Source of the DNA: Chromohalobacter nigrandesensis
Lineage (GTDB): Bacteria > Pseudomonadota > Gammaproteobacteria > Pseudomonadales > Halomonadaceae
NCBI RefSeq assembly: GCF_023061285.1
Contig: NZ_JAKGAM010000016.1
Coordinates: 1-64,000, forward strand
Length of the DNA: 64,000 nucleotides
Direction of reading: 5' to 3'
Shown: piece by piece, positions 1 to 64,000 of the stretch
Numbering within the stretch: the first letter of the stretch is position 1
Layout: each line of letters starts with the position of its first letter
The notes under the pieces: model-generated
Told to the model about the DNA's origin: nothing
Database searches by the model: none
The model's input: the letters and a program-made list of their open reading frames with translations, nothing else
Program-made: the position numbers and the translations under genes

Positions 1-2
1 CC

Positions 3-2312
3 ACGGCGCCTACCGAACGACAGGAGGCGCCGCAAGGGGAGCGGGAAACGCTGCTGGCAGAGCTCTGGCAAGCGGTGCTCGGCATTGAGGGCGTCAGCCG
101 GGGCGACAGTTTCTTCGAACTGGGTGGCGATTCCATCCAGTCGCTCGGGCTGATCACCCGGCTGCGCCAGGCTGGTTGGAAGCTGACGCCCAAGACGGTG
201 TTCCTCAAGCCGCAACTGGCGGCGATGGCCGGAGCTCTGGAGGCCGCAGTCAAAGAAGTGGATGCTCCCGAGACGGTGGAAGGCACGCTCCCGTTAACGC
301 CGATCCAGCATCATTTCTTTGAGCAGCCCCTGTGCGATGCGGCGCACTGGAATCAGTCGCTGTTGCTCAAGGTCACACAGCCCCTTGATGCAGGCCACCT
401 AAAGAAGGCGGTGCAGGCGCTGATTAACCATCACGATAGTCTGCGCCTGGGTTTCCGTCGGGAAGCCGGATATTGGCAGGCGTTCTATCGGTCGTCCGAA
501 AGTGCCGAGCGTCTATTAAGCGTTCTGGATCTGCCCGATGCCGAGGCAGTTACGGAGGCCTGTGACGCGGTCCAGCAGAGTTTTAATCTTGAGCAGGGGC
601 CGCTCGCCGGCATCCTGCTGGCCCACTTGCCGGGTGGCGACCAGCGCCTGTTACTCAGCGTGCATCACCTTGTCATGGATGGCGTGTCCTGGCGCATCCT
701 GCTGGAAGACCTGACGCGCGCCTACCAGCAGACAGAAGCCGGCCAGCCTGCGGATCCCGGACCGCACAGCGCCAGCTACCAGCATTGGGCGAACCATCTG
801 GTGGACAATGTTGCCTCGGGCGCTTGGTTGGCGGAAGTCGACTACTGGGCCGCCCTGGGACGTGAAGACGACGCCTGGCCGGTGGATAACCCGGGTGGGA
901 GGCGCGCCCAGACGGATGCCCGTCATGTGGCATGGCAGTTGTCGACGGAGCAGACCCGGCTTTTGCTACGGGAAACCCTGGCCGCCCGGCGCTCGGACAT
1001 GGACGACCTGTTGCTGGCGGCGCTGGCGGAGGGGCTTCGTGCCTGGGGCGATCTGGACAACCCTCTGGTGGCAGTGGAAGGCCACGGCCGGGAACCGCTG
1101 GATGATCGCCTCGATCTCAGTCGCACCTTGGGCTGGTTCACCAGCCTGTATCCGCTGCGACTGCCGGCCACCGGTGACCCCGAAGACACCCTGGCGCGCG
1201 TCCGGGAGGCCCGGGCAGCCGTTCCCGGCAAGGGGCTGGGCTTTGGTGCCCTGCGCTACCTGGCGGAGCCGGAAATCCGCTCCCGTCTGGCACAGGTGCC
1301 GGAACCCCGACTGGCATTCAACTATCTGGGACAGGTGGACGGCCACCTCACGGATGCCCGCTTCCAGCCTGCCGACGAGTCGCCGGGCGATCTGGTCCAC
1401 CCCTGGTCGCCCCTTAGCCGAGAACTGGAGATCAGCGGCCAGATCCATCGGGGGCAGTTGGTGCTCAATGCCCGATACAGCGGCCAGCGTTATCGGGCCC
1501 GCACGGTGGAACGGCTGCTGGCTGCTGTAGGCAAGGCGCTGGAAACGCTGATCGGTGCCACCTCAGCGACAACGGACGCCGAGGCGAGTGCCGGTAGGAA
1601 CGGGGCGTCTCTCGATCCCCGGGTGCGTCTGGGGGGATCGGCGGAAACCACCGGCACTCTGTTTTGCCCCCATCCGGTGAGCGGCACGGTGGTTGGCTAT
1701 TATCCGCTGGCACGATATCTGTCGGACGACTGGACGGTCTGGGGCCTGCAGAACCGGCAGGTCCTGGATGCTGGCTGGCGCGATACCTCGCTGGCTGACA
1801 TGGCACGGGACTATGTGCGAATCCTGCTGGAACAGCAGCCGGCCGGGCCGTATCACCTGCTTGGCTGGTCCATGGGGGGCGCGTTGGCGCTGGAGATGGC
1901 CAGTCTGCTGGAACGCCTTGGTAAGCGTGTGACTTTCGTCGGTTTGATCGACGGCTATGTGCCCGGTGCGGGTGAGGCAAGAGAGGTAGAGGACGCCGCG
2001 CCGGTGCCGGACGGTGTCGGCGACGGCCAGTGGCAGCAGTTGCTGTCGGTGGAGCGCCATATGCGCACGCTGACACGGGCCCACGACACAGTGAGAGCGG
2101 TTCGGGCGCCGGTCCATGCCTGGTGGGCGTCGCAGTCGCCGGAAAACAACGCCAATGCTGAGAGCCTTCTGCAACATGCTCTTGGTCAGTCGCTGGCAAC
2201 CTCAGTCTGGTTGGAAACGGACCATCTGGGGATCGTTCGTGAAACGGCCTTTATGCGTTCGTTGGTCGAGCTGTTGGGACGTGTTGGCATGGCAACGCAG
2301 ACACCTATCTGA
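3..2312 (+). CDS. Non-ribosomal peptide synthetase, 3' part (PCP-E-TE), partial
   Basis: The reading frame is open to the left edge, so only the C-terminal module end is visible. Counting from the first ATG at 75, a peptidyl carrier domain shows the phosphopantetheine site LGGDS (Ser about 20). An epimerization domain follows (about 70-490) with HHLVMDG (197-203) and the E-type motifs EGHGRE and LGWFTSLYP. These E-type motifs, rather than condensation ones, are why I call it E. A type I thioesterase domain follows, with GWSMGG (Ser about 599). This is the termination module: it should convert its residue to the D form and release the peptide by hydrolysis or cyclization. The neighbouring hydroxamate, exporter and uptake genes point to a siderophore. 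The adenylation domains lie outside the window, so the product cannot be predicted. Confidence 0.93.
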   Translation, partial: TAPTERQEAPQGERETLLAELWQAVLGIEGVSRGDSFFELGGDSIQSLGLITRLRQAGWKLTPKTVFLKPQLAAMAGALEAAVKEVDAPETVEGTLPLTPIQHHFFEQPLCDAAHWNQSLLLKVTQPLDAGHLKKAVQALINHHDSLRLGFRREAGYWQAFYRSSESAERLLSVLDLPDAEAVTEACDAVQQSFNLEQGPLAGILLAHLPGGDQRLLLSVHHLVMDGVSWRILLEDLTRAYQQTEAGQPADPGPHSASYQHWANHLVDNVASGAWLAEVDYWAALGREDDAWPVDNPGGRRAQTDARHVAWQLSTEQTRLLLRETLAARRSDMDDLLLAALAEGLRAWGDLDNPLVAVEGHGREPLDDRLDLSRTLGWFTSLYPLRLPATGDPEDTLARVREARAAVPGKGLGFGALRYLAEPEIRSRLAQVPEPRLAFNYLGQVDGHLTDARFQPADESPGDLVHPWSPLSRELEISGQIHRGQLVLNARYSGQRYRARTVERLLAAVGKALETLIGATSATTDAEASAGRNGASLDPRVRLGGSAETTGTLFCPHPVSGTVVGYYPLARYLSDDWTVWGLQNRQVLDAGWRDTSLADMARDYVRILLEQQPAGPYHLLGWSMGGALALEMASLLERLGKRVTFVGLIDGYVPGAGEAREVEDAAPVPDGVGDGQWQQLLSVERHMRTLTRAHDTVRAVRAPVHAWWASQSPENNANAESLLQHALGQSLATSVWLETDHLGIVRETAFMRSLVELLGRVGMATQTPI

Positions 2313-2377
2313 GGCGCTGAATCAGGTTGTCTCTATTCAATCGGATCATTAGGGGATGTGGCCCTATTGGAGCGAAT

Positions 2378-2396
2378 AAAAATGCTTATCATTAAC
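2378..2396 (+). promoter_or_regulatory. Fur-box-like site upstream of TonB receptor gene
   Basis: On the minus strand this 19-mer matches 15 of 19 positions of the classical Fur consensus (GATAATGATAATCATTATC). It lies in an AT-rich stretch between the synthetase stop and the receptor start at 2557. Iron repression is inferred. Confidence 0.6.
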
Positions 2397-2556
2397 TTTA
2401 TTTTTAATATTCATTAAGATAAATTCGTTCATGAGAGCTAGCGTGTACAAGCGCTTTACGTTAACAGGGCGCCTGACCCGGCCCATCGCACACCGCGTCG
2501 GGCAGGGTGATAAAACCAGGCTTCCAGGCGCCTCGGGATCAACACGGGAATCAGTT

Positions 2557-4806
2557 ATGAACAAGATGCATAAACGCCATGGGACGTTCCGCGTAAGTCT
2601 GCTGGCAGCCATGGTAGCGGCAACCCCGTCAGTTGGCTGGGCTCAGGATAGCGACGATGCGCAAGAGTTGGACACCATTACGATCACCGGTCAACATGAA
2701 GACCCGAAGGGGCCGGCTGTCGGTTACAAGGCAGAACGCAGCCTCACCGCGACCAAGACGGACACGCCACTGTCCGAGACGCCACGCTCGATATCTGTCG
2801 TCACCCGGCAACAGATCGAGGATCAGGGCGCGCAGACCCTGAGTGACCTCCTGGAGTACGTCCCGGGGGTTTCCTCTGCCAACTATCCGGCCGGCGATGC
2901 CCTTGCGGGAGATATTTTCTACATACGTGGCATGAACCAGCGCGACTACGGTTACGGTACCTATCGCGATGGCCTGCGGCTGCAACCCAACGCCTATGCT
3001 ACATCGGCGGAGCCTTATGGCCTGGCGCGGGTTGAAGTGCTCAAGGGACCGACATCGATTCTATATGGTGAGAACGTGCCCGGCGGAATGGTCAACTTGG
3101 TCAGCAAGCGCCCTACTTATGAACGCCAGGGAGAGATCAATCTTAGCTACGGCACCTACGATCGCAAACAGTTTTCCTTGGATGTATCGGGCGCTCTTAA
3201 TGAACAAGGCAGTGTTCGGGGGCGTCTGGTGTTCCTGGCGCGTGATGCCGATACCCAGACCGACAGTGTGCCGGACAATCGCATCTATTTTGCGCCGTCA
3301 CTGTCCATCGATCTGACGGACAAGGACACGCTGACGCTGCTGACCCAATACCAGAAGGACGAGACCGAAATCCAGCTGGGTCTGCCGGCGGCGGGCACCC
3401 TGCTGGATCATCCGGGGGGTCAACTGGATACCGATACCAACTTGGGGCATCCGGACTGGGACTCATTTGATCGGGAATTCTGGACGCTGGGCTATGAATA
3501 CGAGCACCGTTTCAACGACGACTGGACCTTCCGCCAGAACGGCCGATATACCCGCTCCCTGGTGGATCGCCAGGAAACCTGGTGGTCGTTTCCACCGGCA
3601 TTGCCGGTCTTCCCGCCCCATTTCCCTAACGGTGCCAACGGCGATGGCTTTGATGATGAGGTGCTGGCCTATGGTCGCGACCGAACTAATGAGTCCCGCG
3701 TCTATTCCATCGATAACCAATTAGTGGGCCACCTGAATGCCGGGGCCTTCGAAAACACGGTGCTGGCGGGTGTAAGCTATAATCGGACGTCATTCAGCCA
3801 GGTCCAGTACGTGGGTGAACGCCCGGATGTCGCATCGGGGCAACTCAACGATTTTCAGGCCATCGATATCTTTGATCCTCAGTACACCCGTGCGCCGGCT
3901 ACCTCCGTACTGTCCTCCAATGATGAAATCCAGCAGGATCTTGTCGGCGGTTACGCGCAACTGCAGACCAAGGTCGGCGGTCTGATAGCGCTGGTGGGCG
4001 GCCGCTATGACTGGGCCGAAAGCCAATACGACGATCGCACGTCGGCCAACAATGACACCACTCGCACGGACAATGAGTTCACCTGGCAGACCGGGTTGAT
4101 GTACCAGTTCGCGAATGGTCTGTCGCCGTACGTCAATTACGCCACAACGTTTGTCCCGGTGCAGCAGACCTCTACCACGTCGGGTGACACCTTCAAGCCG
4201 ATCACCGGTGATCAGGTGGAAGTGGGTGTGAAATACGAGCCGAAGGGCTGGAACACTGTGGTGACGGTGGCGGCCTATGACATCACCAAGGAAGACGATG
4301 TAACCTACGACAGCAACCTGGGCGACTACCGTCAGATTGGTGAGACCCAGTCAGAGGGTGTGGAAGTCGAAGTCAAGAGCGACATCACGGATAACCTCAG
4401 CATGACCGCGGCCTACAGCTACACGGATGCCGAGATCACCGAGGATGCCGGTTCGCGTTATGAAGACAACCAGGTTACCGGTGTGCCGCGCCACCAGGCG
4501 TCCGTCTGGGCCAACTATTCGTTCCACGATGGAACATTGGCCGGGCTGGAGACGGGTCTGGGCGTTCGTTACCTGGGAAGTTCCTATGCTTACCCGCCTG
4601 AGACGCTGAACTACGGTACGCTGGAGACTGAGGGCGAGACTCTGGTCGATGCGGCACTGGGGTATGACCTGACGGAAAACTGGCGTGCACAAGTCAATGT
4701 AAAAAACCTGTTCGACCGCAAGTACGTCGCGCAGTGTAACAACGCTGGCCGTTGTTACTCGGGGGCCGAACGTAGCGTGTTGGGCACCGTGTCCTACAAC
4801 TGGTAA
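2557..4806 (+). CDS. TonB-dependent ferric-siderophore receptor
   Basis: Outer-membrane receptor of 749 residues that would import a ferric siderophore using TonB energy. The ATG at 2557 was chosen because it starts a clean signal peptide ending near VGWAQ; the frame is open further upstream but those codons do not look like a secretion signal. A TonB-box-like segment (DTITITG) is followed by the plug domain with the family pattern ETPRSISVVTRQQIEDQGAQ, then a beta-barrel ending in a C-terminal Trp (VSYNW), typical of BAM substrates. There is no extra N-terminal signalling domain, so it is of the FhuA/FhuE/FoxA kind rather than an FpvA-type transducer. It lies directly behind the synthetase gene and a Fur-like site, so it is probably the receptor for the endogenous siderophore. 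Confidence 0.9.
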   Translation: MNKMHKRHGTFRVSLLAAMVAATPSVGWAQDSDDAQELDTITITGQHEDPKGPAVGYKAERSLTATKTDTPLSETPRSISVVTRQQIEDQGAQTLSDLLEYVPGVSSANYPAGDALAGDIFYIRGMNQRDYGYGTYRDGLRLQPNAYATSAEPYGLARVEVLKGPTSILYGENVPGGMVNLVSKRPTYERQGEINLSYGTYDRKQFSLDVSGALNEQGSVRGRLVFLARDADTQTDSVPDNRIYFAPSLSIDLTDKDTLTLLTQYQKDETEIQLGLPAAGTLLDHPGGQLDTDTNLGHPDWDSFDREFWTLGYEYEHRFNDDWTFRQNGRYTRSLVDRQETWWSFPPALPVFPPHFPNGANGDGFDDEVLAYGRDRTNESRVYSIDNQLVGHLNAGAFENTVLAGVSYNRTSFSQVQYVGERPDVASGQLNDFQAIDIFDPQYTRAPATSVLSSNDEIQQDLVGGYAQLQTKVGGLIALVGGRYDWAESQYDDRTSANNDTTRTDNEFTWQTGLMYQFANGLSPYVNYATTFVPVQQTSTTSGDTFKPITGDQVEVGVKYEPKGWNTVVTVAAYDITKEDDVTYDSNLGDYRQIGETQSEGVEVEVKSDITDNLSMTAAYSYTDAEITEDAGSRYEDNQVTGVPRHQASVWANYSFHDGTLAGLETGLGVRYLGSSYAYPPETLNYGTLETEGETLVDAALGYDLTENWRAQVNVKNLFDRKYVAQCNNAGRCYSGAERSVLGTVSYNW

Positions 4807-4828
4807 AGCGCGAACGCCCCCATGCTTC

Positions 4829-4929
4829 TGAACTGACCCCAATCGTTGGACGGTTAGTGCTCTTAACCGGCGGCCATGGCCTGAGTCCTGTATTGCACGG
4901 GGCTCAGGCCTTTTAGTGTCAAGGTATAT
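4829..4929 (-). mobile_element. IS3-family (IS150-like) insertion sequence remnant
   Basis: Read on the minus strand, the bases from about 4929 to 4863 encode LTLKGLSPVQYRTQAMAAG and a stop. This is the conserved C-terminus of IS3/IS150-group integrase OrfB. About 30 bp beyond the stop is a TGAACTGACCCC end (from 4829), which resembles the terminal inverted repeats of that group. Nothing else of the transposase remains, so this is a decayed end fragment between two convergent receptor genes. Confidence 0.75.
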
Positions 4930-5024
4930 TCACTGGCCGCCATTGCAAGTCGTAGCGATAATTAATTTTCGCGAAGAGATCGTGAAGCCATCGAGGAATG
5001 GGGCGCCTTGATGTTCCCAGTAGC

Positions 5025-5056
5025 CACGGGCGAATCTGGTGGCAGGCTCGCCCGTG
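5025..5056 (-). terminator. Hairpin between convergent receptor genes
   Basis: A 9-bp perfect stem (CACGGGCGA with TCGCCCGTG) with a 14-nt loop lies just after the stop of the minus-strand receptor gene. It has no clear U-tract, so termination is only a suggestion. Confidence 0.35.
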
Positions 5057-5079
5057 TCGGAAGGGGGGTGATCAATGAC

Positions 5080-7281
5080 TTACCATTTGTAGCTTAACGT
5101 GGCCGTCACCTTGCGCTCTGCGCCAAAGTGGCAGATCGTCGTGCTGGAGCAAGAGGAAACATACTCTTTGTCGAGCAGATTGTTGGCGTTGACCCTCAAG
5201 TTCATGCCATGGAGATCGCTTGATAGCATGCCAAGATCATATTCCAGCATGGCATCTACCAGGGTATAATTATCTACCTCGAACGTATGGGTATCGTTTC
5301 CCCAGGTAGAGTCGTTGTAGCGGACGCCTGCTCCAATTCCCAATCCGTTTAAAGCACCTCCTGCGAATTCATATTTACCCCACGCTGAGGCCATATGGCG
5401 GGGGATGCCATAGGGAGTGCTTCCCTCGGTCTCGTCATTGGTCTCGACATATTCCATGTCCGTGTACGTATAACTGGCGATCAAGGACAGTTGTTCGGTG
5501 GGGTGTAATTTGGCGGATAGCTCCAGTCCACGTGAACGGACCTTGCCTATGGCCTCGTAGAACGTAGTTCCGGAAATGGCTTCGGAGACATTCTCCTGTT
5601 CAAGATTATAAATGGCTGCGGTGTATTGATCGTTGCTGCCTGGCGGCTGATACTTGATTCCCATCTCGTATTGAGACGCTTCACTCGGATCCAATGTATT
5701 TCCTGAGGTATCGGTTCGAGTGGCTGATGCTGGTTCAAAGGATTCCGAGTAACTCACGTAAGGGGAAATACCATTATCGAAGGCATATAGTAAGCTGGCA
5801 CGGCTAGTGAACTTTTTACTGTCGCTCTCGGAAGCCTGTCCAAGATTGGTGTATACGGTACTGGTGTCGGCCCAGTCCTGACGCCCCGACAGGTTGAAAC
5901 GCCACTGTCCTAGATTGATCTGGTCTTGTAAATAGACCCCGGTTTGTTCCACCTTGTTGATGAAATTGGTGGGTGTCCCGTAGACGACTTGGGTGTTGCC
6001 ATATTGTGGATTGAAGGCATCCAGCGGCGTCGCCGCACCGAACTGCCATGATCCCGAATTACGCTGGTACTGGTAGTCCAAACCGGCCAGTAATGTATGT
6101 TCCAGAGTCCCCGTAGTAAACTCCCCCTGAAGCTGGTTATCCACTTTATAGGAGTGCAGTGACTCATCGGCGCTTGCGACGCGGCGGTTGAGCTGATTGC
6201 TGCCTCCCACGTAACCGCTGGAATAGATTTGGTCATAATCGATATCGGAAGAGGTGAAGCGAAAGTTCTGCTGCGCCTGCCACGTATCGTTGATCTGATG
6301 CTTCAACTGGTAGCCGATCAAGCGCTGATAACGCTCGAATCCATTGAATCCTGGTTCGCCATCGAAGAAGTCATTATCGATCCTCTGGCCATTATGATCC
6401 CGCACCGTGCCCTCGGCCGGTGTCCAGCCATAGTAACCGCTGTTCGGCTCATGTTGCAGATAGGCCATGACGGTCAATGATGTCTTGTCGGTGGGCAGGA
6501 ACGTCAGTGAAGGTGCGATGGTATAGCGTTCGTTCTCGACATGGTCGAACTGACTGTCCGAACCACTCGCTAACCCGACCAGGCGGTACGCAACTTGTCG
6601 GCTTTCCCCTACAGGACCGCTGAAGTCAAAGCGCGCCGTACGTTCACTATGATTGCCCGTCTCCAATTGGATCTCATGCCTGGGGGTGAATAGAGGCCGC
6701 TTGCTGGTTAGCCCGACTAGCCCGCCAGGATAACTTTGACCGTAAAGAACGGACGTAGGCCCCTTGAAGACGTCAACCCGTTCAAGAAAGTAGGGGTCAA
6801 TTTGCAACGAATTATAGCCTCCAACGTCACTGGCCATTTTGAGGCCGTCAAGATAGACATTGTCGAGACTACCGACACCACCGAAGCCACGCATGGAAAT
6901 AAAATCATAGCGGTTGCCAAAGCCGTTGCGGAGACCGGTATTCACGCCTGGCGTATAACGTAGGGCTTGCTGCACCGACTGGGCGCCCTGATCCTCGATC
7001 TGCTCGCGGGTGACGACAGATACGGATTGTGCCGTCTCCATCAGAGGGGTGTCGGTCTTGGTGGCACTGAGGCTGTTACTGGCGGTGTATCCTTCGGTGG
7101 GCATCAGTGCATTCGACATTCGCTCGCCCGTCACCTGCAATGTGGGCAGTGCGTTGGGCGATTGGGTATCTGATTGCGTGTTCTGCTCAGTGCTTTGAGC
7201 ATATGCGGTTGCCGAAGCGTTGCAAGTGGCAACCGCAATGGCAGCCGTTAGCCACCGCTTTCGGAAAGTCGGGTGTTTCAT
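5080..7281 (-). CDS. Second TonB-dependent siderophore receptor
   Basis: A 733-residue outer-membrane receptor. The start at 7281 has a good ribosome site (AAGGAG) 7 bases before the ATG, and the first 29 residues form a signal peptide ending near AYAQ. A TonB-box-like stretch (PTLQVTG) precedes a plug domain with METAQSVSVVTREQIEDQGAQ and the sequence continues into a 22-strand-type barrel ending SYKW. The plug motif is clearly paralogous to the receptor encoded at 2557, but the barrels differ, so the two may take up different ferric siderophores or different forms of one. A strong Fur-like site lies about 40 bp upstream. The base composition is somewhat richer in AT than the neighbours, which might reflect separate acquisition. 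Confidence 0.9.
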   Translation of the reverse strand: MKHPTFRKRWLTAAIAVATCNASATAYAQSTEQNTQSDTQSPNALPTLQVTGERMSNALMPTEGYTASNSLSATKTDTPLMETAQSVSVVTREQIEDQGAQSVQQALRYTPGVNTGLRNGFGNRYDFISMRGFGGVGSLDNVYLDGLKMASDVGGYNSLQIDPYFLERVDVFKGPTSVLYGQSYPGGLVGLTSKRPLFTPRHEIQLETGNHSERTARFDFSGPVGESRQVAYRLVGLASGSDSQFDHVENERYTIAPSLTFLPTDKTSLTVMAYLQHEPNSGYYGWTPAEGTVRDHNGQRIDNDFFDGEPGFNGFERYQRLIGYQLKHQINDTWQAQQNFRFTSSDIDYDQIYSSGYVGGSNQLNRRVASADESLHSYKVDNQLQGEFTTGTLEHTLLAGLDYQYQRNSGSWQFGAATPLDAFNPQYGNTQVVYGTPTNFINKVEQTGVYLQDQINLGQWRFNLSGRQDWADTSTVYTNLGQASESDSKKFTSRASLLYAFDNGISPYVSYSESFEPASATRTDTSGNTLDPSEASQYEMGIKYQPPGSNDQYTAAIYNLEQENVSEAISGTTFYEAIGKVRSRGLELSAKLHPTEQLSLIASYTYTDMEYVETNDETEGSTPYGIPRHMASAWGKYEFAGGALNGLGIGAGVRYNDSTWGNDTHTFEVDNYTLVDAMLEYDLGMLSSDLHGMNLRVNANNLLDKEYVSSCSSTTICHFGAERKVTATLSYKW

Positions 7282-7317
7282 GAATGTTCTCCTTGCATGG
7301 GGTTCGTTTTAATTCTT

Positions 7318-7336
7318 GTCAATAATAATTATTATC
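7318..7336 (-). promoter_or_regulatory. Fur-box-like site upstream of second receptor
   Basis: This 19-mer matches 15 of 19 positions of the Fur consensus and is centred about 45 bp before the minus-strand receptor start at 7281. Confidence 0.65.
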
Positions 7337-7383
7337 AAATTGCCTCATTGTCTCTCCTATCAATCTCGGTCATAAGTCAATTC

Positions 7384-8322
7384 TCATTGCAATGAGGAGT
7401 TATTTAGGCATTCAGCAAGGCTTTCTGCGAAACGTCGGGCGGACGGGAAGCCTCCCCATGACCAATAGTCGAGGGAGAGAATGGCATAGTCGTTCTGCTT
7501 GATGCTCGGCCAGTGTTTCCATAACCCCTTCTGGAGTATCTTTTTCTGCCCGCCGGGTGGGTCGTAAGGGCTGTCGAGGAATATTACCTTGGCATCGATG
7601 TCCATAACGTCTTTCGCACTGATTGTCGCCATGCCCCACTGGCCAAGTTTGTCCTTCCATGCATTCTTGAGCCCCAGGCGTTTTAGCACCATGCCTTCCA
7701 CACTGCCATGTCCGTAGACCCGCGCATGGCGCTCGTCCATCAGGCGGATGACCAACAAGGGAGAGTCGACATCCCCGATGAGTTTCTTCAATTCATCGAA
7801 GTGCTGGTTGGTTTTTGAAATATATTTCTCTGCTGCTTTCGGATCTCCGGTCAATTTTCCAAGATCTCGAGTCAGTTCTTCTAGGATTTTCCAGTGACTC
7901 TTTTTGTCATGCTTGTCGTAATTATTGTAGAGTGGGTATTTCCTGATTTCAGCAATTTTTCTGAGTTTAGGAATAAGATTCACATGTGCGGGAGGAGAAA
8001 TCAGGATGTACTTGGGCGGCTCGCTTGCCAATAGTTCAAGGTTAGGAAGATGGCGGTAACCGAGGTTGGTAGACAAGGGGATGATGCCAGGCTGACGTGA
8101 ATACGTCTCGTACCCCTGGAGACCTGAGATAAAGGCAGGAGGGTGACCAAGCGCATTGAGCGTTTCGGCGATGGCAAAATCGAAAGTCGCCAATGAGGCC
8201 TCCTCGTCTCCATCGCTTGCCATTGAAACGTTGCCGATGAGTATCCAGGAAAGCAGGATGATCGACAAAAAAGTGCGTTTTTGTGCGATAAAACGATAAA
8301 TTATACCATGCTGATGTTTCAC
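7384..8322 (-). CDS. Periplasmic ferric-siderophore-binding protein (FecB/FhuD-like)
   Basis: Substrate-binding protein of an iron-siderophore ABC importer, about 312 residues. After a positively charged N-terminus, a hydrophobic segment (FLSIILLSWILIGNV) and a likely signal peptidase I site near SMAS precede the mature protein. The pattern ...LASEPPKYILISP... followed by a long helical backbone is that of cluster III (FecB/FhuD/BtuF) binding proteins. There is no lipobox cysteine. The start is uncertain: I prefer the GTG at 8322, with AGG 7 bases upstream, over the TTG at 8379, which has no ribosome site. Its partners would be the permease at 15146 and the ATPase at 14129, although they are encoded 6 kb away. 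Confidence 0.8.
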   Translation of the reverse strand: MKHQHGIIYRFIAQKRTFLSIILLSWILIGNVSMASDGDEEASLATFDFAIAETLNALGHPPAFISGLQGYETYSRQPGIIPLSTNLGYRHLPNLELLASEPPKYILISPPAHVNLIPKLRKIAEIRKYPLYNNYDKHDKKSHWKILEELTRDLGKLTGDPKAAEKYISKTNQHFDELKKLIGDVDSPLLVIRLMDERHARVYGHGSVEGMVLKRLGLKNAWKDKLGQWGMATISAKDVMDIDAKVIFLDSPYDPPGGQKKILQKGLWKHWPSIKQNDYAILSLDYWSWGGFPSARRFAESLAECLNNSSLQ

Positions 8323-8571
8323 TATTACGCCTGTCTTCTCGAATGACTTGGAAGCATGTGTCTTGACTAATTTCCCCAACGGATGGGCTGGCCAACCAGT
8401 AAGAATTGGGTTCGCTCCTGGAAAACGGGAGGAGCTTCAGTCTCGAATCTCTTGAGGGAAACCGTGTGGCTTCGGAGGATGCGAACAGGACACTGTCGCC
8501 AATGGCCGATCATTTGGAACAGCAGGTGACGATAAAGGCACTCATGTTGTTTATACGTCATTATATCATTC
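8323..8571 (-). other. Long leader upstream of binding-protein gene, no recognised gene
   Basis: About 250 bases separate the Fur-like site from the binding-protein start. A 64-codon minus-strand frame (start 8561) is open here but has no recognisable family and no ribosome site. I do not call it a gene. The stretch may be an untranslated leader or decayed sequence. Confidence 0.4.
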
Positions 8572-8590
8572 CGTAATGATAATCGTTATT
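8572..8590 (-). promoter_or_regulatory. Fur-box-like site
   Basis: The 19-mer matches 15 of 19 consensus positions and continues into further TTATTATC sequence, so overlapping Fur dimers are possible. It is oriented to control the minus-strand binding-protein gene. Confidence 0.6.
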
Positions 8591-8663
8591 ATCAATGACG
8601 GCATCCCTGGTGTCAATATCGAGTTGGTCAGCGGTGGCATGTGGTAAGAGGGCCCGGGGTGAG

Positions 8664-8685
8664 GGCCGCTCCGTCAGGAGCGGCC
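8664..8685 (-). terminator. GC-rich hairpin after monooxygenase gene
   Basis: A perfect 9-bp stem (GGCCGCTCC / GGAGCGGCC) with a 4-base loop lies 10 bp after the stop of the minus-strand gene. No U-run follows, so it may only protect the 3' end or work with another factor. Confidence 0.5.
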
Positions 8686-8694
8686 GGGGGGCTG

Positions 8695-9993
8695 TCAGTT
8701 CGTGCTCGCCAGCGAGGGAGCAGGCGTGGCCGCACGTTTCGAGTGCTCTGTCGGTAAGGTCTCGTCGAGTGCCTCGCAGATTTCCTGGGTCCGGGCGGCC
8801 AGAATCGATAGCAACGTATCGCTCAGCCCGTGGGTCGGTTCGCAGCAGCCCTGCAGGAAGATCGCCGGCTTGAAGTGGGGCGGCGTGAACACCCGGTAGT
8901 GACGATCGACCGCAAAATCGCCTAGATAGGGGGTCAGTGGGTCGAGCAGGGTCTTGTGCATGTCACGCCGGTACCCCGTGGCCAGCACTACGGCGTCGTA
9001 GGTCGCGGTATCGATGGCGCCGCTGTCCAGTTCGGTGATTTCCAGCCGAATGCCGTCGTCCGTCGAGATCGCGTGGGTGACTTCATGACGACGGCGGAAG
9101 CGATGGCGGTGATCGCCGGTGACCTTCTGCTGGTAGAAAACGTCGTAGATCTGCTGTATCAGGTCGAGATCGGGTGCCGAGTAGTTGGTGCTCTTGTATT
9201 CCTCCATCAGCGCTTCGCGCTGGCCGGTGGGGTTGTTGAACACGTAGTCGGTGTATTCGGGGTTGAATATCTCGTTGACGAAGGGGCTGTCATCGGAGGG
9301 CTTGAATGCCCAGGCGCGGGTGATGAGATCCGCCTGGATGCCTTCACGGCCATGCAGGTCGAGGAAGATTTCGGCGGCGCTCTGGCCCGCGCCGATGACG
9401 GCAATACGCCGTGGGTCGTTCTGGCGCTTCAGATCCCGCAGGTAATGACTTGAGTGGAAGACGCGCGGGTCGGAGGCGAGATCGGCGAAGCAGTCAGGCA
9501 CATTCGGGGCGCCGCCGACGCTGACGACCAGTGAGCGAGTAAGACGCTCATGACGCTTGCCGTTGGCATCCAGTGAGCAGACACGTAACAGTTCGACGTC
9601 GCCATCCTGTAGTTGGGGCTGCACCTCGACGACCTCCTCGCCGTAGGCACAGCGCTCCTCGAAGTGGGAGGCTACCCAGGCCAGGTAGTCGTTGAACTCG
9701 TGGCGGCTGGGGAAGAAGGTCTGCAGGTTGATGAAATCCTGCAGGCGCCCCTTGCTGTGAAGGTAGTTCAGGAACGTATAGCGGCTGGCCGGGTTGCGCG
9801 GCGTTACCAGATCCTTGAGGAAGGAGATCTGCATATGGGCATTTTCCAGCAGCATATCAGGGTGCCAGGCGAAGCGGGGCTGACGCTCGATGAAGAATGC
9901 GCTGAGTTCGTCATTGCGCTGTTCCTCGAGGGCGATGGCCAGGGCGATGTTGGAGGGGCCGAAGCCGATACCGATCAGATCGTGGATAGGCAT
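8695..9993 (-). CDS. L-ornithine/L-lysine N-monooxygenase (PvdA/IucD/SidA family)
   Basis: Flavin-dependent hydroxylase that converts the side-chain amine of ornithine (or lysine) to a hydroxylamine, the first step in hydroxamate siderophore synthesis. The 432-residue frame begins at an ATG with GAGGA 5 bases upstream; the longer open frame overlaps the upstream gene and is not used. Visible motifs are the FAD-binding GIGFGPSN (8-15), the family hallmark KDLVTPRNP (60-68), the NADPH-binding GAGQSA (201-206) and the late ATGYRRD (338-344). The neighbouring transferase ends 23 bp upstream on the same strand, so they form an operon. KDLVTPRNP and the peptide synthetase context favour ornithine as substrate, but lysine is not excluded. 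Confidence 0.92.
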   Translation of the reverse strand: MPIHDLIGIGFGPSNIALAIALEEQRNDELSAFFIERQPRFAWHPDMLLENAHMQISFLKDLVTPRNPASRYTFLNYLHSKGRLQDFINLQTFFPSRHEFNDYLAWVASHFEERCAYGEEVVEVQPQLQDGDVELLRVCSLDANGKRHERLTRSLVVSVGGAPNVPDCFADLASDPRVFHSSHYLRDLKRQNDPRRIAVIGAGQSAAEIFLDLHGREGIQADLITRAWAFKPSDDSPFVNEIFNPEYTDYVFNNPTGQREALMEEYKSTNYSAPDLDLIQQIYDVFYQQKVTGDHRHRFRRRHEVTHAISTDDGIRLEITELDSGAIDTATYDAVVLATGYRRDMHKTLLDPLTPYLGDFAVDRHYRVFTPPHFKPAIFLQGCCEPTHGLSDTLLSILAARTQEICEALDETLPTEHSKRAATPAPSLASTN

Positions 9994-10016
9994 GAAAATC
10001 CTCGTGGCTGACGTGT

Positions 10017-11135
10017 TTATGGGGTGAAGCGTGGGTCGGGTCGTGGAGCTGACCCCGGGTGCGGGGGCAGCGGAATCCAACTGCGCTCATTAAAGAAGTG
10101 CTCGCGTAGCTGCATGCCGAGCATGGCTCGCTTGTGAGGGAAGTCGAACGCCTTGAGTAGCGCATAACCGCACTTGGCGAGATTGCCGATCATCCTGTCG
10201 TTATCCACGCGGGGTTCTATCACCAACCGCTGGGTACGGCAGTCGTCGAGAAACAGGTAGTGAGAGATGGAAGGTAGCCAGGCGGCAACATAAGGCCGTC
10301 CGCGAAACGCGGCTTCGCCGATCAGTACGTGCCAGCCGCGATCAAAGTCACCGGCATCGTAATAAGCACCTATGCGATCCTCCTTGGCCCAATAGGTCTC
10401 GAAATAACCGAAGGGCTCACCGTCGATACAGCCGATCAATGGTACGACGCTGGGGTTCTGTAGCGTGCTTTCGAGTCGCTCGCGATGCTGTTCCAGGTCG
10501 CCTTGCTCTTCCCAGAAATGGGCAACGACCGGGTCGTTCATCCAGCGGCTAAAGCGTTCAAGGTCCAGCTCCAGATCAAGGACGCGAAAACTCAGAGTGG
10601 CATTGAGCCAGGGGATATAACGTTGATAGACGCAGCCGCTGGGGCGAGGCGGGCGGCGTGGATGTCGCTTGCCGTTCTCCAAGATGGGTTGCTGCGGGTA
10701 GACGCGCATGGAGGGAGAGGTGAGCCAAAGGGTTGGTAACTGCCAAAATAGCTCCGCATAGACCCAGAGTTCTCCATGGCTATCTTTAACGGCGATGCCG
10801 GCGGCACACAGGTTGGCTTGCAAAACAGTGGATAGCTGAAGACGTAGTGCAACAGTGGCCGGGTAACAGGCAAAAGCCCCTTCGATTGCGGCAAGCAAAG
10901 CTGGGAGAGACGGCGCCGAACGCTGCGGCCATCGCAGTGTCAAGCCGTTTCTATCGTCCACCAATGACCACTCAAGGGGCTCTTGATCACCCTTCACGTA
11001 AAGTGACTGTGTGGTGATGTCGTGGGTGACTTGATAGGTGTGGCCCTCGGGGCGTGAAAGCAGCGGATCCCCCGTATGGGGTTCTAATGGTACCTGGGCT
11101 CGTAGTCGTGTTTGCGCCTGTTCAGAACTGGACAC
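10017..11135 (-). CDS. Siderophore GNAT acyltransferase (IucB/RhbD-like)
   Basis: A 372-residue protein whose C-terminal ~190 residues belong to the GNAT family used to acylate N-hydroxy-ornithine or -lysine (FSRWMNDPVVAHFWEE, then the IGAYYDAGDFDRGWH and LFLDDCRTQRLVIEPR segments). The first ~170 residues form the extra N-terminal region typical of the longer IucB-like enzymes. The start is a GTG with AGGAG 8 bases upstream. It is encoded just before the N-monooxygenase gene, so the two enzymes would make the acyl-hydroxamate building block used by the peptide synthetase. The acyl group cannot be read from the sequence. Confidence 0.87.
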   Translation of the reverse strand: MSSSEQAQTRLRAQVPLEPHTGDPLLSRPEGHTYQVTHDITTQSLYVKGDQEPLEWSLVDDRNGLTLRWPQRSAPSLPALLAAIEGAFACYPATVALRLQLSTVLQANLCAAGIAVKDSHGELWVYAELFWQLPTLWLTSPSMRVYPQQPILENGKRHPRRPPRPSGCVYQRYIPWLNATLSFRVLDLELDLERFSRWMNDPVVAHFWEEQGDLEQHRERLESTLQNPSVVPLIGCIDGEPFGYFETYWAKEDRIGAYYDAGDFDRGWHVLIGEAAFRGRPYVAAWLPSISHYLFLDDCRTQRLVIEPRVDNDRMIGNLAKCGYALLKAFDFPHKRAMLGMQLREHFFNERSWIPLPPHPGSAPRPDPRFTP

Positions 11136-11317
11136 CGCTAAGCTCCTATCAACAAAGCAATCAAAAAGTCATTTCACAGGAAGGCCGGAGAGGAGAGCAT
11201 TCGTGGGCTTCCTTGTCTTAAGGACGAATGCGAATGAGGCTTGTTTATATGGATGGGTAACTTTTTGCGCGAGTGGATCGTCTGTGTGGATAGGTATCGC
11301 TTTCCAACGAGGTGAAT

Positions 11318-12955
11318 GTGCTTCTCCATCTGATGCGTCGAACTCGCTGGCTGATGACGGCCGCTTCCCTGGCGAGTATTCTCTCTGGGCTTTTCAGCGT
11401 GCTGCTGATTGCGCAAATCAATGCGGCACTCACCAGCGATGTTGCTAGCCGTGTCAGTGCGGCCTGGGCCTTCGCGGGAATTGCTGTGGCGTTAATGGTC
11501 TGTCGTATGATCTCGTCGGTGCTTTTTGAGTGGTTGGGGCAGCGTGCCTTGGCCGAGGTACGTAGCTTCATCGCCCAGTGTGTGGCGGTTACCCCCTTTG
11601 CTCAGTTCGAACGCGTTGGCAGTGCGCGGATTCAATCGGCACTCACCGAGCACAGTAACAACGTGGCAATCCTGTTCATCAGCCTGCCGGTTATCTTGAC
11701 CAATGCGGTCATCGTGGTGGGGTGTTTGGGCTACTTGGCGATGCTCTCATGGCAGGTGTTCTTGTTTGCCTTGGGAGTGATCGGGTTGGGGGCTGTCGGT
11801 TACCACCTTGTTCATTTGCGCGCCATTCACTATCTCCATAGCGCCTCATCCGAGCAGGATCGTCTGTTTGGGCATTTCCGCGCGCTGACCGATGGTGCGA
11901 AAGAATTGCGGCTGCATCAGCGCAAGAGCCGGGTCTTTATGGATCAGATATTGGGAGAATCGGTTGATGGCGTGCGGAAGTTGCGCACCCATGGCATGTC
12001 GCTGTTTGTCATCTCGACGAGCTGGGGGCAATTCCTGATGTTCGCCTTTATCGGCCTAGTGCTGTTCGTGCTAGCAGGCGATGGTCCGGAGCAGACGCGG
12101 GTGATGACCGGTTTTGCCTTGGTATTTGTGTTTATGGTGACGCCCCTTGAGGGGCTGCTGATGCATATTCCACGAGTCAACATGGCGCGGGTCGCTGCAG
12201 GTCGCATTGATGACATTACCCAAGAGATGCCCCAGGGGCAGGGTCGGCAAGCGTCGACTCAGGAGCCTGTTTTGCAACATCTTGAGTTGCGCGATGTCAC
12301 GCATCAGTACTACCACGAGCAGAGTGATGACTTCTTTGAACTGGGGCCGATCAATCTGAGCTTTACGCCGGGCGAAGTGGCGTTTCTGGTGGGGGGCAAC
12401 GGTAGTGGTAAGACCACACTGGCCAAAGTGGTGGTGGGGCTTTATCCACCGGAGGGTGGCGAGGTGTTGCTCAATGGAGAGCGTGTCGAGGCGAATGGCT
12501 GGGATGCCTACCGCCAGCTCTTCTCGGTGGTGTTTTCGGACTTCTACCTTTTCGAGCACCTGTTGGAGACCCCGCGGGAAGGGCTCGACGAAGAGGGTAA
12601 CCGCCTGTTGGCCAAGCTGCATTTACAGCATAAGGTAAAAGTTGAAAATGGCGCTTTTACCACCCGCGCGCTCTCCCAGGGCCAGCGCAAACGTCTGGCG
12701 TTGGTAGTGGCCTACCTGGAAGATCGTCCGTTCCTGGTGTTCGACGAGTGGGCAGCGGATCAGGATCCGTTATTCAAAGAAGTGTTCTACTGCGAGGTGT
12801 TGCCCGAGCTAAGACGCATGGGCAAGGCGGTGCTGGTGATCACCCACGACGATCGCTACTTCCACCTCGCGGATCGATTGGTACGGTTGGAGAATGGCAA
12901 GCTGTTGGCTAATAAATCAGATACTGCCGAAGCATCGCCTGTGGCCGAGCATTAA
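11318..12955 (+). CDS. Cyclic peptide/siderophore ABC exporter (PvdE/SyrD family)
   Basis: Fused permease-ATPase of about 545 residues that should move the peptide siderophore or its precursor across the inner membrane. The first ~290 residues hold about six membrane helices; the ATPase half has Walker A GGNGSGKTT (Lys about 365), the signature LSQGQRKR and Walker B FLVFDEWAADQDP, a form characteristic of PvdE/SyrD exporters. The GTG at 11318 was chosen because GAGG lies 5 bases before it; a GTG two codons earlier is also possible. It is divergent from the acyltransferase gene, with 180 bp between, where I see no convincing Fur site. Confidence 0.9.
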   Translation: MLLHLMRRTRWLMTAASLASILSGLFSVLLIAQINAALTSDVASRVSAAWAFAGIAVALMVCRMISSVLFEWLGQRALAEVRSFIAQCVAVTPFAQFERVGSARIQSALTEHSNNVAILFISLPVILTNAVIVVGCLGYLAMLSWQVFLFALGVIGLGAVGYHLVHLRAIHYLHSASSEQDRLFGHFRALTDGAKELRLHQRKSRVFMDQILGESVDGVRKLRTHGMSLFVISTSWGQFLMFAFIGLVLFVLAGDGPEQTRVMTGFALVFVFMVTPLEGLLMHIPRVNMARVAAGRIDDITQEMPQGQGRQASTQEPVLQHLELRDVTHQYYHEQSDDFFELGPINLSFTPGEVAFLVGGNGSGKTTLAKVVVGLYPPEGGEVLLNGERVEANGWDAYRQLFSVVFSDFYLFEHLLETPREGLDEEGNRLLAKLHLQHKVKVENGAFTTRALSQGQRKRLALVVAYLEDRPFLVFDEWAADQDPLFKEVFYCEVLPELRRMGKAVLVITHDDRYFHLADRLVRLENGKLLANKSDTAEASPVAEH

Positions 12956-13037
12956 TCCATCTAGCAGCCACGCGAGAGAGTTGACGCGTGGCTAGCTTGT
13001 GCAATCACTCCTTAACGCCGTGTCGTTTGCAGCATCG

Positions 13038-13979
13038 CTAGCCATTGGACTTGCCCAGGCGCCAGTACCCCATGCTGGTAACATACTCTTTGGGCAGCCC
13101 GCACTCATTGACCAAATAACGCCGCAGTTGCATGGCGACCTTGGTTTCAGCGGCGATCCAGGCGTAGAAGGGCGCGCTGTCGTCCAGGGTGGCGGGCTCC
13201 CATAGCCGGGCCTCTTCATCCTCGCTGCGTTCGTCCTTGCTGTCCTGGTTGGTAGCGGCCCCGGGATTGCCGCCGAGCGCGATAATCTCCTGCTGTAAAT
13301 CGATATCGCGCAGCGCCCTCTGCAGCAGTTCTCCATGTTGGCAACTGGACTCGACATCACGCGCCAGCCAGTGCTGCTTCGCGGTGGGAGGTAATGCTTG
13401 CTTGTCATCGCTGCGCGGAACCTCGAACAATGCCTCGACCTTGGGTTTAAGAGGCAGGGCGTCGAGAGTTTCCAAAATGCCTGCCGCTGCGGGGAGGGCG
13501 GTTTCGTCGGCAAGGATGAGTATACGTCGTACACCCTGGGGCGGTTTCCACTCATAACCCACTTGGGGGCCTTCCGTATTGGCGGCCGGGGCCGTCATGG
13601 CTAGCCGGTCGCCGGGGCGGGCATGCATTGCCCACCGCGAGGCGGGGCCATTGTCGCCGTGAAGCACAAACTCGATATCCACTTCTGAGTGCTCGGGGCG
13701 AAGGGCGCGGATGGTATAGGTGCGCGCATAGGGACGCTGGGCATCCGGTAGGGAAGAATAGGCGCCATACCATTCATGCTCTGCCAATTTGGCTATCTCG
13801 AATAGGGGGTCGAGCGTGCCACTGCCCTTAGGGAAGAACAGTTTGATGCGCTGGTCCGGGGCATAGGTTTCCATGTGGCCGACGTCGGGGCCGGTAAAGG
13901 TAAATCTAACGAGCGATGCGCTGACTTGGGTACGCCGAGCGAGGGTGATATCAAAAAGTCGGTAGCGCTGCTTAGCCAT
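13038..13979 (-). CDS. Siderophore-interacting protein (ferric-siderophore reductase, ViuB/SIP family)
   Basis: Cytoplasmic flavin reductase of 313 residues that would release iron by reducing the imported ferric siderophore. The N-terminal FAD-binding fold carries ASLVRFTFTGPDV. The middle part (ILADETALPAAAGILETL) and the C-terminal YVTSMGYWRLGKSN are typical of the SIP family. The ATG at 13979 is preceded by AAGGAGG and was preferred over upstream in-frame ATGs. Its gene converges with the exporter gene and has its own Fur-like site about 40 bp upstream. No FhuF-type [2Fe-2S] reductase is seen here, so this is the likely iron-release enzyme of the system. Confidence 0.88.
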   Translation of the reverse strand: MAKQRYRLFDITLARRTQVSASLVRFTFTGPDVGHMETYAPDQRIKLFFPKGSGTLDPLFEIAKLAEHEWYGAYSSLPDAQRPYARTYTIRALRPEHSEVDIEFVLHGDNGPASRWAMHARPGDRLAMTAPAANTEGPQVGYEWKPPQGVRRILILADETALPAAAGILETLDALPLKPKVEALFEVPRSDDKQALPPTAKQHWLARDVESSCQHGELLQRALRDIDLQQEIIALGGNPGAATNQDSKDERSEDEEARLWEPATLDDSAPFYAWIAAETKVAMQLRRYLVNECGLPKEYVTSMGYWRLGKSNG

Positions 13980-14010
13980 GGCGATGACCTCCTTGTGGAA
14001 GGGCATGAAG

Positions 14011-14029
14011 TGTAACGTCAATCGTTATC
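14011..14029 (-). promoter_or_regulatory. Weak Fur-box-like site upstream of reductase gene
   Basis: The 19-mer matches 13 of 19 Fur consensus positions, with an intact AATCGTTATC half. It lies 32-50 bp before the start at 13979. Confidence 0.45.
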
Positions 14030-14128
14030 ACTCAGGATGTTTTTCAGTATTTCCCTGGCCGCCCAGCGTCCGCTTGCATGACTTGCTCAGGCATGGAGCC
14101 GCGCTGGGGTTGCCAAGTGCAATCAGGA

Positions 14129-14896
14129 CTAGTTTGCCACGGCGATGCGATGCTCCCCGTTGGGATGCGGAATCACCTGCATGGGTAGGCCATAGATGGA
14201 TTCCAGGGTGGCGTCGGTCATCATCTCTTGCGGAGGCCCCTCGGCCATTACCTGGCCGCTGTGAAGCGCCAACAAGTGGTCACAGTAACGCGACGCCATG
14301 TTGATATCGTGCAGCACAATGATGACGCCGAGCTGTAGTTCCTGACAGAGCCTGCGCACCAAGGCCAGCACTTCTACTTGATGGGCGATATCCAGCGCGG
14401 CCAAAGGCTCGTCGAGTAGCAGGAAGCGGCTCTCCTGTGCCAATAGCATGGCCAGCCACACCCGCTGGCGTTCACCGCCGGAGAGGGTGTCGACCAGCCG
14501 GTCCGCGAAGGCTTGAGTATGACTGAGTTGGATGGCCCGCTCGACGGCACTCTTGTCCTTTTGCGTATGACGTCCCAGCAGGCCGTGCCAGGGATAGCGG
14601 CCGAAACCGATCAGTTCGCGTCCGGTCAGGTTTTCGGCATTGGGCAGTTGCTGGGGAAGATAGGCGACCTGGCGGGCGAATTCTCGTTGGCCCCAGTCGC
14701 GCAAAGGGCGGCTATCGAGCAGGATATCGCCTTGGCTGGCTGGTTGTTGCTGTGCCAGCAGCTTGAGCAAGGTCGACTTGCCTGAGCCATTGTGTCCGAT
14801 CAAGCCATAAATCCTGCCTTCCTGGAACCGATGATGCACTGGGTGGAGAAGGCGTCGCCCGTCGACCTCGAAGGTGGCGCCCTTAGCCTCGAACAT
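14129..14896 (-). CDS. Iron-siderophore ABC importer ATPase (FecE/FhuC-like)
   Basis: ATPase of 255 residues that powers uptake through the FhuB-like permease. It shows Walker A GHNGSGKST, the signature LSGGERQR, Walker B LLLDEPLAALD and the switch His in VLHDINMA. The start ATG at 14896 has AAGGA 8 bases before it; the 11 codons further upstream are not needed. It is divergent from the permease gene at 15146, and each has its own Fur-like site in the shared 250-bp region. Confidence 0.92.
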   Translation of the reverse strand: MFEAKGATFEVDGRRLLHPVHHRFQEGRIYGLIGHNGSGKSTLLKLLAQQQPASQGDILLDSRPLRDWGQREFARQVAYLPQQLPNAENLTGRELIGFGRYPWHGLLGRHTQKDKSAVERAIQLSHTQAFADRLVDTLSGGERQRVWLAMLLAQESRFLLLDEPLAALDIAHQVEVLALVRRLCQELQLGVIIVLHDINMASRYCDHLLALHSGQVMAEGPPQEMMTDATLESIYGLPMQVIPHPNGEHRIAVAN

Positions 14897-14932
14897 GATG
14901 GGTTCCTTGTTAAACGATTCGTGCCTCATAGT

Positions 14933-14951
14933 GTAAACGAGAATCGTTTTC
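14933..14951 (-). promoter_or_regulatory. Weak Fur-box-like site upstream of ATPase gene
   Basis: Matches 13 of 19 Fur consensus positions (GAGAATCGTTTTC core) and lies 37 bp before the ATPase start on the minus strand. Confidence 0.45.
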
Positions 14952-15048
14952 CTTATCTACCGAAATCCGGCCTCGAATGACCGCTTGCATGCGACATGTC
15001 TTGAAGTTGCGGGAGAGCGGCAAGCATAGCATAATTGCAAATGCTAAA

Positions 15049-15067
15049 TTTACTGATAATCGTTATC
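15049..15067 (+). promoter_or_regulatory. Fur-box-like site upstream of permease gene
   Basis: Matches 15 of 19 Fur consensus positions with a nearly palindromic core GATAATCGTTATC. It is about 80 bp before the permease start. Confidence 0.65.
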
Positions 15068-15145
15068 ACTTTTTTTATGGGCCGATATATTCATGTTCCA
15101 CGGGGCGCATGAGAGGCAACCAGAGAGCCAAGAGGCAGGCGATAG

Positions 15146-17149
15146 ATGAAAGGAGAAGTAGCCACGATACGTCACGTGAAACTTGGTATATCGCCGGCAC
15201 GTGCATGCCTGGTGTTGAGCTTGCCGCTGGTGGCGCTTTTCTGGCTAGGTCTGGAGTCCCAGGGCGGGGTGGGGTTAGGTATCAAGGCCCTGTTATCACC
15301 GTCTTTCGCGGACGTCGACCAACTGCTATTGCATTATACATGGTGGCCGCGGCTCGCCATCGCGCTGTTGGCTGGCGGCGGTCTGGCGCTGGCAGGGGTG
15401 CTGATGCAGCAGGTGTTGCGTAATCCCTTGGCGTCACCCACAACCTTGGGAGTGGCCTCGGGCGCTAATCTGGCGTTGATGGTGATGACCCTGCTGGCTC
15501 CAGGCGTGTTGGCAATGGCGCGCGAGTGGGTGGCTCTCGTCGGGGGAGGATTGGCGGTAGGCCTGGTATTTGCGCTGACTTGGCGTCGCGGGCTGGCCCC
15601 TATCGTGGTAGTCCTGGCGGGACTGGTGGTCAATCTCTACCTGGGAGCCGTGTCTACGGCCCTGTTGCTATTCAATCATGAGGCGCTGTCGTCTCTGTTG
15701 ATCTGGGGGGCCGGATCGCTGGCCCAGAATGGCTGGGACGGCGTGGCGATTCTCTGGCCACGGTTGGTCATCGCTGGCGTGGCGGCCTGGTTCCTGCTGC
15801 GGCCCCTGGCCGTATTGGAGCTGGATGACGCCAGTGCCAGGAGTCTGGGCGTGTCACTCAAGTATCTCCGCTTTGCCGGCCTGGGGCTGGCGGTGTTCAT
15901 TACCGGCAGTATCGTCAGTGTGGTGGGCATCATCGGTTTCATAGGCCTGGCGGCACCCAATATCGTGCGTTTGGCGGGGGCGCGGCGCCTTGGAGAGCGG
16001 CTGCTTTGGGGGACGCTCCTCGGTGCGGTGATGCTGGCTACCACCGACCTGTTGTTACAATACTTCCTGGGGGCATTGCCGATCCTGATTCCCACGGGTG
16101 CCGTGACCGGAGCCCTGGGGGCGCCGCTGCTGATGTGGTTGATTCCACGCTTGAAGCTGCAAGACAATCGGGCACCTCAGCCGACCGTCGTGTCGGCTAA
16201 TCGTCATTCGGCGCCGGGGCGCCTTGCCACTCGATTGGCGATCGCACTGCTGCTGGCGATGGGGCTCGGTCTTCTGCTGGGGCAGGGCGTGAGTGGATGG
16301 TTCTGGCTATCGCCGGATAACTGGAACGTGTTGCAGTGGCGGGTGCCTCGGGTGTTGGCTGCCGCCGCCAGCGGTCTGATGCTGGCCGTGGCCGGTACGT
16401 TGCTGCAACGCCTTTCCGCCAATCCCATGGCCAGCCCCGAGGTGTTGGGGATCAGCGGCGGCTGTGCCATTGCATTGATCCTGGGAATCTTCCTGCTGCC
16501 GTCTCCCTCCAGTGGGATGCTGGTGGGGGTAGGGACTCTTGGGGCACTTGTCACACTGTTGGTGCTGGTAATGCTCAACCGGCGCAGTGGTTTTGCCCCC
16601 GAGCATCTGCTGCTGACCGGGGTGGCGGTTGGTGCCCTGTTCGATGCGGTGCGCAGCGTGATCCTGGCGGCTGGTGATCCACGCGGCCAACAGGTGATCG
16701 CCTGGCTGGCGGGCTCCACCTACTACGTCGATCTCACCAGTGCCCTGGTGGTGGGCACGCTGGCGGCAGTGCTGACGCTATGCACGCTTCCGCTGACCCG
16801 CTGGCTGGACATCCTGCCGCTGGGAGCAGCCACATCGCAGGCGCTGGGTATCACCCTCAACCGGGCGCGTTTGTTGCTACTGCTGCTGGTAGCCCTGCTG
16901 ACGGCCTGCGCCACCCTGGTGGTAGGGCCGCTCTCCTTCATTGGCTTGTTGGCACCGCACATGGCCAGGCTGCTGGGGCTGTCGCGGGCGCATCATCATC
17001 TGTTGGGCGCGGCATTGGTAGGCATGCTGCTGATGGTGCTGGCCGACTGGGTGGGGCGCCAGGTCGTCTTTCCCTATGACATGCCCGCGGGGCTGGTGGC
17101 GTCGTTGATCGGTGGAGCCTACTTCATGTGGGGGCTGCGGCGGCTGTAA
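15146..17149 (+). CDS. Fused iron-siderophore ABC permease (FhuB-like)
   Basis: A 667-residue inner-membrane permease made of two BtuC/FecC-type halves in one chain, the arrangement of FhuB. Each half repeats the family pattern: [21 protein letters not shown] near residue 90 and [17 protein letters not shown] in the second half, with about ten hydrophobic helices each. It would transport the ferric siderophore from the binding protein (7384-8322) using the ATPase at 14129. The ATG at 15146 has a modest ribosome site (GAGGCAGG). A hairpin follows downstream. Confidence 0.92.
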
Positions 17150-17190
17150 GTATGCGGTAAAGGGCTGATCGCTAAGCGCCATCTGAAGAC

Positions 17191-17217
17191 TGGCAACCCC
17201 TTATGTGGGGGTTGCCA
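17191..17217 (+). terminator. Hairpin terminator between fhuB-like gene and metG
   Basis: A perfect 10-bp stem (TGGCAACCCC / GGGGTTGCCA) lies in the gap between convergent genes. The flanks lack a long U-tract. Confidence 0.55.
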
Positions 17218-17293
17218 ACTGAAAGCCTGATCTCGTTCATTCAAGCGCTTTTGCCAGGTGGCCAACGCAATCGCCGAGCAACGTCTCGCCTCC

Positions 17294-19339
17294 TCAAGTG
17301 ATGCGCTGACCGGGTTCGGCGCCGTTATCCGGCGATAGCAGGTAGATACCGCCTTCCTTGTCGCCGGCGGCGAGGACCATGCCTTCCGAGACACCGAAAC
17401 GCATCTTGCGCGGCGCCAGATTGGCGACCATCACCGTCAGCCGACCTTCCAGCGCCTCGGGAGCGTAGGCGGCGCGTATACCGGAGAAGACCGTGCGTGT
17501 TTCGCCGCCCAGATCGAGCGTCAACTTGAGCAGTTTGTCGGCGCCTTCCACGTACTCGGCCTTGGCGATACGCACGATGCGCATATCGAGCTTGGCGAAA
17601 TCGTCGAAGCCGATTTCAGCGGCGATGGGATCATCGGCCAGCGGCCCCGTGGCGCGTTCCTTGAGCTTTTGCTCCTCGGCAAGGACTTCCTTGGAGGCCT
17701 CGGTCATTTGCGCGATCCTGTCGGTGTCGACGCGGGTCATCAGCGGCTTGAACTTGGCGATGGCATGGTCTTCGAGCACGTCGTGGCGGCTTTCCCAGTC
17801 GAGGGAGTCGACCTGCAAAAAGACGCGCGCCTGCTCGGCCATGGCCGGCACTACGGGTTGCAGGTAGACCATCAGCACGTGGAACAGGTTGATCCCCACC
17901 GAGCAGATATCGAGCACTTCCTGCTCGCGACCTTCTTCCTTGGCCAGCACCCAGGGCGCCTTGTCGGCGATGTAGGCATTGGCCTCGTCAGCGAGCTCCA
18001 TGATCTTGCGCATGGCGCGGCCGAATTCGCGTGCCTCGTAATCGGCGGCGATGGCCTCGCCGGCGTCCGCGAAGCGGGCCACCAGGGCGGGCTCGGCACA
18101 ACGCGCGGCGAGCTGATTGCCATTGAGCTTCTTCACGAAGCCCGCGCAGCGGCTGGCGATGTTGACCACCTTGCCGACCAGGTCCGAGTTCACGCGCGAG
18201 GCGAAGTCCTCGAGGTTGAGATCGAGATCGTCGACCCCGGCGGTGAGCTTGGCGGCGAAGTAGTAGCGCAGATATTCCGGGTTGAGATACTCGGCGTAGG
18301 TCTGCGCCTTGATGAAGGTGCCGCGCGACTTGGACATCTTGGCGCCGTTGACGGTGACGAAGCCGTGGCAATTGACCCCGGTCGGCGTGCGCAGGCCTGC
18401 GCCTTCCAGCATTGCCGGCCAGAACAGGGCGTGAAAGTAGACGATGTCCTTGCCGATGAAATGATAGACCTCGGCCTCGGAATCTTTCTTCCAGTAGCTG
18501 TCGAAGTCGATGCCTTCGCGCTCGCAGAGATTCTGGAAGCTGGCCAGATACCCGATCGGTGCATCCAGCCAGACATAGAAGTACTTGCCCGGTGCATCCG
18601 GAATCTCGAAGCCGAAATAGGGCGCATCGCGGGAAATATCCCACTCGTTGAAGCCTGACTCGAACCATTCCAGCAGCTTGTTGCGGATCTGCGGTTGCAC
18701 ATGACCGCCATCGATCCAGCCCTGCATGAAGTCGGCGAAGTCGGGCAGCTTGAAGAAATAGTGAGTGGACGTGCGAACTTCCGGCGTGGCGCCACTGATC
18801 GCGGAGACCGGGTCGATCAGTTCGGCCGGCGTGTAGGTCGCACCGCACGCTTCGCAGTTGTCGCCGTATTGGTCGTCGCTATGGCACTTGGGGCATGTGC
18901 CCTTGATGAAACGGTCGGCGAGAAACAAGCCCTTGACCGGATCAAACATCTGCTCGATGTCGCGTGTCGAGATATGCCCGGCATCGCGCAGCGCTGTATA
19001 GATACGCTCGCTGTGCTGGCGGTTCTCTTGTGAATGCGTCGAATGATAGTTGTCGAACGCTACCCCGAAGCGGGCGAAATCGGCCTGATGCTCGGCGCTG
19101 ACGTTGCTGATCAACTGCTCCGAGGTAATGCCTTCCTGCTCTGCACGCAACATGATGGCGGTGCCGTGAGCGTCGTCGGCACACACGTAGTGGCACTCGT
19201 GGCCGCGGCTTTTCTGAAAGCGTACCCAGATATCGGTCTGGATGTACTCGAGCAGATGGCCCAGATGAATCGAGCCGTTGGCATAAGGCAGGGCACTGGT
19301 GACCAGGATCTTGCGCTGGGCGTTGGCGGTAGTCGGCAT
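17294..19339 (-). CDS. metG: Methionyl-tRNA synthetase
   Basis: Charges tRNA-Met with methionine in the cytoplasm. The 681-residue protein has the class I HLGH motif (25-28), a zinc-binding knuckle ([17 protein letters not shown]), the KMSKS loop (KMSKSRGTF) and a C-terminal tRNA-binding domain ([11 protein letters not shown]..., [14 protein letters not shown]), which is the E. coli-type dimeric layout. The start was set at [22 protein letters not shown]; the longer open frame upstream overlaps the next gene's promoter area and lacks conserved residues. Confidence 0.96.
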
Positions 19340-19497
19340 GGCGGCTCTAGTGACTGAAATCGGAAACGAAAGAAGGCGTCGCGAATGACATCGACGAAAA
19401 GGCGATTGTAGCCCGCTTGGCGCTTGGCTGCATCCGTGATGCGGAAGACGATGTAGACGCGATCGATGCGCTCGCGACACATCGATCAGGGTAACGC

Positions 19498-19890
19498 TCA
19501 GGGCGTACTTGGCCAGCCGCCGGCGCGGATGGCCGGACATCCCGCGATATCGAGATTGTAGAGATAAAGCCAGGCTGGACCAAAGGCGGTGCGATGAATG
19601 ATGCGGTCGTAAGTGCCGCTGCGCGGTGCGCGCACGCGATAATCCTCGAGCCGGTCGAGATCGCGTAGGCCCCGCGCATCGACCCGGTAGAGCTCGACGT
19701 CGATGCCGTGGGAGGGTTCCGCCTTGGCGCCGGGGCAATGCCCCAAGTCGTAGAGGGTGACATCATCGAGCGTATCCGCGCCGATGAATTCAGCACCTGC
19801 GAGCCAATGATGGTTGCGCAGGCCCCGCTTGAGCGTTCCGTACACGGCGACCAGCGGCGTGCGACGAATGGCGAGAACGGGTGAATGCAT
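19498..19890 (-). CDS. Gamma-glutamylcyclotransferase-family protein
   Basis: A small cytoplasmic enzyme of about 130 residues with the GGCT fold: the nucleotide-like loop VYGTLKRG near residue 15 and the acidic catalytic position in DRLEDYRV. Members cyclize gamma-glutamyl amines or peptides to 5-oxoproline; the precise substrate here is unknown. The ATG at 19890 has AGAG 7 bases upstream; the ATG at 19905 is an alternative. It sits 18-33 bp after thiI on the same strand and may be translated from the same transcript. Confidence 0.8.
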
Positions 19891-19922
19891 GGGGCGACTC
19901 TGCATTGACGACGAATGACGGT

Positions 19923-21413
19923 TCAGTGCTCGGCGTGGGGGTTGCCGCGATAGACGACGAAGTTCGTTAGTCCCTGGTCGGCAAGCCGCAGCGCCTGCAT
20001 CTTGCTCATGATGCCCTGATCGCAATATAACGCGTAGCGCCGCTGCGATGACAACTGTGCGGCGCGTTCGCCGAGTTCGAAGAACGGAATCGCCAGGGGT
20101 TCGCCCTGCGGCAGTTTCAGCGGTGCTGCTTCGCGTTCATCGGGGTGGCGAATGTCGATCACCGTGACGTCATCGGCCTCGCGCAGCGCCTCGGCACTCT
20201 CGATCATGGGCACATCGAGCGTGCGTGGCGCGGGGGTGTCGAGCAGGCGATCCACCCGCGTCTGGCGGGTAGCCTCGAGGGCTGCGTCGAGCACGCCCAT
20301 GTCGAAGTCGGCCTCGGCGGTGTCGATCTGCTCGGGCCTGGGGCGTGTGTTGGGGCGTTGCGAGATCGTGCCGCAGTACTCCGGCAAGCGCTCGGCATGG
20401 GCGGCAGTGCCGATGCGGCGCGCATCCTCGATGATGGTTTGCTTGTCGTCGGCGATGAGCGGGCGCAGGACGGGCCGCTCGCTGACCGCGTCGATCAGCC
20501 CCAGGTTGACCAGGCTCTGACTGGACACCTGCGCCAGGGCATCGCCGGTGACCAGTGCCGAAATGCGCGCGCGGGCCGCGACACGATTGGCAGCCCGCAG
20601 CATCATGCGCTTGAGCACGACGCCTGCCAGGCCGGGGGGCACACGGCGCTGAATTTCATCGAGGACGCCGTCGAAGGGCACACTGATGAAGTGGGCATGG
20701 TGCGAGGCACTGTAGCCTTGCCACACCTGGTGCACGACTTCGCGCACCGCCTGCTCGTGCTGCGGTCCGCCGAGATTGAAGAACAGGTAATGCGTCTTGA
20801 GCCCGCGTCGGATCAAGCGCCAGGCTGCTACCGGTGAATCGTAGCCACCCGAAATGAGCGCCAGCGCCTGGCCCTGCGTGCCCAGCGGATAGCCCCCCAG
20901 ACCGGGCAAGCGTCGCGTTACCAGGCGCAGGTGCTGGTCCTGCAGCTCGAGCGTGACGTTCACCTCGGGGTGGGAGAGGTCCACCTTGGCGTCCGGACTG
21001 GCGTCGAGCAGCGCGCCGCCAAGGTAGCGTTCGAGATCCGCCGAGGTGAAGTCGTGCTGTCCGCGGCGCTTGGCACTGACGCGAAACCGGCGGCCGGACA
21101 GTGGGGCCCGCCACAGCGCCACCAGGCGTTCGGCAGTATCGGCGAAGGAGACAAAGGTGTGTCCCTCGATCACCAGCACCTCGTGGATGCCGGGCACGCG
21201 CGACAATGCCGCCTCCAGACGCTCGCGGATGGTGTCGTCGATGGCGTGGCGGACCCGCACTTCCAGCGCATCCCAGCAGTCGGCGATCCGCACATCGGGG
21301 ACCAGCGGCGTCAGGATGTTGCGCAGGTTGGTGCGCAGACAACGCACCATTTGCTTGCGCACGGGGCGGGACTTGATGATGATCTCGGGGAAAAGCTTGA
21401 CGCGATACCGCAT
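19923..21413 (-). CDS. thiI: tRNA 4-thiouridine sulfurtransferase ThiI
   Basis: Transfers sulfur to uridine-8 of tRNA and to ThiS for thiamine thiazole synthesis. The 496-residue protein has an N-terminal ferredoxin-like/THUMP region, the PP-loop SGGYDSPVA, the conserved PEYCGTIS cysteine (counterpart of E. coli Cys344) and a C-terminal rhodanese domain with active Cys in YCDQGIMS (counterpart of Cys456), so it is the long enterobacterial form. The start was chosen at MRYRVKLFPEIIIKS, the conserved N-terminus. Confidence 0.95.
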   Translation of the reverse strand: MRYRVKLFPEIIIKSRPVRKQMVRCLRTNLRNILTPLVPDVRIADCWDALEVRVRHAIDDTIRERLEAALSRVPGIHEVLVIEGHTFVSFADTAERLVALWRAPLSGRRFRVSAKRRGQHDFTSADLERYLGGALLDASPDAKVDLSHPEVNVTLELQDQHLRLVTRRLPGLGGYPLGTQGQALALISGGYDSPVAAWRLIRRGLKTHYLFFNLGGPQHEQAVREVVHQVWQGYSASHHAHFISVPFDGVLDEIQRRVPPGLAGVVLKRMMLRAANRVAARARISALVTGDALAQVSSQSLVNLGLIDAVSERPVLRPLIADDKQTIIEDARRIGTAAHAERLPEYCGTISQRPNTRPRPEQIDTAEADFDMGVLDAALEATRQTRVDRLLDTPAPRTLDVPMIESAEALREADDVTVIDIRHPDEREAAPLKLPQGEPLAIPFFELGERAAQLSSQRRYALYCDQGIMSKMQALRLADQGLTNFVVYRGNPHAEH

Positions 21414-21477
21414 ATGTCTCGTGTCGAGTGCTGTTGAAGGCGCGCATGTTAGCAACCCGGAACTTGTGCGGCCAGTC

Positions 21478-21653
21478 ATGCCGCCGATTCTCGAGATGCA
21501 GGAGTGGCTGGGCAAGTACCTGGGTTATTTCGAGGACGTTCGAGCGCGCAATTCGGCTGGCTGAGTATCGCCGCTTATCTGGAGTCAGCCCGGCGCCAAG
21601 CATTCCACGAAGACGGCATTTTTCGCCATTATCTTGAGTTGGATGCCGATTGA
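21478..21653 (+). pseudogene. Possible frameshifted small gene
   Basis: The ~380 bp between thiI and the DUF3581 gene has no intact gene. One frame from the ATG at 21478 reads MPPILEMQEWLGKYLGYFED and stops near 21567. A second frame then reads GWLSIAAYLESARRQAFHED and on to RHYLELDAD with a stop at 21651-21653. Both pieces look protein-like and join across one frameshift. I do not recognise the family, and chance open frames in GC-rich DNA remain possible. Confidence 0.3.
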
Positions 21654-21793
21654 GCGCTCGATGTTATCGTCCGGTGGCGCTATGTTGAGAAATGTGTGCG
21701 GGGGCCGCGCCCGAGCGCCAATGAATTTGATACCATCTGGGCGTTCGTGATCTGCGCCGTGGTGGGCGCTTCTTGATGGGCAGGGATAAGCGC

Positions 21794-22507
21794 ATGTTTC
21801 TCGACGACTTTCACACCGTGACCGATGATCGGCTATGTATTACGGCCGAGCAGGCCAGCCGTTTCGCCAAGTATATCGCTGGCGATTACAATCCCATCCA
21901 TGATGCGGATGCACGCCGCTTCTGCGTGCCGGGCGATCTGCTGTTCGCTCTGGTGATGGCGCGTTTCGGTCTGGCGCAGCGCATGACCTTCCACTTCAAG
22001 GGCATGGTCGGCGACAGTGTGCCGCTGTACTTCGTGCAACACGACGACGACACCGTCCAGGTGGTCGATGCCAACGGCAAGGTGTATCTCGAGGTCGAGC
22101 GCGGCGGTGATATCACCCACGACGCCGGGGTTATCGAGGCCTTCACGCGCCGTTATGTAGCCTTTTCAGGTCGCAACTTCCCGCATTATCTCAAGCCGCT
22201 GATGGAAGAGCAGGGAGTGATGTTCAACCCCCAGCGGCCGTTGGTGATCTACGACAGCATGGGCTTCTCGTTGTCGCGGCTGGATGTCGCCGAGGCCGGC
22301 GTGGCCTTCGCCGGCGCGACGCTGGATGTCTGCGGCAAGCGGGGCGATGCCTTGCTGCAATTCAAGATGACCGACGGCGACACGGCCATCGGCCATGGTT
22401 CCAAGAAACTGGTGGTCAGCGGATTGCGAGAGTACGACCCACCGGTGATGGACGCTTTCGTCGAGAAGTTCATGAACCTCAAGGCACATTACGCCACGGC
22501 CGATTGA
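21794..22507 (+). CDS. DUF3581 family protein with MaoC-like N-terminal motif
   Basis: A conserved proteobacterial protein of 237 residues, probably cytoplasmic and without signal or membrane segments. Near residue 20 it has RFAKYIAGDYNPIHDADA, which resembles the GDxNPIHxD hydratase motif of MaoC/hot-dog enzymes. An acyl-CoA or acyl-carrier substrate is therefore conceivable but unproven. The start at 21794 has AGGG 8 bases before the ATG. It appears to be a single-gene unit. Confidence 0.75.
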   Translation: MFLDDFHTVTDDRLCITAEQASRFAKYIAGDYNPIHDADARRFCVPGDLLFALVMARFGLAQRMTFHFKGMVGDSVPLYFVQHDDDTVQVVDANGKVYLEVERGGDITHDAGVIEAFTRRYVAFSGRNFPHYLKPLMEEQGVMFNPQRPLVIYDSMGFSLSRLDVAEAGVAFAGATLDVCGKRGDALLQFKMTDGDTAIGHGSKKLVVSGLREYDPPVMDAFVEKFMNLKAHYATAD

Positions 22508-22592
22508 GCGGAGTGGAACTCATACCAGATGCAACCCCAGGGCGCGTGGCTTGTCACACGTTGCGTCACCAATTGTCACAGGAGAGCATCCC

Positions 22593-23045
22593 TTGAGTAT
22601 CGAAGGCATTCAGCACTTCTTTCAAAACATGCTGGAATCCCCACAACCGGAGCGCCGGCAGGTAACGCTGGAATTGGCGGTGGCAGCTTTGTTGTGCGAG
22701 ATCATGCGTGCCGATTACGAACACGATCCACGCGAGCGGGCCATGCTGCGGGAGCTGTTGACCACGCGTCTTACGATCGTCCCGGACGACGTCGATGAAC
22801 TGATGTCGTTGGCCGAGGCCGAAGTCGAACAGGCCGTCGACCACTATGAATTCGTCAGATTGATTCGCGACCAGTACGGCTACGAGGATCGTGTGGCGCT
22901 GGTAGCTCAGATGTGGCAACTGGCCTTTGCCGATGGTGAGCTCGATGCCTTGGAAGAACACCGCGTCCGGCGTCTTGCCGATCTCCTTTATGTCAGTCAC
23001 AGCGATTTCATTCGCACCAAGCTCGAGGTCATGCCTGAGCATTGA
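22593..23045 (+). CDS. TerB-family protein
   Basis: A 150-residue, all-helical acidic protein that fits the TerB (tellurite resistance B-like) domain: LAVAALLCEIMRADYEHDPRE near residue 30 and a repeat-like second half (LVAQMWQLAFADGELDALEE). Such domains bind divalent metals and occur in stress systems, but the role of stand-alone copies is not known. It starts with TTG at 22593, chosen for the excellent AGGAG 8 bases upstream. No other ter genes are present. Confidence 0.75.
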   Translation: MSIEGIQHFFQNMLESPQPERRQVTLELAVAALLCEIMRADYEHDPRERAMLRELLTTRLTIVPDDVDELMSLAEAEVEQAVDHYEFVRLIRDQYGYEDRVALVAQMWQLAFADGELDALEEHRVRRLADLLYVSHSDFIRTKLEVMPEH

Positions 23046-23222
23046 GATATCGCGCTCGGCCTGCGTCTCGAGTGCCCGTGTGCCGAGGCCAGAAAGGCGT
23101 CTGATGAAAAGTTGACTGAAACGCTTGGGTAAGTGCCATCGCGGGACGTTATACTGGTCGCATCGAGCTGTCAGCCTCGCTGACGCACCGCAGATGAGCA
23201 TATCGTGGAAAGGAGAGTTACT

Positions 23223-24026
23223 GTGATCGAAGGCGTGAAGCATATCGTCGCCGTGGCGTCGGGCAAGGGGGGCGTGGGCAAGTCCACCGTGACCGTCAAT
23301 ATGGCCCTGGCGATGGCCGCCGAGGGGTATCGAGTGGGACTGCTCGATGCCGATATCTATGGTCCCAGTCAGGCGCAGATGCTGGGAATCGCTCCGGGCG
23401 TGCGGCCACAGCCGGCGGGCGAAAATGCCTTCAAGCCGCTGGAAGCTCATGGCCTGCAGGCCATGTCCATGGCGTTCATGGTGGATGCCAATGAGCCCAT
23501 GGTCTGGCGTGGCCCGATGGTGGCCGGAGCTTTCCAGCAACTGCTCAACCAGACCGCGTGGCAGGATCTCGATTACCTGTTCGTCGACATGCCGCCGGGT
23601 ACCGGCGATGTGCAGCTGACCCTGGCGCAGAAAGTGCCGGTGAGCGGGGCGGTAATCGTGACCACGCCTCAGGACATCGCACTGCTCGATGCCAAGAAGG
23701 GCATCGAGATGTTTCGCAAGGTCAATGTGCCGGTGCTGGGGGTCGTCGAAAACATGAGCCAGCATGTCTGCTCGCAGTGTGGCCACCAGGAGCCGATCTT
23801 CGGTAGCGGCGGCGGTGAGCGCATCGCTGAGCAGTACCAGACGCGGTTATTGGGCCAGTTGCCTCTCGATGGCACGATCCGCGAGCAGGTCGACGGCGGC
23901 AAGCCCAGTGTGATTGCCGACCCGGAAGGAAACGTCGCGCAGACGTTCCGTCAGGTGGCGCGTGCCGTGGCCGAGGGCATCGAGGCGCAGTCCGACGAGT
24001 CGCCGACCATCAGCTTCGGCGAGTGA
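23223..24026 (+). CDS. apbC: Iron-sulfur cluster carrier ATPase ApbC/Mrp
   Basis: Cytoplasmic P-loop protein of 267 residues that binds and hands on [4Fe-4S] clusters. It has the deviant Walker A GKGGVGKST, switch DADIYGPSQ, the FVDMPPGTGD motif and a late CSQC pair for cluster binding. The DUF59 domain of long Mrp proteins is absent. GTG at 23223 was chosen as start since AAAGGAG is 7 bases upstream. A strong terminator follows. Confidence 0.92.
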   Translation: MIEGVKHIVAVASGKGGVGKSTVTVNMALAMAAEGYRVGLLDADIYGPSQAQMLGIAPGVRPQPAGENAFKPLEAHGLQAMSMAFMVDANEPMVWRGPMVAGAFQQLLNQTAWQDLDYLFVDMPPGTGDVQLTLAQKVPVSGAVIVTTPQDIALLDAKKGIEMFRKVNVPVLGVVENMSQHVCSQCGHQEPIFGSGGGERIAEQYQTRLLGQLPLDGTIREQVDGGKPSVIADPEGNVAQTFRQVARAVAEGIEAQSDESPTISFGE

Positions 24027-24057
24027 CGTTCTGCACGTAACGTTTGCGTGACGCGAT

Positions 24058-24089
24058 GGGGCCGTTATCATAACGGCCCCTTCGTTTTT
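24058..24089 (+). terminator. Rho-independent terminator after apbC
   Basis: A 10-bp perfect stem (GGGGCCGTTA / TAACGGCCCC) with a TCA loop is followed by TTCGTTTTT. Confidence 0.9.
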
Positions 24090-24145
24090 CACGAACCGAG
24101 TTTTCACGGACCGAGTGTTCGCGAATCGAGTGTTCGCGGAGACAG
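24086..24145. repeat. Four imperfect 15-bp tandem repeats
   Basis: Units at 24086, 24101, 24116 and 24131 follow the pattern TTTTCACGRACCGAG to TGTTCGCGRATCGAG. Units 1-2 and 3-4 differ by A/G alternation in the same position. They lie in the leader of dcd. Confidence 0.7.
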
Positions 24146-24187
24146 CCCGATTTCATCGCGACAGCGCACACTGAGCAGGAAACTTCA

Positions 24188-24754
24188 ATGAGCATCAAAT
24201 CCGACAATTGGATTCGGCGCATGGCCGAGGGCCAGGGCATGATCGAGCCGTTCGAGGCGGATCAGGTTCGCTACGTCAACGAGCGGCGGGTGATTTCCTA
24301 TGGCACCTCCAGCTACGGCTATGACGTGCGCTGTGCCGATGAATTCAAGGTGTTCACCAATATTCATTCGGCGGTAGTCGATCCCAAGGGATTCGACGAG
24401 AAGAGCTTCGTCGACGTCAAGAGTGATGTCTGCGTGATTCCGCCCAACTCCTTCGCCTTGGCGCGCACCGTGGAATATTTCCGCATTCCGCGCAGCGTGT
24501 TGACCATCTGTCTGGGCAAGTCCACCTATGCGCGTTGCGGCATCATCGTCAATGTCACGCCGCTCGAGCCCGAGTGGGAAGGTCACGTCACGCTCGAATT
24601 TTCCAACACCACGACCTTGCCGGCACGTATCTATGCCAATGAAGGCGTAGCGCAGATGTTGTTTCTGGAATCCGATGAGGTCTGCGATTTCTCCTACAAG
24701 GACCGTGGCGGCAAGTACATGGGGCAGCGGGGAGTCACCCTACCGAGGACGTAA
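24188..24754 (+). CDS. dcd: dCTP deaminase
   Basis: Deaminates dCTP to dUTP, the main source of dUMP for thymidylate synthesis. The 188-residue protein matches the E. coli-type enzyme in length and motifs: [13 protein letters not shown] near residue 40, the catalytic-loop region [24 protein letters not shown] and the C-terminal [12 protein letters not shown]. It is preceded by the tandem repeats and followed by the heptamer tract. Confidence 0.95.
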
Positions 24755-24803
24755 GCAGCGAGATACGGGCAACGGGCCACGAGCAGCGAGCCAAAATGCT
24801 GCC

Positions 24804-24844
24804 GAAGCCCGAAGCCCGAAGCCCGAAGCCCGAAGCCCGAAGCC
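24804..24844. repeat. GAAGCCC heptamer tandem repeat
   Basis: Five perfect and one partial copy of GAAGCCC stand head to tail between the convergent dcd and purN stops. A two-copy version recurs near 24874. The flanks also carry short repeats built on GAGCAGCGAGCC. It is intergenic, so it does not change a reading frame. Confidence 0.85.
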
Positions 24845-24892
24845 ACTCTTCATAGCGCTCCGAACCTGGCGCTCGAAGCCCGAAGCTGGGTT

Positions 24893-25626
24893 CTACCCTT
24901 CCTCGTCTAGCTCTTCTGCGGCGTCTTCATGCGACATCCGCAGTCCGGTAGGCGGTAGCGGCATGCCGTCGAACAGAGCGCCTTCCGCATCCAGGCTCAA
25001 GCGGCCTTCGAGAAACCAGCGTACGGCGATGGGATAGATCAGGTGCTCGCGGGCATGGACTTTTTCGATCATCTGCTCGATGGCGGCATCGGGGTCTACC
25101 CTTAGCGCGGCTTGCAAGGCCACCGGCCCGCCATCGAGTTCTTCGGTGACGAAATGCACGCTGGCGCCATGTTCCGACACGCCATCGGCCAGGGCACGGG
25201 CATGCGTGTCCAGTCCCGGGTAGTCCGGCAGCAGAGAGGGGTGGATATTGAGTATGCGCCCCGCATAGTGATGCACGAACGTCGGCGTGAGGATGCGCAT
25301 GAACCCCGCGAGGACGATCAGATCCGGCGTGTGGCGGTCGATGACCTTGATCAACGCGCGGTCGTAAGCGTCACGATCGTCGTATTCACGATGTGGCAGC
25401 ACCACGGAATCGACACCGGCTTCCTTGGCGCGGATCAGGCCGTAGGCATCACCCTTGTTGGAGACCACGGCAACGATCTCGCCACCCAATTCGTCGTGTT
25501 GCTGCGCGTCGAGTAGCGCCTGCAGGTTACTGCCATTGCCGGAGATAAGCACCACAACGCGACGCTTCTCGGCGGGTTCCGCTTCGAAATCGTTGCTGTC
25601 GGGGGTGTCGGCTTGAGTCGTGGCAT

Positions 25627-25630
<4 letters not shown>
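24893..25630 (-). CDS. purN: Phosphoribosylglycinamide formyltransferase PurN
   Basis: Formylates GAR with 10-formyl-tetrahydrofolate in purine synthesis. The 245-residue protein has [13 protein letters not shown], the folate/catalytic [10 protein letters not shown] with its conserved His, and [11 protein letters not shown] with the catalytic Asp. The N-terminal ~24 residues before RRVVVLISG form a charged extension beyond the usual ~212-residue enzyme. Its start overlaps the purM stop by ATGA, so the two are translationally coupled. Confidence 0.95.
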
Positions 25631-26706
<1,076 letters not shown>

Positions 26707-26888
26707 GGGCATTCCTGTCAACAGTGTGCCGATCGCAGGGCGATCGGGCGAAGCCGATGGCGCCGCCTGGCGCCCGAGGCCAGGGCGGTATAAGGGAAGG
26801 CCGCATTATAGCATTGCCCCACGGGAGGCGCATTGCCCGCGCAGGCGTGTAGAATCGAAATCAAAAGAGCTGGGAGATATGTATCGCA

Positions 26889-27980
26889 ATGACACGCATA
26901 CAAGTGTGGGGCCTTCTGAGCGCGGCGGGATTGATCTGGTTGCTCGTCTTGCTGGAGCCCATCTTGATGCCGTTTTTCGTCGGCATGATATTGGCTTATC
27001 TAGGCGATCCGGTGACCGACTGGTTGGAAACGCGCGGTTTGTCGCGTCGGCTCTCGGTGAGCGTGGTATTCCTCGTGCTGGCGCTATCGATGGTCTTGGC
27101 GTGCCTGATTCTGATTCCCTTGCTGGGGCGCCAGTTGGCGCAGTTGGTCGAATCCTTCCCGGCGATCTTCAACTGGGTGCAGTCAGTAGTCCTACCGGAG
27201 GTTCAGGCCGTCACGGGCGTGGATCTCAGCGCCGATTTCGATCAGTTGCGCAGCACTTTGATGGACAACTGGCGCGAGACCGGCACGGTGGCGGCGGCGG
27301 TTTTGGCTCAGGCGTCCAAGTCTGGCATGGCATTCGCCGTGTGGATGGGCAACCTGGCGTTGATTCCCGTGACGACCTTTTACTTTCTTCTCGACTGGGA
27401 TCGGCTCAAGGCACGCCTGCGCGATTTGCTACCGCGTCACGTCGAGCCGACGATCACGCGCCTCAGCCATGAATGCGACGAGGTGCTGTCAGCCTTTCTG
27501 CGCGGGCAGTTGTTGGTGATGCTCAGCCTGGCGGTGATCTATGCGACGGGGCTGAGCCTGCTGGGCTTGCGTTTTGGCCTTTTGATCGGCCTGGTGGCAG
27601 GGCTGGCGAGTATCGTCCCCTATCTGGGGGTGATCGTCGGCATCAGCGTGGCGGCATTGGTAGCGTTCTTTCAGTTTGGCGAATGGCTGCCGCTACTCGG
27701 CGTGGCTGTGGTCTTCGGCATCGGTCAACTGGTCGAAAGCACCGTGTTGCAACCGGTATTGCTCGGCGACAAGATCGGCCTTCATCCCATCGCGGTTATT
27801 TTCGCTGTGCTCTCGGGTGGGCAGCTTTTCGGTTTCACCGGTATTCTACTGGCGTTGCCGGTCGCCGCTGTCGTCATGGTAGTATTGCGTTACCTTCATG
27901 AGCGCTATAAAAACAGTCGCTTATACGATACTTCCCGCCACGCTGGCGCCTCGCAAGAAGGCGATGAGGAAAGATCATGA
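26889..27980 (+). CDS. AI-2E family transporter (PerM-like)
   Basis: An inner-membrane protein of 363 residues with about seven to eight hydrophobic helices; the segment PFFVGMILAYLGDPVTDWL near the start and GLLIGLVAGLASIVPYLGV in the second half are typical of the AI-2E/PerM family. Known members move varied substrates such as signalling molecules or Na+/H+; the substrate here is unknown. Its last codon overlaps the start of hda (ATGA), so both are cotranscribed, as often seen next to purM in gammaproteobacteria. Confidence 0.87.
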   Translation: MTRIQVWGLLSAAGLIWLLVLLEPILMPFFVGMILAYLGDPVTDWLETRGLSRRLSVSVVFLVLALSMVLACLILIPLLGRQLAQLVESFPAIFNWVQSVVLPEVQAVTGVDLSADFDQLRSTLMDNWRETGTVAAAVLAQASKSGMAFAVWMGNLALIPVTTFYFLLDWDRLKARLRDLLPRHVEPTITRLSHECDEVLSAFLRGQLLVMLSLAVIYATGLSLLGLRFGLLIGLVAGLASIVPYLGVIVGISVAALVAFFQFGEWLPLLGVAVVFGIGQLVESTVLQPVLLGDKIGLHPIAVIFAVLSGGQLFGFTGILLALPVAAVVMVVLRYLHERYKNSRLYDTSRHAGASQEGDEERS

Positions 27981-28675
27981 CCGGGCCCGCGCAGTTACCA
28001 CTGGGAGTGGGGCTGAGTGACGATGCAACGTTTGCCAACTTCCATGCACCGGGCAATGCTCTGCTGCTCGAGCGCTTGCGCGGTCAGCTCGACGCGAATG
28101 GCGAGCCGTTTCTATTCCTTTGGGGGGCGCCAGGCAGTGGGCGCAGCCATCTACTCCAGGCGGCTTGCCACGAAGCCGGTGATCGGGGAGATAGTGCCTT
28201 GTATCTTCCGCTGCGAGATCTTGGTCATTTCCCGCCGCATATGCTCGAGGATCTCGAGCGCCTCGATCTGGTGGCGATCGACGATCTTACTACGGTTCTC
28301 GGGCGCAAGCGTTGGGAAGAGGGTCTGTTTCATTTCTTCAACCGCATGCGCGATGCCAATAAGCGCCTGGTGATCGCCGCCGAGGCCGCACCGCGCCAGT
28401 TGCCCACCGTGCTGCCCGATCTCGCCTCGCGCTTGAGTTGGGGGGTTACCTTTCATGTTCAGTCGCTGGACGATAGCGGACGCTTCGAGGCGTTGCAGTT
28501 GCGCGCGCGGGTACGCGGCATGCAGCTCCCCGACGAAGTCGCACGCTATATTCTGCATCGTGGCCCGCGACAACTTTCCGCGCTATTCGATGCGCTTGCT
28601 CGTCTCGACCACGCCTCGCTTTCCGCTCAGCGCAAGCTGACCATTCCTTTCGTCAAGCAGGCGCTGGGCTGGTAG
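27977..28675 (+). CDS. hda: DnaA regulatory inactivator Hda
   Basis: A 232-residue DnaA-like AAA+ protein that stimulates ATP hydrolysis by DnaA after replication starts, when bound to the beta clamp. The N-terminal QLPLGVGL (6-13) fits the clamp-binding motif; the degenerate Walker A is GAPGSGRSHLL, with VAIDDLTT as Walker B. The DNA-binding domain of DnaA is absent, as expected. Confidence 0.9.
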   Translation: MTGPAQLPLGVGLSDDATFANFHAPGNALLLERLRGQLDANGEPFLFLWGAPGSGRSHLLQAACHEAGDRGDSALYLPLRDLGHFPPHMLEDLERLDLVAIDDLTTVLGRKRWEEGLFHFFNRMRDANKRLVIAAEAAPRQLPTVLPDLASRLSWGVTFHVQSLDDSGRFEALQLRARVRGMQLPDEVARYILHRGPRQLSALFDALARLDHASLSAQRKLTIPFVKQALGW

Positions 28676-28862
28676 CGCTTCTATTGGGGGTCTCGTTGCA
28701 TGTTATGACGATGCCTTGAAAGGCGCCATTGGCAGCACAATTTGACATTAATAGCCGCCGGGCTCGTGTGCGCCAGAGGGCGACCGTCATGATCGTCGAT
28801 AGCGACGGGCATCGCCATGATGGGGCCCGCGCACGGTGGTCTCAACCGATCAGGAGAGTGTG

Positions 28863-30242
<1,380 letters not shown>

Positions 30243-30270
30243 TGTGAAAAACGGCAGATGTTGTCTTTTT

Positions 30271-30292
30271 TGGGCGCCTTTACGGGCGCCCA
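30271..30292 (+). terminator. Terminator after fumC
   Basis: An 8-bp stem (TGGGCGCC / GGCGCCCA) with a 6-base loop is followed by ATTCGTTT and preceded by a T-run. The GC-rich stem supports termination of fumC. Confidence 0.75.
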
Positions 30293-30343
30293 ATTCGTTT
30301 AACGCATCGCATTTTGCAGTCTCGGCTATTGTCAGCGATGGGC

Positions 30344-31444
30344 TTACTCGTCGCTCTTGACGGGCTCCTCGCCACGCCGATCCTGAGCTTCCTCGATGGT
30401 TTCCTCGGCGTCCTGTCGCTCTTCGCGATCCGCGTCCGGGCTATCGTTTTCATCGGCGCGTGCCGGTCGATAACGGAAGGTCGCGAGAATCGGGAAGTGG
30501 TCGGAGCCGAACGCCGAGAGGCGGCGTAGTGCAACCAGGGTGAAGTGCTCGCTGACGAAGACGTGATCCAGCGGCCAGCGTAGCCAGCGATGCTTGGCGT
30601 GAAAGGTGCTGTAAAGGCCGCGTCCTCGGCGTGGATCAAGCATGCCGCTGATACGACAGAACAGACGGGTCGTCTTCGACCAGGCCACATCGTTGAGATC
30701 GCCGGCGACCAGGGTGGGTTGATCCGAGTCACGAACCGTCTGGCCGATTAGCAGCAGCTCGGCATCGCGCCATAGCGATTCATCGCTTTCGCCGGGTGCC
30801 GGTGGTCGTGGGTGTACGGCATGGAAGCGCACACGCTCGCCACCAGGCAGCTCGAACCAGCCATGTATCGAGGGGATATCGTCCTGGATCAGCCACTCGA
30901 CATGCGGTTCATGTAGCGCGAGACGCGAATACAGGTGCATGCCGTAGAGGTTGTCGAGGGGGATCTTGACGGTATGCGGGTGGCTCTTGCTCAGCGCCTC
31001 GTCGAGATGCTCTTCCCACCAAGCGTCCGACTCCAGCGTCAGTACGATGTCGGGGTCGACCTCGTGAATCTGGCGCGTGAGTGACGCTGCCTGGCGATTG
31101 GGGGTGAGAACGTTGGTGACGAGCAGCGAAAATTGACGTGAAGTGTCCTCGCCTTCGGCATCGACCACCTGGCGTGCCGCCAGCGGTGTCCAGGGAAAAA
31201 TGCGCTTACCTTGCACGCCGAGCACGACCAAACTCGCGATAGCGCCGATCCAGCCCAGTGACGACCATGGCAGCACACACAACAAGGCAATGAAAATCAC
31301 CACGGCGAATGCCGCTAGTTGCATGCGGGGAAAGTCTAAACCTCGAACCCACCAGTGGCGTAAATCCAGCCACGGGATGGCAGTGGCGATAAACGCGACG
31401 AGCGCAAGCAGGGCAAGCGCTATCTCGGCGGCATTCTCAATCAT
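30344..31444 (-). CDS. Endonuclease/exonuclease/phosphatase-family membrane protein
   Basis: A 366-residue protein with three hydrophobic helices in the first ~100 residues (ALALLALVAFIATAIPW, AAFAVVIFIALLCVLPW, WIGAIASLVVLGV) and an EEP metal-dependent phosphodiesterase domain after them: TLESDAWWEE, VAGDLNDVAWS, PLDHVFVS and GSDHFPILATF are the metal and catalytic motifs. The C-terminal ~40 residues are acidic and charged. It may act on phosphodiesters at the membrane; the substrate is unknown. The start at 31444 is set by GAGG 5 bases upstream of the second of two ATGs. Confidence 0.82.
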   Translation of the reverse strand: MIENAAEIALALLALVAFIATAIPWLDLRHWWVRGLDFPRMQLAAFAVVIFIALLCVLPWSSLGWIGAIASLVVLGVQGKRIFPWTPLAARQVVDAEGEDTSRQFSLLVTNVLTPNRQAASLTRQIHEVDPDIVLTLESDAWWEEHLDEALSKSHPHTVKIPLDNLYGMHLYSRLALHEPHVEWLIQDDIPSIHGWFELPGGERVRFHAVHPRPPAPGESDESLWRDAELLLIGQTVRDSDQPTLVAGDLNDVAWSKTTRLFCRISGMLDPRRGRGLYSTFHAKHRWLRWPLDHVFVSEHFTLVALRRLSAFGSDHFPILATFRYRPARADENDSPDADREERQDAEETIEEAQDRRGEEPVKSDE

Positions 31445-31574
31445 CATGGCCTCGTTTCGGCGGCGCCGGCCCTGGCTCCATGCCGGGGCGTTACCGTCCA
31501 TGGTCAGCGTGAGGATTGAGAGTAGCAGGCTAGACGGCGGTTGCGCCAAGTGACGCTGTCATCGCATGGCCTTG

Positions 31575-33080
31575 TCAGGCTGCATGGCTGTGGCAATGAC
31601 GCTCGAGATAGGCGGTCAGGCGCTGGTGCTGTTCGGGCGTAAAACGCAGGCCCAGTTTGGTGCGTCGCCATAGGATGTCGTCCGGCGAGTGGGCCCATTC
31701 CTCTCGCACTAGATAGTCGACTTCGGCCTGTGTGAGTCCGGCGCCGAATGCGTCGCCTAGTTGATCTTCGCGACTGACGCCGTGCAGAAAGCGCAGACAT
31801 AGCGCGCCATAGCTCGATGCGAAGCGCCGCGCACGGGCTTCTCCCAAAAACGGATAATCGCGGACGAGTTGCATGGAGAATGCTTCCCGCGAGTCAATGT
31901 CACCGCCTGGAAGCGATGTCTCGGCGGTCCAGGGCGACCCCATCTCGGTGAAGTAGGGCTTCAGTTGCTCGAGGGCAGCTTCGGCCAACTTGCGGTACGT
32001 AGTGATCTTGCCTCCGAACACGGATAGCAACGGTGCGCCGCGGGCGTCGAGATCGAGCGTGTAGTCGCGTGTCATTGCCGAAGGGTCGGCGGATTCGTCA
32101 TCGCACAGCGGCCGCACGCCGGAGAAGGTGGTGACGATGTCGTCGTGGGAGAGCGTCTGAGTAAAATGCTGATTGACCACGTCGAGCAGATAGTCGATTT
32201 CCTGGCGGCTGGCGCTGACCTGGGCGGGATCACCTTGGTAGCGGACATCGGTGGTGCCGATCAGGCTGTAGTCTTGCTGATAGGGCAGCACGAAGACGAT
32301 ACGCCGATCCTGATTCTGCAGGATATAAGCGCGTTCGTCGGTATTGAGGCGTGGCACGACGATATGACTGCCTTGAATCATGCGCACGCCGTATCGTGAG
32401 TCGCGCTGGGCATTTTCGCGTACCACCTGTTCTACCCAAGGGCCGGCGGCGTTGACCAGGGCGCGTGCGTGGCGTACTCGGCGCTTGCCGGTGGCGACAT
32501 CTTCCAGCGTGATATGCCAGAGGCCATCTTCCTCCTGGGCCCCGACGCAGCGGCTTCCTACCTGGATATCGGCGCCGTGTTCGCGTGCCTGCATGGCGTT
32601 GAGTACGACCAGCCGAGCATCATCGACCCAACAGTCGGAATATTCAAAACCGCGCTTGATATCCGGTTTCAGCGGGTTGTCGACGTCAAGGCGCAACCCC
32701 TTCGAGGCGGGAAGGCTGGCACGCTGGCTGAGATGATCGTACAGAAACAAGCCGGTGCGGATCATCCAGGCCGGACGCAAATGCGGCTGGTGCGGCAGGA
32801 TAAAGCGCAGTGGCCAGACGATATGTGGTGCCTTGTGTAACAGCACTTCACGCTCGTGCAGCGCCTCGCGCACCAGACGAAACTCCCGATGCTCGAGGTA
32901 ACGTAGGCCGCCATGGATCAACTTGCTGCTCGCCGAAGAGGTCGCGCTGGCGAGGTCTTGCTGTTCGCTCAGGGCGACGCGCAAACCACGGCCTGCAGCA
33001 TCATTGGCGATGCCGGTGCCATTGATGCCACCGCCGATGACGAAAAGGTCGAGGATGTCCTGTCGAGGGGAGGCGTTCAT
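31575..33080 (-). CDS. glpD: Aerobic glycerol-3-phosphate dehydrogenase
   Basis: Membrane-associated FAD enzyme that oxidizes glycerol-3-phosphate to DHAP and passes electrons to quinone. The 501-residue protein begins with the FAD motif DLFVIGGGINGTGIANDAAGRG and has SSKLIHGGLRYLEH and the C-terminal DAO domain. The ATG at 33080 has GGAG 7 bases upstream. It is encoded just after glpR, with GlpR-like half-sites in its leader. Confidence 0.95.
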   Translation of the reverse strand: MNASPRQDILDLFVIGGGINGTGIANDAAGRGLRVALSEQQDLASATSSASSKLIHGGLRYLEHREFRLVREALHEREVLLHKAPHIVWPLRFILPHQPHLRPAWMIRTGLFLYDHLSQRASLPASKGLRLDVDNPLKPDIKRGFEYSDCWVDDARLVVLNAMQAREHGADIQVGSRCVGAQEEDGLWHITLEDVATGKRRVRHARALVNAAGPWVEQVVRENAQRDSRYGVRMIQGSHIVVPRLNTDERAYILQNQDRRIVFVLPYQQDYSLIGTTDVRYQGDPAQVSASRQEIDYLLDVVNQHFTQTLSHDDIVTTFSGVRPLCDDESADPSAMTRDYTLDLDARGAPLLSVFGGKITTYRKLAEAALEQLKPYFTEMGSPWTAETSLPGGDIDSREAFSMQLVRDYPFLGEARARRFASSYGALCLRFLHGVSREDQLGDAFGAGLTQAEVDYLVREEWAHSPDDILWRRTKLGLRFTPEQHQRLTAYLERHCHSHAA

Positions 33081-33112
33081 GGCAAGCTCCGCAAGATTGG
33101 TTTCGCAAATTG

Positions 33113-33172
33113 AATGTTCGAATATGAAAGTAGCGTAATCGAAAGCGAACATCAAGTCGACGAAACGAACAT
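33113..33172 (-). promoter_or_regulatory. GlpR-type operator half-sites in glpD leader
   Basis: Three half-sites with the GlpR core TTCG/CGAA occur in 60 bp: AATGTTCGAAT at 33113, AAGCGAACAT at 33143 and AAACGAACAT at 33163. These resemble the E. coli GlpR operator ATGTTCG...CGAACAT. They lie 30-90 bp before glpD. Confidence 0.65.
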
Positions 33173-33209
33173 GGCGTCACTGGGCGACGCCGTGAGCGGA
33201 GCGAGGCGG

Positions 33210-33974
33210 TCAGGCGTCGGCGATATGCAGGGTTACATCGTGCTCGCGTAGTAGGCGCAGGATGCCGTCGGGTGGCTGGCGGTCGGTAAACAACGCGTCG
33301 ATCTGCGCGATGTTGCCCTGTCGTACCACGGCATTGCGATGGAACTTGGAATGGTCGGCGGTCAGAAAGACTTGGCGCGAGTTGCTGATGATGGCCTGGG
33401 CGACACGGACTTCCTGATAGTCGAATTCGAGCAATGAGCCATCATCGTCGATGCCGCTGATGCCGATGATGCCGTAGTCGACCTTGAACTGATTGATGAA
33501 GTCGATCGTCGCCTCGCCGATGATACCGCCGTCGCGCGAGCGTACCTGGCCACCGGCGATGATGACGTTGAAATCTTCCTTGTGCTGGAGGATCGCAGCC
33601 ACGTTGAGGTTGTTGGTGATGACCTCGAGGCCCCGATGGTCGCGTAGCGCCTCGGCGACCATTTCATTGCTGGTGCCGATATTGATGAACAGGGAGGCGG
33701 AGTCGGGGATCTGCGAGGCAACGCATTCGGCGATATGCTGCTTGGCATCGGCATTGAGTGTCTTGCGTGTATGGTAAGCGGTGTTGACGGTGCTCGACTC
33801 GAGGCCGGCGCCGCCGTGCACGCGCTTGATCGCGCCTTCGTCCGCCAATTGGTTGAGGTCGCGGCGAATCGTCTGTGGCGTGACGGAAAAATGCTGCGTG
33901 AGCTGTTCGATGGAGGCGTAGCCCTGGCGTTTGACCAAGGTGACGATGGCGTCGTGGCGGTCTTGTTGTGTCAT
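33210..33974 (-). CDS. glpR: Glycerol-3-phosphate regulon repressor GlpR (DeoR family)
   Basis: A 254-residue DeoR-family repressor with an N-terminal winged helix ([27 protein letters not shown]) and a C-terminal sugar-phosphate sensing domain. The position directly upstream of glpD and the GlpR-like operators between them support the assignment. Glycerol-3-phosphate would release it from DNA. Confidence 0.9.
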
Positions 33975-34239
33975 GGAAGGTTCCGTTACCTAGCGAGTAA
34001 AACGGCCAGTGAATGAGCCATGTCGTATGGGTAGACGCGAATGTTGCACAGACGCTGCAATATGGGTTCTAAGGCTATGTTAAACCATGATTCAGTGCGG
34101 AAAAAAGCACCATGGATTGTTGTAAAGCGAACCTAGACATAGGGTTTGCGATAAAATGAACTTTTATAAACAGGCATAAAAAACGTGCGAGGTAATCGCG
34201 TCAAGCGTTTGAACCCTGGCGAATTTTTGGACATGAGGC
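33975..34239. other. Intergenic region between glpR and tRNA genes
   Basis: About 265 AT-richer bases without a supported gene. They contain short inverted repeats (TTGCA...TGCAA near 34042, GTGC...GCAC near 34096) and a partial GlpR-like half-site (AAAGCGAAC near 34122). It probably holds the glpR promoter. Confidence 0.4.
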
Positions 34240-34267
34240 TTGCAATTTTCCACGACCTGCGTAGAAT
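34240..34267 (+). promoter_or_regulatory. Sigma-70-type promoter of tRNA-Val operon
   Basis: TTGCAA at 34240 and TAGAAT at 34262 are spaced by 16 bp and followed by a GC-rich discriminator, typical of stable RNA promoters. The first tRNA begins about 66 bp downstream. Confidence 0.75.
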
Positions 34268-34333
34268 GCGCATCCGTTGCCAAGGCGAGAGCCGGCAGCG
34301 GTAGCCATAGCATCGCTTAAGCTAGCGCAAAAT

Positions 34334-34410
34334 AGGACCGTAGCTCAGTTGGTTAGAGCGCCACGTTGACATCGTGGAGGTCAGCGGTTCAAATCCGCTC
34401 GGTCCTACCA
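34334..34410 (+). tRNA. tRNA-Val (GAC)
   Basis: A 77-base cloverleaf with acceptor AGGACCG pairing with CGGTCCT, D arm GCTC/GAGC, anticodon stem CCACG/CGTGG with loop TTGACAT (anticodon GAC), T arm AGCGG TTCAAAT CCGCT and encoded CCA. Confidence 0.97.
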
Positions 34411-34487
34411 GTAGTGCTTAATGCCAGAAGTGCTCAATGTAAGGTCATTAGTGCTTAGCATAGACATGCTGCTAACAATCGATTTGC

Positions 34488-34564
34488 AGGACCGTAGCTC
34501 AGTTGGTTAGAGCGCCACGTTGACATCGTGGAGGTCAGCGGTTCAAATCCGCTCGGTCCTACCA
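34488..34564 (+). tRNA. tRNA-Val (GAC), second identical copy
   Basis: Identical in all 77 bases to the copy at 34334-34410 and separated from it by 77 bp. A terminator follows directly, so both are probably processed from one transcript. Confidence 0.97.
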
Positions 34565-34572
34565 GAATATTG

Positions 34573-34603
34573 AACGCCCCCGCTGTCTTTCAGCGGGGGC
34601 GTT
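34573..34603 (+). terminator. Terminator of the tRNA-Val operon
   Basis: A perfect 13-bp stem (AACGCCCCCGCTG / CAGCGGGGGCGTT) with a TCTTT loop, followed by TGCGTT. Confidence 0.85.
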
Positions 34604-34630
34604 TGCGTTGGGGCTTTGAGCTGCTGAGCT

Positions 34631-35104
34631 TTATCCAGTCACGTTGGGTGTGGAAAGGTCGCTGGCGGCAATGAAGATTTCCACCAGGCGTTCGATGCCG
34701 CGCTGGTCGTCTTCACTGAAGCGCTCGGGGCGCGGGCTGTCGAGGTCCAGGACGCCCCAGAGTTCGCCATCGTGGATGATGGGAACTACCAGCTCCGAAC
34801 GCGATGCGGCATCACAGGCGATGTGACCGGGAAAGGCATGGACATCCTCGACACGCTGCGTGCGTCGTGTCGTGGCGGCGGCGCCGCAGACGCCTTTGTC
34901 GAAGGCGATAGGGTTGCATGCGGGCAGCCCTTGAAACGGCCCTAGGATCAGAGTGCGAGGCTGGCGTTGAAGATAGAAGCCAGCCCAGTTCAGGTCGCTG
35001 ATCTCGTGCTTCAGGAAGGCGCAGGTCTGCGCCGCGTTGGTCAGCCAGTCGCGGGTGTCCAGCAGGGTTTCCAACTGGCGAGCGAGCAGGGTGTAGTCAC
35101 TCAT
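34631..35104 (-). CDS. msrC: Free methionine-(R)-sulfoxide reductase (GAF domain)
   Basis: A 157-residue single GAF-domain enzyme that reduces free methionine-R-sulfoxide to methionine in the cytoplasm. The three cysteines at 63, 73 and 97 keep the spacing of the E. coli catalytic cysteines (84, 94, 118), and the FPGHIACDAASRSELVVPI motif is conserved. The ATG at 35104 has GGAG 6 bases upstream. A strong hairpin separates it from metQ on the same strand, so it may have its own promoter or depend on read-through. Confidence 0.9.
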   Translation of the reverse strand: MSDYTLLARQLETLLDTRDWLTNAAQTCAFLKHEISDLNWAGFYLQRQPRTLILGPFQGLPACNPIAFDKGVCGAAATTRRTQRVEDVHAFPGHIACDAASRSELVVPIIHDGELWGVLDLDSPRPERFSEDDQRGIERLVEIFIAASDLSTPNVTG

Positions 35105-35136
35105 GATGTCTCCGGATGAATGGGAGTGATAACGAA

Positions 35137-35164
35137 ACAGGCCGGCCCTGTGGGGCCGGCCTGT
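35137..35164 (-). terminator. Terminator after metQ
   Basis: A perfect 12-bp stem (ACAGGCCGGCCC / GGGCCGGCCTGT) with a 4-base loop; the minus-strand transcript then reads TTCGTTATC. Confidence 0.8.
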
Positions 35165-35186
35165 CGAACGAAGCGGCGGAGGGCGG

Positions 35187-36014
35187 TTACTCCCAGCCGG
35201 GCACTGCGGCACCCTTGAACAGCTCGTTGGCCTTGTCGATGACGGCCTGCGACTGATACGCCTTGACCAGGTTCTGGATCGCCTTGTCGTCCTGTTCTCC
35301 TTCACGTGCGACGATCAGGTTGACGTAGGGCGACTCAGGCCCTTCCTTGACCAAAGCGTCGTCCAGGCTGAGGCCTGCCGGCTGGGCGAAGGTATTGTTG
35401 ATGAAGGCCAGGTCCACATCGGGAAGCACGCGCGGCAACTGGGCAGCTTCGATCTCGCGGAATTCGTAGTCGTGAGGGTTGTCGCTGATATCCACCGGCG
35501 TCGCTTCGAGATTTTCCGGGTCGTCGAGTTCGATGAGCCCTTCGTTGTGCATCAAAATGAGTGAACGTCCCTCGTTGGAAGGGTCGTTGGGAAGAGCGAT
35601 AGTGGCGCCGTCGGGTACGTCGTCGATGTTGTCATAGCGCTCGGAATACGCGCCGATCGGGTAGACGAAGGTCTTGCCGGCGATGGCGAAGTCGTAACCG
35701 CGATCCTCGACCATGCTATTCAGGTACGGCTCATGCTGGAAGGCATTGGCATCCAGGCTGCCGTCAGCGAGGGCCGCATTGGGCGAGACATAGTCGGTGA
35801 ACTCGACGATTTCGACGTCGAGATCGTAGTCGTCCTTGGCGATTTGCTTGGCGACTTCCATGACGTCCGTTTCCGGGCCTGCCACGGTGCCGACCTTGAT
35901 CGACTGTGTCTCGGCGTCATCGCTTCCGCAGCCGGCGAGTAAGCCGGCACCGAGTAGTGCCGCCGCGCCGAAGAGGCGAACGGGGTGTAGGGCCTGTGCC
36001 AGAGTGTCGTTCAT
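35187..36014 (-). CDS. metQ: D-methionine-binding lipoprotein MetQ
   Basis: Substrate-binding lipoprotein of the MetNIQ importer, 275 residues. The signal peptide ends in lipobox LAGC (Cys29), so it is anchored to the outer face of the inner membrane. The mature part has TVAGPETDVMEVAK and EFTDYVSPNAALADGSLDANAFQHE-type NlpA family segments. It is the last gene of the metN-metI-metQ set, 124 bp after metI; a possible promoter in that gap could give extra expression of the binding protein. Confidence 0.93.
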   Translation of the reverse strand: MNDTLAQALHPVRLFGAAALLGAGLLAGCGSDDAETQSIKVGTVAGPETDVMEVAKQIAKDDYDLDVEIVEFTDYVSPNAALADGSLDANAFQHEPYLNSMVEDRGYDFAIAGKTFVYPIGAYSERYDNIDDVPDGATIALPNDPSNEGRSLILMHNEGLIELDDPENLEATPVDISDNPHDYEFREIEAAQLPRVLPDVDLAFINNTFAQPAGLSLDDALVKEGPESPYVNLIVAREGEQDDKAIQNLVKAYQSQAVIDKANELFKGAAVPGWE

Positions 36015-36104
36015 TGTGTGAGCTCCTTGAATGAGGCGTTGTCACCGAATATACGGTAGTTACCGATAAGCACTTATGCTTTTTTGAGTATAAAAGTGCT
36101 GCCT

Positions 36105-36133
36105 ATTATAGCTGTACGTTTACCCTCTGACCA
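36105..36133 (-). promoter_or_regulatory. Possible internal promoter before metQ
   Basis: On the minus strand TGGTCA and a perfect TATAAT are spaced by 17 bp, about 90 bp before metQ. Extra binding protein relative to permease would make sense, but this is only inferred. Confidence 0.45.
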
Positions 36134-36138
36134 CGCAC

Positions 36139-36792
36139 TCATTTGTGGTCGGCCTTGCGCACAAGGCGGTCGCCAAGGCTTTGAAAGCCTTGCACCATGA
36201 CGACCAATATCGCCACCGTGATGAGCATGATCAGCGGTTCGAAGCGGTTGTAGCCGTAACGGATGCCCAAGTCACCCAGACCGCCACCGCCGACGGCGCC
36301 GGCCATGGCCGAGTAGCTGACCAGTGTGACCACGGTGATGGTCAGGCCATTGATGATGCCGCCCTTGGCTTCCGGTAGGAGTACCTTGGTGATGATCTGC
36401 ACCGGGGTGGCGCCCATCGCCTGAGCGGCTTCGATGAGGCCTGGGGGAATCTCGTTGAGCGCGCCTTCGACCAGGCGCGCGACGAAGGGGATCGCGGCGA
36501 TGATGAGCGGCACTATGGCGGCGTTGGTGCCGATAGAGCTGCCGACGACGAGACGCGTGAAGGGGATGATCGCCACCATGAGAATGATGAAGGGAATCGA
36601 ACGGCCGATATTGGTGACGATTCCCAGTACGCGCTGGGCGACGGGCTGCGCGAGGATCTGCCCCGGCCGCGTGACATACAGCAGAACGCCGAGGGGAATG
36701 CCGATCACGGCCGAAACCGCGCCCGAGAGTGCGACCATATAGAGTGTGTCGAGAGTGGCCTCGAAGATCAGTTCAAGCATCGCGCTGGACAT
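36139..36792 (-). CDS. metI: Methionine ABC transporter permease MetI
   Basis: Inner-membrane permease of 217 residues with five hydrophobic helices and the EAA-loop motif (GLIEAAQAMGATPVQIITKVLLPEAKGG). It transports L- and D-methionine with MetN and MetQ. The ATG at 36792 (AGAGG 9 bases upstream) overlaps the metN end by 20 bp; a second ATG at 36780 would overlap by 8 bp. Confidence 0.93.
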   Translation of the reverse strand: MSSAMLELIFEATLDTLYMVALSGAVSAVIGIPLGVLLYVTRPGQILAQPVAQRVLGIVTNIGRSIPFIILMVAIIPFTRLVVGSSIGTNAAIVPLIIAAIPFVARLVEGALNEIPPGLIEAAQAMGATPVQIITKVLLPEAKGGIINGLTITVVTLVSYSAMAGAVGGGGLGDLGIRYGYNRFEPLIMLITVAILVVMVQGFQSLGDRLVRKADHK

Positions 36793-37816
36793 GGCCGAGT
36801 ACCTCTACATTGATGTCGTGGGATTCGAGTTGCGTGAGTGCTTGTGACGTCGTCTCGGGCGTGCCAATGAGCTCGGCGATCATCAGGCCCAGCGTGCGGC
36901 CCTGAATCGACTCCACCTTGGCTTGCAGGATGCTGACATCGACGCCGCTATCGCGTGCCAGGCGCGAGATGAGTGGCGTGGCGACATTGGCACCAGAAAA
37001 CGCCAGGCGTACCACAGGATGGGTATGCTCGCCGGGTGTTTCTTCGAGACGCTCGACCAGCGCTTGAGGTGGCTCAAGCTCGAGAAAGGCGTTGAGAAAC
37101 TCGCGGCCCAGGCGTGTCGCCGGCGCAGTGAAGAAATCGCCGACGTCGGCTTCTTCTACCAGCTCGCCATCCGAGATCAGACCGACACGGTGGCAGATGC
37201 TCTTGACCACTTCCATCTCATGGGTAATGAGCAAAATGGTCAGCCCCAGCTTGCGGTTGATGTCCTGCAGCAGTTCGAGGATCGACGCCGTCGTCTGTGG
37301 ATCGAGGGCAGAGGTCGCTTCATCGCAGAGCAGTACCTTGGGGCGGCTGGCGAGTGCCCGCGCGATGGCCACGCGCTGTTTCTGCCCTCCCGAGAGTTGT
37401 GCCGGGTATTGCGTGGCCTTGTCGGTCAGGCCGGTGAGCTCGAGCAGTGGTTCGACGCGCTTGCGAATCTCGCCTTTGGATACGCCCATCAGTTCCAGCG
37501 GCAGCGCCACGTTGTCGAAAACCGTACGTGAGGCGAGCAGATTGAAATGCTGGAAAATCATGCCGAGCTGATGACGCGACTGGCGCAAGGCTTCGCTGTC
37601 CTGCTGGGTCAAGTCCTGGCCGTCGACAATGATATGGCCCGACGTCGGGCGCTCGAGGAGGTTGACGCAGCGAATCAGCGTCGATTTGCCCGCGCCGGAC
37701 AAACCGATCACGCCGTGAATGGCGCCCTTCGGGACTTCCAGGTCGATATTTTTGAGGGCGTGGACCGCCGTGGGGCCGGCCCCATAGGTTTTGGAAACAC
37801 CTTCGAGTTTGATCAT
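36773..37816 (-). CDS. metN: Methionine ABC transporter ATPase MetN
   Basis: A 347-residue ATPase with Walker [10 protein letters not shown], signature LSGGQKQR, Walker [12 protein letters not shown], and a C-terminal NIL/ACT-like domain (after about 265) that binds methionine and inhibits transport (transinhibition). It is first in the metNIQ operon, 165 bp after an intrinsic terminator that is preceded by a SAM-II-like riboswitch. Confidence 0.95.
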
Positions 37817-37980
37817 CGTCTTCGTTTGGGTCGATGCGTTGGGACGTCATGGCCAGTGGCACGCCGGCGACCGTTGGTGACCGAAGCTTGTCATGCCTGG
37901 AGTGGCGTCGCATGTGGCAAAACCCAGCATTATAACGAGGCTGGACTGCCTGTTTGGCGGGATTTGTAGGCTGTGGCCAT

Positions 37981-38007
37981 AAAAAAAGGCCACCCAGGCG
38001 GGTGGCC
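37981..38007 (-). terminator. Leader terminator (attenuator) upstream of metN
   Basis: On the minus strand a perfect 8-bp stem (GGCCACCC / GGGTGGCC) with a GCCT loop is followed by seven U. It lies between the riboswitch and metN, with no gene of its own, so it should act as a premature terminator. Its 5' arm carries CACCC, complementary to the GGGTG that ends the riboswitch pseudoknot. Confidence 0.9.
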
Positions 38008-38021
38008 ATCAACGCTGGACA

Positions 38022-38090
38022 CACCCTTTTAGCGGTATTTTCCCGGGACATGCCCGGGCGCGCCCGCAATCTGGGTACAAATCGGCGCTC
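38022..38090 (-). promoter_or_regulatory. SAM-II-like riboswitch in metN leader
   Basis: On the minus strand the RNA reads GCGCCGAUUUG, then UACCC, AUUGC and GGGCGC, then an extra hairpin (CCCGGG, loop CAUGU, CCCGGG), then AAAAUACCGCUAAAAGGGUG. This follows the SAM-II layout: P1 (GCGCC with GGCGC), the conserved GAUUU and AUUGC, and the late GCUAAAA that ends in a pseudoknot (UACCC at 38077-38073 with GGGUG at 38026-38022). S-adenosylmethionine binding would stabilise the pseudoknot. The element lies behind a near-consensus promoter and in front of an intrinsic terminator and a methionine transporter, as expected for an OFF switch. Confidence 0.85.
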
Positions 38091-38102
38091 AAGAAGTCGC
38101 GG

Positions 38103-38131
38103 ATTCTAGGCAGCGCTTCGAGACCTGTCAA
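38103..38131 (-). promoter_or_regulatory. Strong sigma-70 promoter of metNIQ leader RNA
   Basis: On the minus strand TTGACA (38131-38126) and TAGAAT (38108-38103) are separated by exactly 17 bp. Transcription should start near 38096, a few bases before the riboswitch. Confidence 0.88.
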
Positions 38132-38285
38132 TGTTTCTAGATAAAGCGTTTGCATTCCAGGACTTGATTCAGAAAGATCGCCTGTTTTGGAGGCTTTTAA
38201 AGGTATAGGCACCTGGCGATGGGGTCCGATGGGGCATGGTAGTATGATGCCTGTCGAGCGTGACAGGATTGGTCAAGGAGTCGAG

Positions 38286-38900
38286 ATGTTTACCGGTATC
38301 GTGCAAGGCGTGGGGACGGTGGTGGCCGTAGAAGAGGAAACGCAGTTCCGGCGCCACATCGTGGCGTTTCCCGAGGGCTTGGTGGACGGGCTCGAAACCG
38401 GTGCTTCGGTGTCGCACAACGGATGCTGCCTGTCGGTGACACGCATCGAGGGTGATCGAGTGTCCTTCGATCTGATGCGTGAAACATTGCGCCTCACCAA
38501 TCTGGGCGTGTTGGGTGTCGGCGATCACGTCAATTTGGAGCGTGCCGCACGCATCGGTGACGAGATCGGCGGGCACACGATGTCCGGCCACGTCATCTGT
38601 CAAGCGGCGCTGGAAGAACTCGAAGAGGCACCGAACAATCGTCGCCTGTGGTTTGCATTGCCCGACGAGTATGCGCGGTTCTTGTTCGAAAAAGGCTATA
38701 TTGGCGTCGATGGCATCAGTTTGACGATCGGTGCGCTCGAAGGTGCGCGTTTCTGTGTCGATCTGATACCCGAGACATTGGCGCGGACAACGCTGGGTGA
38801 GCGCATGCTGGGTGATCGCGTCAATATTGAGATCGACCCGCAGACCCAGGCCATCGTCGAGACGGTCGAGCGGGTCATGGCGGCGCGTGGCAGGGTATAA
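38286..38900 (+). CDS. ribE: Riboflavin synthase alpha subunit
   Basis: Dismutates 6,7-dimethyl-8-ribityllumazine to riboflavin. The 204-residue protein consists of two homologous lumazine-binding halves: MFTGIVQGVGTVV with SHNGCCLSV, and HVICQAALEELE with GVDGISLTI. The ATG at 38286 has AAGGAG 7 bases upstream. No FMN riboswitch motif was seen in its leader. It is divergent from the metN leader. Confidence 0.94.
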   Translation: MFTGIVQGVGTVVAVEEETQFRRHIVAFPEGLVDGLETGASVSHNGCCLSVTRIEGDRVSFDLMRETLRLTNLGVLGVGDHVNLERAARIGDEIGGHTMSGHVICQAALEELEEAPNNRRLWFALPDEYARFLFEKGYIGVDGISLTIGALEGARFCVDLIPETLARTTLGERMLGDRVNIEIDPQTQAIVETVERVMAARGRV

Positions 38901-39023
38901 GATCGCACAGATATCGAGGATCTGACGCGCGCCCTCGATTCCTGGCGTTGCATTGGGTACCATTTGGAGCTTTGTCCGCTGCCCGTCGCGGCTAAGCCGC
39001 GTGCATTGCTGATGGAGCCTCAG

Positions 39024-39569
39024 ATGAGCATTTATGGCGATTATATAAAGTCGGTCATTCGCACCGTCCCCGATTGGCCCCAGCCGGGCGTCAATTTCCG
39101 CGATATCACACCGGTGCTGCAGAACAGCGCCGCTTTCCGCAAGCTCATCGATAGCTTCGTGCACCGTTATCAGGAGCTCAATCTGGATGCGATCGCCGCG
39201 ATCGATGCGCGCGGTTTCATCATCGGGGCACCGGTCGCCTATGAGCTCGGCTGCAGCTTCGTGCCGGTGCGCAAGAAGGGAAAGTTACCGTTCAAGACCA
39301 TCAGCGAAACCTATACGCTGGAATACGGTGAATCGACCGTCGAACTGCATTCCGATGCGTTTCGCGAAGGCGATCGTATCCTGGTGATGGATGATCTTAT
39401 CGCCACGGGTGGCACCATGCTGGCGGCGGCCTCGCTGATTCAGCGTAGCGGCGGACAGGTGGTCGAGACTGCCGCGATCATCGACCTTCCCGAACTCGGC
39501 GGTGCGCAGAAAGTCCGTGATGCCGGCCATGGCGTGTTCGCCGTTTGCACCTTTACCGAACACGAATGA
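39024..39569 (+). CDS. apt: Adenine phosphoribosyltransferase
   Basis: Salvages adenine to AMP with PRPP. The 181-residue protein has the PRPP-binding [12 protein letters not shown] and the adenine-loop pattern of PRTases ([18 protein letters not shown]). The ATG at 39024 has GGAG 6 bases upstream. It heads a same-strand row of base-salvage genes (apt, gpt, upp). Confidence 0.94.
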
Positions 39570-39633
39570 CGCGCGTGGGCGCGTGGCTATCGCGCGCCCT
39601 GTACCCCCTTATATTCCTCCGGGTGGTCTTCCC

Positions 39634-40122
39634 ATGAGTACCGATCGCTATCATCAGCAGTTCACCGTTTCCTGGGACCAGTTGCATCGCGATGTGCGTG
39701 TCCTGTGTCACCAGCTTGTCGAGCGAGACTTTAAAGGCATCGTCGCGATTACCCGCGGCGGCTTGATTCCCGCTGCGTTGATTGCGCGTGAACTCAATGT
39801 GCGCCTGATCGACACCGTGTGCATCAAGAGTTACGAGCACAAGGAGCAGGGCGGCCTGAACGTCATGAAAGGCGTCGATCATGATGGCGATGGCTGGTTG
39901 TTGGTCGACGACCTGGTCGATACCGGAAAGACCGCGCGGGCGGTACGCGAGATGCTACCCAAGGCGCATTTCGTGACTATCTATGCCAAGCCGGAAGGTC
40001 GTCCGTTGGTCGATCAGTACTTGACCGAAGTCGCGCAGGATTGCTGGATTCAGTTCCCCTGGGACATGGGCATTGCCTATGTCGAGCCACTGGTCGACCA
40101 AGTGCGTTCGCGCGATTCATGA
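39634..40122 (+). CDS. gpt: Xanthine-guanine phosphoribosyltransferase
   Basis: Salvages guanine and xanthine. The 162-residue protein has [19 protein letters not shown] and the PRPP loop [16 protein letters not shown], and a C-terminal WIQFPWDMG that is typical of Gpt. The start [20 protein letters not shown] fits the family N-terminus. Confidence 0.93.
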
Positions 40123-40159
40123 GCCCCATCGCCAAACGCAAGCATAAGGAAGATGCGTG

Positions 40160-40852
40160 ATGTCTCAAGTGTTGCCGGATAGCTGGCAGCGTCATCTGGG
40201 CCCGGAATTCGAGGCGCCTTATATGCAGGCACTTCGCGCGTTCCTGGCGCGCGAAAAAGCCGCGCGCAAGGTGATCTATCCGCATTCGGATCATTGGTTT
40301 CGTGCCTTCGAGTTGACGCCGCTGGATCAGGTTCGCGTCGTGATCCTGGGACAGGACCCGTATCACGGGCCACATCAGGCGCATGGGTTGTGCTTTTCGG
40401 TGCGCCCCGGCATCCCGGCGCCGCCTTCGTTGCAGAACATCTACAAGGAACTGGCGCAGGATGTGGGCACGACGCCGGTGTCGCACGGTTTTCTCGAGTC
40501 CTGGGCGCGTCAGGGTGTGTTGTTGCTCAATAGTGTATTGACCGTCGAGCAGGGCAATGCCGGCGCGCATCGGGGGCAGGGCTGGGAAGCCTTCACCGAC
40601 CGTGCCATTCAGGTGGTCAACGAGCAGTGCGATGGGGTGGTCTTCTTGCTGTGGGGCAGTTATGCCCAGAAGAAGGCATCGTTCGTCGACCGTCAGAAAC
40701 ACTTAGTGCTGCATGCGCCGCATCCCTCGCCCTTGTCGGCGCACCGTGGCTTCTTCGGTCAGCGTCACTTCTCTCAAGCCAATGCTTTTCTGGCTTCTCG
40801 GGGCCGAGAGGGCATCGACTGGCAATTGCCGGCACAGCCTGAGTTCATCTAG
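40160..40852 (+). CDS. ung: Uracil-DNA glycosylase
   Basis: Removes uracil from DNA in base excision repair. The 230-residue protein has the water-activating loop GQDPYHGP (Asp66) and the DNA-intercalation loop [14 protein letters not shown] at 40160 is preceded by a GTG codon in frame; either start is possible. Confidence 0.95.
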
Positions 40853-40988
40853 TCCCCTTAACCCGCGTCCCCTGGCACGCTAGAATACGTGCAAATCCGA
40901 ACCGCTTCCCGGCCGCGTCCGTGACATACCCGCATGGCCGGCGTGGAGTGCGGTTCGGCTCGTCATCGCCGAAAGGATATCCCCCGCC

Positions 40989-41618
40989 ATGAGCGTTCAT
41001 TCCATCCAACATCCTCTGGTCAAGCACAAGCTGGGCCTGATGCGCGAAGCCGGTATCAGTACCAAGAGCTTCCGTGAGCTGGCCAGCGAAGTCGCCAAGT
41101 TATTGACCTATGAAGCGACGCAGGATCTCGAGACTCAGAAGACCGAGATTCCGGGGTGGAATGGCGGCTTGCTCGAAGTCGAACTGCTCAAGGGCAAGAA
41201 GGTCACTGTGGTTCCGATTCTGCGTGCCGGTCTGGGCATGCTCGATGCCGTTACCGATCTCATCCCCAGCGCCCGCGTCAGTGTGGTGGGGCTTTATCGC
41301 AACGAAGAGACGCTGGAGCCGGTGCCGTATTTCGAGAAGTTCGTCGGCGATCTCGATGAACGTATGGCGATCGTCATCGATCCCATGTTGGCCACGGGGG
41401 GGTCCATGGTAGCGACGTTGGACATGCTCAAAGCGCGTGGCTGCCCGCTGGTGAAAGTCATCGTCCTGGTCGCGGCGCCGGAGGGTATCGCCCGGGTGCA
41501 GGAGGCTTATCCCGAGGTGGAGATTTATACCGCGTCTGTCGATGAGCGCCTCGACGAAAACGGGTACATCGTCCCTGGCCTTGGCGATGCCGGTGACAAG
41601 ATATTTGGCACGCGTTAA
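40989..41618 (+). CDS. upp: Uracil phosphoribosyltransferase
   Basis: Salvages uracil to UMP. The 209-residue protein has [20 protein letters not shown], the PRPP loop [12 protein letters not shown] and the uracil-binding C-terminus ([16 protein letters not shown]). It is followed by a strong terminator and then by the uracil permease gene, as in many gammaproteobacteria. Confidence 0.95.
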
Positions 41619-41634
41619 ACGTTGCATACCCCGA

Positions 41635-41668
41635 AGCCCCTGACGTTTTGCACTCAGGGGCTTTTTTT
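41635..41668 (+). terminator. Terminator after upp
   Basis: A 9-bp stem (AGCCCCTGA / TCAGGGGCT) with a 10-base loop, followed by six to seven T. Confidence 0.9.
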
Positions 41669-41745
41669 GACCCCCGTCCTGGCATGCGGCATGTCGTGGG
41701 CGGTGCTTGAACGTACTGCTTTCATTGCTTTGGAGTTTTCTCGCC

Positions 41746-42993
41746 ATGTCGGATACCGAGCCTTCGTTTGCTCCCAACCCGCCAAGGTCGTCCTGGCCGC
41801 GCACGCTGATCACTGGCGCACAGATGTTGTTCGTGGCGTTCGGAGCCCTGGTGCTGGTGCCGCTTTTGACGGGGCTGGACCCGAGCGTGGCGTTATTCAC
41901 GGCGGGTATCGGTACGTTGATCTTTCAGTTCGTCACGCAACGCAGCATCCCGGTGTTCCTGGCATCATCGTTTGCTTTCATCGCCCCCATCCAAGGCTCG
42001 GTGGCCAGCTATGGCATCCCTGCCACGTTGGGCGGACTGTTCGTCGCGGGGCTCGTTTATGTGGTGATCTCGCAGATCGTGCGCATGAAAGGCACCGCCT
42101 GGTTGCATCGCTTGCTGCCGTCGGTGGTGGTGGGGCCCGTGATCATGGTTATCGGTCTCGCATTAGCGCCCGTCGCGGTGGACATGGCGACGGGCGAGAA
42201 TAGCGACATGGGATACGCTCAGGCCATCACGCTGTCGATGGTGAGCCTGCTGGTGACGCTGATATTGGCGGTCTTCGGGCGTGGCCTGATTCGCCTGATC
42301 CCGATCATGGGCGGTGTGGTCGTGGGCTATGCGCTGGGACTCGCGATGGGCGTGATCGACCTGACGCCGGTACACGACGCCGCCTGGCTGGCGTGGCCTG
42401 AATTCGTGGCGCCGACGTTCAGCATGGCGGCGATCCTGTTCATGATCCCGGTGGCCATCGCGCCGGTAATCGAACACATCGGCGATATGGTAGCAATCGG
42501 CTCGGTGACAGGGCGCAATTATCTTGAAAAGCCGGGATTGAAACGCACCTTGCTCGGAGACGGCTTGGCGACCTCCGTGGCGGCGCTTTTCGGGGGGCCA
42601 CCCAACACGACGTATTCGGAGGTCACCGGGGCGGTGACGCTGACCCGCAATTTCAATCCGGCGATCATGATCGTCGCGGCTTGTACCGCCATCCTGCTGG
42701 CGTTCGTCTCAAAGCTCGGTATGTTACTGCAGACCATTCCCACACCGGTGATGGGTGGCATCATGACGCTGTTGTTCGGTTCCATCGCGGTGGTAGGGAT
42801 GAACTCCCTGGTACGTGGCGGCCAGTCATTGACCGCGTCGCGTAACCTCGTGGTGGTGTCGTTGATCCTGGTCTTCGGGATTGGCGGCATGCAGCTCGGC
42901 AGCGGTGAATACGCCTTGCAGGGCGTAAGCCTTGCGGCCCTGGTAGGCATCGTCCTCAACTGGGTCTTGCCGCCGGCCGCCGAGCATGAATGA
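41746..42993 (+). CDS. uraA: Uracil/xanthine permease (NCS2 family), likely uracil
   Basis: An inner-membrane proton symporter of about 415 residues with 14 predicted helices. It shows the NCS2 pattern QMLFVAFGALVLVPLLTGLDPSVALFTAGIGT, the IEHIGDMVAIG region and the GGPPNTTYSEVTGAVTLTRN loop typical of uracil permeases. Its position after upp supports uracil as the substrate. The ATG at 41746 has GGAG 10 bases upstream; an upstream in-frame start is less likely. Confidence 0.9.
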   Translation: MSDTEPSFAPNPPRSSWPRTLITGAQMLFVAFGALVLVPLLTGLDPSVALFTAGIGTLIFQFVTQRSIPVFLASSFAFIAPIQGSVASYGIPATLGGLFVAGLVYVVISQIVRMKGTAWLHRLLPSVVVGPVIMVIGLALAPVAVDMATGENSDMGYAQAITLSMVSLLVTLILAVFGRGLIRLIPIMGGVVVGYALGLAMGVIDLTPVHDAAWLAWPEFVAPTFSMAAILFMIPVAIAPVIEHIGDMVAIGSVTGRNYLEKPGLKRTLLGDGLATSVAALFGGPPNTTYSEVTGAVTLTRNFNPAIMIVAACTAILLAFVSKLGMLLQTIPTPVMGGIMTLLFGSIAVVGMNSLVRGGQSLTASRNLVVVSLILVFGIGGMQLGSGEYALQGVSLAALVGIVLNWVLPPAAEHE

Positions 42994-42996
42994 CGC

Positions 42997-43584
42997 CTAG
43001 CGGCGATGGTGCGTGCTGGCGCCGCCCTCGGAGAAGCCTGGCGGCGTGTTGGCGCTGACGATGACGCAGTCCGTGTCGCTGGGGTTGCGAAAGCGGTGCG
43101 GCAGGTGTGAGTCGAAATAGTAGGCGTCGCCCGCGTGAAGGTATTGGGTCTCGCCGTTGATGGTGAGCTCGATGGTGCCGGTAACGACGACACCGCCTTC
43201 CTCACCCTCGTGTTCGAGCATTTCTCCGCCGGTATCGGCGCCGGGTGGGTAATGCTCGTGGATGATCGACATGCTGCGGCTGGGGTGGCGTGCGGCGACC
43301 AGGCGCCAGGAAAGGTTGCCATCGCCGATTTCCGTCAATTCCTCGGCTCGGTAGAAGACCTTTTCCAGGGGGCTTGTTTCCTCGCCGGCGAAGAATTCGC
43401 TGATCGAGACCGGCATGGCGTCGAGGATCTTCTTCAGCGAACTTACCGAAGGACTCACGCTATTCTGCTCGATGAGCGAAATGGTGCTGTTGGTCACGCC
43501 GGCACGCTTCGCCAGCTCGCGTTGCGATAAGTCGCGCAGCGTGCGCAATTGCTTGAGACGTGCGCCGACGTCGAATCCGCTCAT
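42997..43584 (-). CDS. XRE-cupin transcriptional regulator (PuuR-like)
   Basis: A 195-residue regulator with an N-terminal helix-turn-helix (LSQRELAKRAGVTNSTISLIEQN, 18-40) and a C-terminal cupin (TGGEMLEHEGEEGGVVVTGTIEL and DAYYFDSHLPHRFRN). Proteins of this form often respond to polyamines or amino acids. It converges with uraA and has AAAGGA upstream of its ATG. The ligand and targets cannot be read from the sequence. Confidence 0.85.
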   Translation of the reverse strand: MSGFDVGARLKQLRTLRDLSQRELAKRAGVTNSTISLIEQNSVSPSVSSLKKILDAMPVSISEFFAGEETSPLEKVFYRAEELTEIGDGNLSWRLVAARHPSRSMSIIHEHYPPGADTGGEMLEHEGEEGGVVVTGTIELTINGETQYLHAGDAYYFDSHLPHRFRNPSDTDCVIVSANTPPGFSEGGASTHHRR

Positions 43585-43642
43585 GGATGATCCTTTGTGA
43601 TGAGACGTTATCGCGCCATGATAGCGTCTCGGCGCGGCAATC

Positions 43643-45739
43643 TTAACCGCCGCGTGAGGAAGGTGCGGTCATGTCGCTGAGCGACGCGATCAGTTTGCGC
43701 GTGGTAGCTTCCTCGGCGCCGCTGGGAAATGCCCGGGAGGGCAGCCAGACGTGGAAGATCGTGCCGCGACCGCGTGCCGAGACGACCCACATCTCACCGC
43801 CGCTGCGGCGTACGATGCCAGCGCTGATGGCTAACCCGAGCCCGGAGCCCGCTTCGCGCGTGGTGAAGAACGGATCGAAAATCCGATCACGTAGTTCGGG
43901 CGGAATGCCTGGCCCTTGGTCGGCGACGCGAATTTCAACGCCATCGAGGCAGCCTTGCTCTGGGACCTCGCGCACGGCGTCGCGTGTCGCCAGATGAATG
44001 CTCATCGGTGAGGTGCTGGCCTGAGTGGCATTGAGCAGCACGTTGATCAGCACCTGCTGCAACTGACCGCGGTGGCACTCGGCGCGCCGGGTGGCGTGCA
44101 GCGAACTGACCAGGCGGTGGCCATGCTTGTCGAGCGCGTGTCGGATCAAGAGTTCGGTGCCGGCGGCGATGGTGTTGATGTCTTCGGAGACGAAGGCGGG
44201 CTCATGACCACCCGCTCGGGAATACTGCAGCAGGTTGTCGATCAGCGCACGGATACGCTCGACCTGGGCGATGATGGTGTCGATTTCGTCGCGTACGGGG
44301 TCTGCATCGGAGCCGAGGCTATCGGCCAGCACCTCCACATGGCCGAGGATCACGGCGGCGGGATTGTTGATTTCATGCGCGATCCCGGCGGTCATCTCTC
44401 CCAGGGCGGCGAGCTTTTCCTGGGTCATCAGGCTGGCGCGAGCCTGCTTGAGCAAGGCCACGTGTTCCTCGAGCGCACGCGTTTTCTCGGTCAGTGACTG
44501 GGTGCGTGTTTCGACGCGTCGTTCGAGGGTCTGGGCGGCACGTTGCAGTTCGTTCTGATGGGCATCCAGACGATCGAGCATGGCATCGAATTCATGCGCC
44601 AGCTCGGCCAGTTCGTCCTGGCTATCCAGATGGCCGATGCGCAGGTGTCGGCCCTCGCGAATGCCATGTATGACGCGATGCATGCGTCGCACCGGGCTGG
44701 CGAGTGCGTCGACGCCGCGAATCACCATCAAGCCCGAGATCAGTATGATGACGAGTAACACGGCGCCGATCTGCAGTAGTGTGTCTCGGTAGAGGGCCTC
44801 ATAGGGTGCCAGGGGGAAACCGGCGTAGATCATGCCGATACGCTGGCCGGTCAGTGACTCGAGCGGGGCATAGGCGGCGACGTACCAACTACTGACCACG
44901 AAGGCGTTGTCGATGAAACGCTCGCCGCTTCCCAGAACCTGACGACTCACGGGCTCGGAGACACGTGTACCGAGGGCGCGCTCGCCGTTGGCCAGGCGCA
45001 CATTGGTGGCGATGCGTACGTCATCGAGAAACAAGGTGACGCTGCCGGTGCTGCCTTGGGGAAGCGTGCCGGGCCCATAAACCAGATCACGAATATCATC
45101 CACAGTGTCGGCAGCGCCGTTGAGTAAACGTCCGCCATCCAGGAGCAGGCGCAGGTTGCCTTGTTCATCATGGATGGGGTAAAGAGTGCGTATTACCATG
45201 CCGCGTGTCTCGCGTTGGCGATCGCTGGGGGCTGCCTGCGGTGTGTCACGCAGTGGCAGGCGTGCACGTTGGGCAAGTTCGGGGGTCAGCGTTTCGAGAC
45301 GCGATGCATCGAGCACATCCAGCCCGGACACGCCTTGTTCGTCGCTTGGCGATTGCAATCGTCGTTGTAGCTCGGGAGGGTCGTCGAGCGAAGCGAGCGG
45401 TACCACGCGCAACCAATCCAGTTGTATTGCGTGTTGGGTTTCGTCGAGCAGTGCGTCGAGGGATTGCGAGCCTTTGCCATGCAGTGCCGAGGTCAGCGCC
45501 TGGCTGTTGGCCAATTCCTCGAGTCGCGCTTGTTGTTGCTGGCTCACGCCCTCCAGCACGCGTGAAGCGACGGCCAGGTCAGCGCGCACCTTCATGTACA
45601 GCTGGCGGTCGTTGTACGTCGAAGTCCAATACGCAGTCAGCCCTGTCAAGGCGAGGATCAGCAAGGCCAACGGCGCGAAGGCAAGCCACAACAGTCGGCG
45701 TCGGATCGAGGCGCGCAACCAGCGGCGTAAGCCTTTCAT
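43643..45739 (-). CDS. Membrane sensor histidine kinase
   Basis: A 698-residue kinase. The N-terminus has a membrane helix (about 16-38), then a ~290-residue extracytoplasmic Cache-like sensor domain, a second helix near 335-355 ([20 protein letters not shown]), a HAMP domain, a coiled coil, HisKA with the phospho-acceptor His455 in GIAHEINNP, and HATPase ([30 protein letters not shown] in part). It is translationally coupled (ATGA) to the NtrC-type regulator gene upstream. The divergent tupABC operon suggests that it senses oxyanions or a related signal, but the ligand is unknown. Confidence 0.9.
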
Positions 45740-47097
45740 GTTTTCAGGTCTTGCCAGGCGTTGAGCTTACGATCGAGTGTCTTGCGCGACACGCCCAGCA
45801 CGCGGGCGGCGCTGGATTTGTTATGACCGTGGGCTTCGAGCACACCCAATATATGCGTGCGCTCGACGGTTTCCAGTGGCCAGTCGCTGGGGTAGCCATT
45901 TGCGGCAGCGGTAGCGGGCGCAGCAGTCGCTTCGTCGAGCATGTCGCTGGGAAGCTGGCCGAGCAGAATGCAGCGCTCGATGAAGTTCTTGAGCTCGCGG
46001 ATGTTGCCTGGCCAAGCGTAATGCATCAGGCGCTCGAGATCGGCATGTTGCCATGGTAGGGCGGCGAGCCCCAGATCGCGAGATAGCTGGCGAGAAAAAT
46101 GGTGGGCCAGGGCAGGAATGTCTTCAGGGTGTTCGCGTAATGCGGGGAGCGTCAAGGTGAGGACATTGAGGCGAAAATAGAGATCTTCGCGGAAACGTCC
46201 CTCGCTGACTTCGTGCTGTAGGTTGCGGTGGGTGGCGGCCAGGATACGTACATCCACGGGCTGCTCTTGCTCGCTACCCACCGGGCGAATGCGTTTGCTT
46301 TCGAGCACGCGCAGCAGTTTGGCCTGCATTGCCAGCGGCATCTCGGCGATTTCATCGAGGAACAGCGTCCCTCCATCGGCGTAGGTGAACAGCCCTTCGC
46401 GAGTCTTGACCGCGCCGGTGAAGGCGCCCTTGACGTGACCGAAGAGTTCCGATTCCAGCAGATCGCCGGCGATGGCGCCACAGTTGAGAGGAACGAAGGC
46501 GCCGAAGCGTCCTGATAGGCGATGTAGATCGCGCGCCACGAGTTCTTTGCCGGTGCCTGATTCGCCATGGATCAAGACTGCTGAAGGGGTCGGTGCGACG
46601 CGTTCGATGATCGTTCTGACCTGGGCCATGGCGTGGCTGTCTCCGATCATGCTCTCGTCGGGGTGATGCAGGCGCTGGGTCTCGCGCTTGAGCACGAAGT
46701 TCTCGCGCGCCAGGCGACGTTGGGCGAGACAACGGTCGACGGCGCTTTGCAACTGCTCGAGACGAAATGGCTTGATGATGAAGTCGCTGGCCCCGGCACG
46801 TAGTGCCTGGACCGCCATGTCGAGATCGGCGTAGGCGGTCATGAAGATGATATCACTGCGCCGTTCGGGGCCGAGCGCTTCGTGCCATTCGATACCCGAG
46901 CGGTCGGGAAGCCGGATGTCGACCAGTAGCAGATCGAAGTGCAACCGCTGACGCAAGGCTTCCGCAGCATTAAGTGAGTCGGCGACCTCGACCAGCGCGA
47001 AGCGCGATGCCAGGGCCTTGGCAAGATAGCTGCGCATGCCGGGTTCGTCATCGACGATCAGCACGGAGGCGGTCGGCAGTTCGGTGGATGCGGTCAT
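45736..47097 (-). CDS. NtrC-family sigma-54-dependent response regulator
   Basis: A 453-residue regulator with receiver domain (phospho-acceptor Asp60 in LLLVDIRLP), AAA+ sigma-54 activation domain (Walker A GESGTGKE 178-185, GAFTGA 224-229) and a Fis-type helix-turn-helix at the end. The GAFTGA motif means it activates sigma-54 promoters. It is first in the operon with the kinase. The perfect palindrome 20 bp before its start and a -24/-12 promoter in front of tupA make the tungstate operon the likely target. Confidence 0.93.
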
Positions 47098-47116
47098 GAG
47101 TGACGTTCCCTGCGTA

Positions 47117-47135
47117 GCGGGACATAGTGTCCCGC
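47117..47135. promoter_or_regulatory. Perfect palindromic operator between regulator and tupA
   Basis: GCGGGACA and TGTCCCGC form an 8-bp perfect inverted repeat with a 3-base centre. It lies 20 bp before the regulator start and about 107 bp before the sigma-54-like promoter of tupA, the usual position of an enhancer for an NtrC-type activator. Binding could also repress the regulator's own gene. Confidence 0.65.
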
Positions 47136-47240
47136 CATTGGGTCAATTTGTTACATTCGTTGCGCACCTAGATTATTTTCATGGTAAAAGGCGCGATGCA
47201 ATCCGGCAATTGTCACCGTTTTTGGCCGCGCGGTCACGTC

Positions 47241-47256
47241 AGGCATGCCAATTGCA
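47241..47256 (+). promoter_or_regulatory. Sigma-54 (-24/-12) promoter of tupA
   Basis: AGGCATGCCAATTGCA contains GG and GC exactly 10 bases apart, with GGCA and TTGCA of the consensus intact. Transcription would start near 47267, about 36 bp before tupA. Confidence 0.7.
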
Positions 47257-47302
47257 AGAAGAGCCGGGTACGTCCATGACTCGACAATAATGAGGGGTTC
47301 CC

Positions 47303-48151
47303 ATGTTGACACGCCGTCTCTCGTTGTTCGCCACCCTGGCGCTATCGTTGCTGTTGGTATCCGGGGCGCAGGCGGCCGATATCGTCCGTTTGGCGACCAC
47401 CACCAGTACTTATAATTCTGGGTTGCTCGACTACCTGTTGCCCAAGTTCGAAGAAGATCATCCCTACCAGATTCAAGTTATCCCCGTGGGCACCGGCAAA
47501 GCACTACGCCTGGGGCGCGACGGTGATGTCGACCTGGTGTTGACGCATGCGCCCGCTGCGGAGAAAGCCTTCGTGGACGCTGATTACGGCGTCGAACCGC
47601 ATGGCGTGATGTACAACGATTTCGTGATCGTGGGGCCGTCCGGCGATCCTGCCGCGATCGATGGCGGTGAGGATGCCACCAATGCGTTTGCCACGCTGGC
47701 CGATGAAGGTGCGACGTTCATTTCACGCGGTGATGACTCCGGCACCGACAAGAAAGAGAAACATCTCTGGGAAGAGGCGGATGTAACGCCTGATTTCAAG
47801 GGCTTTCGCGCTGCGGGGCAAGGAATGGGGGAAGTGCTGAAAATGGCCAGCGAACTGCAAGGCTATACACTGACAGATCGCGGTACCTGGCTGGCAATGA
47901 AAGATAAGCTCGATCTCGAGATCATGGTCGAAGGCGATACGGCGTTGTTCAATCCGTATCAGGTCATCCTGGTTAATCCTCAACGCTATGACGGCCTCAA
48001 TACCCAGGGCGCGCAGGCCTTGGCCGAGTGGCTGATTTCCGATGAAGGGCAAGACCTGATCGACGCTTTCCGGCTCAAAGGCAAGGCGTTGTTCCATGCC
48101 AGCGCCGGCGAGAAGATCGATCCTACGAGCGCCGTCCATGAAAGCGACTGA
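47303..48151 (+). CDS. tupA: Tungstate-binding periplasmic protein TupA
   Basis: Substrate-binding protein of 282 residues for tungstate (perhaps also molybdate). A signal peptide ends near GAQA, and the mature start has RLATTTSTYNSGLL, the TTTS motif of TupA oxyanion binding. The C-terminal half continues with ISRGDDSGTDKKE and TLTDRGTWLAMKDK, both typical. It heads tupABC and is followed by the molybdenum cofactor genes, so the metal probably serves molybdo- or tungsto-enzymes. Confidence 0.92.
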   Translation: MLTRRLSLFATLALSLLLVSGAQAADIVRLATTTSTYNSGLLDYLLPKFEEDHPYQIQVIPVGTGKALRLGRDGDVDLVLTHAPAAEKAFVDADYGVEPHGVMYNDFVIVGPSGDPAAIDGGEDATNAFATLADEGATFISRGDDSGTDKKEKHLWEEADVTPDFKGFRAAGQGMGEVLKMASELQGYTLTDRGTWLAMKDKLDLEIMVEGDTALFNPYQVILVNPQRYDGLNTQGAQALAEWLISDEGQDLIDAFRLKGKALFHASAGEKIDPTSAVHESD

Positions 48152-48166
48152 CGTGCGGAGGCTTCG

Positions 48167-48874
48167 ATGCACGAGCTTATGAACACGGCGAGAGAGGCGC
48201 TGCACTTGCTGCTCTCCTTCGATCCGGCCTTGTGGGAAATCATTGGCGTCTCGTTTCGTGTCTCGCTGACGGCGATACTCGTGGCCTTGCCGCCTGCGTT
48301 GTTGATTGCCTTGCTGCTGGCGCGTGTTGCCTTTCCGGGGCGTTGGTTCGCGATATCGCTGGTCAATACGTTCATGGCCGTGCCCACCGTCGTGGTGGGG
48401 CTGGTGCTGTTCATGCTGCTATCGCGCAGTGGCCCGCTGGGGGAACTGCGCCTGCTGTTCACCCAGCGGGCCATGATCATCGGCCAGATCCTGCTGGCGA
48501 TGCCGGTATTGACCGCGATGTTGCACAGCACGTTGCAAAGCATCGATCAGCGTGCCTGGGAAACGGCGCGACAACTGGGTGCCGGATGGTGGCAGTCGCT
48601 GTGGGTGTTGATCCGCGAAGCGCGCTTCGGGGTCATCGCCGCCGTACTGGCTGCGTTCGGGCGCATCATTGCCGAGGTGGGCAGCGCGGTGATGATCGGC
48701 GGCAATATCGAGCATTTCACGCGCACCATCACCACGGCGATCGCCCTGGAAACGCTCAAGGGTGAATTCGCTCAGGGACTGGCTCTGGGGCTCGTCCTGT
48801 TGCTGCTGGCGCTGGTGCTCAATGTACTACTGGGCGTAATGCGCGGACGCGGTCATCAAACCGTGAGTATCTGA
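48167..48874 (+). CDS. tupB: Tungstate ABC transporter permease TupB
   Basis: A 235-residue inner-membrane permease with about five to six helices and the EAA-like loop (AWETARQLGAGWWQSLWVLIREARFG). It begins 15 bp after tupA with GGAGG before its ATG. It partners TupA and TupC. Confidence 0.92.
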   Translation: MHELMNTAREALHLLLSFDPALWEIIGVSFRVSLTAILVALPPALLIALLLARVAFPGRWFAISLVNTFMAVPTVVVGLVLFMLLSRSGPLGELRLLFTQRAMIIGQILLAMPVLTAMLHSTLQSIDQRAWETARQLGAGWWQSLWVLIREARFGVIAAVLAAFGRIIAEVGSAVMIGGNIEHFTRTITTAIALETLKGEFAQGLALGLVLLLLALVLNVLLGVMRGRGHQTVSI

Positions 48875-48903
48875 TTGCATATCGTCCACCGAGGGGAATG
48901 TTA

Positions 48904-49569
48904 ATGCTCGAGGTGAGCCAGCTTGCCCATGGTTTCGGCCGCCAGCCGGCGTTATGGGAGATACCTTACTTGCAATGGCAGGGACACACGCTGGTACACC
49001 TGCGCGGCGATAATGGCAGCGGCAAGACCACATTGCTGCGCTTGCTAGCGGGCTTGGAGACGCCTCGCCAAGGCACCATACGCTGGACGTGGGCGGAAGC
49101 GATGCCTGCCTCGCCGCCTTGTCCGGGGCGTGTACTCTATCTGCATCAACAACCCTATCTCTTCGATACCAGCGTCGCTGGCAATCTGCGCTATGTCGCT
49201 CGGTGGAACGGCTGGCGTGGGACCACGGCACGCGACCGCGTGGCGGCGATGCTGGAACGCTGCGGTCTGGCGGCCCATGCCCAGCAGCGGGCCCGCTCGC
49301 TGTCCGGTGGTGAGCGTATGCGACTGGCACTGGCACGGGCCTGGCTATTGTCGCCACGCGTGTTGCTGCTCGACGAACCCACCGCCAGCCTTGATCGTCA
49401 GGCGATTGCCGATGTCAGTACATTGATTTCGTCGCTGCATGAGGCGGGTTGTGCCATCGTGCTCAGTGCCCATCAATCTAGCGTGTTGACCGAGCGCTGC
49501 GACGAGTACTGGTGCCTCGAACAACGATGCCTGCAGGTGAATGCCTTCAAGCAGGAAGTAGCGGTGTGA
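48904..49569 (+). CDS. tupC: Tungstate ABC transporter ATPase TupC
   Basis: A 221-residue ATPase with Walker A GDNGSGKTT, signature LSGGERMR and Walker B LLLDEPTASLD. The second of two close ATGs (48904) has GAGGGG at 7 bases and is preferred. It completes the tupABC importer. Confidence 0.9.
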   Translation: MLEVSQLAHGFGRQPALWEIPYLQWQGHTLVHLRGDNGSGKTTLLRLLAGLETPRQGTIRWTWAEAMPASPPCPGRVLYLHQQPYLFDTSVAGNLRYVARWNGWRGTTARDRVAAMLERCGLAAHAQQRARSLSGGERMRLALARAWLLSPRVLLLDEPTASLDRQAIADVSTLISSLHEAGCAIVLSAHQSSVLTERCDEYWCLEQRCLQVNAFKQEVAV

Positions 49570-49665
49570 CGCGGTCATGGTCGTACGCACTTGGTAAGTA
49601 GCTCGGCGTGTGGGTCGAAGCCGAGTATGATGGTAAAAGTAACAGCCAGTGCGGGAGCGATAGGC

Positions 49666-50265
49666 ATGCACGAGGATGAAGTAACCGCCGTGGTATTGGC
49701 GGGAGGAGAAGGGCGCCGCATGGGCGGCCGTGATAAAGGCTGGGAATCGTTTGCGGGTGAGCCCTTGATTGCGCACGTGGTGAAGCGTTTGGCGCCTCAG
49801 GTCGGGCGCATCGCGATCAATGCCAATCGCAGTCTGGAACGCTACCGGGCGTTGGGCTACCCGCTGATCAGTGACCGCGAGGCAGGCTATCACGGGCCGC
49901 TCATGGGTATGTGGAGCGCGCTATGTGCCGTGGAGACGCCTTGGGCATTGTTCGTGCCTTGCGATTCTCCGGCGCTGCCAACCGATCTGGTGAAGCGTCT
50001 GCAGGATGGGCACGGTGAGCAGCGTATCGCGGTGGCACACGATGGTCAGCGGGCGCATCCGGTGGTGGCCTTGATCGATACCGCGCTACGCGACGATCTC
50101 GGCGCGGCACTGCGCGATGGCGAGCGCAAGATAGATCGCTGGTATGCGCGCCATCCGTGGTGTCATGTCGATTTTTCCGATCAGCCCGAGGCGTTCGCCA
50201 ATCTCAACTCTCCCGACGACCGTGACGTTATGGAGCGGCGCTGGCGCTCTAATGGGTCATTGTGA
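49666..50265 (+). CDS. mobA: Molybdenum cofactor guanylyltransferase MobA
   Basis: Attaches GMP to Mo-molybdopterin to make the bis-MGD cofactor. The 199-residue protein has the nucleotide-binding VLAGGEGRRMGGRDKGW near residue 9 and FVPCDSPALP in the middle. The ATG at 49666 with GGGAG upstream was preferred over upstream starts that add unconserved residues. Confidence 0.92.
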   Translation: MHEDEVTAVVLAGGEGRRMGGRDKGWESFAGEPLIAHVVKRLAPQVGRIAINANRSLERYRALGYPLISDREAGYHGPLMGMWSALCAVETPWALFVPCDSPALPTDLVKRLQDGHGEQRIAVAHDGQRAHPVVALIDTALRDDLGAALRDGERKIDRWYARHPWCHVDFSDQPEAFANLNSPDDRDVMERRWRSNGSL

Positions 50266-50410
50266 CTTGGCGATTGCCTTTCCGTGCGATTTTCGGAGAG
50301 CCAAGGTGATCCATCCTCGTTTCAACGGCGATTCCTCGGCATGTTTGTTGCCTCCTGTTACTCACGAATGATTCTCCCTCGACGATTTGGCATGAGGACG
50401 ACGAGACGCG

Positions 50411-50977
50411 ATGACGTTATCGCTTGAGGCGCTAGACACGCCACTGCTGGGTATCGCCGCTTGGAGTGGGACCGGAAAGACGACGTTGCTCGAGGCACTG
50501 TTGCCCAGGCTGGCCGAGGCAGGCATGCAAGTAGCGGTGATCAAGCATGCCCATCACGCCTTCGATATCGACCGCCCCGGCAAGGATAGCTACCGTCTGC
50601 GTCAGGCCGGTGCGACGCCGATGCTGGTGGCATCGGGCAAGCGTTTTGCCTTGATGATGGAAACGCCCGAACGCGAGGAAGCCGATCTCGCGGCGCTGAT
50701 TCCCCATGTCCTGCCCCTGGCGCCGGATCTGATTCTGGTCGAAGGCTTCAAGGCGTGGCCTCTGCCCAAGCTGGAGCTGCATCGTCAGGCAGTGGAAAAG
50801 CCGCTGATGGCGACCGATGACCCTTGGATACGTGCGGTGGCGACGCCCGATGATATCGCGCTGCCGAACGGTGTCGAGCGCTTGCCGATGGACGATCATG
50901 ACGCTCTGATCGACTGGCTACAGGCCTGGCCGCAACGCTGGCCCGAGATGCGTCGTGGTCCCCGGGGGACATCATGA
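50411..50977 (+). CDS. mobB: Molybdopterin-guanine dinucleotide biosynthesis protein MobB
   Basis: A 188-residue GTPase-like P-loop protein (Walker A AWSGTGKTT) with KHAHHAFDIDRPGKDSYRLR and LVEGFKAWPLPKLEL, all MobB-like. It aids MobA. It is preceded by a 145-bp gap without a gene and overlaps moeA by ATGA. Confidence 0.92.
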   Translation: MTLSLEALDTPLLGIAAWSGTGKTTLLEALLPRLAEAGMQVAVIKHAHHAFDIDRPGKDSYRLRQAGATPMLVASGKRFALMMETPEREEADLAALIPHVLPLAPDLILVEGFKAWPLPKLELHRQAVEKPLMATDDPWIRAVATPDDIALPNGVERLPMDDHDALIDWLQAWPQRWPEMRRGPRGTS

Positions 50978-52245
50978 CCTTATCCTGTTTTGAGCTAGGC
51001 GAGCGCATGCTCGGCGTCGATGAAACGCTCGAGGCCCTGGCGGCGATGACGCCACTGCCGGTTGCCACGCATCGGGTCAGACTGGCGGCGGCTTGCGATC
51101 GAGTACTAGCGGAGGATGCTATCTCGCCGATCGACGTGCCGCAGAATACCAATGCCGCCATGGACGGCATCGCACTGGCTTGGCCCGACGACGTGCCGGC
51201 AGGCGATATGCGCGTGGATGTGGTCGGCGATGTTCTGGCGGGTACGCGGCTGACGACAGCGTTGGCGCCGGGCCAGGCGGTACGCATCACCACCGGGGCA
51301 CCGCTACCCGCTGGCGCGGATACTGTCATCATGAGCGAGCAGCTCGTCGATGCCGGTAGCCCAGAGCGTGTGCGTATCGAACGGTCCGAGCGGGTGCGGC
51401 GTGGGCAGAATGTGCGCCAGGCCGGCGAAGATATCGCGCGCGGCCAACGTGCCTTGAGTGCTGGGACACGCTTGCGGCCGCAGCACTTGGGACTGCTGGC
51501 CTCGCTGGGGTACGCGGAGATCGAGGTGTTTCGTCCGCTGCGCGTGGCGGTTTTTTCCACCGGCGATGAAGTCACGGCGCCGGGCGAGGCGCTGCCGCCC
51601 GCCGGCATCTACGATACCAACCGTTTTTCGTTGCAGGGCCTGCTGAACCGCTTGGGCTGCGACGTCATCGACCTGGGCATTCTCCAGGACGATCTCGCCA
51701 GCATGCGTGCCTCTCTTGCGGCAGCGGCCCGTGAGGTGGATATGGTAGTGACTAGCGGGGGCGTCTCGGTCGGTCAGGCCGACTGGGTCAAGCCCGCGCT
51801 GACGGCCATCGGCGAGCTGGGGCTATGGCGAATCGCCATGCGCCCCGGAAGACCCTTGGCGTTCGGACGTATCCATCAAACGGACGGTGTGGCGGTGCCT
51901 TTCTTCGGACTTCCCGGCAACCCCGTGGCGGTCATGGTGACCTTCCTGCAATTCGTGCAGCCGATGTTGCGGCGCATGCAGGGTGAACATGACTGGCAAC
52001 CGTCACGTCTCACGGCGCTGGCCACCGAGCCATTGAAAAGCCGCGAGGGACGCGTCGATTATCATCGCGGTGTCTATACCTGCGATGAGGCCGGCCAACT
52101 GTGGGTGCATACCACGGGCCGTCAAGGATCGGGCATTCTCAGCTCGATGGTGACGGCCAATTGCCTTATCGAAATCGGTGACGGATGTGCCGCCGTCGAG
52201 GCGGGTGCGCCGGTGACGATACAACCGTTCGGTGACCTGACATGA
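50974..52245 (+). CDS. moeA: Molybdopterin molybdenumtransferase MoeA
   Basis: Inserts molybdate (or tungstate) into adenylylated molybdopterin. The 423-residue protein contains [34 protein letters not shown] in part, [14 protein letters not shown] and [14 protein letters not shown], the family motifs in order, and a C-terminal domain. It overlaps mobB and the next gene by ATGA, so the whole block is one operon. Confidence 0.95.
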
Positions 52246-53021
52246 GTTTGACCCATCTCAATGCACGTGGCGAAGCCCACATGGTGGATGTCGGCGATAA
52301 GGCCGAAACGCAGCGCGAGGCCGTGGCCAGCGGACGCATCATCATGCGCCCGGAAACACTGGCATTGCTGGACGAGGGCGGCTTGCCCAAGGGCGATGTG
52401 CTGGCCACGGCACGCATCGCCGGTATTCAGGCCGCCAAGCGCACGCATGAATTGATTCCCCTGTGCCATGCGTTGCTGTTGTCCAAGGTGAGTGTCGATT
52501 TTCGCCTCGATGAAGCGGCATCCTGCGTGCATGTCGAATCGCGTTGCCGTCTGGCGGGCCGCACCGGTGTGGAAATGGAAGCGCTGACCGCCGTCTCGGT
52601 CGCGTGCCTGACCCTCTACGATATGTGCAAGGCGGTCGACAAGGACATGACGATCGAAGGCGTGCGTCTGGAACACAAGACGGGCGGCAAGTCCGGTGAG
52701 TGGCATCGCGCCTCCGAGGACGTGACCATGAGCCGCGAGGCACCCGAATCACCTTCCGCCGCCGTCGCCGCCATACACGTCAAGTTTCTCGCCGAATTGC
52801 GCGAGCGATTGGATATTGAAGAAGTGGAAGTGCCGGTCGCTGCGCTGGAAAGCCTCGATGTCGCCAGTCTCAAGACTGCGCTGCAGGCGCAGGATTCTCG
52901 CTTCGCGGCCTTGTCGGCCGCGCGCATTCTGTGTGCCGTCAACCACGCCATGGCGCATGAGGAAACGTCGCTCTCCGATGGGGATGAAGTGGCGTTTTTT
53001 CCGCCGGTCACCGGTGGATGA
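52242..53021 (+). CDS. moaC-moaD: MoaC-MoaD fusion protein
   Basis: A 259-residue protein of two complete parts. Residues 1-155 are MoaC (cyclic pyranopterin monophosphate synthase), with [20 protein letters not shown] and GGKSG. After a short polar linker (about 156-176), residues 177-259 are MoaD, the small sulfur carrier of molybdopterin synthase, ending in the required free TGG at the very C-terminus. There is no stop codon or second start between the parts. The MoaD C-terminus would still reach MoaE and the adenylating enzyme. It is placed between moeA and moaE. Confidence 0.92.
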
Positions 53022-53031
53022 GGAGGCAATC

Positions 53032-53490
53032 ATGATCGATGTGCGTGTGCAGTCCCCGGTCTTCGATGTGGGCGAAGAGCAACGCCAATTGTTGGCGGGG
53101 CGTCATGATATCGGCGCCGTGGTGACCTTCACCGGCCTGGTGCGCGATTTCAATGAACGCCCGGACGTGCAGGCCCTGTCGCTGGAGCACTACCCCGGCA
53201 TGACCGAGGCGGCGCTGCGTGACATTGCCGAGCAGGCGACGACGCGCTGGCCGCTCGATGGGATACGCATCGTGCATCGTGTCGGCCGCTTGTCGCCGAG
53301 CGACCCTATCGTCATGGTCATGGTCGCGAGTGCCCATCGCCGTGCGGCATTCGATGCGTGCGATTTTCTTATGGACTACCTCAAGACACGTGCGCCATTC
53401 TGGAAGAAAGAACACACTGCAAGCGGGACGTATTGGGTCTCGGCGCGTGATAGTGACGCGCGGGACGCGGCCCGTTGGGAGGAAGCATGA
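53032..53490 (+). CDS. moaE: Molybdopterin synthase catalytic subunit MoaE
   Basis: Large subunit of molybdopterin synthase, 152 residues. It has [37 protein letters not shown] and the C-terminal [11 protein letters not shown] motif with the catalytic lysines. The ATG at 53032 has GAGGAGG upstream; the end overlaps moaA (ATGA). Its MoaD partner is the second half of the upstream fusion. Confidence 0.95.
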
Positions 53491-54476
53491 CCGAGCTGAT
53501 CGACAACTTTCAGCGCCGGATTCGCTATGTGCGTATTTCGGTGACGGACCGCTGCGACTTTCGCTGCGTCTACTGTATGAGCGAGGACATGACGTTTTTG
53601 CCGCGCGCACAGATATTGACGCTCGAGGAGATCGAGCAGGTAGCACGTGCGTTCGTCGAACTGGGCGTAGAAAAGATCCGTTTGACCGGCGGAGAGCCTC
53701 TGGTGCGGCGTGGCATCGATGACCTGGTGTCGCGTGTCGGCGCGTTACCTGGCCTCAAGGACTTTGCCATGACCACCAACGGCGCGGGATTGGTCAAGCA
53801 TGCCAAGGCACTGCGCGAAGGCGGTATGCAGCGTCTCAATATCAGCATTGATTCACTCGATCCCGAGCGCTTTCGCAGTTTGACTCGCACCGGCGATCTC
53901 GAGAATGTCATCGCCGGTATTCGTGCCGCACGGGATGCCGGATTCGAGCGTATCAAGCTCAATGCCGTGGTGCTCAAGGGGCGTAACGACGATGAAGTGC
54001 TCGATTTGGTCGACTTCGCGCGTCGCGAAGGCGTGGATATCAGCTTTATCGAGGAAATGCCGCTGGGCGATGTATCCGATCATTCGCGCGAAGAAACCTT
54101 TTATTCCAGCGATGATGTCCACGCGGCTATTGCTTCGCGTTATGCGTTGTTGCCGACCACTGAAAATACCCTGGGGCCGTCGCGTTATTTCCGGATGCCG
54201 GATAGCGATTCGCGCGTCGGTTTCATTTCACCGCATAGCCATAATTTCTGCGATACCTGTAACCGCGTCAGGGTCACGGTAGAAGGGCGTTTGCTACTCT
54301 GCCTCGGCAATGAGCATTCGGTCGATCTACGTGAGGTACTGAGGCGTTATCCCGGTGATATGGAGCGTCTCAAGCAGCGCATCGTCGAGGCTATGCCATT
54401 GAAACCCGAGCGCCATCATTTCCGTACGGATGGTGATGTCGATATCGTGCGCTTCATGAATATGACGGGCGGATAA
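53487..54476 (+). CDS. moaA: GTP 3',8-cyclase MoaA
   Basis: Radical SAM enzyme that starts molybdenum cofactor synthesis from GTP. The 329-residue protein has the SAM cluster motif [10 protein letters not shown], the second cluster motif [10 protein letters not shown] followed by LLLCLG, and the C-terminal Gly-Gly used in catalysis. It ends the tup-mob-moe-moa run. Confidence 0.95.
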
Positions 54477-54568
54477 TGTTTTGCGCATGTGCTTCCTTCG
54501 CGGTAGCGTAATGCGTCTCCCAACCATAAAGGCGTGAAGTTTTGACTTGGCTTGAGTACATTATTTTC

Positions 54569-54596
54569 TTGCTAAACCAAGTTCGAGTCATATACT
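54569..54596 (+). promoter_or_regulatory. Promoter of H-NS-like gene
   Basis: TTGCTA at 54569 and TATACT at 54591 are separated by 16 bp in AT-rich DNA. An inverted repeat (ACTTGG ... CCAAGT) surrounds the -35 region and could be a regulator site. Confidence 0.6.
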
Positions 54597-54653
54597 TTTC
54601 AGAAACGCCAAGGCGTTATGCTGCAGGTTGGTTATTTTAAATGGAGGAGGCGA

Positions 54654-54950
54654 ATGTCCACTGATACTCTGGAGCGCATTGCGCGAAATAAAAACGTGGC
54701 TCGCGCTGCCGCGCGACAGCTCAGCATGGAGCAGCTCCACAAGCTGTCGGAAGTCATCGGTGAAGTGATCGAACAGAAGCAGCAGGAAGATCATAAGCGC
54801 CAAGCCGAAGAAGCTGCCAAAGAGCGGAAGTTGGCAGAAATTCGTGAAGCGATGAGCGATGCCGGTCTTTCTTTGGACGACTTGATGTCCGAGCAGCCCC
54901 GCAAGCGTCGCGGGCGGCCACCGAAGAAAGACAAGGAACGCAAGCAGTAA
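54654..54950 (+). CDS. H-NS-like nucleoid-associated protein
   Basis: A 98-residue basic protein with a helical/coiled-coil N-terminal part (about 1-68, dimerization) and a C-terminal AT-hook-like tail RKRRGRPPKK (83-92). The full C-terminal H-NS motif (TWTGxGRxP) is absent. By analogy it would bind AT-rich DNA and silence foreign genes, but the DNA-binding mode is inferred. GGAGGAGG stands before the ATG. Confidence 0.72.
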   Translation: MSTDTLERIARNKNVARAAARQLSMEQLHKLSEVIGEVIEQKQQEDHKRQAEEAAKERKLAEIREAMSDAGLSLDDLMSEQPRKRRGRPPKKDKERKQ

Positions 54951-54974
54951 GTGTCACGCGTACGCGTAAACGAT

Positions 54975-55000
54975 AAAACGGACCTCAGGGTCCGTTTTTT
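54975..55000 (+). terminator. Terminator after H-NS-like gene
   Basis: A 10-bp stem (AAAACGGACC / GGTCCGTTTT) with a TCAG loop is followed by T-rich sequence. As a symmetrical A/T-flanked hairpin it can also serve the convergent minus-strand gene. Confidence 0.85.
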
Positions 55001-55009
55001 AATACTGGA

Positions 55010-56692
55010 TCATGATTCGAGAGGCGATGTCTCTTCTGCGGCCATGATATGCAGGTGGACGTCGGGTAGATGACGCAGGTGCGTGTCGAGCCAATGCATC
55101 AAAGGGGCGTGTAATTGTTGGCGTAACGTGGCGATGGTGTCCGCCTCATGCATGGCCAACTGGTCGTCGAGCCAATCGGCGAGGGCAGTGTCGTCCAGTG
55201 CCAGGTCGTGACTCGTATCCCACAATAAGCGCCCCACGCGTGCCCATCCCGATGCCTGACGAATGACCGGAAGCGTCAAACTCAAGATGCCGCTGCGGCG
55301 ATGCATGCCCGACATGGCGGGAGCGTGCAACCCTTCCAGGGGATGAATGCGGTTCTGGGTGACGATATGCGGTGCCAGTGAGTGGCGCGCAAGGCAGCTC
55401 AGCCCCTCGTTATCGACGTGGAGCATATCGCCGTTGCGCGGGATCCAGGACACCTCGATGCCCAGCGATTCCGCCAGAAGACGATGCGCTTGTTGGTGCT
55501 GGAATTCGCCATGCACGGGTAGCAAGCGTTTGGGGGCTAGCCACCCATAAAGACGCTGCAATTCTTCCTGTGCGGGATGCCCCGAGGCATGTAGCTCGGG
55601 ATGATTGCGTTCATCGTAAAGGGTGACGTGGGCGCGCTTGAGTCCAGCCTGTAATCGCTCGATCAGCAATTCGTTCCCCGGGATCGCCTTGGCCGAGAAA
55701 ATCACACTGTCGCCGGGCTGGAGTTCGAAATCGGGGTGCTGCCCCTGGGCCAGGCGCGAGAGTGCCGAACGTGGTTCTCCCTGGCTGCCGGTAGCAATGA
55801 CCAGTACCTCTTCGGGCGGTAAATAGCCAAGGTCGCGAACGGGGACCAGCGAGGGGAAGTCCTCGAGATAGCCAAGCCCTCGGGCGACATTCACCATGCG
55901 CTCCATCGAACGCCCCATGAGGCTGACGCGGCGTCCGCAGGCCTTGGCGGCACGGCCCAGTGCCAGGATACGCGCCAGATTGCTGGCAAAGCAGCTGACG
56001 ATCACGCGGCCGGGGCAGGCGCCGATCGTCGTCTCGAGGGCACGCGCGACGTCGCCTTCGCTGCGTGAATGACCGGCGACGGGGGCATTGGTGGAATCGC
56101 CGACGACCAGATCGATAGGCGCCAGTGCCTGGAAACGCTGTGGGGATACGGGATCACCGATCAAGGGCTCGGGATCGAGCTTCCAGTCGCCGGTGTGCAG
56201 GATCCGGTGTGTCGGGGTCGCCAATAGCAGTGCACAGCTTTCAGGAATCGAGTGCGGTAGCGGCAAAAAGCGTATATCGAAAGGGCCGCTTTGCGTGGCC
56301 TCGCCGGGCGTGATGACGTGAATCGCATCGGTGGGCAGGTGCTGCTCGGCGAAGCGTAGGCGCAACAAACCGGCGGCCAGTGGCGTCGCATGAATTGGGC
56401 ACTGCCAGCGTGGCCACAGCCAGGCAATCGCGCCGATGTGATCTTCATGCCCGTGCGTCACGAGGATCGCCTGAGGGACGATATCCAGAGAAGGCAAGAG
56501 GTCGACATTGGGGACTTGTAAAGGCGCCTGCGGAAGATCCTGGCGAATCATCATGCCGCAGTCGACCACGATCCAGTGATCAAGGTGCCCATAAAGGGTG
56601 AAATTCATGCCGATCTCACCACAGCCGCCGAGGGGCAGTATCTGAAGAGGAGGCTTGCGGCGGGGGCGTATCTGGATGCGTGGTTGGGACAT
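55010..56692 (-). CDS. RNase J-like metallo-beta-lactamase protein
   Basis: A 560-residue protein with the metallo-beta-lactamase HGHEDHIGA (His80-His85), a beta-CASP domain, and late motifs such as ATGSQGEPRSALSRLA and SGHPAQEELQRLY. These match ribonuclease J proteins, including the HASGH-like motif. RNase J is a 5' exonuclease/endonuclease in Gram-positives and occurs only in some gammaproteobacteria. The conserved RNase J C-terminal domain is less clear here. The start has AAGGGA 6 bases upstream. Confidence 0.82.
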   Translation of the reverse strand: MSQPRIQIRPRRKPPLQILPLGGCGEIGMNFTLYGHLDHWIVVDCGMMIRQDLPQAPLQVPNVDLLPSLDIVPQAILVTHGHEDHIGAIAWLWPRWQCPIHATPLAAGLLRLRFAEQHLPTDAIHVITPGEATQSGPFDIRFLPLPHSIPESCALLLATPTHRILHTGDWKLDPEPLIGDPVSPQRFQALAPIDLVVGDSTNAPVAGHSRSEGDVARALETTIGACPGRVIVSCFASNLARILALGRAAKACGRRVSLMGRSMERMVNVARGLGYLEDFPSLVPVRDLGYLPPEEVLVIATGSQGEPRSALSRLAQGQHPDFELQPGDSVIFSAKAIPGNELLIERLQAGLKRAHVTLYDERNHPELHASGHPAQEELQRLYGWLAPKRLLPVHGEFQHQQAHRLLAESLGIEVSWIPRNGDMLHVDNEGLSCLARHSLAPHIVTQNRIHPLEGLHAPAMSGMHRRSGILSLTLPVIRQASGWARVGRLLWDTSHDLALDDTALADWLDDQLAMHEADTIATLRQQLHAPLMHWLDTHLRHLPDVHLHIMAAEETSPLES

Positions 56693-56862
56693 CGTTATCC
56701 CTTAACGTGAAGATACCCATTACTATACGGGATGCCCCGGCGCGGCCACAATCGAGGCTTCTTGTAGTGATCGAATTCGCTACAATAGGCGCCCTCTGGT
56801 GAGACGCGCCCTCTCAAAAGGGTGCCAATCGCCGCTTCATTTCAGGATTGATGGTAGCGCGC

Positions 56863-57717
56863 ATGTCCCATTCATATCGTCTTATCGTCTCGTGCCCCGA
56901 CCGCGTGGGCATCGTTTCCCGTGTATCCAGTTATATTGCCGGTCACGGAGGCTGGATCACCGAGGCCAATCAGCACTCGGACTTGGCCACCGGGCGCTTT
57001 TTCATGCGCTACGAGATCAAGGCCGAGTCGTTGCCGCTGAGTATCGATGCGATGCGCGACGACTTTTCCACCATTGCCAGTGAGTTCTCGATGGACTGGG
57101 CACTGAGCGATACCGCTAAGCCCAAGCGCGTTGTCCTGATGGCCTCGCGTGCGTCGCATTGCCTGGTCGATCTGCTGTATCGCTGGACCGCGGGTGAACT
57201 CGATTGCGAGATTCCCTGTGTGATCTCCAATCATGAAGCGCTGCGAGCGTTGGTCGAATGGCATGGCATTCCGTTTCATCATGTGCCGGTCGATGCGAAC
57301 GACAAGGCGGCGGCATTCGCCCAGGTCGAGGCGCTGGTCGAAGAGGCGCGGGCGGATACGGTGGTGCTGGCGCGCTACATGCAGATTCTGCCGCCCAATC
57401 TGTGCCAGCGATACGCGGGGCGTATCATCAATATCCACCACAGTTTCCTGCCCTCGTTCGCCGGTGCCAAGCCCTATCATCAGGCCTACGCGCGCGGGGT
57501 CAAGCTGATTGGCGCGACGTGTCACTATGTCACCGAAGAGCTCGACGCGGGTCCCATCATCGAGCAGGACATTCAGCGCGTGACGCACTGCCATACCGCC
57601 GATGATCTGGTGCGTCTGGGGCGTGACGTCGAAAAAGCCGTGCTAGCGCGCGGGTTGCGTTGGCATCTGCAGGATCGGGTCTTGATTCATGGCAACAAGA
57701 CGGTCGTCTTCGCTTGA
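56863..57717 (+). CDS. purU: Formyltetrahydrofolate deformylase PurU
   Basis: Hydrolyses 10-formyl-tetrahydrofolate to formate and tetrahydrofolate. The 284-residue protein has an N-terminal ACT domain (YRLIVSCPDRVGIVSRVSSYI) and a C-terminal formyltransferase-like domain with HHSFLPSFAGAKPYHQA and EELDAGPIIEQDIQR. The ATG at 56863 begins the conserved part; an ATG at 56851 is also possible. Confidence 0.93.
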   Translation: MSHSYRLIVSCPDRVGIVSRVSSYIAGHGGWITEANQHSDLATGRFFMRYEIKAESLPLSIDAMRDDFSTIASEFSMDWALSDTAKPKRVVLMASRASHCLVDLLYRWTAGELDCEIPCVISNHEALRALVEWHGIPFHHVPVDANDKAAAFAQVEALVEEARADTVVLARYMQILPPNLCQRYAGRIINIHHSFLPSFAGAKPYHQAYARGVKLIGATCHYVTEELDAGPIIEQDIQRVTHCHTADDLVRLGRDVEKAVLARGLRWHLQDRVLIHGNKTVVFA

Positions 57718-57724
57718 AGCTAGA

Positions 57725-58771
57725 TCAGTCGAAAAGTGTCATCTGACGGCGCTGCGCCTCGGGCGTCAGGCGTACGCCGACCCCGAGTAGGCGCACGGGA
57801 CGCTCGCCGCGTGCCCAGGCGCCGTCCAGCAAGGCTTGAAAGCGTGTGGCCAGCGCTTCGCGACCCGTGGTTTCCAGGGTCGTGCTGCTGAAGTCATCGA
57901 AGCGAACCTTGACGAACAGCTTGTGAATGGCCGGTGTGCCGTGCCGTGTCAGGCGCGCTGTCAAGCGCTCGATGAGCGGCGTGAGGGCGTCGTGACAGCT
58001 TGCCAGGTCGGGCAGGTCGCGATGATAGGTCGTCTCCACGCTGACGGACTTGCGTTCACGCTCGATCTGTACCGGGCGTTCGTCGATACCTCGCGCCAGC
58101 TCGAATAGTCGACGTCCGAACTTGCCGAAGCGCTCGACCAGAGATTCGAGTGGCCATTCACGCAGGTCGCGGCAGGTGACGATGCCTAGGTCTTCGAGCT
58201 TGGCCGCCGTTGCCGGGCCGACGCCGTGCAGTTGCTTGACGGGCAAGGCGAGGAGAAAAGGCTCGACTTCGTCCGGCGCGATGACGCATAACCCATCCGG
58301 TTTATCCCAGTCGCTGGCCAGCTTGGCGATAAACTTGCTGGGTGCCGCGCCCACCGAGATGACGATACCCGTGCGTGCCAGCGCCTCCTGCTTGAGCCAC
58401 TTGGCCATCCAGGTCGCGCTCCCCTGAAAGCGTGTGACCTCACTGACATCCAGATACGCCTCGTCGAGGGATAGGGGCTCCACCAGTGACGTCAATTCAT
58501 GGAACAGCGCCTGGATGCGCGCCGAAACAGCGCGGTACTTGTCGAAGTCCGGGGAGAGCCGTGTCAAATGCGGACATAAGCGCATGGCGCGCGCCATGGG
58601 CATCGCCGAATGGATGCCGAAGGCGCGCGCGGGGTAATTGCAAGTGGCGACGACGCCACGCGTTTCGGGACTGCCGCCGATCGCCAGGGGAATGTCACGT
58701 AACGCTGGATCGTCGCGCATTTCCACGGCGGCATAAAAGCAGTCACAATCGGCGTGAAGGATCTTGCGCAT
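57725..58771 (-). CDS. dinB: DNA polymerase IV
   Basis: Translesion Y-family polymerase of 348 residues. It has the metal-binding HADCDCFYAAVEM near the start, the SLDEAYLDVS motif, a GVGPATAAKLEDLG helix-hairpin-helix, and a C-terminal clamp-binding QMTLF. It lies 18 bp after lexA on the same strand, so it is probably cotranscribed with it and induced in the SOS response. Confidence 0.95.
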   Translation of the reverse strand: MRKILHADCDCFYAAVEMRDDPALRDIPLAIGGSPETRGVVATCNYPARAFGIHSAMPMARAMRLCPHLTRLSPDFDKYRAVSARIQALFHELTSLVEPLSLDEAYLDVSEVTRFQGSATWMAKWLKQEALARTGIVISVGAAPSKFIAKLASDWDKPDGLCVIAPDEVEPFLLALPVKQLHGVGPATAAKLEDLGIVTCRDLREWPLESLVERFGKFGRRLFELARGIDERPVQIERERKSVSVETTYHRDLPDLASCHDALTPLIERLTARLTRHGTPAIHKLFVKVRFDDFSSTTLETTGREALATRFQALLDGAWARGERPVRLLGVGVRLTPEAQRRQMTLFD

Positions 58772-58789
58772 GATGAACGGCGTGTCGGC

Positions 58790-59428
58790 TCAGTGCAGGC
58801 CGTTACCGCCACCGCCACGAATCACGCCGACGCCGAGACCTTCGATTTCGAGTTCCTGGTGGCGTAGATCGACCTCGATGGGTGAAAAATCCTCGTTTTC
58901 GGCGAGCAGCCAGACATGATGGCCTTGACGCTTGAAGCGCTTGACGGTGACATCGTCTTCCAGGCGGGCGACGACGATCTGACCATCGCGGATCTGTTGA
59001 GTGCGATGCACGGCGAGCAGGTCGCCATCGAGAATGCCGGCATTCTTCATCGAGAGCCCGCGAACGCGCAGCAGATAATCGGCGCGAGGGGTGAAATAGT
59101 CGGGTGCGAGAGGGCAGTGCCGGTCGATGTGTGCCGCGGCGAGGATTGGGCTACCGGCGGCGACCTCACCCACGACCGGCAGGCCGTCGGCGTTGGCCGA
59201 AGCGCTATCGTCCTCCCCGGTGAGACGGATGCCGCGTGAGGTGCCGGGGATCATGCGAATGACGCCCTTGCGATCGAGCGCGCGAAGATGTTCCTCGGCG
59301 GCATTCGGCGAGCGAAAGCCCAAGGCCCGGGCAATTTCGGCGCGCGTCGGCGGATAGCCAAGCTCATTCATTGTCTTGACGATAAAATCGAAGACGTGTT
59401 GCTGGCGCGAAGTTAACGAGCGTGACAT
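58790..59428 (-). CDS. lexA: SOS repressor LexA
   Basis: A 212-residue repressor with winged helix-turn-helix ([24 protein letters not shown]), the Ala91-Gly92 self-cleavage site, and the Ser126/Lys163 dyad. The ATG at 59428 has GGAGG 5 bases upstream; longer upstream frames are not conserved. It is upstream of dinB and divergent from the psrA-like gene. Confidence 0.95.
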
Positions 59429-59467
59429 GGGGCCTCCAGCAGGCACTGACGTGTTCAAGCATACAGT

Positions 59468-59483
59468 ATGTGATTGTATCCAG
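59468..59483 (-). promoter_or_regulatory. Weak SOS-box candidate upstream of lexA
   Basis: On the minus strand CTGGATACAATCACAT matches 10 of 16 positions of the E. coli CTG-N10-CAG consensus, with the left half good and the right half poor. It is 40 bp before the lexA start. Confidence 0.3.
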
Positions 59484-59532
59484 TCTTGGGCGTGGTGCAA
59501 CCATTCGCGTCGTCATTCTCACAGGGGCATGG

Positions 59533-59597
59533 CGTTTCAAACGTGGGGGATTTGTCGTTATCGACGACAAGGCTTAGAATCGGAATGTTTTAAACAT
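59533..59597 (+). promoter_or_regulatory. Promoter with two GTTTnAAAC palindromes before the psrA-like gene
   Basis: TTGTCG (59552) and TAGAAT (59575) are separated by 17 bp. A CGTTTCAAACG palindrome (59533-59543) lies just upstream and an ATGTTTTAAACAT palindrome (59585-59597) lies at the expected start of transcription. The pair fits operators for self-repression by the TetR-type protein encoded next. Confidence 0.65.
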
Positions 59598-59622
59598 CCG
59601 TTTATTCCACGCGGGGCGCCCC

Positions 59623-60282
59623 ATGGCTCAGACAGATACAGTGACGCGCATTCTCGATACCGCTGAGGTCCTGTTTGCCGAGCGGGGGTTCGCCGAGACC
59701 TCGCTGCGTACCATCACCAGCAAGGCCAAGGTCAATCTGGCAGCCGTCAATTACCATTTCGGTTCCAAGAAGGCGCTCATTCAGGCGGTCTTCGCGCGCT
59801 ATCTCGATCCCTTTTCCGAGCGCTTTCACCAAGCCCTGGATGAGCTCGAGGTGCAATACCGGGACGAGGCCATTCCCCTCGAGGTGTTGTTGGAGACGCT
59901 GGCGCGCACGGTGTTGGAAGTCCCCGCCGAGCGCAATAGCCTCAAGGTGTTCATGCGCTTGCTGGGGCTCGCCTATACCCAGGCCCAGGGCCACTTGCGC
60001 CGTTACATCCAGGAGCACTATGGCAATGTGTTCTCGCGCTTCAGCGACCTGGTGCGTCGTGCCACGCCGGAACTGCCCGAGGCGGAACGCTTCTGGCGGT
60101 TACACTTCATGCTGGGCACGGTGATCTTCACGTTGTCGGGTCTCGATGCCTTGCGCGATATCGCCGACAAGGATTATCACGAGCATGTCAGCGTGCGCGA
60201 TTTGATTCGGCGTCTGCGCCCGGTGGTCGTGGCCGGCATGCAGGCGCCATTGCCCGATGATGCGCTCAAGGTGGCGGGATGA
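59623..60282 (+). CDS. psrA: TetR-family regulator, PsrA-like
   Basis: A 219-residue TetR-type regulator with an N-terminal HTH (SLRTITSKAKVNLAAVNYHFGSKKALIQAVF) and a ligand domain. Between lexA and nagZ it has the same place as Pseudomonas psrA, which senses long-chain fatty acids and regulates beta-oxidation and rpoS. The assignment rests on position and sequence style. Its stop overlaps the start of the next gene. Confidence 0.8.
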   Translation: MAQTDTVTRILDTAEVLFAERGFAETSLRTITSKAKVNLAAVNYHFGSKKALIQAVFARYLDPFSERFHQALDELEVQYRDEAIPLEVLLETLARTVLEVPAERNSLKVFMRLLGLAYTQAQGHLRRYIQEHYGNVFSRFSDLVRRATPELPEAERFWRLHFMLGTVIFTLSGLDALRDIADKDYHEHVSVRDLIRRLRPVVVAGMQAPLPDDALKVAG

Positions 60283-60800
60283 TGCGAACGCCACAACTCG
60301 CCCATCTGCCCCCCGAGCGGGATGTCTGGCTGGACATCGATCTCGGAACGCAATCGCTGACGATCCGTGAAGGCGACGCGTGCCGCGAGACGTTCGCGAT
60401 TTCCTCGGGCGCTCACGGTATCGGGCAGCACGAGGGCAGCGGGCAAACGCCTGTGGGCTGGCATTACGTGCGCGCAGTTATCGGTAATGGCCTGCCACCC
60501 GGCAGTGTCTTTCGCGGACGGCGCCCCACCGGCGAGGTGTTTTCGCCCGAACTGGCCCGTACTCACCCTGAGCGAGATTGGATATTGACGCGTATCCTGT
60601 GGTTGTGTGGCTTGGAGCGAGGCGTCAACCGCGGGGGCGATGTCGATAGCCAGCGCCGCTATATATACCTCCATGGCACGCCCGCCGAGGAGCCGATGGG
60701 GACGCCGGCCTCGCATGGCTGCATACGGTTGCGCGATGAAGCGTTGCTGGTCGTGTGCGACGCAGCAACGGCCGGCACCCCGGTCTGGCTGCATGACTGA
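60279..60800 (+). CDS. YkuD L,D-transpeptidase-family protein, no signal peptide
   Basis: A 173-residue YkuD domain with catalytic His132 (YLHG) and the SHGCIRL motif (Cys148). It lacks a signal peptide, membrane helix or lipobox, so it should act in the cytoplasm, unlike ordinary cell-wall L,D-transpeptidases. The downstream nagZ, a cytoplasmic wall-recycling enzyme, suggests a role as a murein L,D-carboxypeptidase. This is inference. It is translationally coupled to the psrA-like gene. Confidence 0.82.
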   Translation: MMRTPQLAHLPPERDVWLDIDLGTQSLTIREGDACRETFAISSGAHGIGQHEGSGQTPVGWHYVRAVIGNGLPPGSVFRGRRPTGEVFSPELARTHPERDWILTRILWLCGLERGVNRGGDVDSQRRYIYLHGTPAEEPMGTPASHGCIRLRDEALLVVCDAATAGTPVWLHD

Positions 60801-60883
60801 GAGGGTATTTACACAACGGGCTGCGCTCGACGTCATGCCGTTCACCGCCTAGAATCCTTCCTCCATTTTCCAGGAGCGCGACC

Positions 60884-61906
60884 ATGACCCAACCTCTCGG
60901 CCCGGTCATGCTGGACATCGAAAGTAATCAACTCAGCGACGACGAACGTCATCTTCTGGCACGCCCCGAGATCGGTGGGGTAATCCTCTTCCAGCGCAAT
61001 ACGCAGGATGCCGAGCAAGTACGCGCATTGACGCGGGCGATTCGCGACGTGCGTCCCGATGTGTTGCTGGCGATCGACCAGGAAGGCGGGCGTGTTCAGC
61101 GCCTGCGTGATGGCGTGACGCGGTTGCCGTCCATGGCGACGCTGGCTGCCGGGTATGCCGAGACCCCCGATACGGCGCGCGCCTTGGTCCATGAAGCCGG
61201 CTGGCTGTTGGGCATGGAGATGGCGGCCTGCGGTTTCGATATTACCTTCGCCCCGGTGCTCGATGTCGACGATCAGCATTCGCCGGCTATCGGTGATCGT
61301 AGCTTTTCCGCCGATCCTGAAATCGTCACGGTGCTTGGCGAAGCCTTCATCGATGGGTTGCACGAGGCCGGCATGATCGCCGTGGGCAAGCACTTCCCCG
61401 GGCATGGCGGCGTCAGTCTCGACTCGCACCATGCCTTACCCGAGGACACGCGCTCGCTAGCGGAGCTGCGTGGGCACGATCTGATTCCCTTCAAGGCGCT
61501 CTCCGGCAAGCTGGATGCCGTGATGCCGGCGCATGTGGTGTATACCGCGTTCGATTCGCGCCCGGCGGGCTTTTCTCCTCCCTGGCTTGGCATGTTGCGC
61601 GAGGAACTCTCCTTCAAAGGCGTGGTGTTTTCCGATGACCTGAGCATGGCCGGCGCGCACGTGGCTGGGTCGCCCTCGGCGCGTGCCGAGGCCGCCTGGG
61701 CGGCGGGGTGTGACATGGTACTGGTGTGTAACGATCGTTCTGCAGCACTCGAAGTACTCGATGTGGCGGCCGGGCATGCCTCCAAGCGTCTCGGTAAATT
61801 GCGCTACGGCCGGGCCCGCCCCGAGCTTGAAACGCTGCCGGCGTTGGCGCGTTGGCGTCGTGCGCATGCCCGTCTCGAGGCACTTTCGGAACAGCCCACG
61901 CACTAA
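60884..61906 (+). CDS. nagZ: Beta-N-acetylhexosaminidase NagZ
   Basis: Cytoplasmic glycosidase that removes GlcNAc from recycled muropeptides. The 340-residue family 3 enzyme has KHFPGHGGVSLDSHH with the catalytic His and FSDDLSMAG with the catalytic Asp nucleophile. It lacks a signal peptide, as expected for recycling. Confidence 0.95.
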   Translation: MTQPLGPVMLDIESNQLSDDERHLLARPEIGGVILFQRNTQDAEQVRALTRAIRDVRPDVLLAIDQEGGRVQRLRDGVTRLPSMATLAAGYAETPDTARALVHEAGWLLGMEMAACGFDITFAPVLDVDDQHSPAIGDRSFSADPEIVTVLGEAFIDGLHEAGMIAVGKHFPGHGGVSLDSHHALPEDTRSLAELRGHDLIPFKALSGKLDAVMPAHVVYTAFDSRPAGFSPPWLGMLREELSFKGVVFSDDLSMAGAHVAGSPSARAEAAWAAGCDMVLVCNDRSAALEVLDVAAGHASKRLGKLRYGRARPELETLPALARWRRAHARLEALSEQPTH

Positions 61907-61957
61907 TCTCGCCACGGGCTATCGGCGTAGTTACCTGTACTAAAAGGAAGGATCCTC

Positions 61958-63277
61958 GTGTTTGAATTTTTTTCTCCCGTGATGGATTGGGTTCAAACCA
62001 CTCTCGGCATGCCGCTGTGGGTGGCGGCGATTGGTTTGGTCATCGCCCTGACGCTGATCGTCGACCTGGTGAGCTGGGTCGTCATCTGGCGTCTCGGGCC
62101 GTTATTGGAGAAGACCAACAATCGTTGGGCGGACATCCTGATCAAGGCACTGCGACGCCCGTTGCGCCTCTGGATCTGGCTGATGGGTGTCACTCTCTGC
62201 CTGACCGTCGTTCGTTATCACTGGGAGATCGAGTGGGCGGAGGGGCATCTGACCCAGGCGCGCGCCGTCATTACGTTGCTCTTGCTGGCCTGGGCGGGGC
62301 TCAGGGCCGTGAAGCTTCTCGAAAAACGCCTGGTGTTTCCGCCAGCGGGGCATCGTGGCAAGTCCATGGATGCCGATACGGCATCGGCCGTGGCCAAGAT
62401 ATTGGGCGCGGTGGTCGTCGTCATCATCGGGTTGTTGATTCTCACGAGCTTGGGTGTCTCGCCCTCGGGGGTGGCCGCCTTCGGTGGGGCTGGCGGGCTG
62501 ATCATCGGCTTCGCCGCCAAAGATATGCTGGCCAATTTCTTGGGTGGATTAATGATTCACCTGGACAAGCCGTTTCGCGTCGGCGACTGGATCAAATCTC
62601 CAGATCGCGATATCGAAGGGGTCGTGGAAGATATCGGCTGGCGCTTGACGCGCATCCGCACCTTCGCGTCACGTCCGATCTATATCCCCAACTCCGCCTT
62701 CAGCAGCCTGGTGCTCGAGAATCCTTCACGCATGTGGAATCGGCGCCTATACGAAACCATCCGGGTGCGTTATACCGATATCGAGCGTGTGTCTGACATC
62801 GTCAAGGCAATCCGCTCAATGCTCGATGCGCATGATGACGTGGATACCGATGAGCAAACTCTGGTGTACTTCCAGAGCTATGGTGAGCATGCGCTGGAGT
62901 TGATCGTGTATGCCTTTGCCAAGACCACTGACTGGGCCGAATTCCAGTCGATGAAGCAGGACATTCTGCTACGTGTCTACGATATCGTTCGCGAGCATGA
63001 GGCACGTCTGGCGTTGCCGGCCTCCGAATTGCATATTGCCGGCCCGGTGGCGATCACCGACGAGACGAGCGGTGATAGTGTGCAGAACGAGGCCGGCAAT
63101 GATGATAATGATGCCGATGCCGGTGACGATCAGAACGCGACATCCGGAAACCCCCACTCGCAAGCGGCGCCCGACCGCGAGGCGCCCTATACATCGTCTC
63201 GCCAGCGTTCGCGCAATGCCGGACGAGGCGAAGTGAATGAAGCTTCCCAGGATCACGACCAGGAATCCGATGCCTAA
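61958..63277 (+). CDS. Small-conductance mechanosensitive channel (MscS family)
   Basis: A 439-residue inner-membrane channel with about four or five N-terminal helices and the pore/hinge segment VAAFGGAGGLIIGFAAKDMLANFLGG near residues 170-195, then a cytoplasmic MscS beta domain (KPFRVGDWIKSPD). The C-terminal ~75 residues are a low-complexity acidic tail. It probably releases solutes on osmotic downshock, useful in a halophile. GTG start with AAGGA upstream. Confidence 0.9.
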   Translation: MFEFFSPVMDWVQTTLGMPLWVAAIGLVIALTLIVDLVSWVVIWRLGPLLEKTNNRWADILIKALRRPLRLWIWLMGVTLCLTVVRYHWEIEWAEGHLTQARAVITLLLLAWAGLRAVKLLEKRLVFPPAGHRGKSMDADTASAVAKILGAVVVVIIGLLILTSLGVSPSGVAAFGGAGGLIIGFAAKDMLANFLGGLMIHLDKPFRVGDWIKSPDRDIEGVVEDIGWRLTRIRTFASRPIYIPNSAFSSLVLENPSRMWNRRLYETIRVRYTDIERVSDIVKAIRSMLDAHDDVDTDEQTLVYFQSYGEHALELIVYAFAKTTDWAEFQSMKQDILLRVYDIVREHEARLALPASELHIAGPVAITDETSGDSVQNEAGNDDNDADAGDDQNATSGNPHSQAAPDREAPYTSSRQRSRNAGRGEVNEASQDHDQESDA

Positions 63278-63848
63278 ATCTACTCCCGTTTGCCAGGAAT
63301 CCCTGGCGACCATGCGCGATGTCATGGCGCATGCCGATTGCCTCATTTCGCAGCAGGAAGTCGAGCGTGCGCTCGACCGTATGGCGGAAGAGATCACCCA
63401 AGACCTGGGTGACAAGCTGCCAGTTTTCTACTGCGTGATGAACGGCGGCCTGATCACCACCGGGCATCTACTGACGCGGCTCGGCTTCCCGCTGGAAGTG
63501 GATTATCTACATGCGACGCGCTATCGCGGCGGTGTGCGTGGAGGCGAGCTTTTCTGGCGCGTTTCACCCGAGATTCCCATGGCCGATCGCCATGTGGTGA
63601 TCGTCGACGATATCCTCGATGAAGGCACGACGCTGGCGGCGATTCTGGACTATTGTCGTCGGGCGGGCGCGGCGAGTATTGCGACGGCGGTACTGGTCGA
63701 TAAGCGTCACGACCGTAAGGCCGTGCCGGATCTCCAGGCGGATTATTGCAGCCTCGAGGTCGTCGACCGCTATGTGTTCGGCTTCGGTATGGACTACAAG
63801 GGCTACTGGCGCAATGCGCCGGGGATCTTTGCGCCGCGCGGTATGTGA
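63270..63848 (+). CDS. hpt: Hypoxanthine-guanine phosphoribosyltransferase
   Basis: A 192-residue purine salvage enzyme with the PRPP loop VIVDDILDEGTT and the purine/ribose loops MNGGLITTGHLL and YLHATRYRGG. It is somewhat longer at the N-terminus than E. coli Hpt. The ATG overlaps the MscS stop by 8 bp, with AGGA upstream. Confidence 0.88.
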   Translation: MPKSTPVCQESLATMRDVMAHADCLISQQEVERALDRMAEEITQDLGDKLPVFYCVMNGGLITTGHLLTRLGFPLEVDYLHATRYRGGVRGGELFWRVSPEIPMADRHVVIVDDILDEGTTLAAILDYCRRAGAASIATAVLVDKRHDRKAVPDLQADYCSLEVVDRYVFGFGMDYKGYWRNAPGIFAPRGM

Positions 63849-63924
63849 GTCAGCGCTCTGCCATAATGAAGCCGTACGCATGAAGCGCTGGCTTGCAGCG
63901 TCTTTTCGCAACAGAAGGTGAGGG

Positions 63925-64000
63925 ATGGTGACGACGGAATCCGAGATAATCTTCGAGGAGTGGCCCACGCGTGACGGCGGACGCCTCGGCGTCATCACGC
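63925..64000 (+). CDS. Start of enoyl-CoA hydratase/isomerase-family gene, partial
   Basis: Only the first 25 codons are visible: MVTTESEIIFEEWPTRDGGR followed by LGVIT. This resembles the N-terminus of enoyl-CoA hydratase / 3-hydroxyisobutyryl-CoA hydrolase proteins (FEE...GRxGVxTL). The ATG follows GAAGGTGAGGG. The rest is beyond the window. Confidence 0.5.
   Translation, partial: MVTTESEIIFEEWPTRDGGRLGVIT

Follow-up and report, generated by a model that had tools for sequence, protein, structure and literature searches.

A probable SAM-II-lineage riboswitch with a SAM-V-like hairpin in front of the metNIQ methionine transporter genes of Halomonadaceae

The window analysed here, a stretch of 64,000 nucleotides of Chromohalobacter nigrandesensis DNA, carries on its minus strand the methionine transporter genes metN, metI and metQ. 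The leader before them runs from position 38131 to 37981: first a promoter, then an RNA laid out like SAM-II, and last an intrinsic terminator, with all named elements present (Table 1). Between the end of the terminator and the metN start codon lie 164 nt, and metI and metQ follow further downstream. Pfam and NCBIfam models support the assignment of the transporter genes: the best NCBIfam match of MetN was ABC_MetN, yet under its cut-off (474.1 vs 499.7), and that of the metQ product was NF008285 MetQ, below that model's own cut-off. Of the 41 family leaders that keep the core motif, 40 are directly followed by metN (39 recognized by a regular expression, plus L041, in which metN seemingly starts with TTG). 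The metNIQ target proposed in an earlier note on this DNA is supported. At gathering thresholds, Rfam models recognized two tRNAs only over the window. Two adjoining tRNA-Val(GAC) genes, at 34334-34410 and 34488-34564, have equal Rfam scores.

Table 1. Features of the metNIQ locus and its leader (window positions).
Feature	Position	Strand	Basis or remark
metN, methionine ABC transporter ATPase with NIL domain	36773..37816	-	Pfam ABC_tran and NIL
metI, permease	36139..36792	-	NF008049 MetI above cut-off
metQ, substrate-binding lipoprotein	35187..36014	-	Pfam Lipoprotein_9; MetQ/NlpA TIGR00363 above cut-off
-35 hexamer TTGACA	38126..38131	-	Exact in the best-scoring site of 39/41 family leaders
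-10 hexamer TAGAAT	38103..38108	-	17-nt spacer to -35
P1 5' strand GCGCC	38084..38088	-	Pairs with 38060-38064; P1 covaries
GAUUUG, conserved SAM-II core segment	38078..38083	-	Invariant in alignment A1; aligns to RF00521 consensus in relatives
CCC, 5' strand of pseudoknot extension P2a	38073..38075	-	Partner GGG 38024-38026 in 38/38; covariation between clades
AUUGC, P2 core 5' strand	38066..38070	-	Conserved; aligned to RF00521
P1 3' strand GGCGC	38060..38064	-	Pairs with GCGCC 38084-38088
Added GC-rich hairpin directly 3' of P1, SAM-V-like P3	38042..38058	-	6 bp, 5-nt loop; missing from compact relatives
AA 3' of hairpin, candidate A-minor bases	38039..38040	-	Invariant in 38/38; likened to SAM-V A41/A42 (PMC6061858, available part)
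GCUAAAA, P2 3' strand	38027..38033	-	Within GCUAAAAGGGUG 38033-38022; conserved
GGGUG	38022..38026	-	GGG:CCC = P2a (SAM-bound), or GGGUG:CACCC = antiterminator (both predicted)
Near-invariant linker UGUGUCCAGCGUUGA(U)	38008..38023	-	UGUGUCCAGC invariant; GUUGA in at least 90% of 38 leaders
CACCC, common to antiterminator and terminator 5' arm	38000..38004	-	Alternative pairings
Intrinsic terminator stem-loop GGCCACCC-GCCU-GGGUGGCC	37988..38007	-	Stem of 8 bp, 7 GC
Terminator U-tract, seven U	37981..37987	-	U-tract in 77/79 named loci (regular expression)

The near-perfect promoter and the intrinsic terminator described in the earlier note were both found and are both kept in relatives. The TTGACA/TAGAAT pair agrees with the consensus at 11 of 12 positions, and the region contains one promoter-like site vs 0.3 in its shuffles. 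A promoter-like pair with at least 9 of 12 matches occurs in all 41 leaders, and P1, as counted, begins 13-18 nt after it in 40 of them, the best pair of L034 lying further upstream.

The Rfam model of the SAM-II family (RF00521, SAM_alpha; gathering cut-off 36 bits) does not recognize the window leader, which reached 13.3 bits at a lax threshold over model positions 11-41 only. This match stands among several unrelated window matches of similar or better E-value, and such a score is not outstanding for RF00521 across the whole genome. A survey of the phylum with the same model, run under stricter filters, covered 398 genomes, 69 of them above the cut-off. Matches at E<=0.01 occurred in 93 genomes, all from outside the family, and at least nine same-family genomes, the window's own included, had no match. 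Within the family, hairpin-less metN leaders were found above the cut-off, with 47.8 bits for L041 (E 1.9e-8), 36.9 bits for L039 (E 1.8e-5) and 38.4 bits for L143. Other compact metN leaders scored below it (29.6 bits for L042 and L043, 27.8 for L142 and 25.4 for L040), one (L144) had no match at E<=0.1, and none of four hairpin-bearing leaders (L016, L018, L022 and L025) was matched at that threshold. A covariance model made from 38 halomonad leaders, designated R1, was searched against 30 RF00521 loci belonging to other classes of the phylum. It matched 8 of them at E<=1, the strongest match reaching 22.8 bits (E 4.5e-4), and the hairpin positions were skipped in both alignments shown. The hairpin between P1 and the P2 3' strand is likely the main reason for the Rfam miss. 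Since hairpin-less relatives in front of metN pass RF00521, the window leader is considered homologous to SAM-II. On sequence grounds, this RNA belongs to the SAM-II lineage, as a variant with a SAM-V-like feature and predicted SAM binding. The SAM-II-like character claimed in the earlier note is thus supported as a matter of lineage; the covariance-model check that it had suggested gave no significant score for the window itself, a result outweighed by the scores of the three relatives above the cut-off. Equating the Rfam miss with the absence of a riboswitch is ruled out by these compact relatives and by the R1 matches to RF00521 loci.

Conservation was assessed in an alignment of 38 distinct leaders (A1), in which GAUUUG, [AC]UUGC and GCUAAA are invariant, the leaders having been gathered partly by a pattern containing these core motifs. 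Of the cells in the 21 pairs assigned to P1, P2a, the loop hairpin and the terminator, 94.1% are paired vs 89.6% in shuffles, with both-sided changes at 8 pairs vs 3.8; neither observed value was reached in any of 500 shuffles, in statistics that ignore relatedness. P1 is paired in 93.0% of cells, with both-sided changes in two of its six pairs (outer pairs G-C, A-U and C-G), and the terminator in 98.7%. The four outer pairs of the hairpin, paired in 81.2% of cells with the Chromohalobacter rows one out of register, all show both-sided changes. P2a is a helix of only 3 bp, paired in 38 of 38 leaders (100%, one with U-G) and almost unvarying within the family. Its strands were further compared across clades including halomonad metN leaders, metN, metK, metA and PLP-enzyme leaders of other families, tandem elements and RF00521 loci. 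The within-row match score was 9.17 vs 7.65 when strands were swapped between rows (sd 0.27; 0 of 2000), in a test of 62 rows that ignores relatedness and includes one spurious row (the third of L145). By these counts, P1, the hairpin and the terminator covary, and P2a does so only between clades.

The added GC-rich hairpin of the earlier note is therefore present and covaries across the family, and the search for covariation in halomonad metN leaders that it had suggested gave a positive result for P1, hairpin and terminator, P2a hardly varying inside the family. Its UACCC:GGGUG pseudoknot holds for the CCC:GGG part and not as a full 5-bp helix: the two bases 5' of CCC vary (UA, UC, UU, AC, AA, AU), and the UG 3' of GGG is constant. 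RNAalifold alone on A1 predicted P1 and the terminator, neither hairpin nor P2, and instead paired GCU:AGC with GG:CC. Folding z-scores of the hairpin range from +0.2 to -4.6 among leaders. The span from UUGC to GCUAAA measures 18-20 nt in compact rows and 32-52 nt in hairpin leaders, and the linker UGUGUCCAGCGUUGA is conserved beyond pairing needs.

The halomonad leader shares with SAM-II (RF00521) the P1 helix, the GAUUUG...UUGC...GCUAAA core, the P2/P2a pseudoknot, a promoter near P1, a terminator and a methionine gene. It differs in the hairpin inserted after P1, the longer UUGC-to-GCUAAA span, a P2a of only 3 bp and its metNIQ target. According to the available part of PMC6061858, P3 is absent in SAM-II; in SAM-V (RF01826), the P3 stem-loop directly follows the 3' strand of P1 and is followed by stacked A's in the P1 minor groove. 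The halomonad hairpin sits at this P3 position and covaries, and the AA after it, a candidate pair of A-minor bases, is invariant in 38 of 38 leaders. By analogy with SAM-V, the hairpin would probably stack on the outer end of P1, and GAUUUG may form the third strand of P2. In contrast to SAM-V, described in the same part of that source as translational with a 2-bp P2a, the halomonad leader ends in a terminator 164 nt before the metN start and has no Shine-Dalgarno platform. RF01826 gave no match above its cut-off in 10 genomes, two weak matches lying elsewhere. The SAM-II long loops family (RF01726), a published SAM-II-related family with longer loops by name, was reported from Bacteroidetes and marine sequence (PMC2864571). 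None of 13 same-family genomes had a match to it above the cut-off; G000 had no match at all, and one weak match (17.5 bits, cut-off 44) fell on the compact leader of G030. These scores rule out SAM-V and SAM-II long loops as the proper family.

The leader is broadly distributed among Halomonadaceae. A DNA search covered 97 genomes, 61 of them from the same genus or family, and detected it in 42 of those 61, the window's own included (L005-L046), with the core motif kept in 41 of the 42 loci, the exception being the decayed L044. With R1, matches at E<=0.01 were obtained in 243 of the 275 genomes of the family, spread over 22 of 24 genera and counted whatever the gene downstream; 224 of these genomes matched at E<=1e-10, and the 19 weaker ones may include chance matches. 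In the available part of Barrick and Breaker (PMC2258182), SAM-II is sporadic in gammaproteobacteria; within Halomonadaceae it is pervasive. The 25-mer GCTAAAAGGGTGTGTCCAGCGTTGA, from GCUAAA to the linker end, occurs in named Halomonadaceae records, and the exact 25-base pattern in at least 119 stretches. The 80 matches listed include titles of Halomonas, Vreelandella, Billgrantia, Chromohalobacter, Salinicola, Onishia, Cobetia, Modicisalibacter, Litchfieldella, Aidingimonas, Phytohalomonas and Terasakiispira. Among these 80 loci, 79 carry the core motif, 77 of the 79 with a longer span (26-172 nt), and all 76 named loci with a span of at least 28 fold into at least 5 bp. The metN ATPase motif was found within 700 nt in 75 of the 79 named loci, two of the four misses being due to fetched stretches that were too short. 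The plasmid collection gave no leader match and the viral collection no exact match to the 25-base pattern, and a plasmid or viral home of the leader is unsupported without matches in either.

An insert between P1 and the P2 3' strand occurs in 36 of the 41 core-bearing family leaders, including the 166-nt one of L038, the exceptions being L039-L043. In a metN tree with midpoint root, 22 of 23 hairpin leaders belong to one supported clade, the hairpin leader L031 groups with compact leaders at weak support, and the compact leaders of outgroup families fall outside together with L041. Based on this distribution, the hairpin was apparently gained within Halomonadaceae, by one or two gains or by a gain and losses. 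Several leaders depart from the common form. In Salinicola peritrichatus (L038 / L215), an imperfect palindrome of about 166 nt in the P1-P2 loop replaces the short hairpin and is possibly a mobile repeat. In G046 (L290), all that is left of the leader is P1-like remnants immediately ahead of the start codon of metN, the P2 3' strand and the terminator being gone, and the leader of G057 (L045) has an intact aptamer core and a terminator without U-tract.

Compact SAM-II elements were found in other families of the order, in 21 of 23 inspected matches (L113-L132 and L134); the other two, L112 and L133, show no core motif and seem to be fortuitous hits. Their targets comprise eight metN-like genes, nine metK, two homoserine O-succinyltransferase genes (metA-type), one Cys/Met PLP enzyme and one unclear case, assigned by Pfam on one representative each of the metK, HTS and PLP types and by eye for the rest. 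Four of these compact elements were compared with RF00521, one scoring above the cut-off and three below. Some genomes of the genus g20 carry tandem SAM-II pairs (L145, L147-L155 and L159-L161; e.g. L151 from 1500 on), in which the first aptamer has a terminator where CGCUUUAGC can pair with GCUAAAGCG, and the second is followed by a possible anti-Shine-Dalgarno. Downstream lies an ORF of about 70 aa (LLAQDDIVRPELRNAAIL) or of about 225-270 aa, with no Pfam match in the three tested. Tandem SAM-II arrangements are no novelty, 44 being already listed in the available part of PMC9481103.

Regarding the expression platform, CACCC can pair with the terminator 3' arm or with GGGUG, and the two pairings are mutually exclusive. 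SAM would bind the P2 triplex and fix GCUAAAAGGG in P2/P2a, leaving CACCC free for the terminator to form; without SAM, GGGUG, aided by the linker pairing CCA:UGG, would pair with CACCC, delaying the terminator and letting the polymerase escape. In folding predictions for the nascent window RNA, the minimum-energy structure contains the antiterminator at 98 and 106 nt and the terminator from 110 nt; at 86-94 and 102 nt it is a competing nested fold (AGCGC:GCGUU, GAU:GUC and UACCC:GGGUG), which would also permit the terminator. The predicted energies in the window are -10.6 kcal/mol for the antiterminator vs -18.0 for the terminator. The computed probability of the antiterminator (GGG:CCC) just before the terminator 3' arm is 0.24 in the window, with a mean of 0.58 over 38 leaders and values of at least 0.5 in 23 of them. 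At full length, the computed terminator probability is at least 0.99 in 36 of 38 leaders and 0 in two rows, L042 (probably through indexing) and L045 (altered terminator). With the terminator predicted to dominate and the antiterminator weaker, switching would therefore have to be kinetic. Under these models, SAM-dependent termination of metNIQ is likely and the GGGUG:CACCC antiterminator plausible; the blocking of the terminator by GGGUG without SAM, as the earlier note had it, is a plausible pairing that these predictions make weak.

The same note had taken SAM-II to be mainly translational, a view contradicted by the available parts of PMC2258182 and PMC6061858, which link it mostly to transcription termination. 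In the former, transcription terminators accompany most SAM-II of alpha- and betaproteobacteria, and PMC9373788, in its available part, reports Sinorhizobium SAM-II leader RNAs attributed to termination. The Sinorhizobium metZ element resembles the halomonad leader in having an aptamer, a predicted terminator and a short RNA of expected length; it differs in being alphaproteobacterial and in front of a biosynthetic gene, and the available text mentions no added hairpin (PMC9373788).

The behaviour of leader copies located away from metN also bears on function. Four genomes of the Salinicola-group genus g3 were checked (G049, G060, G602 and G609); in each of them, 6.9-7.5 kb separate the leader from metN, and no such leader was seen by eye upstream of metN in four loci. 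Copies in nine genomes (L296-L304) score from 107 down to 44 bits, representing stages of decay, and a tenth genome of the genus (G011) has no leader match. The copy faces a convergent gene in the three named loci examined (L175, L199 and L215). Because these copies decay, as a cis element should once away from metN, they support the reading that we consider very probable, in which a riboswitch of the SAM-II lineage, enlarged by a SAM-V-like P3 hairpin, would turn metNIQ off by termination at high SAM.

Other readings were weighed against it. The leader could respond to SAM with an OFF state in which the linker pairs with the P1 5' strand and GAUUU, in place of GGGUG:CACCC. At several lengths of the transcript, this anti-P1 fold has the lowest predicted energy, and the linker hardly varies, including in leaders whose antiterminator partner is CAGCC or GCC in place of UGGCC; yet the linker does not change along with the P1 5' variants GGCGCC, GACGCC and CGCGCC, and we regard this switch as unlikely. 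There is a slim chance that the terminated leader has a second role in trans, that of a small RNA gated by SAM and pairing through the linker as its seed. The linker loop is invariant beyond the pairing requirement, Sinorhizobium makes short SAM-II RNAs (PMC9373788, available part), and four of the nine g3 copies keep 34 of 34 bases of the GCUAAA-to-CACCC segment, one of them with an interrupted aptamer, and a fifth keeps 33. However, the other four copies decay within this segment (23-30 of 34), and G011 lacks any match. Equally doubtful is a combined scenario of a SAM-II/SAM-V intermediate, in which P3 was acquired within Halomonadaceae and the terminated leader would double as a SAM-gated small RNA through the 16-nt linker. 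A degenerate SAM-II aptamer without SAM binding, whose terminator sets a fixed low metNIQ level, would fit the failure of the window at RF00521 and the predicted dominance of the terminator, but is very improbable given that GAUUUG, UUGC and GCUAAA show no change in any of 38 leaders, in which the hairpin sequence varies, and that copies away from metN do decay.

In the available part of Leyn et al. (PMC4239095), an Rfam profile scan placed SAM_alpha "only in Rhizobiales and Rhodobacterales", in a set that includes a 12-genome group of Oceanospirillales and various gammaproteobacteria. Corbino et al. (PMC1273637) is among the published works with which the halomonad leader was compared. Our literature search found no account of SAM-II riboswitches in Halomonas, and judging by title and opening of the abstract, no paper retrieved for Halomonas, riboswitches and methionine seems to deal with this leader; most subscription journals and supplements lie outside its coverage, and prior notice is possible.

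Our preferred reading, the SAM-II-lineage riboswitch with a SAM-V-like P3, implies that the SAM-II core can accommodate a stem at the P3 position of SAM-V, so that natural sequences can be used to test the boundary between SAM-II and SAM-V. Leaders with and without P3 occur in one family and offer a direct comparison of affinity and switching. Halomonas-related salt-loving bacteria possess a known kind of RNA switch, which probably senses SAM and halts transcription, in a hairpin form that the standard model misses.
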